A DNA stretch of 41,048 nucleotides from an uncultured Roseiflexus sp. (GTDB taxonomy: Bacteria > Chloroflexota > Chloroflexia > Chloroflexales > Roseiflexaceae). The stretch covers positions 1-41,048 of the forward strand of contig CALGYB010000063.1 of NCBI GenBank assembly GCA_937935075.1, written 5' to 3'. Positions 1 to 41,048 of this stretch are shown one piece after another. Below the pieces are notes generated by a model that made no database searches, was not told the origin of the DNA, and was given only the letters and a program-made list of their open reading frames with translations. The position numbers and the translations under genes were made by a program. Position 1 is the stretch's first letter, and each line of letters opens with the position of its first letter.

Positions 1-224
1 GCGGGCGGCGCGCCCGCCCTCACAGCACGCGGGCGGCGTGGGGAGCGGACATTACGCGCCAGCGGGGTTTTGGGGCAGTGAGCGCGGGCATGCAGTCCAG
101 GCAGACGATGTCTGTCAGGGACGTTGTGTTTCCTGTTACAATGACAGCGCCACTGCTGGAGAAGCGCGTTTGACAGGAAGAAACCCTTACCTTGCGCTCT
201 GGATTCAGATGTCGCGTTCTACTT
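1..224. other. Intergenic, no gene recognised
   Basis: No credible coding region was found here. The first 20 bases are a GC palindrome-like stretch (GGGCG-GCG-CGCCC) of the same style as the GC modules at about 11.8-12.1 kb. A 71-codon open frame crosses into repeat R1a and has no family resemblance, so it is not called. Confidence 0.5.
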
Positions 225-569
225 ATACGAATGCGCGGTCATTTGGACAATAATGGTCTTTGAGAACACAATCCGGTATCGCCCGGTGCAGCCCGCGCAG
301 GCGGGCTTGGCGCCTGTAGCCTGCGGCTTCGGTCGCCGGACAGACGAGTGGATAGCGGAATACGTATACAAAAACCATTCTTGCCGGGGCGTGCAGCAGA
401 GCGCAGGGGCGCTGCGGGCGAAAGCCCTCGCTGAGGACCTGAAAGCCCCGTTGGGGCTGCTTGCCAATACGCAGTCTGCGTCCACGACATGCCTGCCGGT
501 GCGCGTTGACCGTTGCGCTTTGCACAACGAACGCTCGAACATCGTGTCTGACTGAACGCCACTTGGTAT
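225..569 (+). repeat. Interspersed repeat R1, copy a
   Basis: About 345 nt of non-coding repeat. It begins ATACGAATGCGCGGTCATT and ends at TGTCTGACTGA followed by a GGTAT terminus. The same two ends recur at 8353-8705 and 13149-13410, and in inverted orientation at 8010-8351. The reverse complement of the 3' end (ATACC, about 7 nt, GCGTTCAGTCAGACA) resembles the 5' end (ATAC, about 5 nt, GCGGTCATT), so the element has short imperfect terminal inverted repeats like a non-autonomous transposon. Internal modules include paired GC arms (GCCCGCGCAGGCGGGC) and a module that recurs at about 38.72 kb. The repeat ends 4 nt before the start codon of the next gene. Confidence 0.7.
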
Positions 570-573
570 CACT

Positions 574-1992
574 ATGGCTTCAACCCGACGATCATTCACA
601 ACACGCCTTTTAGAAGGCGCTGCTGCGCTTACTGCCAGAACCTGGCCCCTGGCGGCGCGGTTGCTGCCAGAACGCCTGGAGTTCGACGATACGCCGTCGC
701 TCTGGCACACCGGAACACCGGACTATCAGCCACGTCCGCCGCTCAGAGGCGCCATCAGCGCCGATCTGGCGATCATTGGCGGCGGCTTCACCGGCGTCAG
801 TACGGCATATCATATTGCGCATCGTTTTCCACAGCGTCGCATTATCCTGCTCGAAGCGACATCGCTGGCGAATGGCGCCAGTGGACGCAACGGCAGTCTG
901 GCGCTCAACTGGATCAATGGCATCGACACCAGCGATCCCGATCTGACGCGCAAGGTCTACGACCTGACCAGCGCCGGGCTGGTCGCCATCCGCACCGTGA
1001 TCGAGCGCCACTACCTGCCAGTGGAACACCGCTTCGATGGCACACTGACGTTGCATACCAGCCCGGAGCGCGCCGAGGCGGCGCACGCCGAAGCCGAATA
1101 TCTTCAAGCATTGGGGATTCCGGTGCGCTTCCTGCACGCCGGTGAACTACGTTCACAGTTCGATGCGTGTGGCGTCTACGGCGCAACGCTCGAACCAGAG
1201 ACGGGGCAGATCAACGGCGCACAGTTCGTGCGCGGATTGCGTCCCATTCTAGAAGAGCGCGGTGTTGCAATCTATGAGCAGACACCGGTGCTGCGCATTC
1301 GGACCGGTCGTATCATCCGGCTCACAACGCCGCAGGGAGAGGTATGCGCGTCAGCGGTCGTGCTGGCAACCAATGGGTACACCGGTAAGCTGGGGTTGTT
1401 CCGCGATGCGCTGTTTCCGCTTCATTCGAGCGTTTTCGCCACTGCACCGTTAACCCCGGAGCAACAACAACGTCTGGGCTGGCGGGCATTCGCCGGGTTC
1501 GCCGATGACCTGGATCGCATTTCGTATGGTGCGCTGACGCGCACGGGGCATCTGGTGTTCGGCGGCGGCAGCAATCAGGCATACGCCTACCTGTTCAACA
1601 ATCGCACCCGCCTGCCCCCGGAAAGTGCACTTGCCCGGAAGTCACAGGCGGCAATTGCGCAGACGCTGGCGGGGTATTTTCCCTCCGCCGCAACCCTGCC
1701 GATCGCTTGCCGCTGGAGCGGAGTGCTGGGCATTACGCTGAACCGCCAGCCGCTGTGGGGACGGTGGGGCGAGTACCGGAACGTCTATTACGCGCTGGGG
1801 TACTCCGGTCATGGCGTCACACTGGCTAATCTGGCCGGCGAGTTCATTGCCGACCTGTATGGCGGGGACGATAGTCGCTGGGGCTGGTTGCCGTTCTATG
1901 AAGGGCGCTACCCGCCGATACCGCCAGAGCCGTTCCGCTGGTTGGGGTATCAGGCGTTCACCCGGCTCACCGGACGCTCACCGAGGGTGTGA
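574..1992 (+). CDS. FAD-dependent oxidoreductase, DAO family (PuuB/amine-oxidase-like)
   Basis: A 472-residue flavoenzyme of the D-amino-acid-oxidase fold (DAO, PF01266). The dinucleotide-binding motif is at residues 65-74 ([11 protein letters not shown] type), with the acidic end of the second strand at Glu94 and the typical GASGRNGS segment at 101-108 that contacts FAD. The C-terminal [15 protein letters not shown] segment also fits the family. The closest named relatives by pattern are gamma-glutamylputrescine oxidase-like proteins that oxidise secondary or primary amines; the substrate cannot be read here. About 60 residues precede the FAD domain, more than in many relatives. No Shine-Dalgarno sequence is visible, and the ATG lies 4 nt after repeat R1a, so the native upstream region may have been replaced. 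It converges on the NERD gene. Confidence 0.85.
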
Positions 1993-1998
1993 GCGACG

Positions 1999-2090
1999 GT
2001 CATTGCGAGGCGCTTCCGTGCCGGGTGTTTGAACACACCCTGTCCGGCGGCAGCGAACATCGTGATCGGCGTCGCTTCGCTCGCAATCAC
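1999..2090. repeat. Short inverted-repeat element between convergent genes
   Basis: The ends GTCATTGCGAG (1999-2009) and CTCGCAATCAC (2080-2090) are inverted repeats matching at 10 of 11 positions. The centre holds a GGGTGT/ACACCC hairpin at about 2025-2042. The ends resemble the widespread 'GTCATTGCGAGCGAAGC' type of bacterial mini-repeat. It sits between two convergent stop codons and may act as a bidirectional transcription barrier, though it has no T-run. Confidence 0.5.
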
Positions 2091-2105
2091 ACCGAACAAC
2101 GGGAT

Positions 2106-3524
2106 CTATCCTGCGCCAGGCGTGGGAACAAGCCAGGTCGTTTCGCCGAAGGGAAGATTCTTCAGAACAACTACCAGCGTCGAAGCGTTCAGATTGACCG
2201 GACGATCAATAATGGCGCTGCCCCGCACCCGTTCGCCCGAGCGGGCGCGCAGTTCACGCGGTTGTGAAAGGTCATCCGTCACCAGATAGCGCGTGCCGAC
2301 CGAGTCGCGCACTTCGATATTCTCGGCGGTCAGCGGCATTGCGACACTCTCATCGCTCAAATTGTTGCGCAGACTCCATTTGAGCGTGATCCTGCCATTG
2401 CAGAACTCGACTTCCTCAAGCGTCACCACGACATCGGGCGTCAACCCCGGAGCGTTGCCGCCGACACCGACATTTTCCCACCTGCCATTCATCATACGGC
2501 GCCCCACCGGTTGAAAGCCGCTCCAGACGCAGGAACTGACCGACGAGATCGCTCCGGCGTCGGCGCCGCCGGCTGGCAGGCTGGTTGAAACCACCATGCT
2601 CTGCGCCGGTTGATCGGGACGAGGCAGCGACCGCCCCTGACCGAACAGAATGCCCAGAAGAACGACAATGATCAGGCTCGACGCCAGTGCGATGCGTCCT
2701 GTCCAGGATTGCCACAGACGCAGGAGATTCTGTGAGAATGGCGTGGGTGTGGGCGGCGCTTGCGGCTTTGGAGCAGCATCGGCTGCTCCCGAAGGTTCAC
2801 CGGCGGTTGGCGCGGTGGTTGGGGCAGTCATCGATCCTGATGGCGCCGTGATCACGGGCTGTTCCTGCGGAACGGCGCGCTCCATCACGACCGGCGATTC
2901 GTCGAGGCGCGGAAGGACGCCAGCCAGCAGCGTGTTGATCTCTGTCCAGCGGGTCAGATGGAGAAGTTCCGGGATGCGCAGCATCTCCTCATCGGTCAGG
3001 TCAATCTCGCTCGACCGCTCAGTCACCAGGTAGGCGGGCAATTCATCAAGCCCCTTCAGATCAACCTTCCAGTCGGTTTCGACGTGCGAACCTTCCTGAA
3101 GCGTTGGTGCGATGACCACGAGACGCCGGCAGGTGCGAAAATCGACGGTCTTCGCCTTCTGGGGCGATAACAGTTCGGCACGGTGGTCGTTGAGAAAATT
3201 GACCAGATTGTAGTAGTAGGAGATGACCTGGTTGTAAGGGTTCTTCCGACCGGGGTTCAACCGCTTGCGCTCGCCGTTGGAGCCTTCAACAAACCAGGGA
3301 CCGTTGACATCGCCGAAGACCTTGCCATCACAATGCTTCAGTTCGATAATGAAGACCCCGTCCTGCTTGACGATGACCAGGTCGATGCTGCGCCCGCCAA
3401 CCGTGAAATCGGCCAGGATCAGATACAGGCCGTCGAGACGATCAAGCCCACGCGCCAGCGCCATAATTGCGCGACGTTCGTTGGCATGCTCTGGTTTTTC
3501 TCCAATCCAGACCTGAACTGCCAC
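2106..3524 (-). CDS. NERD-domain (nuclease-related) membrane-anchored protein
   Basis: 472 residues starting at GTG, with AGGAG about 8 nt upstream. Residues 10-130 form a NERD domain: the PD-(D/E)xK-like residues are Asp49 (GRSIDLVIV) and Glu61-x-Lys63 (FIIELKH). Residues 215-265 are a Pro/Ala/Thr-rich linker, residues 277-295 are a single transmembrane helix, and the C-terminal 150 or so residues look like a beta-rich extracytoplasmic domain. The predicted topology is a cytoplasmic nuclease-like head with an exported tail. NERD domains are thought to act on nucleic acid, but no activity is proven for this architecture. The gene is monocistronic or follows the glucosidase gene at 210 nt, with its own promoter candidate at 3681-3709. 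Confidence 0.8.
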   Translation of the reverse strand: MAVQVWIGEKPEHANERRAIMALARGLDRLDGLYLILADFTVGGRSIDLVIVKQDGVFIIELKHCDGKVFGDVNGPWFVEGSNGERKRLNPGRKNPYNQVISYYYNLVNFLNDHRAELLSPQKAKTVDFRTCRRLVVIAPTLQEGSHVETDWKVDLKGLDELPAYLVTERSSEIDLTDEEMLRIPELLHLTRWTEINTLLAGVLPRLDESPVVMERAVPQEQPVITAPSGSMTAPTTAPTAGEPSGAADAAPKPQAPPTPTPFSQNLLRLWQSWTGRIALASSLIIVVLLGILFGQGRSLPRPDQPAQSMVVSTSLPAGGADAGAISSVSSCVWSGFQPVGRRMMNGRWENVGVGGNAPGLTPDVVVTLEEVEFCNGRITLKWSLRNNLSDESVAMPLTAENIEVRDSVGTRYLVTDDLSQPRELRARSGERVRGSAIIDRPVNLNASTLVVVLKNLPFGETTWLVPTPGAG

Positions 3525-3680
3525 CCGGAATCTCCTCTAGCGCCTGAACGCACGCGGCGCACGGCGCCGCGCGCGTGATGCTTCGTTGCGTCTCGTATCA
3601 AGGGAAGTGGCGTCATTCGTCCGAGGACCGCGAGATCGGGGCGGGGTCGGGCGTGAACAGGGACCAAACCTTCCTGTTTT

Positions 3681-3709
3681 ATTATCGCGCATGTTGCTGT
3701 TGGATGCAA
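3681..3709 (-). promoter_or_regulatory. Promoter candidate for the NERD gene
   Basis: On the minus strand TTGCAT (3709-3704), a 17-bp spacer and GATAAT (3686-3681) make a fair sigma-70-type promoter. The expected leader to the GTG at 3524 is about 150 nt. Confidence 0.45.
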
Positions 3710-3733
3710 TAAGCGAACGTGATCATGCGGTGA

Positions 3734-5359
3734 TCATTTTGCAAGCGCAACGATCACGCCTTCGTCGGCGCGCAATTCGAGTTCGCCATGCACGGCGCTG
3801 CCGCCACGATCAAGGTGTGTCGAGAGTGCGATGGTCCCTTCGCCGATGCCGGCAAGGTTCACACGGGCAGGCTGCGAGGCGAAGTTGAGGGCAACCAGGA
3901 ACCGGCAGCCATTCGCTTCACGCACAAATGCAAGCACCGACTGGCGTGCTGCGTCATCACCTTCGACGTTGACCCCCTGGTACGAACCGACCGATAGCGC
4001 CGGTTCGGAACGGCGCAGCGCCAGCAAACGACGGTAGAGCGACAGCATCGAATGCGGCGCGTTGCGCTGCGCCGCCACGTTGCGCTGGCGGTAATCGTCG
4101 GCAAGGGGCAGCCACGGCTGAACTTTGCTGAACCCGGCGTATTCGCCGGCATCCCACTGCATCGGCGTGCGTTGCGGGTCGCGCCCATGCCCTTCGCCAG
4201 GCACATTTTTCTCGAACGGATCCTGGACGCGATCCGGCGGGATTGGCACATTGTGCATGCCAATCTCATCGCCGTAGTAGATCGTGGGTGTGCCGCGCAA
4301 TGTCAGGAGTAACATAGCAGCGACGCGCGCCTGCGCTTCGCCGATCCGGCTGGCGATCCGCGGCTGGTCGTGGTTCCCCAACACCCAGTTGGGCCAGCCA
4401 TGCGGCGGGAGCAGCGCTTCATAGGCGGCAATCGTCTGTGCAATGATGTGCGCGTCCCATGGCAACAACACCAGCGCAAAATTGAATGGGAGGTGCGCTT
4501 CGGGCGCTTCAGACGTGCCGTAGTAATGCATCAGGCGGTCATATGGCAGATAGATCTCGCCGACCATCATCCGCTCATCGTATGCGTCGAGCACCCGACG
4601 CATCATGGCGACAATCTGGTGAACCGCCGGCTGATCGGCGGACCAGGTTTCGAGCAGGCGCATGTGCGGCATCATGCCGGGTTTCCAGTCGGGATTGGGC
4701 GGATTGTCGCGGAACTGTTCGTCCTTGATCATCAGCCACATGACGTCAACGCGAAACCCATCAACGCCACGATCGAGCCAGAAGCGCATGGCATCGAGCA
4801 TCGCCGCCTGCACCTGCGGATTGCGCCAGTTCAAATCGGGCTGTTCTTTGAGGAAGAGATGCAGGTAATACTGCCCGGTGGCAGGGTCGTATTCCCAGGC
4901 CGATCCGCCAAAATACGACAGCCAGTTGTTCGGCGGGCCGCCATCGGGCGCCGGATCGCGCCAGATGTACCAGTCGCGCCTGGGGTTGTCGCGCGAACTG
5001 CGCGATTCGATGAACCAGGGGTGCTGATCCGACGTGTGGTTGGGTACGAAGTCGAGGATGACTCTCAGATTGCGCCGGTGCGCATCGGCAATGAGCGCAT
5101 CGAAGTCGGCGAGTGTGCCGAACAACGGGTGAATATCGCAGTAATCGGCGACATCGTAGCCAAAATCAGCCATGGGCGACGGGAAGATCGGTGAAAGCCA
5201 GATGGCGTCGATTCCCAGATCAACCAGATAATCGAGGCGCGAGCGAATGCCGCGCAGATCGCCGACACCATCGCCATTGCTGTCCTGAAAGGAACGGGGG
5301 TAAATCTGGTAGATCACACCACGCTGCCACCAGAGATGCCCGGTCGGTTGCGTCGTCAT
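3734..5359 (-). CDS. GH13 alpha-glucosidase / oligo-1,6-glucosidase
   Basis: 541 residues, the usual size for this family. It cleaves alpha-glucosidic bonds of short oligosaccharides (maltose, isomaltose or trehalose-type substrates), probably in the cytosol because no signal peptide is seen. GH13 landmarks are the N-terminal GVIYQIYPRSFQDSNGDG segment, nucleophile Asp205 in DGFRVDV, general acid Glu268 in VGEIYLP, and transition-state stabiliser Asp331 in GNHDQPR. The start is taken at the ATG at 5359 because GGAGGT lies 6 nt upstream; an in-frame GTG 18 nt earlier lacks such a site. It may serve turnover of storage glucan or compatible solutes. The exact specificity (alpha-glucosidase versus trehalose-6-phosphate hydrolase) is not resolved. 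Confidence 0.9.
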   Translation of the reverse strand: MTTQPTGHLWWQRGVIYQIYPRSFQDSNGDGVGDLRGIRSRLDYLVDLGIDAIWLSPIFPSPMADFGYDVADYCDIHPLFGTLADFDALIADAHRRNLRVILDFVPNHTSDQHPWFIESRSSRDNPRRDWYIWRDPAPDGGPPNNWLSYFGGSAWEYDPATGQYYLHLFLKEQPDLNWRNPQVQAAMLDAMRFWLDRGVDGFRVDVMWLMIKDEQFRDNPPNPDWKPGMMPHMRLLETWSADQPAVHQIVAMMRRVLDAYDERMMVGEIYLPYDRLMHYYGTSEAPEAHLPFNFALVLLPWDAHIIAQTIAAYEALLPPHGWPNWVLGNHDQPRIASRIGEAQARVAAMLLLTLRGTPTIYYGDEIGMHNVPIPPDRVQDPFEKNVPGEGHGRDPQRTPMQWDAGEYAGFSKVQPWLPLADDYRQRNVAAQRNAPHSMLSLYRRLLALRRSEPALSVGSYQGVNVEGDDAARQSVLAFVREANGCRFLVALNFASQPARVNLAGIGEGTIALSTHLDRGGSAVHGELELRADEGVIVALAK

Positions 5360-5918
5360 GTCCGACCTCCATTTCACATGTAGCGAGAAGGAGCGTGATA
5401 CGCCGGTATGGGCGCTCTGTCATGGAACGACCCGGCGCCATTATACCGCGTAACGCTCCCGCTGTTCATGGGTAACTGTTGGGTCCAGGCATCATTTGTC
5501 AGGAGCCACGGCGTTGCTGGCAAACGGCGTCCGCGCTGAGCGCACGAAGCCCCGCTGACGCGGGGCTGGCTCAGGACCTGCGTCCACGCCGGGGCGAGGG
5601 CGCGGCAGCGCCCTTCGTGCGATCAGCCCGACGGTTTAGCGTCGGGCGCCGCGTCGGGCGGCACGGCAGGCGCCGCCTGACAAATCATGCCTGCACTCGT
5701 AACTGTTTACCCTCTTCCTGGGAGCGCAGGCGTTCTATGCGGCGCCCCGGGACGGCGGGACGCCGTGCGTTGGCGCTTGCTGAGGCCATTCCGCCGCCGC
5801 TTCTCCTTTTCGGGGGCTGCCCCCACCCCCCGTTTTGGGCGACTGGCGGCATCGTTGACCCCAACTGTGAACAGTTATATTCATAGCGCGTCTGCGTGTC
5901 GCAGATGGAGCGCTTTGC
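5360..5918. other. Intergenic with GC hairpin and spaced inverted repeat
   Basis: No gene is seen in about 560 nt. A perfect hairpin AGCCCCGC-TGAC-GCGGGGCT lies at 5548-5567 and belongs to the same hairpin type as those at 11913 and 11975. TAACTGTTTAC (5700-5710) and GTGAACAGTTA (5867-5877) form an inverted repeat (10 of 11) about 155 nt apart, suggesting a possible 178-nt mini-element. A third TAACTGTT occurs near 5471. Confidence 0.5.
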
Positions 5919-5927
5919 TGCTATACT
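5919..5927 (+). promoter_or_regulatory. Extended -10 promoter candidate
   Basis: TGCTATACT is an extended -10 element 58 nt upstream of the GTG start of the 671-residue gene. No clear -35 box is seen at the correct distance. Confidence 0.45.
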
Positions 5928-5984
5928 CACCCATGCCGGAGAAAGCGCGCCGGCGCACTGAACGCTGGAAAAGGGAGGAAAGTC

Positions 5985-8000
5985 GTGCCTGATCTTCCTA
6001 TTCGCCGTATGCTCATGTACCGACACGGCGTTGGCTACTTCGAGCGCCGCGGGACGGTCGCCGGCGCCGAACTGCACCTGATGTTCCCACGCGACGCTAT
6101 GGACGATATTCTGAAAAGCCTGATCGTCCTCGATTTGAGCGAGGGTCAGGTGCTGGGCATCGATATCGAAACGCCGGAGGATCGCGCAAAACAAATCGAG
6201 CGCGGCTCCATCCACCTTTCCGACACGCGCAGTCTGCTCGATCTGCTGCGTGACCTGCGCGGGCGCGGGGTGCGCCTGTGGATCGAGGCGGAGCGCCGCC
6301 ACGAGCCTGCCGCCGAGGAGGTTCTCGAAGGCGCCGTCATCGGCGTCGATCTGGATGAAAAGGAGCCGCTCGACAAGCCGCTGCTCTCGCTCTACCTGGC
6401 AGAACAGCGCGAAGTGCGCACCATACCGGTGCGGCGCATTGCGCGCCTGGCAATCCTCGACGACCGCGCCGCAGCCGATGTGACCTACTTCCTGCGTGCG
6501 GCGCAGAGTGAGGAAGACCGGCGCGCTGCCATCGTGCGCCTGTCGGAAGGCGACCATGAGATATTGGTGGGATATATCGCCCCTGCCCCCTCCTGGCGCG
6601 TCAGCTATCGCCTGCTGGCGGAGCCGAAACCCGATGGCAGCGACTCCGCCAATGGCGGCAGGCGTGATATGGGTGCGCAGGTAGCGGTTCTGCTTCAGGG
6701 GTGGGGCCTGTTCGACAACCAACTCGATGAAGACCTCGAGAATGTCGAATTGACCCTGGTTGCCGGCATGCCGGTGTCGTTCCGCTATCGCCTGTACGAA
6801 CCCCACACGCCCGAACGCCCTCTGGTGCAGGACGATGTGCGGACGGTCGCCGCGCCGGTCGAGTTCCAGGCAAAACGGGCGACAGCGGCGCCGCCCGGCG
6901 CATCTCTTGAGGTCGGCGCGCTCGACGAGATTGGCTTTGACGACGTTGACCTGGAGTCGCTGGCAGCAGCAGCGCCGCCGGCAATCAGCATGGAGAATCT
7001 CGAACGTTCCACAGAAGCAGCCAGTATAGGCGAAGAACGCGGCGCGCTGTTCCAGTATCGCGTGGCGCATCCGGTCAGCGTGGCGCGCGGCCGCTCCGCT
7101 ATGGTTCCGATTGTGAGCCGACGCCTCGATGGACGCAAGGAATTGCTCTACAACGGTCGCAAACTGCCCGGTCATCCGGTTGCAAGCCTGCGTATGCTGA
7201 ACGAAACCGGCTTGACGCTCGAACGCGGACCGGTGACAGTCGTTGAGCAAGGCGATTATGCCGGTGAGGCTGTGCTCCCCTTTACCCGCGCCGGGGCGGA
7301 AATGATCGTCGCGTATGCGGTCGAACTTGGAGTGACGATCACGGAGGAGCGCCATTTACAGCGTACCATGGCGGGGTTGAGCATCTCCAAAGAGTATGCG
7401 GTCTTCGAGGAATGGGATGTCTGGCAGAGGCGCTACCGCATCACCAGCACTCTGCCTGATGCCGTGACCATCGTGATCGAACAGGAGCGACTGGCGGACT
7501 ACGACCTGTTCGAGACGCCGGCGCCGGCCGAAGAGGCGCACAACGTCGCGCGCTGGCCCGTGCGCTGCATACCCGGCGTCGAGACGGTCTTCACGGTCAG
7601 CGAACGGCGCAAGACCTCACGCTACGAAGAGGTGCGCGACCTCAACATGCACCAGATCCGGTCGTTCCTGCGCGACAAATACCTCGATCAGGCGACATTC
7701 AAGGCGCTCGAGCGCATTCTGTCGCTGTATGATCAGGTTGCGAAGCATGAGGCGACGCTGGAAGACATCGAGGAGGAGCGGAAGGACATCCTGGCGCGCC
7801 AGCAGCAGATCCAGGGAAATCTCGGTCCGTTGGGGCGTGAGGGGAGCGAACGGGCGCTGCGCGAACGATATGTCGCGCTGCTCAATCAACTTGAAGATCG
7901 TCTGAGCGAACTGCGTTCCCGTGAGCAGAAAACGCGCGCCGCAATCGAACGGCTGGAGCAGGAAGCGAGGCAGGCGCTTGCGGCATTGTCGAAGCCTTAA
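5985..8000 (+). CDS. Uncharacterised 671-aa protein, DUF4139-like with C-terminal coiled coil
   Basis: The GTG start at 5985 is fixed by a strong Shine-Dalgarno (AAGGGAGGAAAG) 3-14 nt upstream. There is no signal peptide or membrane helix. The central part (WRVSYRLL, then the acidic 'NQLDEDLENVELTLVAGMPVSF' region around residues 240-265) resembles the beta-rich DUF4139 domain of mucoidy-inhibitor-A-like proteins. Residues 570-671 are strongly charged and heptad-like, so a coiled coil is expected. A hinge region rich in Ala and Pro lies at about 300-345. The name is only a fold-level resemblance; function unknown. The gene stands alone, with R1 repeats directly after its stop. Confidence 0.7.
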   Translation: MPDLPIRRMLMYRHGVGYFERRGTVAGAELHLMFPRDAMDDILKSLIVLDLSEGQVLGIDIETPEDRAKQIERGSIHLSDTRSLLDLLRDLRGRGVRLWIEAERRHEPAAEEVLEGAVIGVDLDEKEPLDKPLLSLYLAEQREVRTIPVRRIARLAILDDRAAADVTYFLRAAQSEEDRRAAIVRLSEGDHEILVGYIAPAPSWRVSYRLLAEPKPDGSDSANGGRRDMGAQVAVLLQGWGLFDNQLDEDLENVELTLVAGMPVSFRYRLYEPHTPERPLVQDDVRTVAAPVEFQAKRATAAPPGASLEVGALDEIGFDDVDLESLAAAAPPAISMENLERSTEAASIGEERGALFQYRVAHPVSVARGRSAMVPIVSRRLDGRKELLYNGRKLPGHPVASLRMLNETGLTLERGPVTVVEQGDYAGEAVLPFTRAGAEMIVAYAVELGVTITEERHLQRTMAGLSISKEYAVFEEWDVWQRRYRITSTLPDAVTIVIEQERLADYDLFETPAPAEEAHNVARWPVRCIPGVETVFTVSERRKTSRYEEVRDLNMHQIRSFLRDKYLDQATFKALERILSLYDQVAKHEATLEDIEEERKDILARQQQIQGNLGPLGREGSERALRERYVALLNQLEDRLSELRSREQKTRAAIERLEQEARQALAALSKP

Positions 8001-8009
8001 TTCTCATCC

Positions 8010-8351
8010 TAACATCGCCGTCGATCAGACACGATGTTCGCGCGTTCGTTGGGCAAGGCGCACCGTTCAACGCGTACCGGCAGGCATGTCGTGGATGCAG
8101 ACTGCGCAGTCCGCCCGGCGGCTGAAGCCGCAGGCTACGGGCGCCAAGCCCGCCTGCGCGGGCTGCATCGGGCGATACCGGATTATTTTCTCAAAAACCA
8201 TTATTGACTTCACTGCACAAGGCTAACCACGAAGGTCACAAATGGACACAAAGGAAATGCTCTTCATTTTTATGAACCTTCGTGCGCTTCGTGTCCTTTG
8301 TGGTTTAAGCCTTTGTGCAGTGGACTCAGTATTGTCCAAATGACCGCGTAT
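8010..8351 (-). repeat. Interspersed repeat R1, copy b1 (inverted, interrupted)
   Basis: Reverse-complement copy of R1a. It starts with degraded end sequence near 8010, shows TCAGACACGATGTTCG, carries the shared GCCCGGCGGCTGAAGCCG module at about 8109, and ends TGACCGCGTAT at 8341-8351. It is split by the MITE at 8207-8329. Removing the insert and one TATTG restores the sequence found uninterrupted in R1a (reverse complement of 240-265). Confidence 0.7.
8207..8329. mobile_element. 123-bp MITE inserted in R1b1, with 5-bp target duplication
   Basis: Ends ACTTCACTGCACAA and (reverse complement of the right end) GAGTCCACTGCACAA are terminal inverted repeats; inside them, AACCACGAAGG on the left faces CCTTTGTGGTTT on the right, giving a long imperfect palindrome. 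TATTG occurs directly on both sides (8202-8206 and 8330-8334). The unoccupied target is visible in R1a as ATTATTGTCC. It encodes no protein and must be moved by a transposase supplied elsewhere. A longer copy lies at 25600-25807. Confidence 0.8.
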
Positions 8352-8352
8352 T

Positions 8353-8705
8353 ATACTGATGCGCGATCATTCGTACCATACTGCCAGGACGCGCAGCAGG
8401 ACGCCGGGGCGCTGCGGGCTGAAGCCCGCGCTGAAGATATGGAAGCCCCGCCGGGGCTGCTGACGCCAGGGTGCAGCAGCGTCCACAACACGACTGCCGG
8501 GGCGCACGGCAGGATGTCTGATCGCTGCGGGCGAAAGCCCGCGCTGGGGACGCGGTTCGACTGCGCTCACCGCAAGTGTAAGCCCCGCCCGGGCTGCTGA
8601 TGCCAGGGCGCGTCAGCGTCTACGACTGCCGGTGCGCATTGTGGATCGTTACGCCGTGCCAACCGGGCGCTCGAATATCCTGTCTGACTGACCGCAAGGT
8701 GGTAT
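8353..8705 (+). repeat. Interspersed repeat R1, copy b2
   Basis: Direct-orientation R1 copy. It starts ATACTGATGCGCGATCATT and ends TGTCTGACTGACCGCA plus a GGTAT terminus at 8705. It contains the GCTGCGGGCTGAAGCCCGCG and GAAGCCCCGCCGGGGCTGC modules, the former repeated at about 8524. It starts one base after R1b1 ends, so the two copies form a head-to-head inverted pair. Confidence 0.7.
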
Positions 8706-8757
8706 TATCGTCATCAGTCGCCGGGCGAATAGGCGGATAGCGGAATATGTATTCCCA

Positions 8758-11454
8758 TCAGTCGCCGGGCAGGGAGGCCGGGGGAAAGGTCTCGTCCAAC
8801 AGCCGCTGCGCCTCGTTGCCGGCGCCATACGCCAGGAAGAGCGGCGTTTCGCCATCGGGCAGCCGTGGCGACGTCAGCCGGCGCGCCGCCGAACCAAGCG
8901 CTGCGAGCGCCGCTTTTCGCTCCTCGTCGGACGCATCCGGGGGCAGGATCAGCAGCGCATCGCCGGTGACCGTCGCCGACAGCCGGGCGCCGTCGAAGAC
9001 GCCAACTGTGAGGTCGCTCGTCAGAAAGCGCACCGTATCCTGCTCGATCAACCGTCGATCAAGAAAAACCTGAACAGCGCGCAGGCGCGGATCGTTCGCT
9101 TTTGCTGCCATTCGTGCAACTCGCCCTGCCGCCGTCTCCGTCTGATCAAACTCGTTGTAGACTGCCGGATTGCGCGGCATAGCGATGAAGTAGAGCCAGA
9201 CATTGAACGCCAGACTCGCCATTAGCATTCCCGCGACGACTGCTGGCGCAAGGCGTTGCCACCGTTGCCCCCCGGCGCTTTTCGTCTCTGTGATGAGTGT
9301 ATCGAGCGCCATGCCCGCCAGCATGCAGGATGGAGCGAGAGCGCCAAGGGATCGCATAGCATGGGGCGCATTCGTGCTAAAGACGCCTGGAATAAGCGCC
9401 AGCGCCAGCCAGAGCAACAGCGGAAACGCCCGTGATCGCCAGCCCGCAACTGCCAGCCCGACGCCGATAGCGAAACACGTTCCGGCGAGCGGGTCGAGCA
9501 TCGGCGCGCCCGGAGCGTGATGACGCCCGTTGGGATCGCCGGCGACATGCCACATGCCCAGATAGCGCGTGATGTTGTCCAGCACCAGCGCGGCGGTGCG
9601 TTTTTCGAGGTTCTGTGCATTGCTGATCGCAACTGCTCCGGTGCGGCGGTTGTACCCCTCGAAATCGCCGGCAATGAACGCAAGGAGCGGCAGCAGGACA
9701 ATGACCCCTGCAATCGCCGCTGCCCCGAGCGCAGGCAACGCCCGCCGCCACGCGCCCATATCACGCCCGAGACGCAGCGCCGTCAGCGCTGCAAACACCA
9801 GCGGCGCCAGGCGCCCGGTATGGTAGGCATATGCCGCCAGCGCCGCCAGCGCACCCGCCAGCGACATTCCGGCGACAGCGCGCCAGCGCACGGGGTGCTC
9901 CAGCGCACGCCACATAACCCCGATGGCGGTCAATTCGAGCAGATGGTCGAGCGTCGCAGGAAATGCCCAGCGGCTCATACTCAGTCCCCAGGATGCCCAG
10001 GCGAGGAACGCTGCGCCGTAGAGCGCAGCCCGCGCTCCAAGGATCGGACGCACCGCCCACCAGAGCGCCAACGGCATGAATGCGCCTGCCAGCGCACTGA
10101 CCAGTCGCACCGCACCGACGCCTGGCCCCGTCATTGCCAGCACCGGCGCCATCAGGTAGAACAACAGCGCCGGCAGGTCTGCGCCAGCCACCACGTAGAC
10201 CGGTCGGAAAGCAGGGTCATTCCAGATGCGTAGCGCCAGCAAACCATGGCGCGCCTCGTCGCGCCACATGCCGGATGGCAGGTCGTCGAGGCGATAGACG
10301 CGCAGAACGAGCGCCACAACGGTGATGACCGCCAGCGCCAGCATTTCGGCGTGTCGTGTTGGCGATGCGTTGAGCCTGTCGAAACGCTGCTGAGCGCTCT
10401 CGATCGTCAACCCTGATTGCGGAAGCAGCGCAGCAGCCATCAGAGTCACAGTCGCAATAAGCCCGATCATTCCGAATACCGGCGGCACTCCCAGACGCAA
10501 CGCCACAACCAATAGCAGCGCAACAGCGACGCCGCCCCATGTAACAGACAGCCTGATAGGACGCAAAGACACACGAGCACGCGCCAGCAGCGGATACGCC
10601 GGTCTCCAGGCGACAGCCAGCGCCAGCGGCAGCGCAGGCCACCAGGGCCAGCCGAGCGTCGGCAGAACGTAGCCGGCTGCCACCGGAAACGCGGCTGCAA
10701 CGCCGATAAGCAGCGCCAGCGCCACAACGCAGCCCCAGCGCAGCAGCGTTTCGGCAGATGTGCGATGCGGTATGCGCCGGCGGTGCGCTGAGCCTGTCGA
10801 AGCGACGAGCAGCAACCAGCCCAACAGAGGAAAGGATGCGAGAAAGAGTGCGCGCACCGGCGGCGGCAACCAGGCGGACCCGGCAACCGGCAGTGCCGCG
10901 AACTCCGACAGCGCCACGCCCAGATCACGACCATCGCCGGGCGGACGGTAGGCGGCAGTACGCAGCAACAGCGGCGTATCACCCGCCGGATCGGTCGGCG
11001 TAAGCAGGTAGTAGCGCCGCCACCCGGAAGTAACCACAAAGACGCCAGCGGAACGACCACGCATGCTGATCGATAACTCCGGGGAGTCGGCAGAGTCGCG
11101 TGGTGCAGCCAGACGCATCATCACCCGCGCCGGTCGTCCGTCGAAGCCAAAGAGGAACAACGCCGCCTCCGGGCGCGACCAGCGAAAGACGTCGGTCAGA
11201 TTGCGCTCGACATCGTAGAAGCCGGCCAGCGTGCGACGCGCCTCCGGGTCTTCAACCGATAGACGCTGATCCGGCCAAGCCAGGCGCGTGCCGAGGAGCA
11301 GCGGCAGAGTCACCAGCAACAGCAGAAGGATGCTGCCATCGAGTGCAACAGGCGAGGCGATACGAATCGATTGAAGGCGATGCCAGCGCACGTTCCAGGT
11401 TTCCGTCAGCAGATGCCCCAGCGACGCGCCATCATACCCGAGGGTGGAACGCAC
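8758..11454 (-). CDS. Large integral-membrane glycosyltransferase (PMT/ArnT-type, GT39/83-like)
   Basis: 898 residues with well over ten hydrophobic segments. An N-terminal helix (about residues 42-60) is followed by a soluble stretch of about 130 residues, then by a block of helices. After residue 400 the LRVYRLDDLPSGMWRDEARHG segment matches the first extracytoplasmic loop of lipid-linked-sugar glycosyltransferases, where an acidic pair (here D and E of WRDEA) is catalytic. The expected role is transfer of a sugar from a polyprenyl-phosphate donor to a cell-surface acceptor. The start is GTG at 11454, with no convincing Shine-Dalgarno. Its promoter must overlap the divergent promoter at 11467-11495. 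Acceptor and sugar are unknown. Confidence 0.75.
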   Translation of the reverse strand: MRSTLGYDGASLGHLLTETWNVRWHRLQSIRIASPVALDGSILLLLLVTLPLLLGTRLAWPDQRLSVEDPEARRTLAGFYDVERNLTDVFRWSRPEAALFLFGFDGRPARVMMRLAAPRDSADSPELSISMRGRSAGVFVVTSGWRRYYLLTPTDPAGDTPLLLRTAAYRPPGDGRDLGVALSEFAALPVAGSAWLPPPVRALFLASFPLLGWLLLVASTGSAHRRRIPHRTSAETLLRWGCVVALALLIGVAAAFPVAAGYVLPTLGWPWWPALPLALAVAWRPAYPLLARARVSLRPIRLSVTWGGVAVALLLVVALRLGVPPVFGMIGLIATVTLMAAALLPQSGLTIESAQQRFDRLNASPTRHAEMLALAVITVVALVLRVYRLDDLPSGMWRDEARHGLLALRIWNDPAFRPVYVVAGADLPALLFYLMAPVLAMTGPGVGAVRLVSALAGAFMPLALWWAVRPILGARAALYGAAFLAWASWGLSMSRWAFPATLDHLLELTAIGVMWRALEHPVRWRAVAGMSLAGALAALAAYAYHTGRLAPLVFAALTALRLGRDMGAWRRALPALGAAAIAGVIVLLPLLAFIAGDFEGYNRRTGAVAISNAQNLEKRTAALVLDNITRYLGMWHVAGDPNGRHHAPGAPMLDPLAGTCFAIGVGLAVAGWRSRAFPLLLWLALALIPGVFSTNAPHAMRSLGALAPSCMLAGMALDTLITETKSAGGQRWQRLAPAVVAGMLMASLAFNVWLYFIAMPRNPAVYNEFDQTETAAGRVARMAAKANDPRLRAVQVFLDRRLIEQDTVRFLTSDLTVGVFDGARLSATVTGDALLILPPDASDEERKAALAALGSAARRLTSPRLPDGETPLFLAYGAGNEAQRLLDETFPPASLPGD

Positions 11455-11466
11455 TGCAAGTTATGA

Positions 11467-11495
11467 TTGACAGAATAGAACACATGTGCTATACT
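11467..11495 (+). promoter_or_regulatory. Near-consensus promoter of the 54-aa gene
   Basis: TTGACA (11467-11472), exactly 17 bp, then TATACT (11490-11495). The predicted leader is about 30 nt and ends in AGGAGGG. This is among the strongest promoter and ribosome-site combinations in the window. Confidence 0.75.
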
Positions 11496-11532
11496 CAATA
11501 CAGCAACAAACTGACATTCAGGAGGGAAGAGC

Positions 11533-11697
11533 ATGTACCAGAAAGAAATCGTCTACGACCGCGACACTCACGACTATGCCATGTATCTGGATGGCGAACT
11601 CGTCGGTTTTGCGCGAACATACCACGAGGCGGAAGTCACCCTCGACCAGTTGATCTTCGAACTGATCAGCGGCGAGTACTTCCGCGAGGCGGCATAG
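11533..11697 (+). CDS. Small 54-aa protein of unknown function
   Basis: A short gene of 55 codons including TAG, starting MYQKEIVYDRDTHDYAMYL. The start is decided by AGGAGGG at 11520-11526, 6 nt before the ATG, with a consensus promoter just upstream. The protein is acidic, with no membrane helix or cysteine; the pattern suggests a short beta-hairpin (DYAMYLDGELVGFA) followed by a helix. From memory, similar 50-60 aa proteins carrying a 'DYAMYLDGELVGFARTY'-type core occur in Chloroflexi genomes, but no function is known. It is transcribed away from the glycosyltransferase. A role as a small regulator or antitoxin-like protein would be guesswork. Confidence 0.75.
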   Translation: MYQKEIVYDRDTHDYAMYLDGELVGFARTYHEAEVTLDQLIFELISGEYFREAA

Positions 11698-12144
11698 GAC
11701 CCGCCCGGCGGCGCATTTCCTCATGTCTGCGCTGTGTTATCGATTGACTCCTGACCGGCACGCGCTGCATCAGAACGCCGTTCACACGCGCGGGCATAAC
11801 GCGGCGGTTTGCCGCCTCCCAGTTTGCCCCGGAACGTCATTCCACGCGCGCGGGCATACATCCCGCGCAAAGCCCACACGCGCGGGCATACATGCCCGCG
11901 CTGAGCTCACAAAGCCCCGCTGGCGCGGGGCTGACCGCATTTGTTTCTGCGCATTTGCTCCTACGCGCCACGAAGCCCCGCTGGCGCGGGGCTGGCGACG
12001 AGCATCCGCTTGCTCCGTGGCAAGCGGGCGGAGGCGTCCTTTCCAACCCGCGACGGCGGGCGGCGCGTTCCATACCCCGCGACTTCAGTCACCGGGCGGG
12101 CAGGCGCATAACGGCATATTGATTCAAACTCCATCATCGTGGGA
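11698..12144. repeat. Cluster of GC palindromes and direct repeats
   Basis: About 450 nt without a gene. The direct repeat ACGCGCGGGCATA occurs three times (from about 11786, 11844 and 11878). A perfect inverted repeat GCGCGGGCAT-AC-ATGCCCGCGC lies at 11880-11901. AGCCCCGC-TGGC-GCGGGGCT hairpins are perfect and identical at 11913-11932 and 11975-11994. The rest (to about 12110) is GC-rich with further repeat fragments. The open frames here are products of base composition. Confidence 0.6.
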
Positions 12145-12173
12145 TTGACATCCCTCTCTCCGCCTGCTATCAT
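12145..12173 (+). promoter_or_regulatory. Promoter of the BtpA gene
   Basis: TTGACA (12145-12150), 17-bp spacer, TATCAT (12168-12173) preceded by TGC (extended -10). The expected leader to the ATG at 12218 is about 38 nt. Confidence 0.7.
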
Positions 12174-12217
12174 TGCCGCGTTCGTAAAAAGCCCTTTACC
12201 TATACCCGGCATACCTG

Positions 12218-13069
12218 ATGGCTCCTCCCTGGAAGCAGCATCTCGATGCGCTGCGGATCGCCGATCTCAGCGCGATATTTCGCACACCAAAACCGGTCAT
12301 CGGCATGGTCCACCTCTGGCCCTTGCCGGGTGCGCCAGGGTATACCGGGTATGGGATGCAGGCGATCATCGATCAGGCAGTCGCCGATGCCCACGCGCTC
12401 GCCGAAGGCGGTGTCGATGGGCTGATTGTCGAGAACATGTGGGACATTCCATTCCGCGCCGGTCCGCACGTGCAGTCGGAGAGCATCGCCGCCCATGCCG
12501 TCGCAGCGCACGCTGTTCGCCGGGCGATCGATCTGCCGCTGGGGATCAACCTGGTGCACAACGGCGGGGTTGCGTTGCTGGGAGTCGCCCTGGCAGCCGG
12601 CGCCAGTTTCATTCGGGTCTGCATGTTCACCGGTGCAGGAGTGTGGGACGCGGGCGCCTGGGATGAGGGGTGCGCCGCCGATCTGATGCGCCGGCGCAAG
12701 GAATTGCACGCCGAACACATCAAGATCTTCGCTGATGTCGATAAGAAACACTCGGTGCGCTTCCCCGGCATCGACCTGGCGACCCATATCGAATGGACGC
12801 GCTTCTTCGGCGCGGATGCGCTGATCGTCTCCGGGCGCATGACCGGCGATGCGCCTGATCTGGAGAAGGTGCGTCAGGCAAAAGCGCTTTGCGGTGATCG
12901 TCCGCTCCTGATCGGCAGCGGCGCCGATGAGCGGAACATTGGCGCCTTTATGGACGTGGCGGATGGTGTGATTGTCGGGTCGAGCATTAAACAGGACGGT
13001 CGCATCGAAAACCCGGTGGACGCCGAACGAGTGCGACGGTTTGTCGCCGCAGCACGTGCGCGTATGTAA
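12218..13069 (+). CDS. BtpA family TIM-barrel protein
   Basis: 283 residues covering the full BtpA/SgcQ family. The N-terminal PKPVIGMVHLWPLPGAPGY segment is the family signature, followed by GVDGLIVENMWDIPF and the C-terminal GSGADERNIGAFMDVADGVIVGSSIK barrel end, which resembles a phosphate-binding loop. In cyanobacteria BtpA is needed for stable photosystem I, but the family also occurs in non-phototrophs and is placed in the ribulose-phosphate-binding barrel group, so an enzymatic role is likely. Filamentous Chloroflexi have a type II reaction centre only, so a photosystem I role cannot apply here. It is read alone from a good promoter. The Shine-Dalgarno is weak. Confidence 0.85.
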   Translation: MAPPWKQHLDALRIADLSAIFRTPKPVIGMVHLWPLPGAPGYTGYGMQAIIDQAVADAHALAEGGVDGLIVENMWDIPFRAGPHVQSESIAAHAVAAHAVRRAIDLPLGINLVHNGGVALLGVALAAGASFIRVCMFTGAGVWDAGAWDEGCAADLMRRRKELHAEHIKIFADVDKKHSVRFPGIDLATHIEWTRFFGADALIVSGRMTGDAPDLEKVRQAKALCGDRPLLIGSGADERNIGAFMDVADGVIVGSSIKQDGRIENPVDAERVRRFVAAARARM

Positions 13070-13148
13070 ATAAGGACCGCTCTGCCGACGGCAAAAAGGA
13101 GCCGCCACGCGGCTTGCCCGTGAGGCGACTGCGTAACTCCCGTTACTG

Positions 13149-13410
13149 ATACTCATGCGCGGTTATTCGTACCATACTGACGGAGCGCGCAGCGGGACGC
13201 CGGGGCGCTGCGGGCGAAAGCCCTCGCTGAGGACGCGGCTCGACCGTGCTCACCGCACGCGGTTCGACTGCGCTCACCGCAAGTGAAAGCCCCGCTGGGG
13301 CTGCTGATGCCAGGGCGCGGTCAACGTCTACGAATGCCGCTGCGCGTTGACTGGTGCGCCGTGCGAATCGGGCGCGCGAACATCTTGTCTGACTGACCGC
13401 ACGTTAGTAT
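13149..13410 (+). repeat. Interspersed repeat R1, copy c
   Basis: 262 nt, starting ATACTCATGCGCGGTTATTCG and ending TGTCTGACTGACCGCA plus an AGTAT terminus. Internally it has GACGCGGCTCGACCGTGCTCACCGC and a near-duplicate just after it (13237 and 13256). It is shorter than copies a and b2. The last two bases form the AT of an ATG at 13409, which makes that ATG an unlikely native start for the following gene. Confidence 0.7.
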
Positions 13411-13429
13411 GACGACAGAGATGCACGCT

Positions 13430-14158
13430 ATGAGTCTTCACGACAAAACGGCGCTGGTGACCGGCGGGGCGCGACGATTGGGGCGGGCAATTGCCCTGGC
13501 GCTCGGTCGCGCGGGCATGCGCGTTGCGATTCATTACCATGCGTCAGCATCGGCGGCTGAGCAGGTCCTGGCGGAATTGCGCGCAACTGGCGCTTCCGCT
13601 ATCGCCATTCCTGGCGACCTGAGCCGCAGCGCTGACTGTGAACGTGTCGTAGATGAAGCGCTGGCACAGTTGGGGGGCCTCGATTTACTGGTCAACAACG
13701 CGGGCATCTGGGGACCGACGCCGGTTGGGAGTGTGACCGAAGAGCAGTGGGACGAGTTGCTCCACACCAATCTGCGCAGCATGTTCTTCGTCGCCCAACG
13801 TGCCGTCGATGCCCTGCGCGCGTCACGCGGCTCAATCGTCAACATCGCGGATGTTGGCGTCGAGCGTCCCTGGCGCAACCACACGCCCTATCTGGTCAGC
13901 AAAGGCGGGGTTATTGCCCTGACGAGGGCGCTGGCGAAAGACCTGGCGCCCGAGGTGCGGGTCAACGCCGTGGCGCCGGGTCCGGTGCTCCTCCCCGACG
14001 ACTGGAGCGCCGAACAGCAGGAACAGGTCGCACGAACGACGCTGCTGCGGCGCGTCGGCAGCCCGGACGACATTGCGGGCGCCGTGCTCTACCTGGCGCA
14101 GGCCGGGTATGTGACCGGCGTTACGCTGCCGGTGGATGGGGGGTATCTCCTGCACTGA
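13430..14158 (+). CDS. Pteridine-reductase-like SDR oxidoreductase (PTR1/FolM type)
   Basis: A classical-size short-chain dehydrogenase, 242 residues from the ATG at 13430 (ATGs at 13409 and 13421 are also in frame; the first is created by the repeat terminus). The cofactor motif is [12 protein letters not shown], followed by an NNAG motif. The active-site YxxxK is Tyr154/Lys158, but the residue 13 before Tyr is Asp141, where most SDRs have Ser. Asp at this position, with the RRLGRAIA and HYHASA segments, is characteristic of pteridine reductases (Leishmania PTR1 uses Asp-Tyr-Lys). The probable role is NADPH reduction of dihydropterin or biopterin. Its 3' end overlaps convergent moaC by 38 nt. 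Other SDR substrates cannot be excluded. Confidence 0.8.
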
Positions 14159-14636
14159 TCGCTTCACTGACGATCTCGCCGCTGCGTCCGCCGCTCTTGC
14201 GCACCAGGCGGATAGCGCCGATCTGCATCTCGCGGTCGATGGCTTTACACATATCGTAGATTGTCAACGCTGCAACGCTCACGGCGGTGAGCGCCTCCAT
14301 CTCAACGCCAGTTTTACCGATGGTGCGCACCGTCGCCTCGATCTGCACAGTTGAGGCGGCTGCATCGAGGCGCACATCCACTGCCACGTGCGTCAGTAAC
14401 AACGGATGGCAGAGCGGGATCAGGTCAGGCGTGCGTTTGGCGGCCATGATGCCGGCAATCCGCGCCGTAGCGAGGGCATCGCCCTTGGGCATATCACCGG
14501 CCGCCAGGCGTTGCACTGTTTCGGGGCGCATCCGCACCTCGCCGCGCGCCACTGCCTCGCGCAGCGTTTCGTCCTTTGCGCCGACATCGACCATGCGCGC
14601 TCTGCCAGATTCGTCGAGGTGGGTCAGATCGCTCAT
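14121..14636 (-). CDS. moaC: Cyclic pyranopterin monophosphate synthase MoaC
   Basis: Molybdenum cofactor biosynthesis, second half of step one: converts 3',8-cyclo-GTP made by MoaA to cyclic pyranopterin monophosphate. All family landmarks are present: DE(S)GRARMVDVG start, the [17 protein letters not shown] helix, LIPLCHPL with the conserved His, [22 protein letters not shown] with the catalytic Asp and Lys, and KSGG near the end. The start is set at 14636 ([11 protein letters not shown]) by family alignment; an ATG 15 nt earlier is possible and neither has a clear Shine-Dalgarno. The last 10 or so residues are an extension lying in the overlap with the SDR gene. No other moa genes are in the window. 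Confidence 0.93.
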
Positions 14637-14657
14637 TGCACAGGGGTTCATAAATGG

Positions 14658-14683
14658 AAAAGCCGCTCGTTCAAGCGGCTTTT
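14658..14683 (-). terminator. Intrinsic terminator after tRNA-Gly
   Basis: A perfect stem AAAAGCCGCT (14658-14667)/AGCGGCTTTT (14674-14683) with a 6-nt loop; the T-run on the minus strand directly follows the tRNA 3' end. It is symmetric, so it could also stop plus-strand transcription. Confidence 0.8.
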
Positions 14684-14759
14684 TGGAGCGGGAGACGGGA
14701 TTCGAACCCGCGACCTATACCTTGGCAAGGTATCGCTCTACCAACTGAGCCACTCCCGC
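14684..14759 (-). tRNA. tRNA-Gly(GCC)
   Basis: 76 nt including encoded CCA. Acceptor GCGGGAG pairs with CTCCCGC, discriminator T. The D-arm has GGCTCAGTTGGTAGAGC, the anticodon loop CTTGCCAAG gives GCC, and the T-loop TTCGAAT is standard. Cloverleaf fits throughout. Confidence 0.97.
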
Positions 14760-14772
14760 ATCAGCAATCAGG

Positions 14773-14801
14773 ATTATAGCAGATCGAATGAGAAATTGCA
14801 A
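14773..14801 (-). promoter_or_regulatory. Promoter of tRNA-Gly
   Basis: On the minus strand TTGCAA (14801-14796), 17-bp spacer, TATAAT (14778-14773), ending 13 nt before the tRNA 5' end. Confidence 0.8.
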
Positions 14802-14853
14802 ATCGATTTGCAGAATAGCGAAGCGACGAAGCGTTACCAGAGGGAGTAGGGGA

Positions 14854-14988
14854 TCACATCGAACGAAATGCCGCATAGTACGCGCGGCTGATTGCAGTGC
14901 GCAGCGCGGCTTCTTCAGGACCTGGAACGCCAGGATTGCGACTCAGTGCCTCTGCCAGCGTCAGGTAGTCAGCCCACTCGAAGCTCAT
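14854..14988 (-). pseudogene. Truncated HEPN-domain protein
   Basis: 44 codons from an ATG that overlaps the previous stop (ATGA). The start MSFEWADYLTLAEALS and the helix AALRTAISRAYYAAF are the typical N-terminal half of small HEPN proteins that usually run to about 120-150 residues. Here the reading ends at RSM-TGA just after the AYYAAF motif, so the second pair of helices, and any Rx4-6H RNase motif, is missing. The remaining sequence to the tRNA promoter carries no recognisable remnant. It is the last gene of a three-gene set and is almost certainly inactive. Confidence 0.65.
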
Positions 14989-15463
14989 ATGAATTCCAGA
15001 TTGAAATTGAGACGTCCACCTGTCTGCTCCAATTGTGACAGAAACCACCTCTCGTCGAACTGATCAAGCCGTGCTATCGCGTCGTCCGCCGGCAAGGATA
15101 CGCCGATATTGACAAACAGATCTGTTGAGTCGGGGTCCTCTGTTGTTACTCGAGGACAAGCAGAGAAGAAGGGCCAAAGTATCGTTCTATTTGCGCAGGC
15201 GCTTCCAGGAGAAGATCGATCAATGCAGGATGGTTACGCAAGAAATGCACTGTCTCAACCTCGTGACGAATACTGTAGATGTTTCTAATCTGTCTGATCT
15301 TCGTAAGCCGTTCGATCCAGAGTGATCTTGTACCTTCATGACGAAAGGATTGGTCCGGTTTGCTCGTCGCTCGAAGAGCATCGCTTTGCGTACTGCTCTG
15401 AGCATCCCGAAGTCCACGCTCCCATTCTCGCGATCTCGTGGCGCTAGTGAAAGAGGAAAGCAT
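14985..15463 (-). pseudogene. Frameshifted partner protein of the HEPN gene
   Basis: Starts at ATG 15463 (MLSSFTSATRSREW), 14 nt after the upstream gene. It reads 105 codons to VLE-TAA at 15146; one base shifted, translation continues without a break as TTEDPDSTDLFVNIGVSL to LNFNLEFI-TGA at 14985. Adding one G before TAACAACAG would restore a protein of about 159 residues with VTTEDPD at the join. From memory, small proteins with a 'HP.LI.LLLEA...YF' core and a '...F.LEF' end are commonly encoded directly before an 'MSF(D/E)W...YL' HEPN protein, for example in cyanobacteria, in a toxin-antitoxin-like pair. The frameshift could be genuine or a sequencing error. Confidence 0.65.
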
Positions 15464-15477
15464 TGTACGCCTCGTCT

Positions 15478-16260
15478 TTAGGCATTGAAGAGTTCTCGCA
15501 GACGATCAGTGATAGCCGCTTCGAAGGCTTCCCGAATGTGGAAATGAGCGCTATCGATCCAATCGAATGCCTTTTCCAGCGATACTGCTTCTGGTTGTGC
15601 CAGAAGGTAGTCCAGATCGAGTAGAACGTTCGTTTGATTGAACACAACCGGCTCAGCAGTCGTCAGTTGCAGACGCAGAAAATCACGTCCCTCGGCATAG
15701 GAACTCTGTATCCCCGGTATGAAATCAGTAACGTTTTGCGGTAAACCGGGACCAACGAACGGTCTGAAGTTGAGATAATTCTCCAACATTACCGGACAAT
15801 CATGCACAATAATTCGATTAATATACCGCAATCCAATGCGGCGCAAGCCTTTTGGTCGCGCAACTTCGTTGTATTGTTCGAAGGCTTCGCGCACAAAGGG
15901 AATGAAACCTTCCCATGTCGGATATGGATCAAGGTGATGAATCGACAACAGATCGGGAGCAAGCTGAACAAAAGCCTTTTCGTCCTCACGAAGGAAGCGC
16001 ATGCGGTCAGTCATCCGAAACTCCTGACGAACCTCGTATTCCTCCACTACCGCCTCGCTTTCCAGGAACTTGAATGCCTGTTTGAGCGGGAATCGGCTGC
16101 GCAGGCGATCATAGACGAGACCGGGAATGGTCAAGTCCCAGGGTTCCGCAGGAATGAATGTGAAAGACCGGTTTTTGTGGTTGTCAGACTGTAACATACG
16201 TGGAGGAACTGAGATTTTTACACATGCTCCACGTTCAAGCCTTTGAGAAGAGAAAATCAC
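15478..16260 (-). CDS. TIGR04255-like family protein
   Basis: Up to 260 residues. EPWDLTIPGLVYDRLRSRFP near the N-terminus, the GLRRIGLRYINRI segment in the middle and the C-terminal FDWIDSAHFHIREAFEAAIT motif match the sporadically distributed TIGR04255 family, whose function is unknown. No membrane segment is seen. The start is uncertain: GTG at 16260 or ATG at 16197, neither with a good ribosome site, and the first 40 residues do not look like the usual family start, so the N-terminus may be altered. It is followed after 14 nt by the frameshifted gene and then the HEPN fragment, so the three probably formed one operon. It is divergent from mutA. Confidence 0.7.
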   Translation of the reverse strand: MIFSSQRLERGACVKISVPPRMLQSDNHKNRSFTFIPAEPWDLTIPGLVYDRLRSRFPLKQAFKFLESEAVVEEYEVRQEFRMTDRMRFLREDEKAFVQLAPDLLSIHHLDPYPTWEGFIPFVREAFEQYNEVARPKGLRRIGLRYINRIIVHDCPVMLENYLNFRPFVGPGLPQNVTDFIPGIQSSYAEGRDFLRLQLTTAEPVVFNQTNVLLDLDYLLAQPEAVSLEKAFDWIDSAHFHIREAFEAAITDRLRELFNA

Positions 16261-16312
16261 CGCACAACCGTCATACCTTCCACCGACGCAGTAACCAAAC
16301 GCGCATTTTTAC

Positions 16313-16321
16313 TGATATACT
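16313..16321 (+). promoter_or_regulatory. Promoter candidate of mutAB-meaB
   Basis: An extended -10 element TGATATACT. The -35 region (AACCAA near 16294) is poor. The leader to the mutA start at 16369 would be about 40 nt. Confidence 0.5.
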
Positions 16322-16368
16322 ACTCTTACCTGTGTGCGTTCATGAGACTGCCGGCGAGGAGCACTGCT

Positions 16369-18531
16369 ATGAGCAATGAGGCGCAGACCACTACGGCTGG
16401 CGATGCAGCAACACAACCGCTATTCGATATGTTCCCTCCCGCTACCTACGAGGAATGGCGTGCAGCAGCGGAAAAAACGCTCAAAGGCGCGCCGTTCGAG
16501 AAGCGACTGATCACCAGAACCTATGAGCAGATCGGTCTTCAGCCGATCTACAACGCCGAAGATAGTGCATCCCTGCCGCACGTCAACTCACTCCCCGGTT
16601 TTGCGCCATTTGTGCGCAGCACCCGGACGCTGGGCTATGTCGTCGGGCGCTGGGAGGTGTGTCAGGAACTGCCGTATCCGACGGCGCGCGAGGTCAATCA
16701 GGCGGCGCGCGACGATCTCCCACGCGGGTTGACGACGCTCAACCTGTCGCTTGATCGGGCGACGCTCCACGGGCTTGACCCGGACGCCGCGCCGGTAGAC
16801 CTGGTCGGCGCAGGCGGCACATCGCTCGCCTGTGCCGATGATGCGGTGACACTGTTCGATGGCGTGGCGCTCGACCGCACACCGCTGCTCGTCATAGCCG
16901 GCGCCAATGCGCTGCCGGTTGCGGCGCTGATTCTGTCCACCGCTGAACGGCATGGCATCGCGCACGATCAGATTCAGGGATGCATCGGCGCTGATCCGCT
17001 TGGCGCGCTGGCAGCCTTCGGGACGTTGCCGCTGTCGCTGGATTGCTGCTACGATCTCATGGCGCGCTGGACGGCATGGGCGCAGACCCACGCACCACGC
17101 CTGCGGACGATAGCCGTAGCGACGAACGGGTATCACAATGGCGGCGCGACGGTAGTCCAGGACCTGGCGTGCGCACTGGCGACCGGAGTGGCATACCTGC
17201 GCGCGATGCAGGAGCGCGGACTTGATGTTGATGTGGTTGCCCCGCGCATGCTGTTTGCGTTCTCAATCGGTTCACAGTTCTTTATGGAAATTGCCCGATT
17301 GCGCGCAGCGCGGATGCTGTGGGCGCGTGTCGTCGAGGCGTTTGGCGGCGGCGAGGAGGCGCAGAAGATGCGCATCCACGGGCGCACATCCGCCTGGACG
17401 AAGGCGCGGTTCGATGCGTACAACAATATGTTGCGCGCCACGGCTGAGGCGATGGCCGGCGTGATGGGCGGCGTCGATAGCCTGCACGTCAGCCACTTCG
17501 ATGAGGCGTGGGGCCTGCCCGACGAGTTTTCGCGCCGGATTGCGCGCAATGTACAGACCATTCTTCAGGAGGAGTGCAATTTTATCCGCCTGATCGATCC
17601 GCCTGGCGGCTCCTGGGCGATTGAGTCGTTGACCGATCAGGTGGCGCAGAAGGCATGGGCGCTCTTCCAGGAGATCGAGCGTCGCGGCGGTATGGCTGCT
17701 GCGCTGATGGACGGCTTCCCGCAATCTGAGATAGCCGCAATCCGCAGCGAGCGCTTCTCCGCGATTGCACAGCGCCGCGAGGTGATCATCGGCGTAAACA
17801 TGTATCCGAACCTGAAGGAGAAACCGCTGACGGTGCGCCCGGTGGATCATGCCGCAGTCCAGGCGGAGCGCACCGCCGATGTGCAGCGCGTGCGCCGGAC
17901 ACGTGACTCGCAGGTCTGTCAGGCGGCGCTCGACGCACTGGCGGCAGCGCAGCCGGATCGCCTGGTGGAACTGACGCTGGCAGCAGTGCGCGCCGGCGCC
18001 ACCCTTGGCGAACTCTCGACGGCGCTGGCGTCGGGCGACGCGGCAGGTCCGACGGTCGAACCGATCCCTGCGCATCGCGCAGCAGAACAGTTCGAAGCGC
18101 TGCGCCTGGCAGCGGATGCGTATGCCGCGCGCACCGGCGCGCGCCCGAAGGTCTTCCTCGCCAATATGGGACCAATTCCGCAGCATAAGGCGCGCGCCGA
18201 TTTCTCAACCGGCTTCTTCGAGGCGGGCGGCTTCGAGGTGATCGGCAACGATGGCTTCGCCACCGTCGAAGAAGCGGCGCAGGCGGCGCTGGCATCGGGA
18301 GCAGGCATCGTCACGATCTGCTCGACCGACGATACATATCCGGAGATTGTGCCACCACTGACAAATCTGATAAAATCGAGTCGTCCAGATATGACAGTCG
18401 TGCTGGCAGGGTATCCTGCCGATCAGGTTGAAGCCCATCGGGCGGCCGGGGTCGATGAGTTTATTCATCTTCGAGCGAACTGTTACGAGACCCTGGTGCG
18501 GTTGCAGCAGTTGAAAGGAGTTGTCGCGTGA
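16369..18531 (+). CDS. mutA: Methylmalonyl-CoA mutase small (beta) subunit
   Basis: 720 residues from ATG 16369, chosen because CGAGGAG lies 8 nt upstream. It has the mutase fold: substrate-barrel-like N-terminal domain ([21 protein letters not shown] start, [24 protein letters not shown] in the core) and a C-terminal cobalamin-type domain. The C-terminal domain has [13 protein letters not shown] where the large subunit has DxHxxG, so the cobalt-binding His motif is lost, as is normal for the non-catalytic subunit. It pairs with MutB to rearrange (R)-methylmalonyl-CoA to succinyl-CoA, here most likely in the 3-hydroxypropionate bi-cycle and in propionate use. Its stop overlaps the mutB GTG by 4 nt (GTGA). 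Confidence 0.95.
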
Positions 18532-20750
18532 AAACCCCGGATTTTACGACGCTTCCCTATCGTGATGGCGCCGCTGCCCCCACGCTGGCGCAGTGGCGCG
18601 AACGCGCTGAACGCGAGGCGGGCAAACCGCTCGATGAGATCGTCTGGCGCACCATGGAGCAGATCGATGTGCGTCCCCTGTACACCGCTGAGGATATGGC
18701 TGGATTGGAGCACCTGCGTTTTACTGCGGGCATTCCGCCCTACCTGCGCGGTCCCTACCCGACGATGTATGTCACGCAGCCGTGGACGATCCGCCAGTAC
18801 GCCGGGTTCTCGACCGCCGAGGCGAGCAATGCGTTCTATCGGCGCAACCTGGCAGCCGGGCAGAAGGGGCTGTCGGTCGCATTCGACCTGGCGACCCACC
18901 GTGGATATGACTCCGACCACCCGCGGGTGGTTGGCGATGTCGGCAAGGCGGGGGTGGCGATCGACTCGGTGCTCGATATGAAAATCCTGTTCGACGGCAT
19001 CCCGCTTGATCAGATGTCGGTGTCGATGACCATGAACGGCGCGGTCATTCCGGTGATGGCGTTCTATATCGTCGCCGCCGAAGAGCAGGGGGTGCGCCAG
19101 GAGCAACTGACCGGCACCATTCAGAACGACATTCTCAAAGAGTACATGGTGCGCAACACGTACATCTATCCGCCTGAGCCGTCGATGCGCATCATCGCCG
19201 ATATTTTCGCCTATACGGCAAAATACATGCCGAAGTTCAACAGCATCAGCATTTCCGGCTACCATATGCAGGAGGCGGGCGCGACCGCCGATCTGGAGCT
19301 GGGGTATACCCTGGCAGATGGGCTGGAGTATGTGCGCGCCGGGTTGAAGGCGGGGCTATCCATTGATACGTTTGCGCCACGTCTCTCATTCTTCTGGGCA
19401 ATCGGCATGAACTATTTCATGGAGATTGCCAAGATGCGCGCAGGGCGGCTGCTGTGGGCGAAGATCATCAAGCAATTCGGACCAAAAGACACGCGCTCGA
19501 TGGCGCTGCGCACGCACTGCCAGACGTCAGGCTGGAGCCTGACCGAGCAGGACCCGTTCAACAATGTGGCGCGCACCTGTATCGAGGCGATGGCTGCCGC
19601 GTTGGGGCACACGCAGTCGCTCCACACGAATTCGCTCGATGAAGCGATTGCACTGCCGACCGACTTCTCGGCGCGCATTGCGCGCAATACACAGTTGTAT
19701 CTCCAGGAAGAGACCGGCATCTGCAAGATCGTCGATCCGTGGGGCGGCGCGTATTACCTCGAGTGGCTGACCGATGCGCTGGCGCGGCGCGCATGGGCGC
19801 ATATCCAGGAAGTCGAGGAGTTGGGCGGCATGGCGAAAGCCATCGAAGCCGGGGTGCCGAAACTGCGCATCGAAGAGGCAGCAGCGCGCCGTCAGGCGCA
19901 TATCGACTCCGGGCGCGAGACGATTGTCGGGGTCAATAAGTATCGCTTGCCCTACGAAGCGCCGATTGAAATCCTTGAGGTGGACAACACGGCAGTGCGG
20001 CAGGCGCAGATCGAACGGCTGAAGAAACTGCGCGCCGAGCGCGATGAGGCGCGCACACAGGCGGCGCTCGAGGCGCTGACCCGCGTCGCCGCAACCGGCG
20101 AAGGCAATCTGCTGGAAGCGGCGGTCGAGGCGGCGCGGGCGCGCGCAACGCTGGGAGAGATTTCGATGGCGATGGAAAAGGTCTTTGGGCGCTACAAGGC
20201 AACCATCCGCGCAGTGTCGGGCGTCTACAGCAGCGAGTTCAGCGATGTCGAGCAGATTCACCACGTGCGCGCGCTGGCGGATGCGTTCGCTGCGCGTGAA
20301 GGGCGCCGTCCGCGTATCCTGGTCGCTAAAATCGGGCAGGACGGGCATGACCGCGGCGCCAAAGTGGTGGCGACGGCGTTCGCCGACCTGGGATTCGATG
20401 TGGATATCGGGTCGCTGTTCCAGACGCCGGAAGAAGTGGCGCGTCAGGCAGTCGAGAACGATGTGCACGTGGTCGGCATCAGTTCGCTGGCAGCCGGGCA
20501 CAAGACGCTCCTGCCGCAACTGGTCGAAGAACTGCGCAAACTGGGGCGCGACGATATTGTGGTGGTGATCGGCGGTGTCATTCCGGCGCAGGATTATGAG
20601 TTCCTGCGCGAGCACGGCGCCGCCATGATCTTCGGTCCGGGCACGATCATCCCGGTGGCAGCGGAGAAACTGCTCCTCGAATTGCAACGGCGGCTGCACG
20701 GCGATGGCGTCGAGACCGGTCCGACAGTTCAGACGCGAGATGCAGCATGA
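18528..20750 (+). CDS. mutB: Methylmalonyl-CoA mutase large (alpha) subunit
   Basis: 740 residues starting at GTG with AAAGGAG 8 nt upstream and a GTGA overlap with mutA. The catalytic barrel has the RGPYPTMY substrate motif, [16 protein letters not shown], and the [20 protein letters not shown] core. The C-terminal B12 domain carries Asp605-x-His607-x-x-Gly610 (GQDGHDRG), where His607 ligates cobalt, followed by the GISSLAAGH and VIGGVIP loops for the nucleotide tail. It catalyses the adenosylcobalamin-dependent 1,2-shift between methylmalonyl-CoA and succinyl-CoA. Overlap with meaB (ATGA) implies coupled translation and fixed stoichiometry. Confidence 0.97.
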
Positions 20751-21886
20751 GCAACGGGCAAAACTCCGCTTCCTCTGAAGAGATGCCGTTTGGTCTTTCG
20801 GTGGTGGAAGGGGTAACCGGCGGGCATGACGGGTTGCCGGGGCAGCAGGTGAATGCGTCGGCAGCGCCGCCTTCTCCCCGTCGCCGCCTGCTGACGGTTG
20901 ACGAGTATGTGGCCGGCGTGCGCAGCGGCGATCGGTCGATCCTGGCGCGCGCCATTACGCTGATCGAGAGTAATGCGCCGGCGCACATGGCGCTGGCGCA
21001 GGAGGTGTTGCGCGCGCTGCTGCCGTACACCGGCGGCGCGCTGCGCGTGGGCATCACCGGCGTGCCCGGCGTCGGCAAGAGCACATTTATCGAGGCGCTC
21101 GGCACGATGCTCTGCGAGCGCGGGCATCGCACGGCGGTGCTGGCGGTCGATCCGTCGAGCAGTATCTCGCGCGGCAGCATCCTCGGCGACAAAACGCGCA
21201 TGGAGCGTCTGTCACGGCACCCGAACGCCTATATTCGCCCGTCGCCGACGGGCGGCAGCCTCGGCGGCGTGGCGCGCAAAAGCCGGGAAACGCTTCTCCT
21301 CTGCGAAGCCGCAGGGTTCGATATTGTGCTGGTCGAAACCGTCGGCGTCGGTCAGAGCGAAATCGCCGTGCGCGGAATGGTCGATTTCTTCTTGCTCCTG
21401 ATGCTGGCAGGCGCCGGCGACGAATTGCAGGGGATCAAGAAAGGAATCATCGAGCTGGCGGATGCCCTGCTGATCACCAAAGCCGACGGCGACAACCGTG
21501 CGCGTGCGCTGGCGGCGCAGGCGGAATATACCCACGCGCTGCGCTATCTGACGCCGGCCACGGAAGGGTGGCGTCCACGCGCCTATATCTGCTCGGCGCA
21601 GACTGGTGAGGGGATCGCGGAAATCTGGCGCGAGATCGAACGCTTCCGCGACGAAACGACGGCGTCGGGCGTGTTCGCTGCGCGACGCCGCGAACAGGCG
21701 CGCGATTGGGTCTACACCCTGATCGAAGACCACCTGCGCTCCCGCTTCTTCGGGCATCCCGTCGTGCAGGAGCGACTGCCCGCCATCGAACAGGCGGTCG
21801 TCGAAGGGACGCTGCCGGTGACGACGGCGGTGCAAACGTTGATCCAGGCGTTCGAGAGCGCGCTCCAGAGTGAACGAAAAGGCTAA
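20747..21886 (+). CDS. meaB: Methylmalonyl-CoA mutase-associated GTPase MeaB
   Basis: 379 residues, G3E-family P-loop GTPase that gates adenosylcobalamin delivery and protects the mutase from inactivation. Walker A is GVPGVGKST within residues 102-113, followed by [20 protein letters not shown] (switch and base regions), ETVGVGQSE (Walker B) and the ITKADGDN nucleotide-specificity motif (NKAD-like). About 45 low-complexity residues precede the usual family start near [14 protein letters not shown], longer than in most homologues; translation still probably begins at 20747 because the ATG overlaps the mutB stop. It is the last gene of the operon. A degraded toxin gene lies 7 nt downstream on the other strand. 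Confidence 0.95.
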
Positions 21887-21892
21887 TAAAGG

Positions 21893-22139
21893 TCATTCCT
21901 TCAGTCGTGCAATATCCTCATAATCATAATCATTCATAGGGGACGGCGACGCAGCGCCGGAATCCAGACCACTGCTCGATGTCATAGACTGCATAGATAA
22001 TACGCCAGCGTTCGACACGAAGACGACGGAGATCCGCATCCTCGCGGAGATCGAGACTCTCAGTGTCCATCACTGCACTTTCAGGCGGACGCAGTGAGAC
22101 TGCAAGGTTGGCCATGATCCGCCGTATTCGCTGGCGCAT
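21893..22139 (-). pseudogene. Decayed RelE/ParE-type toxin gene
   Basis: The intact frame gives MRQRIRRIMANLAVSLRPP to RVERWRIIYAVYDIEQW, the core of a RelE/ParE toxin. After that the family's usual end is found only in two other frames: VVWIPALRRRP in one, then YDYEDIARLKE-TGA in another (TGA at 21893). So at least two frameshifts have occurred. Upstream of the ATG, 24 more family-like codons (LIEPEVHAARHDPPGN) are open but lack a start codon, so the N-terminus is also lost. No antitoxin gene is adjacent; the DtxR promoter lies there instead. Confidence 0.65.
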
Positions 22140-22187
22140 ATTGCCCGGCGGATCATGGCGCGCCGCGTGAACTTCCGGCTCGATGAG

Positions 22188-22216
22188 TTGACAGCCTGCG
22201 CTCGCCGTCGTATGCT
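22188..22216 (+). promoter_or_regulatory. Promoter of the DtxR-type regulator
   Basis: TTGACA (22188-22193), 17-bp spacer, TATGCT (22211-22216). A GGCATGCC palindrome lies at about 22232-22239 in the leader and could be part of a metal-regulator operator, which is speculative. Confidence 0.65.
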
Positions 22217-22260
22217 ACCCATGAGATGTATGGCATGCCCGAATATGGCGGGAGGAGCGC

Positions 22261-23007
22261 GTGAGCGAAAGCGTCGAGATGTACCTGGTGATGACCGCAC
22301 TCCTGCGCAGCGCGCCGGATCAGCCGGTGCCGCTGTCGTTGCTGGCGAACAAACTCGGAGTCTCACAGGTTTCTGCCAATGAAATGTGCCATCGGCTGGA
22401 AGAGCGGGGGCTGCTCGCATACCAGCCGTACAAGGGCGTCACCCTCACGCCGGATGGTGAGGAGTGGGCGCAGCGCATCCTCTCGCGTCGCCGCCTTTGG
22501 GTCATCTTCCTGGTCGAGAATCTGGGCATCGATCCAGAGGAAGCCGATATGCTGGCGTGCCAGCTCGAACACATCACCTCGGAGCGTCTGGTTGCAGCGC
22601 TCAAGTCCTTTCTGGAGAGCGATCCCGAAACGCGCACATCCGTCAACCGGGCGCCGCAACCGCTCACTGCGTGCACTGCCGGAATGCGCGGCGTTATTGC
22701 TGCCGTCGATGCCGAACCGGCAGCGGCAGCGTTCCTGGCGCAGCAGGGGGTCGCCCCCGGCGCTGACGCCGGAGTGCTGGCAGTCGGCGGCGATGGCGCA
22801 GTACTGCTGCATGTGAACGATCATCAGGTGGCGCTCGCATCTTCCCTCGCCGGTCGCATTACCCTTGCCGTTGGCTCGGCGACGCACACGGCACGACACG
22901 CCGCATGGCGACGGTGCAGCGCTTTCTGGTCGTGCGTGCGTGGTGAAACCCCTACGTGCCCGATAGACGCCGATGAGTCCGAAGTTGCAACCCCTGGCAG
23001 GAGATAA
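22261..23007 (+). CDS. DtxR/MntR-family metal-dependent transcription regulator
   Basis: 248 residues from GTG, with GGGAGGAGC ending 2-3 nt before it. The winged helix is residues 1-65 (LANKLGVSQVSANEMCHRLEERGLL as the recognition unit). Residues 66-125 form the metal-binding and dimer helices, including EEADMLACQLEHITSERL with the E-x2-D...C-x2-E-x2-H ligand set typical of DtxR proteins. Residues 145-215 are an SH3-like FeoA domain. It should repress iron or manganese uptake genes when metal is plentiful; no transporter gene is next to it in this window. The last 35 residues contain extra Cys and are not typical. Confidence 0.85.
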   Translation: MSESVEMYLVMTALLRSAPDQPVPLSLLANKLGVSQVSANEMCHRLEERGLLAYQPYKGVTLTPDGEEWAQRILSRRRLWVIFLVENLGIDPEEADMLACQLEHITSERLVAALKSFLESDPETRTSVNRAPQPLTACTAGMRGVIAAVDAEPAAAAFLAQQGVAPGADAGVLAVGGDGAVLLHVNDHQVALASSLAGRITLAVGSATHTARHAAWRRCSAFWSCVRGETPTCPIDADESEVATPGRR

Positions 23008-23043
23008 CCTACGGACGGGCGCCCACGGTTCACCGATCTTTCA

Positions 23044-24564
23044 TTGCTCGACGCCGCCGACCTGGCGTGGTTGGTGCGGTGTGAGCGCCGCATCTGGCTC
23101 GACCGGCGCGGCGGTCAACCACCACAGACTGCGCCTACCGCCGATGCCCGGGCGCGCATTGCACTGCGTGCCAACCACAAATACAGAGTCATCTCCGCCA
23201 TCGAGAATGTCGAAGATCTCTCCGCATTCACATGGGACGAACGGGTGACACGGACATACCATGCGATGCAACGGGGCGCGGCAGCAATCGCCGGCGCCGC
23301 GTTCGAAGCGCCAATTGGCGATCGCCTGTTGCGCGGCGCTCCCGATCTTCTCCAACGGCGGACAACCGCCTTATCAGGCGGATGGACATACGAGCCGGTC
23401 GCCATTGTGCTGCATACCCGTCCCGCCCGTTGGGATCGGCTCCTGCTCGACTCGTGGCGCTGGCTTGTCAGGCAAGCGCGCGGAGATGCGATCGATCCGC
23501 CGGGTGAACTATGGCTCGGCGCAAATGGTCATGCTCCAGCATTGATCAAACGTCAGTCGGCGCCGCTCGCCGGATTCACTGCCCACGTGCGCCGCGCCGC
23601 TGCAATTGCCAATGGAGAAGCCCCGGTCATCTGGTTCGACAGTGACCATTGTCCATTCTGTCCATGGCGCACGGCGTGCGATGCCACGGCGCGCGAAACC
23701 CGCGACATCGCCCTGCTTCCTGGACTGAGCCAGCGGCAGGGGAGCGCCCTGCGGCGGCGCGGCATCCACCGGATGGATCAGGTTGTGACGCTCGATCCCG
23801 CGATCCTGGCGGCGCTGCCGGAACGCTCACCTGCGTCAGGCGCGCGTCTCCGGCGCCAGGCGCAGGCATTGCTCGCCGATCAACCGGCGCCGGTCAGCGC
23901 CGCCCTTCCGACACTTCCCGACGTCCGGCTCTTTCTCGATATTGAGAGCGACCCACAGACGCGTGAGCCGTGGGCATTCGGGCTTGCCAGCGCGCCGGGA
24001 GATCGCTTCGTGATCGTGGTGGAACCGTTGTTTGCCGGCAAGAACGCGCGGATCGACGGCGTTCCCGTTCTATGGGTGCGGAATGCTGAGGAAGGATGGC
24101 AGCACGTGCTCGACACAGCGCATATCGTTGGCGGCGCGCTGGCGCACTGGGGCGAAGCCGAGCGCCTGATGCTGACACAGAGCGCTGATCCGCAAACACG
24201 CCAGAACCTTGCGCCGTTCATGATCGATGCCCAACGCGAATTGAACCAGCGTGTCGCACTGCCCGTTCCCCGTTTGAGCGATCAGCGCGGCGGCGGGCTG
24301 AAAGCCATTGCGCGCTGGCTGGGGTGGACGTGGCCCCCTGGCGCCGATCACTGGACACTGGCATGGGAAGCATACCGGCAATGGCGGGGGCAACCATCGC
24401 TGTTCGACATACTGGCGCCGGCTATCGCCTATCTGACGGCTGATGTCGAGGCGCTGGCAGCAGTCTGGCGCTGGCTCGAAGCCTTCGTGGCGTCGGTCAA
24501 CGCAACCGACGCGCCTCAAGATTGGCGTGCAGATCGAGATACTGCAACCAACCACGAATGCTGA
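23044..24564 (+). CDS. RecB-like nuclease, TM0106 family (Fe-S and RNase H-like domains)
   Basis: 506 residues from TTG 23044. Cys13 (LVRCERR) and Cys203, Cys206, Cys212 (CPFCPWRTAC) are arranged like the Fe-S cluster of Cas4/AddB nucleases; GAPDLL near residue 100 supplies the RecB-type Asp. A helix-hairpin-helix (LLPGLSQRQGSALRRRGIHR) follows, then an RNase H-like exonuclease domain opening with FLDIESD (Asp299, Glu301). The role of this family in DNA processing is unproven. The start is doubtful: the only Shine-Dalgarno (AGGAG, 22999) is placed for an in-frame ACG at 23011 and not for TTG 23044. The 3' end overlaps convergent dinB-like gene by 68 nt. Confidence 0.8.
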   Translation: MLDAADLAWLVRCERRIWLDRRGGQPPQTAPTADARARIALRANHKYRVISAIENVEDLSAFTWDERVTRTYHAMQRGAAAIAGAAFEAPIGDRLLRGAPDLLQRRTTALSGGWTYEPVAIVLHTRPARWDRLLLDSWRWLVRQARGDAIDPPGELWLGANGHAPALIKRQSAPLAGFTAHVRRAAAIANGEAPVIWFDSDHCPFCPWRTACDATARETRDIALLPGLSQRQGSALRRRGIHRMDQVVTLDPAILAALPERSPASGARLRRQAQALLADQPAPVSAALPTLPDVRLFLDIESDPQTREPWAFGLASAPGDRFVIVVEPLFAGKNARIDGVPVLWVRNAEEGWQHVLDTAHIVGGALAHWGEAERLMLTQSADPQTRQNLAPFMIDAQRELNQRVALPVPRLSDQRGGGLKAIARWLGWTWPPGADHWTLAWEAYRQWRGQPSLFDILAPAIAYLTADVEALAAVWRWLEAFVASVNATDAPQDWRADRDTATNHEC

Positions 24565-24964
24565 GCGGACCGAGTTGATTATGCCTCACCAGGGTGGATT
24601 CAGCGCGGGGATCGGCGGCGCAGCGCCGCGCCAGTTGCACTGTTTCGTCACGCGTGTTGAGGAAGACATCGATCAGTTCGGCGAGGCTTAAGTCCACCGG
24701 TGGCTGATACCCGTCCATCTCATCGTTGATGAACGGCTCGCCGAGCGCAACGCGCATTCGGCGCTGCCCCCAGCGCTCCAATCCGATGATATGCCTGAGT
24801 TGCCGGCAATTGGCAGGCGTATCGGCGCTGGCGACCATGCGTTCCTTGAGTTTTGCTCCCGATGCCGCAAGCGTATCAGCCCAATCGGCAGTAGAGCGCC
24901 CCTTTGCCGGACGCTCCACCGCCAGACGCACGATCACATCGCGCAGATGTTCGTAAAGAGCCAT
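24497..24964 (-). CDS. DinB-family protein
   Basis: 155 residues, a four-helix DinB/YfiT-type protein. MALYEHLRDVIVRLA opens helix 1, His59 lies in RHIIGLERWGQRR, and the last helix reads YLDLHANLEARRL. DinB proteins usually bind a divalent metal with three His; here the last helix has one His where two are common, so metal binding may be altered. Members act as thiol-dependent transferases or hydrolases; the substrate is unknown. The start is 3 nt after the stop of the DUF983-like gene (both minus), suggesting an operon. Its last 68 nt overlap the RecB-like gene antisense. Confidence 0.8.
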   Translation of the reverse strand: MALYEHLRDVIVRLAVERPAKGRSTADWADTLAASGAKLKERMVASADTPANCRQLRHIIGLERWGQRRMRVALGEPFINDEMDGYQPPVDLSLAELIDVFLNTRDETVQLARRCAADPRAESTLVRHNQLGPLSIRGWLQYLDLHANLEARRLR

Positions 24965-24967
24965 TGA

Positions 24968-25321
24968 TTAATCTTCCCGTATCGAGCCGGTCAGATACAG
25001 AATGCCTGCCCACAACGCGCGCGCGTACCGGTAGAACCAGATAGCGAACGCCACCGAGACAAGCGTCAGCGCGACAATCAAAGGCCAGACCGGCATATCG
25101 GTAAAAAACGCCAGCGCTGCACCGCTGACCGCAACCGACGAGGTAGCCACTGTATTGATCGCCATCCCGCCGCTGAACTCACCGGCGCCACGCTCGAACA
25201 CAATGCCGCACACCGGGCAGCGTACATTCATCGTGAACCGCGAACGAAACATGCGCCCGCGCTGGCATGCCGGGCAGGTCAGCAGAAGACTGGACAACAA
25301 GACGCGCAACACTCGCATCAT
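24968..25321 (-). CDS. DUF983-like zinc-ribbon membrane protein
   Basis: 117 residues. Two CxxC pairs (Cys16/Cys19 in LTCPACQRG and Cys35/Cys38 in RCPVCG) form a zinc ribbon typical of DUF983, followed by FERGAGEFSGG and two transmembrane helices (about residues 52-73 and 78-98). The zinc ribbon is likely cytoplasmic. Function is unknown; in other bacteria DUF983 genes often lie near cytochrome oxidase genes, but not here. It precedes the DinB-like gene by 3 nt. Confidence 0.8.
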   Translation of the reverse strand: MMRVLRVLLSSLLLTCPACQRGRMFRSRFTMNVRCPVCGIVFERGAGEFSGGMAINTVATSSVAVSGAALAFFTDMPVWPLIVALTLVSVAFAIWFYRYARALWAGILYLTGSIRED

Positions 25322-25411
25322 GGCTGTGAAGGAGGGGAAGTCAGGGGGTGAGGGTTAAGTTCATTGATCTCATTGCTCCAATCCCTGATCCCTAATCCCT
25401 AACCCGCAAAC

Positions 25412-25450
25412 AAAAAGAGAATTGGAACTGAGACGAAATGCTCAATTCTC
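25412..25450 (-). terminator. Intrinsic terminator after tRNA-Val
   Basis: On the minus strand GAGAATTG (25450-25443), an 18-nt loop, CAATTCTC (25424-25417), then TTTTTG. It lies 17 nt after the tRNA end. A short run of ATCCCTA-like units follows at 25381-25406. Confidence 0.7.
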
Positions 25451-25466
25451 AATTCTCATGTGACAC

Positions 25467-25543
25467 TGGTGGGCGATACTGGACTCGAACCAGTGACCTC
25501 CACGATGTCAACGTGGCGCTCTAACCAACTGAGCTAACCGCCC
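25467..25543 (-). tRNA. tRNA-Val(GAC)
   Basis: 77 nt including encoded CCA. Acceptor GGGCGGT pairs with ATCGCCC (one G-U), discriminator A. D-arm TAGCTCAGTTGGTTAGAGC, anticodon loop TTGACAT giving GAC, and T-loop TTCGAGT are all standard. Confidence 0.97.
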
Positions 25544-25556
25544 TTCTGCGAGATAT

Positions 25557-25585
25557 ATGGTAGCACTCCAGACGGGGGATGTCAA
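25557..25585 (-). promoter_or_regulatory. Promoter of tRNA-Val
   Basis: On the minus strand TTGACA (25585-25580), 17-bp spacer, TACCAT (25562-25557), ending 13 nt before the tRNA 5' end. Confidence 0.75.
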
Positions 25586-25599
25586 GCGATGGACTCATA

Positions 25600-25807
25600 A
25601 CTTCACTGCAAAAAGCGGTAACCATGAAGGTAACCACGAAGGTCACAAAGGGACGCCCAGGCAAGGCGCTTCGTTATCTATTGGCAGACGGGCGGAATAC
25701 ATTCCGCGTTACGCTGTCACACAGGGACACCCAGGCAAGGCGCTTCATGTTCATTCCCCTTCGCGTGCTTCGGGTCCCTGGTGGTGAAGCCGGTGTGCAG
25801 TGGACTT
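25600..25807. mobile_element. Second MITE copy, about 208 bp
   Basis: Left end ACTTCACTGCA and right end TGCAGTGGACT match those of the 123-bp element at 8207-8329, and GTAACCACGAAGGTCACAAA is shared internally. The ends extend to CATAA/TTATG, giving 13 of 15 inverted matches. The extra length includes a near-direct duplication of CCCAGGCAAGGCGCTTC (about 25656 and 25730). No clear target duplication is seen. It lies just upstream of the tRNA-Val promoter and the metH promoter. Confidence 0.65.
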
Positions 25808-25822
25808 ATGAATCAATTGACA

Positions 25823-25852
25823 TTGACGCACTTTTCTTCGCCATGCTATACT
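25823..25852 (+). promoter_or_regulatory. Promoter of the metH leader
   Basis: TTGACG (25823-25828), 18-bp spacer, TATACT (25847-25852) with an upstream TGC (extended -10). A TTGACA six bases earlier (25817) is too far for normal spacing. Transcription should start about 25859, just before the riboswitch. Confidence 0.7.
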
Positions 25853-25860
25853 ACCACATA

Positions 25861-26000
25861 AAGATGCTCATCCAGAGGAGTGGAGGGACCGGCCCGATGA
25901 AGCTCCGCCAACCCGTAACCGCCGGATCGAGCAGGTCAAACGATCGCACGATCCCCGGTTATAGGGTGGCAACTCCGGCAGCGCAGGCTGGAAGATGAGT
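25861..26000 (+). promoter_or_regulatory. SAM-I (S-box) riboswitch
   Basis: The conserved S-box core GAGTGGAGGGACCGGCCCGATGAAG is present from 25878, followed by CGCCAACC and the rest of the kink-turn and pseudoknot region. P1 is closed by CTCATC (25867-25872) with GATGAG (25994-25999). It binds S-adenosylmethionine; with SAM bound, the downstream terminator forms and metH is switched off. Confidence 0.93.
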
Positions 26001-26003
26001 GGT

Positions 26004-26045
26004 GATGAGGCTTCCGGGAACCTCGCGCAGGTGCGTGAGGTTTTT
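26004..26045 (+). terminator. Riboswitch expression platform: terminator and antiterminator
   Basis: Terminator stem CCTCGCGC (26021-26028)/GCGTGAGG (26033-26040, one G-U) with a 4-nt loop and TTTTT at 26041. The alternative hairpin GAGG-C-TTC/GAA-CCTC (26007-26024) uses the left terminator arm. A second GATGAG at 26004-26009 could also pair with the P1 left strand, which would hide the antiterminator. Confidence 0.8.
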
Positions 26046-26130
26046 CATTAGTAACCCCTGCCACATCCAGCCGGATGCGATTCCTGATCGAGACAGGACC
26101 TGTCATCAAGCCAAATTGCGAGGTGTTTCC

Positions 26131-29100
26131 TTGACGAAGAGACCCACATACCTCGAAGCCCTGCGCGAGCGTGTTCTGATCTACGACGGCGCCATGGGCA
26201 CCAGCATCGATACATTCGATCTGACGCCTGCCGATTATGGCGGCGAGCGCACCTTCGGCGCGCGCGATTATCTGGTCATCACCCGCCCCGACGTGATCGA
26301 GCAGATTCATGCCTCCTTTCTGGAAGCGGGCGCGGATGTGCTCGAAACCTGCACCTTCCAGTCGACACGCCCGCGCCTGGAAGAATGGGGGCTTGCCGGG
26401 CAGACGCACGCCATTAATGTCGCGGCTGCGCGCCTGGCGCGGCGCGTCGCCGACGCATTCGAGGCGCGCGACGGCAGGCCGCGCTACGTGGCCGGTTCGA
26501 TGGGTCCTACCGGCAAACTTCCTTCGTCTGACGACCCGGCGCTTTCTGATATTACGTTCGATCAGTTGTCTGATATTTTCTACGAGCAGGCAACGGCGCT
26601 GATCGAAGGCGGCGTCGATGTGCTGCTGGTCGAAACGAGCGTCGATATTCTCGAAGTGAAAGCGGCGCTCGACGGCATTCGCCGCGCCAAAGCCGCACTC
26701 AATCGCCCGGATGTCGCGGTGCAGGCGCAGGTGTTCCTCGATCTCTCCGGCAAGATGCTCCTCGGCACGGAGGTTCCCGCAATCATTGCCACCCTCGAAG
26801 CGATGCCGGTCGATGTGATCGGCCTGAATTGTTCTACCGGTCCTGAGCATATGCGCGAGGCGATCCGGTATCTGACGCGGCACTCGCGTAAGCCGATCTC
26901 GTGTATTCCCAACGCCGGTCTGCCAATCGAGGTCAACGGCGAGACGGTCTACCCGATGGAACCAGAACCATTCGCGCGCATCCTGGGTGAGTACGTCCAC
27001 GATTATGGCGTGGCAGTCGTCGGCGGGTGCTGTGGCACGCGCCCGGCGCATATTCGCCGGTTGCGCGAGGTGGTTGGCGTCGTTCCGCCGAAAGTCCGCG
27101 ACATCGAGTACATTCCGAGCGCTTCATCAGGAGTGCGCGCGGCTGCACTGCGGCAGGAAGGCACGCTGACCATCATCGGCGAACGGGTCAATACGCTCGG
27201 TTCACGCAAGGTCAAACGCCTGCTGCTGAACGAGGATTACGACGGCGTGCTCGAAGTGGCGCGCGAACAGGTCGACTCGGGCGCGCATCTGCTCGATGTG
27301 TGCGTGGCAATGACCGAACGCTCTGATGAGCGCGAGATGATGGTCAAACTGGTCAAAAAGCTGACGATGAACGTCGAATTGCCGCTGGTGATCGACACGA
27401 CCGAAGCCGATGTGCTCGAAGCGGCGCTGGCGATCTACCCCGGTCGCGCGGTGGTCAACTCGGTGTCGCTCGAAGGCGGGCGCGGCGATAAGATCGACCG
27501 CACGCTGCCGCTGGTGGCGCGCTATGGCGCGGCAACCATCGCTATGACGATCGATGAGGAAGGGATGGCGCACACCGCTGAACGCAAACTGGCGATCGCA
27601 AAACGCATTGCACAGATTGCGCAGGACGAGTATGGCGTGCCGGCTGAAGCGCTGATCTTCGATGTGCTGACCTTCCCGATCACCACCGGTCAATCAGAAC
27701 TGCGCCGCGCCGCCATCGAAACCATTGAAGGCATTCGCCTGGTGAAGCAACACATCCCTGGATGCTTCACGACTCTCGGCGTCAGCAACCTGAGTTTTGG
27801 CGTCGCGCCGCATGCCCGCGCCACGCTCAATTCGGTGTTTCTCAAGCACGCCGTCGATGCCGGTCTCGATACGGCGATTATCAATCCGGCGCACGTCACA
27901 CCGTATGCCGAGATCCCGCCGGAGCAGATCAAAGTCTGTGAGGACCTGATCTTCGACCGCGACGATCAGGCGCTGGCGCGCTTCATTCAGTTCTTCGAGG
28001 AGCACACGGCGGATGCAAAAGCCGAACGCGCCGACCCGACCGAGGGGATGACCGCTGCGCAACGCATTCACTGGAAGATCGTCCATCGCAAGAAGGAAGG
28101 CATCGAGGCGGACATCGACCAGGTGATCGCCGAGCGGATTTGTGAAGCGGAGACGCACGCCGGCGGCAGCAATGGCGTTGTTGATCCTGCCCAACGCTCG
28201 CGTGAGTCGCTCTTCGCATCGCCCTTCCGCAACGCCGTCGCGGTTGATGTGCTGAACACCGTCTTGCTGCCGGCAATGAAAGAGGTCGGCGATCTGTTCG
28301 GCGCCGGGCAACTGATCCTGCCCTTCGTGTTGCAGAGCGCGGAGGTGATGAAACGCGCCGTTGCGCACCTGGAACAGTACCTGGAAAAACTGGAAGGCGT
28401 CACCAAAGGCCGAATCGTGCTGGCGACGGTGTACGGCGATGTCCACGACATCGGGAAGAACCTGGTGCACACCATTCTTGCCAACAATGGGTACACCGTC
28501 TACGACCTCGGCAAACAGGTGCCGATCAACACCATCATCGAGAAGGCGGTCGAGGTCAATGCCGACGCGATCGGATTGTCGGCGCTGCTGGTGAGCACCT
28601 CGAAGCAGATGCCGCTCTGTGTGCAGGAACTCTACCGGCGCGGTCTCAAGTTCCCGGTGCTGGTCGGTGGTGCGGCGATCAACAAGCAGTACGGCCAGCG
28701 CATCCTGTTCGTCGATGAGAACACCCCTTACGAACCAGGCGTCTTCTACTGCAAGGACGCATTTGAAGGGCTGGAGACGGTCGATGCTCTGGCGGACCCG
28801 GCAACCCGCGAGGCGTTCGTGGAGCGCGTGAAAGCGGAAGCCGCCGAGTCGCTCGGCAAGAAACAGCGTGGTCGCGTGGCGCTGGCGGAACTCGGACGCG
28901 CGACACTGAGCGATACGTCGAAGGTGCGTTCGGCGGTGCGCACCGATGTGCCGATTCCAACCCCGCCGTTCTGGGGAGCAAAGGTCCTTCGCCGCATCCG
29001 ACTGGCGGATGTGGTCGAGTGCCTGGACCGCAACGCGCTGTATCGCCTGCAATGGGGAGCAAAGAACGCCAGAGGCGAGGAGTGGGAGCGCCTGAAGGCG

Positions 29101-29766
29101 GAGTTTGATGCAAAAGTGCGCGACCTGGTGCGTGAGGCGGAACGCGATGGATGGCTCGAACCACAGGTGGTATACGGCTACTACCCCTGTCAGAGCGACG
29201 GGCACGAGGTCATCGTCTACGACCCGCCTTCGACGCTGAACGGCGCACAGCCGCGCGAATTGACGCGCTTCGTGTTCCCGCGTCAACCGGAGCGTGAGCG
29301 CCTCTGCCTTGCCGACTACTTCCGCTCGCGCGAGAGCGGTGAGTATGACGTCGTGGCGCTGCAAATCGTCACGATGGGGCGAAAGGTCGATGACCTGACC
29401 GAGGCGCTGCAACACGCCGGCGACTACTCGCGCGCCTATTTCATCCACGGGTTGGGCGTGTCGCTGGCAGAGGCGCTCGCCGAGTACACGAACCGCCTCA
29501 TCCGTCAGCAGTTGGGGCTGAAAGGAACGCAGGGCAAACGCTACTCGTGGGGGTACCCCGCCTGCCCGGACCTCGAAGAGCACGAGAAGCTGTTCAGTGT
29601 TCTGCCCGCCGAACAGATCGGCGTCTCGCTGACCGACGCCTGGCAGTTGGTTCCGGAGCAGAGCACGGCAGCTATCGTCATTCATCATCCGGAGGCGAAA
29701 TACTTCTCGATTGGCTCTGCCCGTGAACGCGCCGAGGAGGACGTTGCCGAAACCCTCTCAATTTGA
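26131..29766 (+). CDS. metH: Cobalamin-dependent methionine synthase MetH
   Basis: 1211 residues, full length for MetH. It transfers a methyl group from 5-methyltetrahydrofolate through methylcobalamin to homocysteine. Homocysteine domain: zinc ligands Cys234 (LNCSTG), Cys300 and Cys301 (GGCCGT). Pterin domain begins at TIIGERVNTLGSRK. The B12 cap and Rossmann domains carry Asp770-x-His772-x-x-Gly775 (DVHDIG); the C-terminal activation domain has the SAM-binding RYSWGYPACPD and ends HHPEAKYFSIG. The start is TTG 26131 with GAGGTG just upstream; the frame is open further up through the riboswitch, but those codons are leader. It is controlled by the SAM riboswitch. The window has no separate metF. 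Confidence 0.97.
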   Translation: MTKRPTYLEALRERVLIYDGAMGTSIDTFDLTPADYGGERTFGARDYLVITRPDVIEQIHASFLEAGADVLETCTFQSTRPRLEEWGLAGQTHAINVAAARLARRVADAFEARDGRPRYVAGSMGPTGKLPSSDDPALSDITFDQLSDIFYEQATALIEGGVDVLLVETSVDILEVKAALDGIRRAKAALNRPDVAVQAQVFLDLSGKMLLGTEVPAIIATLEAMPVDVIGLNCSTGPEHMREAIRYLTRHSRKPISCIPNAGLPIEVNGETVYPMEPEPFARILGEYVHDYGVAVVGGCCGTRPAHIRRLREVVGVVPPKVRDIEYIPSASSGVRAAALRQEGTLTIIGERVNTLGSRKVKRLLLNEDYDGVLEVAREQVDSGAHLLDVCVAMTERSDEREMMVKLVKKLTMNVELPLVIDTTEADVLEAALAIYPGRAVVNSVSLEGGRGDKIDRTLPLVARYGAATIAMTIDEEGMAHTAERKLAIAKRIAQIAQDEYGVPAEALIFDVLTFPITTGQSELRRAAIETIEGIRLVKQHIPGCFTTLGVSNLSFGVAPHARATLNSVFLKHAVDAGLDTAIINPAHVTPYAEIPPEQIKVCEDLIFDRDDQALARFIQFFEEHTADAKAERADPTEGMTAAQRIHWKIVHRKKEGIEADIDQVIAERICEAETHAGGSNGVVDPAQRSRESLFASPFRNAVAVDVLNTVLLPAMKEVGDLFGAGQLILPFVLQSAEVMKRAVAHLEQYLEKLEGVTKGRIVLATVYGDVHDIGKNLVHTILANNGYTVYDLGKQVPINTIIEKAVEVNADAIGLSALLVSTSKQMPLCVQELYRRGLKFPVLVGGAAINKQYGQRILFVDENTPYEPGVFYCKDAFEGLETVDALADPATREAFVERVKAEAAESLGKKQRGRVALAELGRATLSDTSKVRSAVRTDVPIPTPPFWGAKVLRRIRLADVVECLDRNALYRLQWGAKNARGEEWERLKAEFDAKVRDLVREAERDGWLEPQVVYGYYPCQSDGHEVIVYDPPSTLNGAQPRELTRFVFPRQPERERLCLADYFRSRESGEYDVVALQIVTMGRKVDDLTEALQHAGDYSRAYFIHGLGVSLAEALAEYTNRLIRQQLGLKGTQGKRYSWGYPACPDLEEHEKLFSVLPAEQIGVSLTDAWQLVPEQSTAAIVIHHPEAKYFSIGSARERAEEDVAETLSI

Positions 29767-29791
29767 CAGGTACGCCTGGTGCGGCTATTCT
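29763..29791 (+). promoter_or_regulatory. Promoter of the aldolase-domain gene
   Basis: TTGACA (29763-29768), 17-bp spacer, TATTCT (29786-29791). The -35 box overlaps the metH stop codon. The leader to ATG 29856 is about 58 nt. Confidence 0.65.
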
Positions 29792-29855
29792 TGCGTAAGA
29801 TTTTGTGCAGACGAGCAGGTTGCTCGACACGTTGCAACATCTTCGAGGAACTGCC

Positions 29856-31031
29856 ATGCATCAGGATACCTGGACGCCATTGATGGGGCCGCGGCTCGCC
29901 CCAGACGAACATCTGACTTTTACAACCGCCGAAAACACGCACAATGCTTTTGTCCACTGGTTTGCCCAGGGATTGAACGCGGCATTGACACGCCACGGCC
30001 ATACGTTCATCGCTGCTGATCCGTCGGGCGCCGACGAAACGACCGAATCGCCGTCCGCGCGCCTGGTGCTGAACCTGTGCGACATTGATCGTCCCCGACC
30101 GATCCATCGTCGCGGGCAGGGAACGTTCGTCGTGACGATCGTCGAAGGCGAAGAGAATCAGCAGGATGTGATGAAGGCGGCCTATCCGCTGATTGTGCGC
30201 TCGCTGGCAAACATGGTGATCTACAATACGCGCGTGGATGGCGTGCTCGAGAGCCATTTCGTCACCATCGAACAGGGGCATTACACCGTGCGACTCGATG
30301 GCGACGAACATGCGTTTTTCGATCAGATCTACCGGCGCATCCAACCGCTGGCATGCAGCCATCTGGTGATCAACAATAAGTTCACGCCCGACCTGCCGGA
30401 TCATCTCTGGAACGGTGATGAAGCCACCCGCCAGATCCGTTGGGCGGGCATGAAACTCGACAGCATGGGGTTGCTCCCGGCAGCCATCCCGATTCAGGAG
30501 TATTTGTCGGAGCGCGAACTGCGCCACGTCAAGCGACTGTACGGCATTGGCGGTCTCAGTTATGGCAACCTGAGCGCCCGCGCGCTGCACAACCCGGAGT
30601 ATTTCTGGATGTCGGCGTCGGGGGTGGATAAGAGCCGCCTCGATGTCGTCGGGCGCGATATTCTGCTGGTGACCGGATATGACCCGGAAAACCTGCAAAT
30701 CAACCTGAGCGTGCCGCCGCATATCGAACCGCGTCGCGTGTCGGTCGACGCCATCGAGCACTACATGATCTACCGCGAACATCCGCAGGTCCACGCAATT
30801 ATTCACATCCACGCCTGGTGGCGTGACCCCATTCCGTCAACGCAGGTGAACTACCCGTGCGGCACCTACGAACTGGCGGCTGAAGTGGCCGAATTGGTGC
30901 GCCAGGCGCCCGATCCGTCGCGCGCGGTTATTGGATTGAAGAACCACGGATTGACCATCACCGGCCATTCGATCGCGGAGATCTTCGAACGCATCGAGGG
31001 TAAGATCGTCCCGCGGGTGCCGATGTCGTAG
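29856..31031 (+). CDS. Class II aldolase/adducin-domain protein with novel N-terminal half
   Basis: 391 residues; ATG 29856 is preceded by CGAGGAA at a 5-nt distance. Residues 215-391 are a class II aldolase domain: SYGNLSAR (234-241), SASGVDKSRL, the zinc pair His317-x-His319 (IIHIHAWW) and the third ligand His364 (GLKNHGLTITG). Such domains retro-aldol-cleave phosphosugars or epimerise and dehydrate them. Residues 1-210 match no family I can name; they contain LVLNLCDIDRPRPI and the MKAAYPLIVRSLANMVIY segment. This two-part layout is seen by memory in some Chloroflexi. Substrate is unknown. It has its own promoter and a strong terminator after it, so it is probably monocistronic. Confidence 0.75.
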   Translation: MHQDTWTPLMGPRLAPDEHLTFTTAENTHNAFVHWFAQGLNAALTRHGHTFIAADPSGADETTESPSARLVLNLCDIDRPRPIHRRGQGTFVVTIVEGEENQQDVMKAAYPLIVRSLANMVIYNTRVDGVLESHFVTIEQGHYTVRLDGDEHAFFDQIYRRIQPLACSHLVINNKFTPDLPDHLWNGDEATRQIRWAGMKLDSMGLLPAAIPIQEYLSERELRHVKRLYGIGGLSYGNLSARALHNPEYFWMSASGVDKSRLDVVGRDILLVTGYDPENLQINLSVPPHIEPRRVSVDAIEHYMIYREHPQVHAIIHIHAWWRDPIPSTQVNYPCGTYELAAEVAELVRQAPDPSRAVIGLKNHGLTITGHSIAEIFERIEGKIVPRVPMS

Positions 31032-31094
31032 CGTTGTTGCCTGGAGAATGATCGTATTGCTTACCAGGCGCGACAGCATTGCTCGAAGAGATGA

Positions 31095-31146
31095 ACGCGA
31101 AGACGCAAGGGCGCAAAGATGCACTCTGCGTCTTCGCGTCTTTATT
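31095..31146 (+). terminator. Terminator after the aldolase-domain gene
   Basis: A perfect 13-bp inverted repeat ACGCGAAGACGCA (31095-31107)/TGCGTCTTCGCGT (31127-31139) with a 19-nt loop, followed by CTTTATTTC. Confidence 0.7.
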
Positions 31147-31176
31147 TCTGAGAAACGCTCTAGAAATGGGTAGAGG

Positions 31177-31893
31177 ATGATGCTCGAAGGAAAAATTGCT
31201 ATCGTCACCGGAGGCGCCGGAGCGCTCGGCGGCGCTGTCGTTCAGGCGTTGCTCGAAGCCGGTGCGACGGTATGGGTTCCATATGTTGTCGCAGATGACC
31301 TTGACCGCCTGCGACAACGTCTGACCGTGCCGGCCAGTGCGAGGCTGGATGGCGCGCCGCTCGATCTGACCGATGAGACGGCGGTGCAACAGGCGTATGC
31401 TCAGGTCGCCAGCACATATGGCGGCATCGACATTCTGGTGAATATCGCCGGGGGGTTTGCAGGCGGCGAACCGGTGCATCGCACCCCCTGGTCGCTCTGG
31501 CAACAGCAACTGGACATCAATCTCAAGACTGCGGTCATTTCCAGCGCTGCCGGTGTGCCGCATATGCTGGCGCGCGGCGGCGGATCGATCGTCAACGTGA
31601 GCAGCCGCACAGCGACGCAGAGCGCCAGAAACGTAGCGGCATACGGCGCCGCCAAACGTGCGGTGTTGCAACTGACCGAGGCGCTTGCCGCTGAACTGCG
31701 CGACTCCAACATTACCGCCAACGCCATCCTGCCCAGTGTGATCGACACACCGGCTAATCGCGCCGCCGACCCGAACGCCGACCACAGCCGATGGGTTGCG
31801 CCGGAAGCGATTGCGCGCGTCATCCTGTTCCTCGTCGGTCCCGATGCGCGCATCATCAGCGGGGCGGCGATCCCGGTGTATGGCAGGGCGTGA
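31177..31893 (+). CDS. Short-chain dehydrogenase/reductase (SDR)
   Basis: 238 residues from ATG 31177, with AGAGG just upstream. Classical SDR: cofactor motif VTGGAGALGGAVV, NIAGG (NNAG variant), and the complete Ser-Tyr-Lys active site (NVSSRTATQSARNVAAYGAAK, split as Ser then Tyr 13 residues later and Lys). It lacks the Asp variant seen in the SDR at 13430. Substrate unknown; the NADP or NAD preference cannot be fixed. It lies alone between a terminator and the AlbA_2-type gene. Confidence 0.85.
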   Translation: MMLEGKIAIVTGGAGALGGAVVQALLEAGATVWVPYVVADDLDRLRQRLTVPASARLDGAPLDLTDETAVQQAYAQVASTYGGIDILVNIAGGFAGGEPVHRTPWSLWQQQLDINLKTAVISSAAGVPHMLARGGGSIVNVSSRTATQSARNVAAYGAAKRAVLQLTEALAAELRDSNITANAILPSVIDTPANRAADPNADHSRWVAPEAIARVILFLVGPDARIISGAAIPVYGRA

Positions 31894-31928
31894 CGCCTTC
31901 GCATAGCGCGCCAATGCCTGCGGATACG

Positions 31929-31971
31929 ACGGACAGGCACGGATTAAGATACAATATCCATGCCTGTCCGT
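31929..31971. promoter_or_regulatory. Inverted repeat flanking a -10-like box
   Basis: ACGGACAGGCA (31929-31939) and TGCCTGTCCGT (31961-31971) are a perfect 11-bp inverted repeat. TACAAT (31950-31955) lies in the loop. This arrangement, 20 nt before the next gene, could be an operator over a promoter, or a hairpin. Confidence 0.45.
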
Positions 31972-31991
31972 GTCCTGTTCCGGTAATCGCT

Positions 31992-33162
31992 ATGACGCTC
32001 CTGGAATTGCTCGACCGTCTCCATCGCGGCGAACATCTGCACACCGAGTTCAAAGAAGCCGAGGTGCATGCCGACGACATCGCGTCGGATCTGGTGGCGT
32101 TCGCCAATACTGACGGCGGGCAACTCATCTTCGGCGTAACCGACGACGGGCGCATTGTTGGCGTGGCCGACGCTGATCGTCTGGCGCAGCGCGTGGACCA
32201 GACCGCTTACAACAACTGCGAGCCGCTGATCACCGTCGTGCAGGAGACAGTGCACGACGAGGCGGGCCGCGCTGTACTCATTGTCAACGTACCCAAAGGC
32301 GACCAGCGACCCTATCAGACAAAGCAACGAGGTGATTTCTTTATCCGCACCGGTTCAGGTCGTCGGCGCGCTTCGCGCCAGGAGTTGCTGTGCCTGTTTC
32401 AGTCCGCCGAGAGCCTTTACTACGATGAGACGCTCCTGGTGCAGGCGACACTGGCCGATCTGGATGGCAGCGCTATCGAGCGCTTCACGCAGCAGGCATA
32501 TCAGCGTTCGGTGGAGGAGAGCGGCGGTCTTGAGACCCTGTTGCGGAAGTTGCGTCTAGCGCGCGAACATGGTGGGATAATCCGCCCCACGGTGGCAGCC
32601 ATGCTCTTTTTCGGCTACAACCCGCAGCAATTTCTTCCGCAATCGCATCTGGCGGCGGCGCGCGTTCCGGGAACCGATCTCAGCGCGGCGCCCTCAGACG
32701 CCAAGCAGATCGGCGGTCGTTTGCTCGATATTCTGGAAGACGCCAGGCGTTTTCTGAATATTCATCTGACAACGACGCACCGTATCCGCGACCTTGAGCC
32801 GGAAGTCTTCCCCGAACTGCCGCCGGAGGCGCTGCGCGAGTTGCTGGTCAATGCCCTGGCACACCGCGACTACACGATCACTGCACCCGTGCGGGTCTTT
32901 GTTCTTGACAATCGGGTGGAAATCCGCACGCCAGGCGGGTTGCCCAACACCGTCACGATTGACGCCATTCAGATGGGGGGCGGCTCATGTGCTCCGCAAT
33001 CCGACAGTGTACACCCTGTTCAGCCGCTGGGGGCTGGTTACCGGCATTGGCAGCGGCGTGTATCGCGCCATCCGGTTAGTCCGGCAGGCCATTGGTCGAG
33101 AGCCGGACCTGTTCGTTGCCGGGAACGAATTCGTGGTATCCCTTGCGCGACCATCGAGTTAA
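31992..33162 (+). pseudogene. AlbA_2/Schlafen-type putative DNA-binding ATPase, frameshifted
   Basis: The ATG at 31992 begins MTLLELLDRLHRGEHLHTEFKEA, the AlbA_2 (Schlafen-like) domain with DLVAFANTDGGQLIFGVTDDG at about residues 33-53. The C-terminal half has ELPPEALRELLVNALAHRDYT, the ATP-binding C-terminal motif of ATP-dependent DNA-helicase-like RecG-type regulators. The frame breaks in a G-run (atG plus 5 G, 32975-32980): one G more restores AHVLRNPTVYTLFSRWGLVTG to the stop at 33162. The intact protein would be about 389 residues. Without it the reading runs on into unrelated sequence. Either a sequencing slip or recent inactivation. Confidence 0.7.
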
Positions 33163-33164
33163 GA

Positions 33165-33254
33165 GCGTGTCTGAAACAGTCGATTGGGTGGGCGAAGGCA
33201 GTGCCTTCGCCCACCCAAGTGCATCTCATGAATGATGCGAGTGTGCAGACACGC
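33165..33254. repeat. Palindromic mini-element with 35-bp perfect palindrome
   Basis: Outer arms GCGTGTCTG (33165-33173)/CAGACACGC (33246-33254) enclose a perfect palindrome: 17-bp arms at 33184-33200 and 33202-33218 around one G, with core GGTGGGCGAAGGCA. A related element is at 39616-39695. It starts just after the stop of the frameshifted gene. Confidence 0.7.
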
Positions 33255-33278
33255 GCCGGTCGATCCGGGACCCGTCCG

Positions 33279-34142
33279 CTACCGCAGCCGCGCAACGGCC
33301 GTCACGATCAGCAGCGCCACCCACAACCCGATGAGCAACAGTTGCAGGAAGGCGCCATTCAGAAGCGCAATGACGCCGAACCCAAAAAGCGGCAGCGCGC
33401 CAAGGCCCAGACCAACGCCGACCGATGCCTGCATCGCCCTGCCGCGTTTGCGGGTCAACTGCTCCACAATGCGCGCTGTCAACCCACCGGTCAGCGGTCC
33501 TGCCAGCATCGCCAGGAACAACCCCAGAAACGGCACGCCGCCAAGCACAACGACCAGCACTGAACCGATCAGCGCCGCAAAGAACCCGGTGACGCCGCCG
33601 ATCAGCATATGCGACAGGTCTGCCTGATAGTGCGGCGGACGGCGCGCTTTGCGACACTCCGGGCAGAGTTGTCCAACTGGGGTCATTTGTGCGCACGAAC
33701 CGCAGATCGGGCGATTGCACTGCACGCAGCGCAATCCGGTCTCGCGGTCAGGGTGGATATAGCAATAGGCAACCTCGACCGTTGTTGTCGGCGGCTCCGG
33801 GGCAGAGAGCAATGGCGAAGCATCGCCGCTCGCCTGCCGTTCCTGACGGCGATGCGCTGGGGCGATTTGCAGCCCTTCAGCCAGCAACTTCTCGACATAC
33901 GCCAGGCTCGCCGTCGCCTCGGCGTTGGTCGGATCGATCGCCAGGGCGCGTTGCAGGTAATCGCGCTTCTCGGCGAGGATCGGCACAACGCTGCTCAGGC
34001 CAATCCAGGCATCGACATTCTCGCTGTCGAGTTCAGTGGCGCGGCGAAACCGCGAACGCGCCGTGAAGGTGTCGCCTGCCAGCGCAGCGGCGCGCCCTTC
34101 GGCAATCAGCTGCTGCACCTCAGTAGCGGTCGATTCGGTCAT
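33279..34142 (-). CDS. TPR and B-box-type zinc-finger membrane protein
   Basis: 287 residues from ATG 34142 (GGGGAC upstream; an ATG pair at 34166 is also in frame). Residues 4-90 are TPR-like helices (RAAALAGDTFTARSRFRRATEL repeats). Residues 127-163 carry a cysteine and histidine ligand set C-x2-H, C-x2-C, C-x2-C, C-x2-C (Cys127, His130, Cys139, 142, 147, 150, 160, 163), similar to a B-box/zinc-ribbon. Four transmembrane helices follow (about 178-200, 200-222, 238-262, 263-285). The soluble half is cytoplasmic by charge. Such proteins are common in Chloroflexi with no proven function; scaffolding is a guess. Confidence 0.75.
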   Translation of the reverse strand: MTESTATEVQQLIAEGRAAALAGDTFTARSRFRRATELDSENVDAWIGLSSVVPILAEKRDYLQRALAIDPTNAEATASLAYVEKLLAEGLQIAPAHRRQERQASGDASPLLSAPEPPTTTVEVAYCYIHPDRETGLRCVQCNRPICGSCAQMTPVGQLCPECRKARRPPHYQADLSHMLIGGVTGFFAALIGSVLVVVLGGVPFLGLFLAMLAGPLTGGLTARIVEQLTRKRGRAMQASVGVGLGLGALPLFGFGVIALLNGAFLQLLLIGLWVALLIVTAVARLR

Positions 34143-34183
34143 GATGTCCCCGGTCGCCTGCATCATGTTCTCTTTCTATGGGA

Positions 34184-34212
34184 ATTATACTGGAAGTAGA
34201 TGTCACTGTTGC
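34184..34212 (-). promoter_or_regulatory. Promoter candidate, TPR/zinc-finger gene
   Basis: On the minus strand TATAAT (34189-34184) lies about 42 nt before the ATG at 34142; the -35 region (GCAACA, 17-bp spacing) is poor. Confidence 0.45.
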
Positions 34213-34225
34213 CAAAACTTTTGTT

Positions 34226-34253
34226 TTGCCGGAAATACCGCGTCGCTTATAAT
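34226..34253 (+). promoter_or_regulatory. Promoter candidate, glycosidase lipoprotein
   Basis: TTGCCG (34226-34231), 16-bp spacer, TATAAT (34248-34253); leader about 60 nt to ATG 34319. Confidence 0.55.
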
Positions 34254-34318
34254 ACGTTCGCTCTCACTGCCTTGATCCATTGCTCAGATAAGGATTCGAT
34301 GAGGAACATATCATTACC

Positions 34319-35617
34319 ATGCACTCTTCTGCCATTCGTTTATCGCGCTGGATCGTATGGTGCAGTATCATTGTCGCCCTGCTCACCGGCTGTAGCTCGG
34401 CGGCAACCAATCCACTGACCCGCCCCAATCCGAACGTGATGCCCCCCACGACCACAGTTCAACCGCCGATGAGCGTCACGCCGGCGTTACCGTCGTCGGC
34501 GAATACACCGGACCCCACAACGCCGCAGCCGCGCTTTCTGCGCACGTCTACGCTGCAATTCGGCGTGGTGGCGCACCTGTACTATACCGACCGCAGCCGT
34601 GTGCTGATGCTGACGAAGATCGCCGGTTTCGACTGGGTGCGGCAACAGGTGCACTGGAAAGACATCGAGGCGGCGCCGGGCGTGTACTATTGGGACGAGC
34701 TGGACCATATCGTCGCCGATGTATCCGCCAGCAATCTGAAGTTGCTGGTGAACATCGTCCAATCGCCAGCGTTCTACCCTCCCGGAAATGGCGGCAAGCC
34801 GCGCGATCCGCGTGTCATGGGCAATTTTGTGGCGGCAATGGTGGAACGATACGGTGACCGCATTGCCGCCGTCGAGATCTGGAACGAGCCCAATCTCGCG
34901 GTCGAAAATGGCGGTCGCGTGACGCCCGAAGATCCGGGGCGATACGTGGAAATCCTGGCAGAGTGTTACCGCCGCATCAAGGCGATCAATCCCAACATCT
35001 ACGTTCTGGCGGCGGCGCCGGCATCGACCGGCGTATTCGACCCGGAGCGCGCCATTCCCGACATGGAGTATCTGCGGGCCATGTACACCTACAAAGACGG
35101 CATGATGCGCGACTATTTCGACGCGCAGGCAGTGCATCCGGGCGGCGCGGCAAACTCTCCCGACTGGCTCTACCCCGAATTTCCCGGCGATCGTCCAGGC
35201 TGGAACGACCATTCAACCCACTACTTCCGCCACGTCGAGAATGTACGGGCGTTGATGGTCGAGCACGGTCTTGGCGACCGTCAGATCTGGATCACCGAAT
35301 ACGGATGGGCAACGCCGAACGACACGCCAGGGTTTGAATTCGGCAACCTGCTGACGTTTGAGGATCAGGCAGACTACATCGTTCGCGCGATCACGCGGGT
35401 GTATGAACAGTACCGCGATACGGAAGGGCGTCCGTGGGTCGGGGCAATGTTTTTATGGAATATGAACTTTGCCGTCCTGTGGGGGGCGCAGGGGAACCCG
35501 AACCATGAGCAGGCATCGTTTGGTTTGCTCAATCCCGACTGGAGTCCGCGTCCGGCATTTGTTGCGCTTCAGGGGTTGCATCAGCGTCTGAAAACGGCTC
35601 AGGAACGGTCGCCATGA
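34319..35617 (+). CDS. Clan A glycoside-hydrolase-like lipoprotein
   Basis: 432 residues. A type II signal peptide ends at LLTGC (Cys25), so it is a lipoprotein; a Pro/Thr-rich linker follows to about residue 70. The catalytic barrel has general acid Glu190 (IWNEPN) and nucleophile Glu327 (ITEYGW), the two-Glu pattern of clan A families such as GH39 and GH5. It likely cleaves beta-linked cell-surface or exogenous glycan outside the membrane. Its 3' end overlaps the convergent histidine kinase gene by 89 nt. The exact GH family cannot be assigned by eye. Confidence 0.8.
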   Translation: MHSSAIRLSRWIVWCSIIVALLTGCSSAATNPLTRPNPNVMPPTTTVQPPMSVTPALPSSANTPDPTTPQPRFLRTSTLQFGVVAHLYYTDRSRVLMLTKIAGFDWVRQQVHWKDIEAAPGVYYWDELDHIVADVSASNLKLLVNIVQSPAFYPPGNGGKPRDPRVMGNFVAAMVERYGDRIAAVEIWNEPNLAVENGGRVTPEDPGRYVEILAECYRRIKAINPNIYVLAAAPASTGVFDPERAIPDMEYLRAMYTYKDGMMRDYFDAQAVHPGGAANSPDWLYPEFPGDRPGWNDHSTHYFRHVENVRALMVEHGLGDRQIWITEYGWATPNDTPGFEFGNLLTFEDQADYIVRAITRVYEQYRDTEGRPWVGAMFLWNMNFAVLWGAQGNPNHEQASFGLLNPDWSPRPAFVALQGLHQRLKTAQERSP

Positions 35618-38213
35618 TCGTCTGCCGTAGCGCGCGTTGGATGGCGCCATACAGTTCGGTCATCTGGTACGGTTTTTGCAGAAAGCCTTCAATCGTCGCA
35701 TTGGCGAATTGATTCAGAATATCGGGTTGACTGTACCCGCTCGTCACCACCACCGCCACATGCGGCGCAAGAGCGCGCAGCGCTCGTAGCGTGGTCGGTC
35801 CATCAATGCCGCCAAGATTGGCATCGAGCAGGACGCAGACGATATCTGATAGGTGTTCTTTCAGAGCCTGGACGGCAGACTCTCCATTGGCAACCACGAT
35901 CACGCGAAAGCCGAGGTGGATGAGCAGGCGCGCCGTCACATCGCGCACATCAGCTTCGTCGTCCACCACAAGAATCGTCGTTGGCTCAGGTGTGGCTATC
36001 GGCTCCAGATCAACGGCGGCGTCGCGCCTGTCCTCAATTGTTGACGCTGGCGGCAACAGGATGCTGATGGTTGTGCCGCAGCCAGGGGCGCTATCGACCA
36101 CGATCCCGCCGTGATGGTTACGCACAATGCCAAGCACGGCCGACATGCCCAATCCGCGTCCCATCGTTTTGGTGGTGAAGAAGGGATCGAACATACGATG
36201 CTGCGTTTCTTCATCCATGCCGCATCCCGTGTCGGACACTTCCAGCACGAGGTAATCGCCTGGCGGCAACTGGTTGTCGATGCGGTTCGTCGCCAGAAAC
36301 GACTCATCGCAGAAGCGTATGCCTGTGCGCAGGCGGATCGTTCCGCCGCCTGGCGGAAGCGCTTCAGCCGCGTTGAGGATCAGATTGAGCACAACCTGCT
36401 GGATCTGCGAAGCATCCGCCTGAAATGGCGGAAGGTGCGGGGCAAGATCCAATTCAAGGCGCACATGCCGACCAATCGATACGCGCAGCATATCCGCCAT
36501 GTCCTCGACAATCCTGGTAAGATCGCCTTCGACACGCGGATCACTCCCTTTTCCAGCATACGCCAGCAGTTGCTGCGTCAAGCCGGCAGCGTGACGAGTC
36601 GCCAGCATCGCATTGCGCACGTGCCGGTAGGCGTCCGATGTCTTGACGAGCAGCAGCGAAGCAAGGTCAAGATTTCCCATAATCGCCATTAACAGGTTGT
36701 TGAAGTCATGCGCGACGCCGCTTGCCAGCAGTCCCAGGCTTTCCAGTTTCTGGGTGTGCTGAAGCCGACGCTCAAGGTCGAGCCGCTCAGTCTCGACACG
36801 TTTCTGGTCGGTGACGTCGAGAATGTAGCCAAGAAAGTAGATCGGTTCATTGAGATCATTGTAGATAACGGTGGTATGGTCGTGAACCCAACGATATGCG
36901 CCATCGGCGCGTCGCAATCGGTACTCCTGGCGATACCAGGATGCCTTCTGGCGCACATAGTCGATGATTTCGTTCTGGATGCGCTGACGGTCATCGGAAT
37001 GGATCAGCGACAGATAGATTAACCCGCCTTTGGTGAATGCTTCGGGCGCATATCCGAATTGTTCCTGCACATTGGGCGACACATACGAAACGGGATAATC
37101 CTTGAGCGCATCCCAGCGGAAGACAACGACCGGACCGCTGACGAACATGCGACGTTCCTCGCGCAGCGTCGCTTCACTTGCGGCGAGCGCCTGCTGAATC
37201 CGCCACTGGTCCGTCACATCGCGCACGACCAGCATGTACCCGCTCTGCCGTCCACGACGGTCGCGCAGCATCGTGCAGCGCGCATCAAGCACCTGGCCGC
37301 TCTGCTCTACCCGCATTGGTTCGCTCATATGAGCACTGATACAATAATCCGCCAGCGTGGGCCAGCGGTGCAGTGCATCCTGCACCGCCTGCCCGACAGG
37401 ATTCGACAGATCGAGGAGCCGACGCGCCGCCGGGTTGCAGTCAATAATCGTTCCCCGAACATCAAAGACCAGCACCCCATCGCTCAGTTGTTCAAACAAG
37501 TGGGTGTAAGCGATCGGGCGTGTGTCGATCCGACTGGAACGGAACAGCGCCAGGTAGAAGAATGTGCCGTTCACAGCAAGCAGAATCGGAGTGATGTCGA
37601 AGAGACCTCTAAACTGCTGGCTCACATAAAATGACAGGCTTATGATGGTCATGCAGAGCAATGAGCCTATCAAGAGTGCGATCTGGAAGCGATGCAGTTG
37701 CAGAGCGCTTCTCCAGAAGCGCACCAAAAGCCCGACACCCAGCAGAATGAGGGTGTACGAGTAGACTATGTTAAGCCAGTACCAGGGACCGTACTCGAAC
37801 GCCAGGCGAGGCAGCGTATCCGGCGGCATCACGATGATACGTCGGTAGAAGAAACCGTGCCAGTCGTTGGTGATATGAACCGCCAGAGTCAAAACCGGAA
37901 ACAGAGCCAGCGCTGCCGCGTGACTCCTCCTCAGACGGGCAATGCGGTCGGTGTAGGTCAGCGCAAACCAGAACCAGCATGCCGGTACGCCAACAATACC
38001 AATATATTTGACCCGCAACAGGAGTGCGGCGAAGTCTGAAGACAGGGCATTGATCTGGAAGAAATACCCCCACGACCAGATGGCGCTGGCGATCATCACC
38101 AGCGCAAACGCGATACTGCCGCTGGCTTCGCGATGTTGCAGAATGACGAGCGCCAGCACAATTGCTGCGCTGCCACTAATGACCAGAGACCAGGAGATGA
38201 GCGCGAACTCCAT
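35529..38213 (-). CDS. Hybrid histidine kinase with 7TM sensor, PAS domains and receiver
   Basis: 894 residues. The N-terminal 7-helix sensor (residues 1-215) is followed by a first PAS region (LFEQLSDGVLVFDVRGTII), a second PAS/PAC (YVSPNVQEQFGYAPEAFTKG to YRWVHDHTTVIYND) and a histidine phosphotransfer helix with His502 (VAHDFNNLL). The ATP-binding domain has NLILNAAEALPPGG (N box), EVSDTGCGMD (G1) and FFTTKTMGRGLGMSAVLGI (F and G2). The C-terminal receiver begins TILVVDDEADVRD and its phospho-acceptor is Asp797. The HDFNN type of H box fits hybrid kinases of the NtrB-like kind. No output regulator is adjacent. The last 40 residues are a tail overlapping the lipoprotein gene. Confidence 0.9.
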   Translation of the reverse strand: MEFALISWSLVISGSAAIVLALVILQHREASGSIAFALVMIASAIWSWGYFFQINALSSDFAALLLRVKYIGIVGVPACWFWFALTYTDRIARLRRSHAAALALFPVLTLAVHITNDWHGFFYRRIIVMPPDTLPRLAFEYGPWYWLNIVYSYTLILLGVGLLVRFWRSALQLHRFQIALLIGSLLCMTIISLSFYVSQQFRGLFDITPILLAVNGTFFYLALFRSSRIDTRPIAYTHLFEQLSDGVLVFDVRGTIIDCNPAARRLLDLSNPVGQAVQDALHRWPTLADYCISAHMSEPMRVEQSGQVLDARCTMLRDRRGRQSGYMLVVRDVTDQWRIQQALAASEATLREERRMFVSGPVVVFRWDALKDYPVSYVSPNVQEQFGYAPEAFTKGGLIYLSLIHSDDRQRIQNEIIDYVRQKASWYRQEYRLRRADGAYRWVHDHTTVIYNDLNEPIYFLGYILDVTDQKRVETERLDLERRLQHTQKLESLGLLASGVAHDFNNLLMAIMGNLDLASLLLVKTSDAYRHVRNAMLATRHAAGLTQQLLAYAGKGSDPRVEGDLTRIVEDMADMLRVSIGRHVRLELDLAPHLPPFQADASQIQQVVLNLILNAAEALPPGGGTIRLRTGIRFCDESFLATNRIDNQLPPGDYLVLEVSDTGCGMDEETQHRMFDPFFTTKTMGRGLGMSAVLGIVRNHHGGIVVDSAPGCGTTISILLPPASTIEDRRDAAVDLEPIATPEPTTILVVDDEADVRDVTARLLIHLGFRVIVVANGESAVQALKEHLSDIVCVLLDANLGGIDGPTTLRALRALAPHVAVVVTSGYSQPDILNQFANATIEGFLQKPYQMTELYGAIQRALRQTIMATVPEPFSDADATPEAQQMPDADSSRD

Positions 38214-38834
38214 ACTATTGCTTCGCTCACTGCCGGATTTGGAAAGAACGAAAACAAACGCGTCCGACGCCTATCGCCAACGGATTATGGTATACAGCGC
38301 TTTCTGGAGAACAGCGCATCAATGGCTATGGAATGAGGGATAAAGACCTCAATGTGCCGCGTTGCATGCCTGGAACATTCAGTGCATTTCACCGGGGTCG
38401 GATTATTGCCGACGCCAGAATATCGGAGTGCTGCTGGCTGGAAGGCATGACCAGTTTTATGTCGGGGTGCGGCGCTCATAGGGACAAGCTTCTTAGATAG
38501 CAGGACCGTCATCGTCTACAAGTCAGACAGCCTTCCTGAAGGAGTTTCCCGCACAGCAGGCGCAGGTTGACGCCTGTTGCAATGTCTGTCGTTCCAATCT
38601 TACCATGACTTAACCAGGCGCCTTCTCGCCTGGACGTTCTCGCGCGGCGGCGCTTCGCCCGTGCTGGCGTCTGAATGCCCTCAAGCGCCGATGCGCCCAA
38701 GGGGAGCGCCCTGGTCCCCAGTCCGCCCGGCGGCTAAAGCCGCAGGCTACGGCTGCCAAGCCCGCCGGCGCGGGCTATACCGAATCAATATCTTAATATT
38801 CATCAGCCTGCGCGAGCGTCCGGCATCCCGACGC
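38214..38834. other. Intergenic with R1 module
   Basis: About 620 nt without a credible gene. The piece 38724-38790 (GTCCGCCCGGCGGCTAAAGC onward, with AAGCCCGCCGGCGCGGGCT) is a fragment of repeat R1 (compare 8105-8168). The remainder before it has no recognised feature. Confidence 0.5.
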
Positions 38835-39615
38835 TCGCGTTCCCCCTCATCCCCCGCCCCCTTCTCCCACCAGGGGCGAAGGGGGCGTCAGAATGCGGCA
38901 GCATCTCGAATCCCCTCATCCCCCCTACCCCCTTCTCCTACCAGGGGCGAAGGGGGCTTTGAAACAAAGCGGCGTCTCGATCCCCCTCATCCCCCTTTCC
39001 CACAAGAGGGGCGAAGGGGGCGTCAGAATGCGGCAGCATCTCGATCCTCCTCATCCCCCGCCCCCTTCTCCCACCAGGGGCGAAGGGGGCGTCAGAATTC
39101 GGCAGCATCTCGATCCCCCTCATCCCCCTACCCCCTTCTCCCACCAGGGGCGAAGGGGGAGGCTGAAGCTCGTTGCTACCGTCAGGCAGAGCAACGACAT
39201 TATGCGCCCTTCTCCCACGAGGGGAGAAGGGGGAGGCTAAAGCCCCACGTTTTCCCTTACCCCGCGCCTGCACGCGGGGAACACGGCGCCCCTCCCCCCC
39301 CACTCCCTCCCCCTTGCCCTCCGCATGCGGGGGTCAGGGCAGGGGTGGGGCAGGGGGTGGGGGAGAACCGCACACGTTCTCTCCCCCCGCCCCCTTCTCC
39401 CGCCAGAGGCAAAGGGGGCGTCAGAACCCGGCGGCGGCCCTGTGTCTGATCCCCCCTCATCCCCTTCGCCACTGCTCCTACCAGGGGCAAAGGGGGCGTT
39501 GGAACGCGGCGGCATCCCGACGCTCGCGTTCCCCTCATCCCCCCACCCCCCTTCTCCCACCAGGGGCGAAGGGGGCGTCAGAATGCGGCAGCGTCCCGGT
39601 ACCCGGTTCCCCCCT
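38835..39615. repeat. Tandem array of nine GC hairpin units
   Basis: Imperfect tandem repeat, unit mostly 65-80 bp. Each unit holds CCCCCTTC, TCCCACCAGGGGC and GAAGGGGG, a near-perfect hairpin of 8 outer plus 4 inner base pairs. Hairpins start at about 38857, 38927, 38989, 39056, 39130, 39204, 39387, 39470 and 39546. Units 1, 3, 4 and 9 share the spacer CGTCAGAATNCGGCAGC. A wider stretch at 39240-39380 has other GC palindromes. Unit spacing is uneven and spacers are conserved, so this is not CRISPR. Confidence 0.8.
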
Positions 39616-39695
39616 AGAGCCTATCCAGGGCGGGCGAAGGCATTGCCTTCGCCTACCCGGACACATGTCACATGGCGAGTTTTCGGATAGGCTCT
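39616..39695. repeat. Palindromic mini-element, 80 nt
   Basis: Perfect 11-bp terminal inverted repeats AGAGCCTATCC (39616-39626) and GGATAGGCTCT (39685-39695). The inner palindrome GGGCGAAGGCA-TTGCCTTCGCC is the same as in the element at 33165-33254. The right arm reaches the stop codon of the glycosyltransferase. Confidence 0.75.
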
Positions 39696-40771
39696 CACCC
39701 CGCACACGCCTGCAATCGGCGATAGACGGCGTCGATGGCGCGATCCCATGTCCAACGGCGCGCATCTTCAGCGGCGCGCCGCCCTTTGCGGCGGCGTTCT
39801 TCGGGATGGCGCACAACATGACGCAGCAGATCTACCAGCGTATCGACATCCGGTTCCGCCCATTGTGCGCCAATGCCATAGGCGCCGCCTGTATCGGCAG
39901 GTACGAGACCACGAATAGGGAGCGGATAGCCGTTTTCGTGGTTGAGAAATGTCGTCAGCCCGCTCCAGTCGGTGGCAATTGCAGGGATGCCGCATGCCAT
40001 TGCTTCCAGGATCGGCATGCCCCATCCCTCGCCGCGCGTCGGCAACACGAAGCAGTCGGCGCTGCGGTAGAGTTCCGCCATGCGCTGCATATCCAGGGAG
40101 CGGTTGTAGAGGAGCACAACCGGCGGCGATGGCGCCGGCAGCAGCGCTGCCAGTTCACGCGCCGGGTTGTCGCCAGGAGCGCGGCAATCGATCTTCAGCA
40201 CCAGCACAACCGGATCGCCAGCGCGAAAAGCCGCACGATAGGCGCGCAGCAGAATATCCCATCCTTTGCGCGGTCCCCACTCGAAGACTGAGAGCAACAC
40301 TGTAAGGTCGGTCAAATGGGTACGTGGTTCTCCCGGCGCAAAGCGCCCTGGATCTACACCAAGCGGCACAACGTGGATGGGCCGGCTGACGCCGCTTGCA
40401 GCAAAGACCCCGGCGCCCCATGCGGTCGGCGTCCAGACCTCGTCCATCTGATTGGCTTGCTCAACCCACGTTTGCGGCAGGCGGTCGAATTCGAGCATAG
40501 TAAAGCCGATGCGGTAGCGCCCGCTGTTTTTTGAGAAACGATCACCTGGCGCATAGACGACTTGTGGCGCATCGAGTCGCACAGGCGCGCGCTGCAACTC
40601 GGCAATGCGCGGATGGATGCGCCCCATCATCACGTGTTCGTCGCGATCGGCGCCGTACAGGTAGAGCGGACGCACCGCCACGCCGCGCGCATCAAGACCC
40701 AGGACGAAGGCGAGCGATGAGCCGCTGTAGCCGGTGAGCGAGGCAAATGATGAGTGCCAGACGAGTTCCAT
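39695..40771 (-). CDS. Family 4-type (GT-B) glycosyltransferase
   Basis: 358 residues. GT-B fold with the C-terminal nucleotide-sugar site: VPLGVDPGRF, LSVFEWGPRKGWDILL and the PTRGEGWGMPILEAMACG motif with the Glu pair that binds the donor diphosphate. No membrane segment is seen, so it is cytosolic and likely acts on a nucleotide sugar to build exopolysaccharide or glycolipid. The MELVWHSSF start at 40771 has no clear Shine-Dalgarno; GAGAAC repeats lie just before it. Its stop overlaps the mini-element arm. It faces away from the membrane protein at the window end. Confidence 0.85.
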   Translation of the reverse strand: MELVWHSSFASLTGYSGSSLAFVLGLDARGVAVRPLYLYGADRDEHVMMGRIHPRIAELQRAPVRLDAPQVVYAPGDRFSKNSGRYRIGFTMLEFDRLPQTWVEQANQMDEVWTPTAWGAGVFAASGVSRPIHVVPLGVDPGRFAPGEPRTHLTDLTVLLSVFEWGPRKGWDILLRAYRAAFRAGDPVVLVLKIDCRAPGDNPARELAALLPAPSPPVVLLYNRSLDMQRMAELYRSADCFVLPTRGEGWGMPILEAMACGIPAIATDWSGLTTFLNHENGYPLPIRGLVPADTGGAYGIGAQWAEPDVDTLVDLLRHVVRHPEERRRKGRRAAEDARRWTWDRAIDAVYRRLQACAG

Positions 40772-40829
40772 GGGAGAACCGAGAACTGAGAAACGAGAAC
40801 CACTTCCAAGTATACCCCGATTTTGCGTA

Positions 40830-40838
40830 TGCTATAAT
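40830..40838 (+). promoter_or_regulatory. Extended -10 promoter of the final gene
   Basis: TGCTATAAT, an extended -10 with a perfect TATAAT (40833-40838). No matching -35 box. Leader about 30 nt; AGGGG lies 8 nt before the TTG start. Confidence 0.65.
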
Positions 40839-40873
40839 ACGGCGGATTATCTCACTGTGCAGGGGTACCCGGT

Positions 40874-41048
40874 TTGGCCGCGCCGAAAGCAACACGCGCT
40901 CCAGTCACATGGTCTGGCGCGTTGATCAATCTGCATCGCTGGCAGCCCAGGCTGCCGTTGTTCCTGGCGGCGCTCAGCGTCCTCGTTGCACTGGCGGCAG
41001 CGTATGCCGCTCAGCCGTTCGTCGCCATCGACGTTGGCGCGCCGTTCG
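40874..41048 (+). CDS. Membrane protein, 5' part only
   Basis: TTG start at 40874 with AGGGG (40861-40865) upstream; 58 codons before the window ends. The sequence has a short charged N-terminus, then a hydrophobic helix (LPLFLAALSVLVALAAAYAA). The layout (one N-terminal helix followed by a soluble part) resembles the start of the large glycosyltransferase at 8758-11454, so a related function is possible but unproven. Partial gene. Confidence 0.55.
   Translation, partial: MAAPKATRAPVTWSGALINLHRWQPRLPLFLAALSVLVALAAAYAAQPFVAIDVGAPF

What the first reader, a model, noticed from the sequence alone, without database searches (positions are those of the whole stretch)
14854..16260. Decayed TIGR04255-partner-HEPN cassette next to tRNA-Gly
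Three genes on one strand: a TIGR04255-like protein, a small partner 14 nt later, and a HEPN protein starting in an ATGA overlap. Two of the three are broken. The small-protein-plus-HEPN pair is arranged like a toxin-antitoxin module, and TIGR04255 is a sporadic family of unknown function, so the set could be an uncharacterised defence or toxin-type system. It is inserted between the tRNA-Gly promoter and mutA.
Basis: partly seen in the sequence, partly recalled or inferred. Interest (0 to 1): 0.65.

Follow-up and report, generated by a model that had tools for sequence, protein, structure and literature searches.

The report
Dead copy of a toxin-type cassette
Next to a glycine tRNA gene lies the broken remains of a three-gene bacterial cassette whose intact relatives, found in many phyla and sometimes inside DNA-restriction operons, look like an uncharacterised RNA-cutting self-defence switch built on a shared first protein with exchangeable effectors.

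Summary
The trio is real: TIGR04255 gene, small partner, HEPN gene, all on the minus strand. It is a remnant of about 1.38 kb inserted between window 14803 and 16180, upstream of tRNA-Gly. All three genes are broken, not two: TIGR04255 lacks its first ~20 residues, the partner is frameshifted, and the HEPN stops after residue 43, before its whole predicted active site.

Elsewhere the trio is intact. Of 80 loci found with the TIGR04255 profile, 45 carry TIGR04255-partner-HEPN in the same order with tight or overlapping spacing, across many bacterial phyla and some archaea. The HEPN lacks the classical Rx4-6H motif but keeps an invariant His and Arg that align with the active site shown for retron-Kva2 HEPN. 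In up to seven loci the trio sits at the mod-res junction of a type III restriction operon; related operons mostly lack it. In one sub-branch VapC and another partner replace the HEPN pair, with TIGR04255 kept.

Best reading: an uncharacterised three-gene toxin/abortive-infection module with an RNase effector, a matching inhibitor and a constant TIGR04255 component. RNase activity and module logic are inferred; nothing was tested at the bench. The window copy is dead.

The parts
14804..16179 (-). Inserted remnant of a TIGR04255-partner-HEPN cassette
   Evidence: Host DNA is co-linear with L044 and L045 up to 14803 and with L043 and L044 from 16179/16180; L044 has about 27 bp there instead
15478..16164 (-). 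TIGR04255 family gene, N-terminal ~20 codons lost (surviving ORF runs 15478-16260 into host DNA)
   Evidence: NCBIfam TIGR04255.1 97.4 bits, profile 18-252; homology to L142 starts at 16164
14985..15463 (-). Small partner gene, frameshifted between 15149 and 15131
   Evidence: Two tblastn pieces in different frames against the L142 partner, joint E 3e-22; frames
14860..14988 (-). HEPN gene, first 43 codons only; starts in an ATGA overlap with the partner
   Evidence: 79% identity to residues 1-43 of the L142 HEPN; family profile 1-44
14773..14802 (-). Promoter-like site of tRNA-Gly, directly beside the left junction
   Evidence: TTGCAA-17-TATAAT, 10 of 12 matches
14684..14759 (-). tRNA-Gly (GCC)
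   Evidence: ARAGORN
16369..18531 (+). Methylmalonyl-CoA mutase small-subunit gene (mutA), the right-hand host neighbour
   Evidence: ORF and translation; the flank is conserved in congeneric genomes; gene name from the translation and established knowledge

Best explanation
The window holds a dead fragment of a mobile three-gene module. In intact form the module most likely works as a toxin-antitoxin or abortive-infection switch. The third gene makes a HEPN RNase that probably forms dimers and cuts host RNA with a His/Arg active site like that of type IX retron HEPN. The small second gene makes its matching inhibitor, made just before it by translational coupling. TIGR04255 is the constant component that helps hold the pair silent and senses the trigger. 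Inside restriction-modification operons it would serve as a second line of defence, as PrrC does: when phage disables restriction, the RNase is released and stops growth. Shown here: conserved gene order and coupling, conserved active-site residues, exchange of effector with partner, insertion between mod and res, and decay of the window copy. Inferred: RNase activity, inhibition, sensing and trigger.
For: 45 of 80 TIGR04255 loci carry the trio in one order. Partner-to-HEPN spacing is typically -4 (ATGA) to +6 nt; more negative values come from taking the first possible start codon. In 48 aligned HEPN sequences R, R, Y and H are invariant, and R..D-Y are missing only in the decayed L087. The HEPN profile matches solved HEPN proteins (9xbd 1.2e-9, retron-Kva2 HEPN 9e-4), and the alignment pairs the family's invariant H and R with Kva2 H64 and R122 and its Y with Y40-42; PMC13405049 reports that H64A, R122A and Y40-42A abolish defence. 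The trio lies between a type III methylase and a ResIII gene in L080, L089 and L118, with partly visible cases in L085, L111, L081 and L121. Of 23 related res loci in Chloroflexota none has the trio and in 14 mod directly precedes res. Type IIG enzymes directly precede the trio in L116 and L126. VapC (PDB match 5.9e-17) and an unrelated partner replace HEPN and its partner in L114 and L120, nested inside a HEPN group with support 100/98. The partner-HEPN pair also occurs without TIGR04255.
Against: No toxicity, inhibition or phage assay exists in the data. The HEPN lacks Rx4-6H, so catalysis rests on alignment to one preprint system. Many intact trios sit among housekeeping genes, for example in a glycolytic operon in L105 and L106. 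PADLOC hits were also frequent in a small control set, there mostly type III CRISPR genes, so general defence-island enrichment is not shown. A sensor role for TIGR04255 has no direct evidence. Partner-HEPN pairs exist without TIGR04255, so it is not always needed.
Confidence: 0.55

Rival explanations
1. TIGR04255 is an enzyme that modifies and silences the HEPN RNase, as MntA does to HepT, for example at the invariant Tyr of R-x3-D-Y; the small partner is an adaptor.
For: The HEPN is of the type otherwise paired with nucleotidyltransferases, and the Tyr is conserved in all intact copies. A structural second look puts phosphagen kinases first (Z 9.1, rmsd 3.7, 176 residues aligned).
Against: Z near 9 may be only a common arrangement; Foldseek put TBP first with low TM-scores. 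No kinase or nucleotidyltransferase match was found. TIGR04255 also accompanies VapC and other third genes, which would not share the same target.
Confidence: 0.15
2. The HEPN is not catalytic: the trio is an RNA-binding regulator of neighbouring genes, as proposed for MtlR, and its place in operons is regulatory.
For: No Rx4-6H motif; the trio often lies co-directionally inside operons of many kinds, including glycolytic ones.
Against: An invariant His and Arg at retron-Kva2 active-site positions; replacement by VapC, a known RNase toxin; repeated decay, as expected for conflict genes.
Confidence: 0.15
3. The trio is chiefly an accessory of restriction enzymes, for example a control or assembly factor of mod-res complexes, and not a toxin system.
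For: Insertion exactly between mod and res in three complete and up to four partial cases.
Against: Most trios are not beside R-M genes, and related mod-res operons do without the trio.
Confidence: 0.08
4. For the window itself, independent of how intact copies work: only a neutral pseudogene fragment without present function.
For: All three genes are broken, there is no second copy in the genome, and congeneric genomes lack it.
Against: The TIGR04255 frame is still open for 260 codons and could be expressed; a fragment could retain a partial role such as neutralising an incoming toxin.
Confidence: 0.93

Closest known systems
Type IX retron HEPN effector (retron-Kva2, PDB 36ht; PMC13405049)
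   Same: HEPN without Rx4-6H; His, Arg and Tyr active-site positions align with the invariant residues here; tripartite module
   Different: No reverse transcriptase or ncRNA in the trio; the partners are unrelated to the RT and winged-helix protein
HEPN-T (PF05168) proteins and MNT-HEPN toxin-antitoxin pairs (PMC3710099)
   Same: D in place of the motif His with another conserved His; clustering with R-M operons already noted there in general
   Different: The partner is not a nucleotidyltransferase; the full-text search finds no paper that names TIGR04255
PrrC in the EcoprrI type Ic R-M locus
   Same: A HEPN RNase gene inside an R-M operon, acting as a second line of defence
   Different: PrrC has its own ABC ATPase and sits in a type I system; here a three-gene unit sits in type III and beside type IIG systems
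VapBC toxin-antitoxin
   Same: VapC is the third gene in a branch of the same TIGR04255 clade; the small gene before it would be its inhibitor
   Different: An added TIGR04255 gene, and a HEPN effector in the window type
Toxin-antitoxin-chaperone (TAC) systems
   Same: Three genes with a constant helper beside a toxin and its antitoxin, as a working analogy
   Different: No relation to SecB shown; TIGR04255 stands first in the operon

Membership tests
TIGR04255 family (NCBIfam) | Profile score over the curated cut-off | tested here: met
   97.4 bits against 30 for the window gene
HEPN superfamily (HEPN-T, PF05168-like) | Sequence-profile relation to solved HEPN proteins | tested here: met
   9xbd 1.2e-9, 9xbc 1.5e-8 and retron-Kva2 HEPN 9e-4 for the family profile; direct Pfam PF05168 only 15.8 bits, below its cut-off of 22
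HEPN superfamily (HEPN-T, PF05168-like) | Alternative active site: D in the motif with a conserved His elsewhere | tested here: met
   Intact relatives: H62, R91, D95, Y96 invariant. The window copy ends before these residues
Canonical HEPN RNase | Rx4-6H motif | tested here: not met
   R-x3-D-Y in the intact copies
MNT-HEPN toxin-antitoxin | Nucleotidyltransferase partner gene | tested here: not met
   No nucleotidyltransferase match in partner or TIGR04255 proteins; MNT pairs exist separately as L071 and L075
Type II toxin-antitoxin system | Coupled gene pair in which one protein is toxic and the other neutralises it | not testable with these tools
   Coupled pair shown; toxicity and neutralisation need experiments
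Type IX retron | Reverse transcriptase and ncRNA in the operon | tested here: inconclusive
   No RT among the three trio proteins; neighbour scans list only the 25 commonest families
PrrC-type restriction-linked RNase | Location inside an R-M operon | tested here: met
   Complete mod-trio-res in L080, L089, L118; partial in L081, L085, L111, L121; not in most copies and not in the window
PrrC-type restriction-linked RNase | ABC ATPase domain on the same protein | tested here: not met
   HEPN proteins are single domains of about 118-158 aa
TAC system | SecB-like chaperone | tested here: inconclusive
   SecB not among the listed structural matches of the TIGR04255 model, which does not exclude it

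The most novel reading that the evidence does not exclude
TIGR04255 proteins are the constant hub of a large, undescribed class of three-gene toxin systems, in which one sensor or neutraliser fold (possibly TBP-like or phosphagen-kinase-like) works with exchangeable inhibitor-effector pairs: HEPN, VapC, a second PIN-like type, HNH-like and several unknown third genes. The HEPN branch doubles as a guard of type III and type IIG restriction systems.
Probability: 0.35. Interest if true: 0.8.

Novelty: new variant of a known kind. Interest (0 to 1): 0.6.

Why it matters
TIGR04255 is a sporadic family of unknown function that no paper in the searched library mentions. The comparison gives it a conserved setting, a predicted job and named intact copies to test. 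If right, it adds a modular toxin family with effector exchange and another HEPN case embedded in restriction operons, this time type III. It would also extend the retron-type HEPN active site to a system without a retron.

Tried and rejected
A search of viral contigs with the partner alone found nothing, and a plasmid search with an intact partner found nothing. The Pantoea prophage TIGR04255 locus was first taken for a trio, but its second and third genes are unrelated. An eight-row TIGR04255 profile had no stretch conserved enough to scan with; a four-row one was used, so the 45 of 80 figure is for the trio-like branch and not for all TIGR04255 genes. PDB sequence searches with TIGR04255 gave no match and with the partner no credible one. 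Fold searches gave no confident match for either: TBP and phosphagen kinases for TIGR04255, KH-like and type III secretion ring domains for the partner, all in the range of common arrangements; SecB was not listed. The second PIN-like type and the HNH-like proteins had no credible PDB sequence match, so those labels rest on motifs. Upstream proteins of phage HEPN relatives do not match the partner profile. Sequencing error as the sole cause of decay was rejected because both ends of the cassette are cut at host junctions. General enrichment of PADLOC families near trios was not shown against the control.

Full report
WHAT IS THERE. Between the divergent tRNA-Gly (14684-14759, minus) and the mutA gene (from 16369, plus) lies a minus-strand stretch with a TIGR04255 gene, a small partner gene starting 14 nt later, and a HEPN start overlapping the partner stop as ATGA. 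Two congeneric genomes with the same gene order (L044, L045) run straight from tRNA-Gly to mutA. Host DNA matches end at 14803 on the left and resume at 16180 on the right, where L044 has about 27 bp instead. The left junction touches the -35 hexamer of the tRNA promoter, which is kept. No direct target duplication was seen by eye.

DECAY. Against the closest intact relative, L142 (Chloroflexi), TIGR04255 homology begins at window 16164, so the conserved N-terminal motif (Y-x-N-P-P-I-x-E-A) is missing; the ORF only reaches 16260 because host DNA happens to be open. The partner shifts frame between 15149 and 15131. The HEPN ends at 14860 after 43 of about 126 residues, before the invariant His, Arg, Asp and Tyr. 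So all three genes are broken. The genome has no other TIGR04255 gene, and five congeneric genomes have none.

INTACT RELATIVES. In the class, 16 of 158 genomes have a TIGR04255 gene, and partner plus HEPN follow it in five besides the window, one of them itself decayed. A scan of 84,980 species genomes with a four-row profile of the trio branch kept 80 loci; 45 carry partner and HEPN next to TIGR04255, same strand and order. Several of the rest are cut by contig ends (L090, L108, L158). Hosts by record title include Acidobacteriota, Bacteroidota, Chloroflexota, Nitrospirota, Planctomycetota, Thermodesulfobacteriota, Bacillota, Calditrichota and Methanotrichaceae, most of them metagenome bins, so single placements are unsure. 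A named isolate copy lies on Thermus brockianus plasmid pTB1, near an argonaute, a DNA methylase, VapBC, cas6 and MNT-HEPN genes. The partner-HEPN pair also occurs without TIGR04255 in Chloroflexota and on Gloeothece plasmids.

THE HEPN. Across 48 sequences R, R, Y and H are invariant and R-x3-D-Y is missing only in the decayed L087 copy; there is no Rx4-6H motif. The profile matches solved HEPN proteins, among them the retron-Kva2 effector, and the alignment pairs the invariant His with Kva2 H64, the Arg with R122 and the Tyr with Y40-42. The Kva2 preprint reports that this HEPN too lacks the classical motif and that H64A, R122A and Y40-42A abolish phage defence, with tRNA loss on activation (PMC13405049). 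An earlier survey had predicted the alternative His for the HEPN-T group and noted its clustering with R-M operons (PMC3710099). RNase activity of the present family is therefore a well-founded inference, not a result.

THE OTHER TWO. TIGR04255 gives a confident model (mean pLDDT 91) with a duplicated strand-helix-strands-helix layout. The nearest solved folds are TBP by Foldseek (E 2e-3, low TM) and phosphagen kinases by the second aligner (Z up to 9.1, rmsd 3.7, 176 aligned), neither decisive. The partner has a disordered N-terminus and a confident C-terminal part of three helices plus strand-strand-helix-strand without a clear relative.

RESTRICTION LINK. In L080, L089 and L118 the trio lies between a type III methylase gene and a ResIII gene with gaps of a few bases or overlaps. 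L085 and L111 show the methylase and the start of ResIII before the contig ends; L121 and L081 show ResIII but the upstream gene is off the contig or not identified. Of 23 related res loci in Chloroflexota none has the trio, and in 14 the methylase directly precedes res; a few of the others are cut by contig ends. On the TIGR04255 tree the R-M labels need six changes among HEPN rows, so the link arose more than once or moved. L116 and L126 follow type IIG enzymes. A neighbour scan found R-M genes repeatedly, but the control set from the same genomes also had defence hits, mostly type III CRISPR, so only the specific R-M arrangement is claimed.

EFFECTOR EXCHANGE. HEPN-linked TIGR04255 genes fall nearly together on the tree (49 of 55 rows). 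Inside one HEPN group (support 100/98) L114 and L120 have VapC in place of HEPN and a different second gene; L113 has the same with a cut VapC. More distant TIGR04255 genes are followed by other pairs: a second PIN-like type, an HNH-like protein on two viral contigs, an XRE-type regulator, and several unknown proteins. Second and third genes change together while TIGR04255 stays. This suggests that gene 2 is the effector's own inhibitor and that TIGR04255 is the constant part.

MECHANISM AND LIMITS. The best reading is a toxin or abortive-infection module: HEPN RNase, matching inhibitor, and TIGR04255 as common controller, sometimes stationed inside a restriction operon as a back-up, like PrrC. 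The trigger, the toxicity and the controller role are inferred. The window copy itself is dead DNA.

Noticed in passing
window 31791-33563 (+): An ORF that begins like an AlbA_2/Schlafen-type protein seems to continue in another frame (32794-33162), so this gene is probably frameshifted too.
   Followed up: partly
window 38834-39621: Imperfect direct repeats with spacing of 64-79 bp, core CCCCCTTCTCCCACCAGGGGCGAAGGGGGCGTCAGAA, at least seven copies in two blocks.
   Followed up: no
window 22663-22752 (+): ARAGORN calls a tRNA-Asn inside an ORF (22261-23007); probably a false positive.
   Followed up: no
L105 and L106 (Clostridia bins): The trio lies in what looks like a glycolytic operon; phosphoglycerate kinase and triosephosphate isomerase were among the neighbour matches, so it also inserts into housekeeping operons.
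   Followed up: partly
L089:4941-7997: The type III methylase gene upstream of the trio carries intein-like and DUF559 matches in its middle.
   Followed up: no
L119:7219-10450: Two trios in tandem; the TIGR04255 gene of the second copy is broken.
   Followed up: partly
L087 (Chloroflexus islandicus), L113: Further decayed copies: interrupted TIGR04255 and altered HEPN end in L087, cut VapC in L113.
   Followed up: partly
L219 (Pseudomonas phage PG1), L220 (Klebsiella phage ST405-OXA48phi1.3): HEPN relatives near phage tail genes, each preceded by a 245-266 aa protein that matches neither TIGR04255 nor the partner profile.
   Followed up: partly
L051 (Pantoea sp. Lij88 plasmid): A TIGR04255 gene with two unrelated small genes between lysis and terminase genes of a P22-like prophage.
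   Followed up: partly
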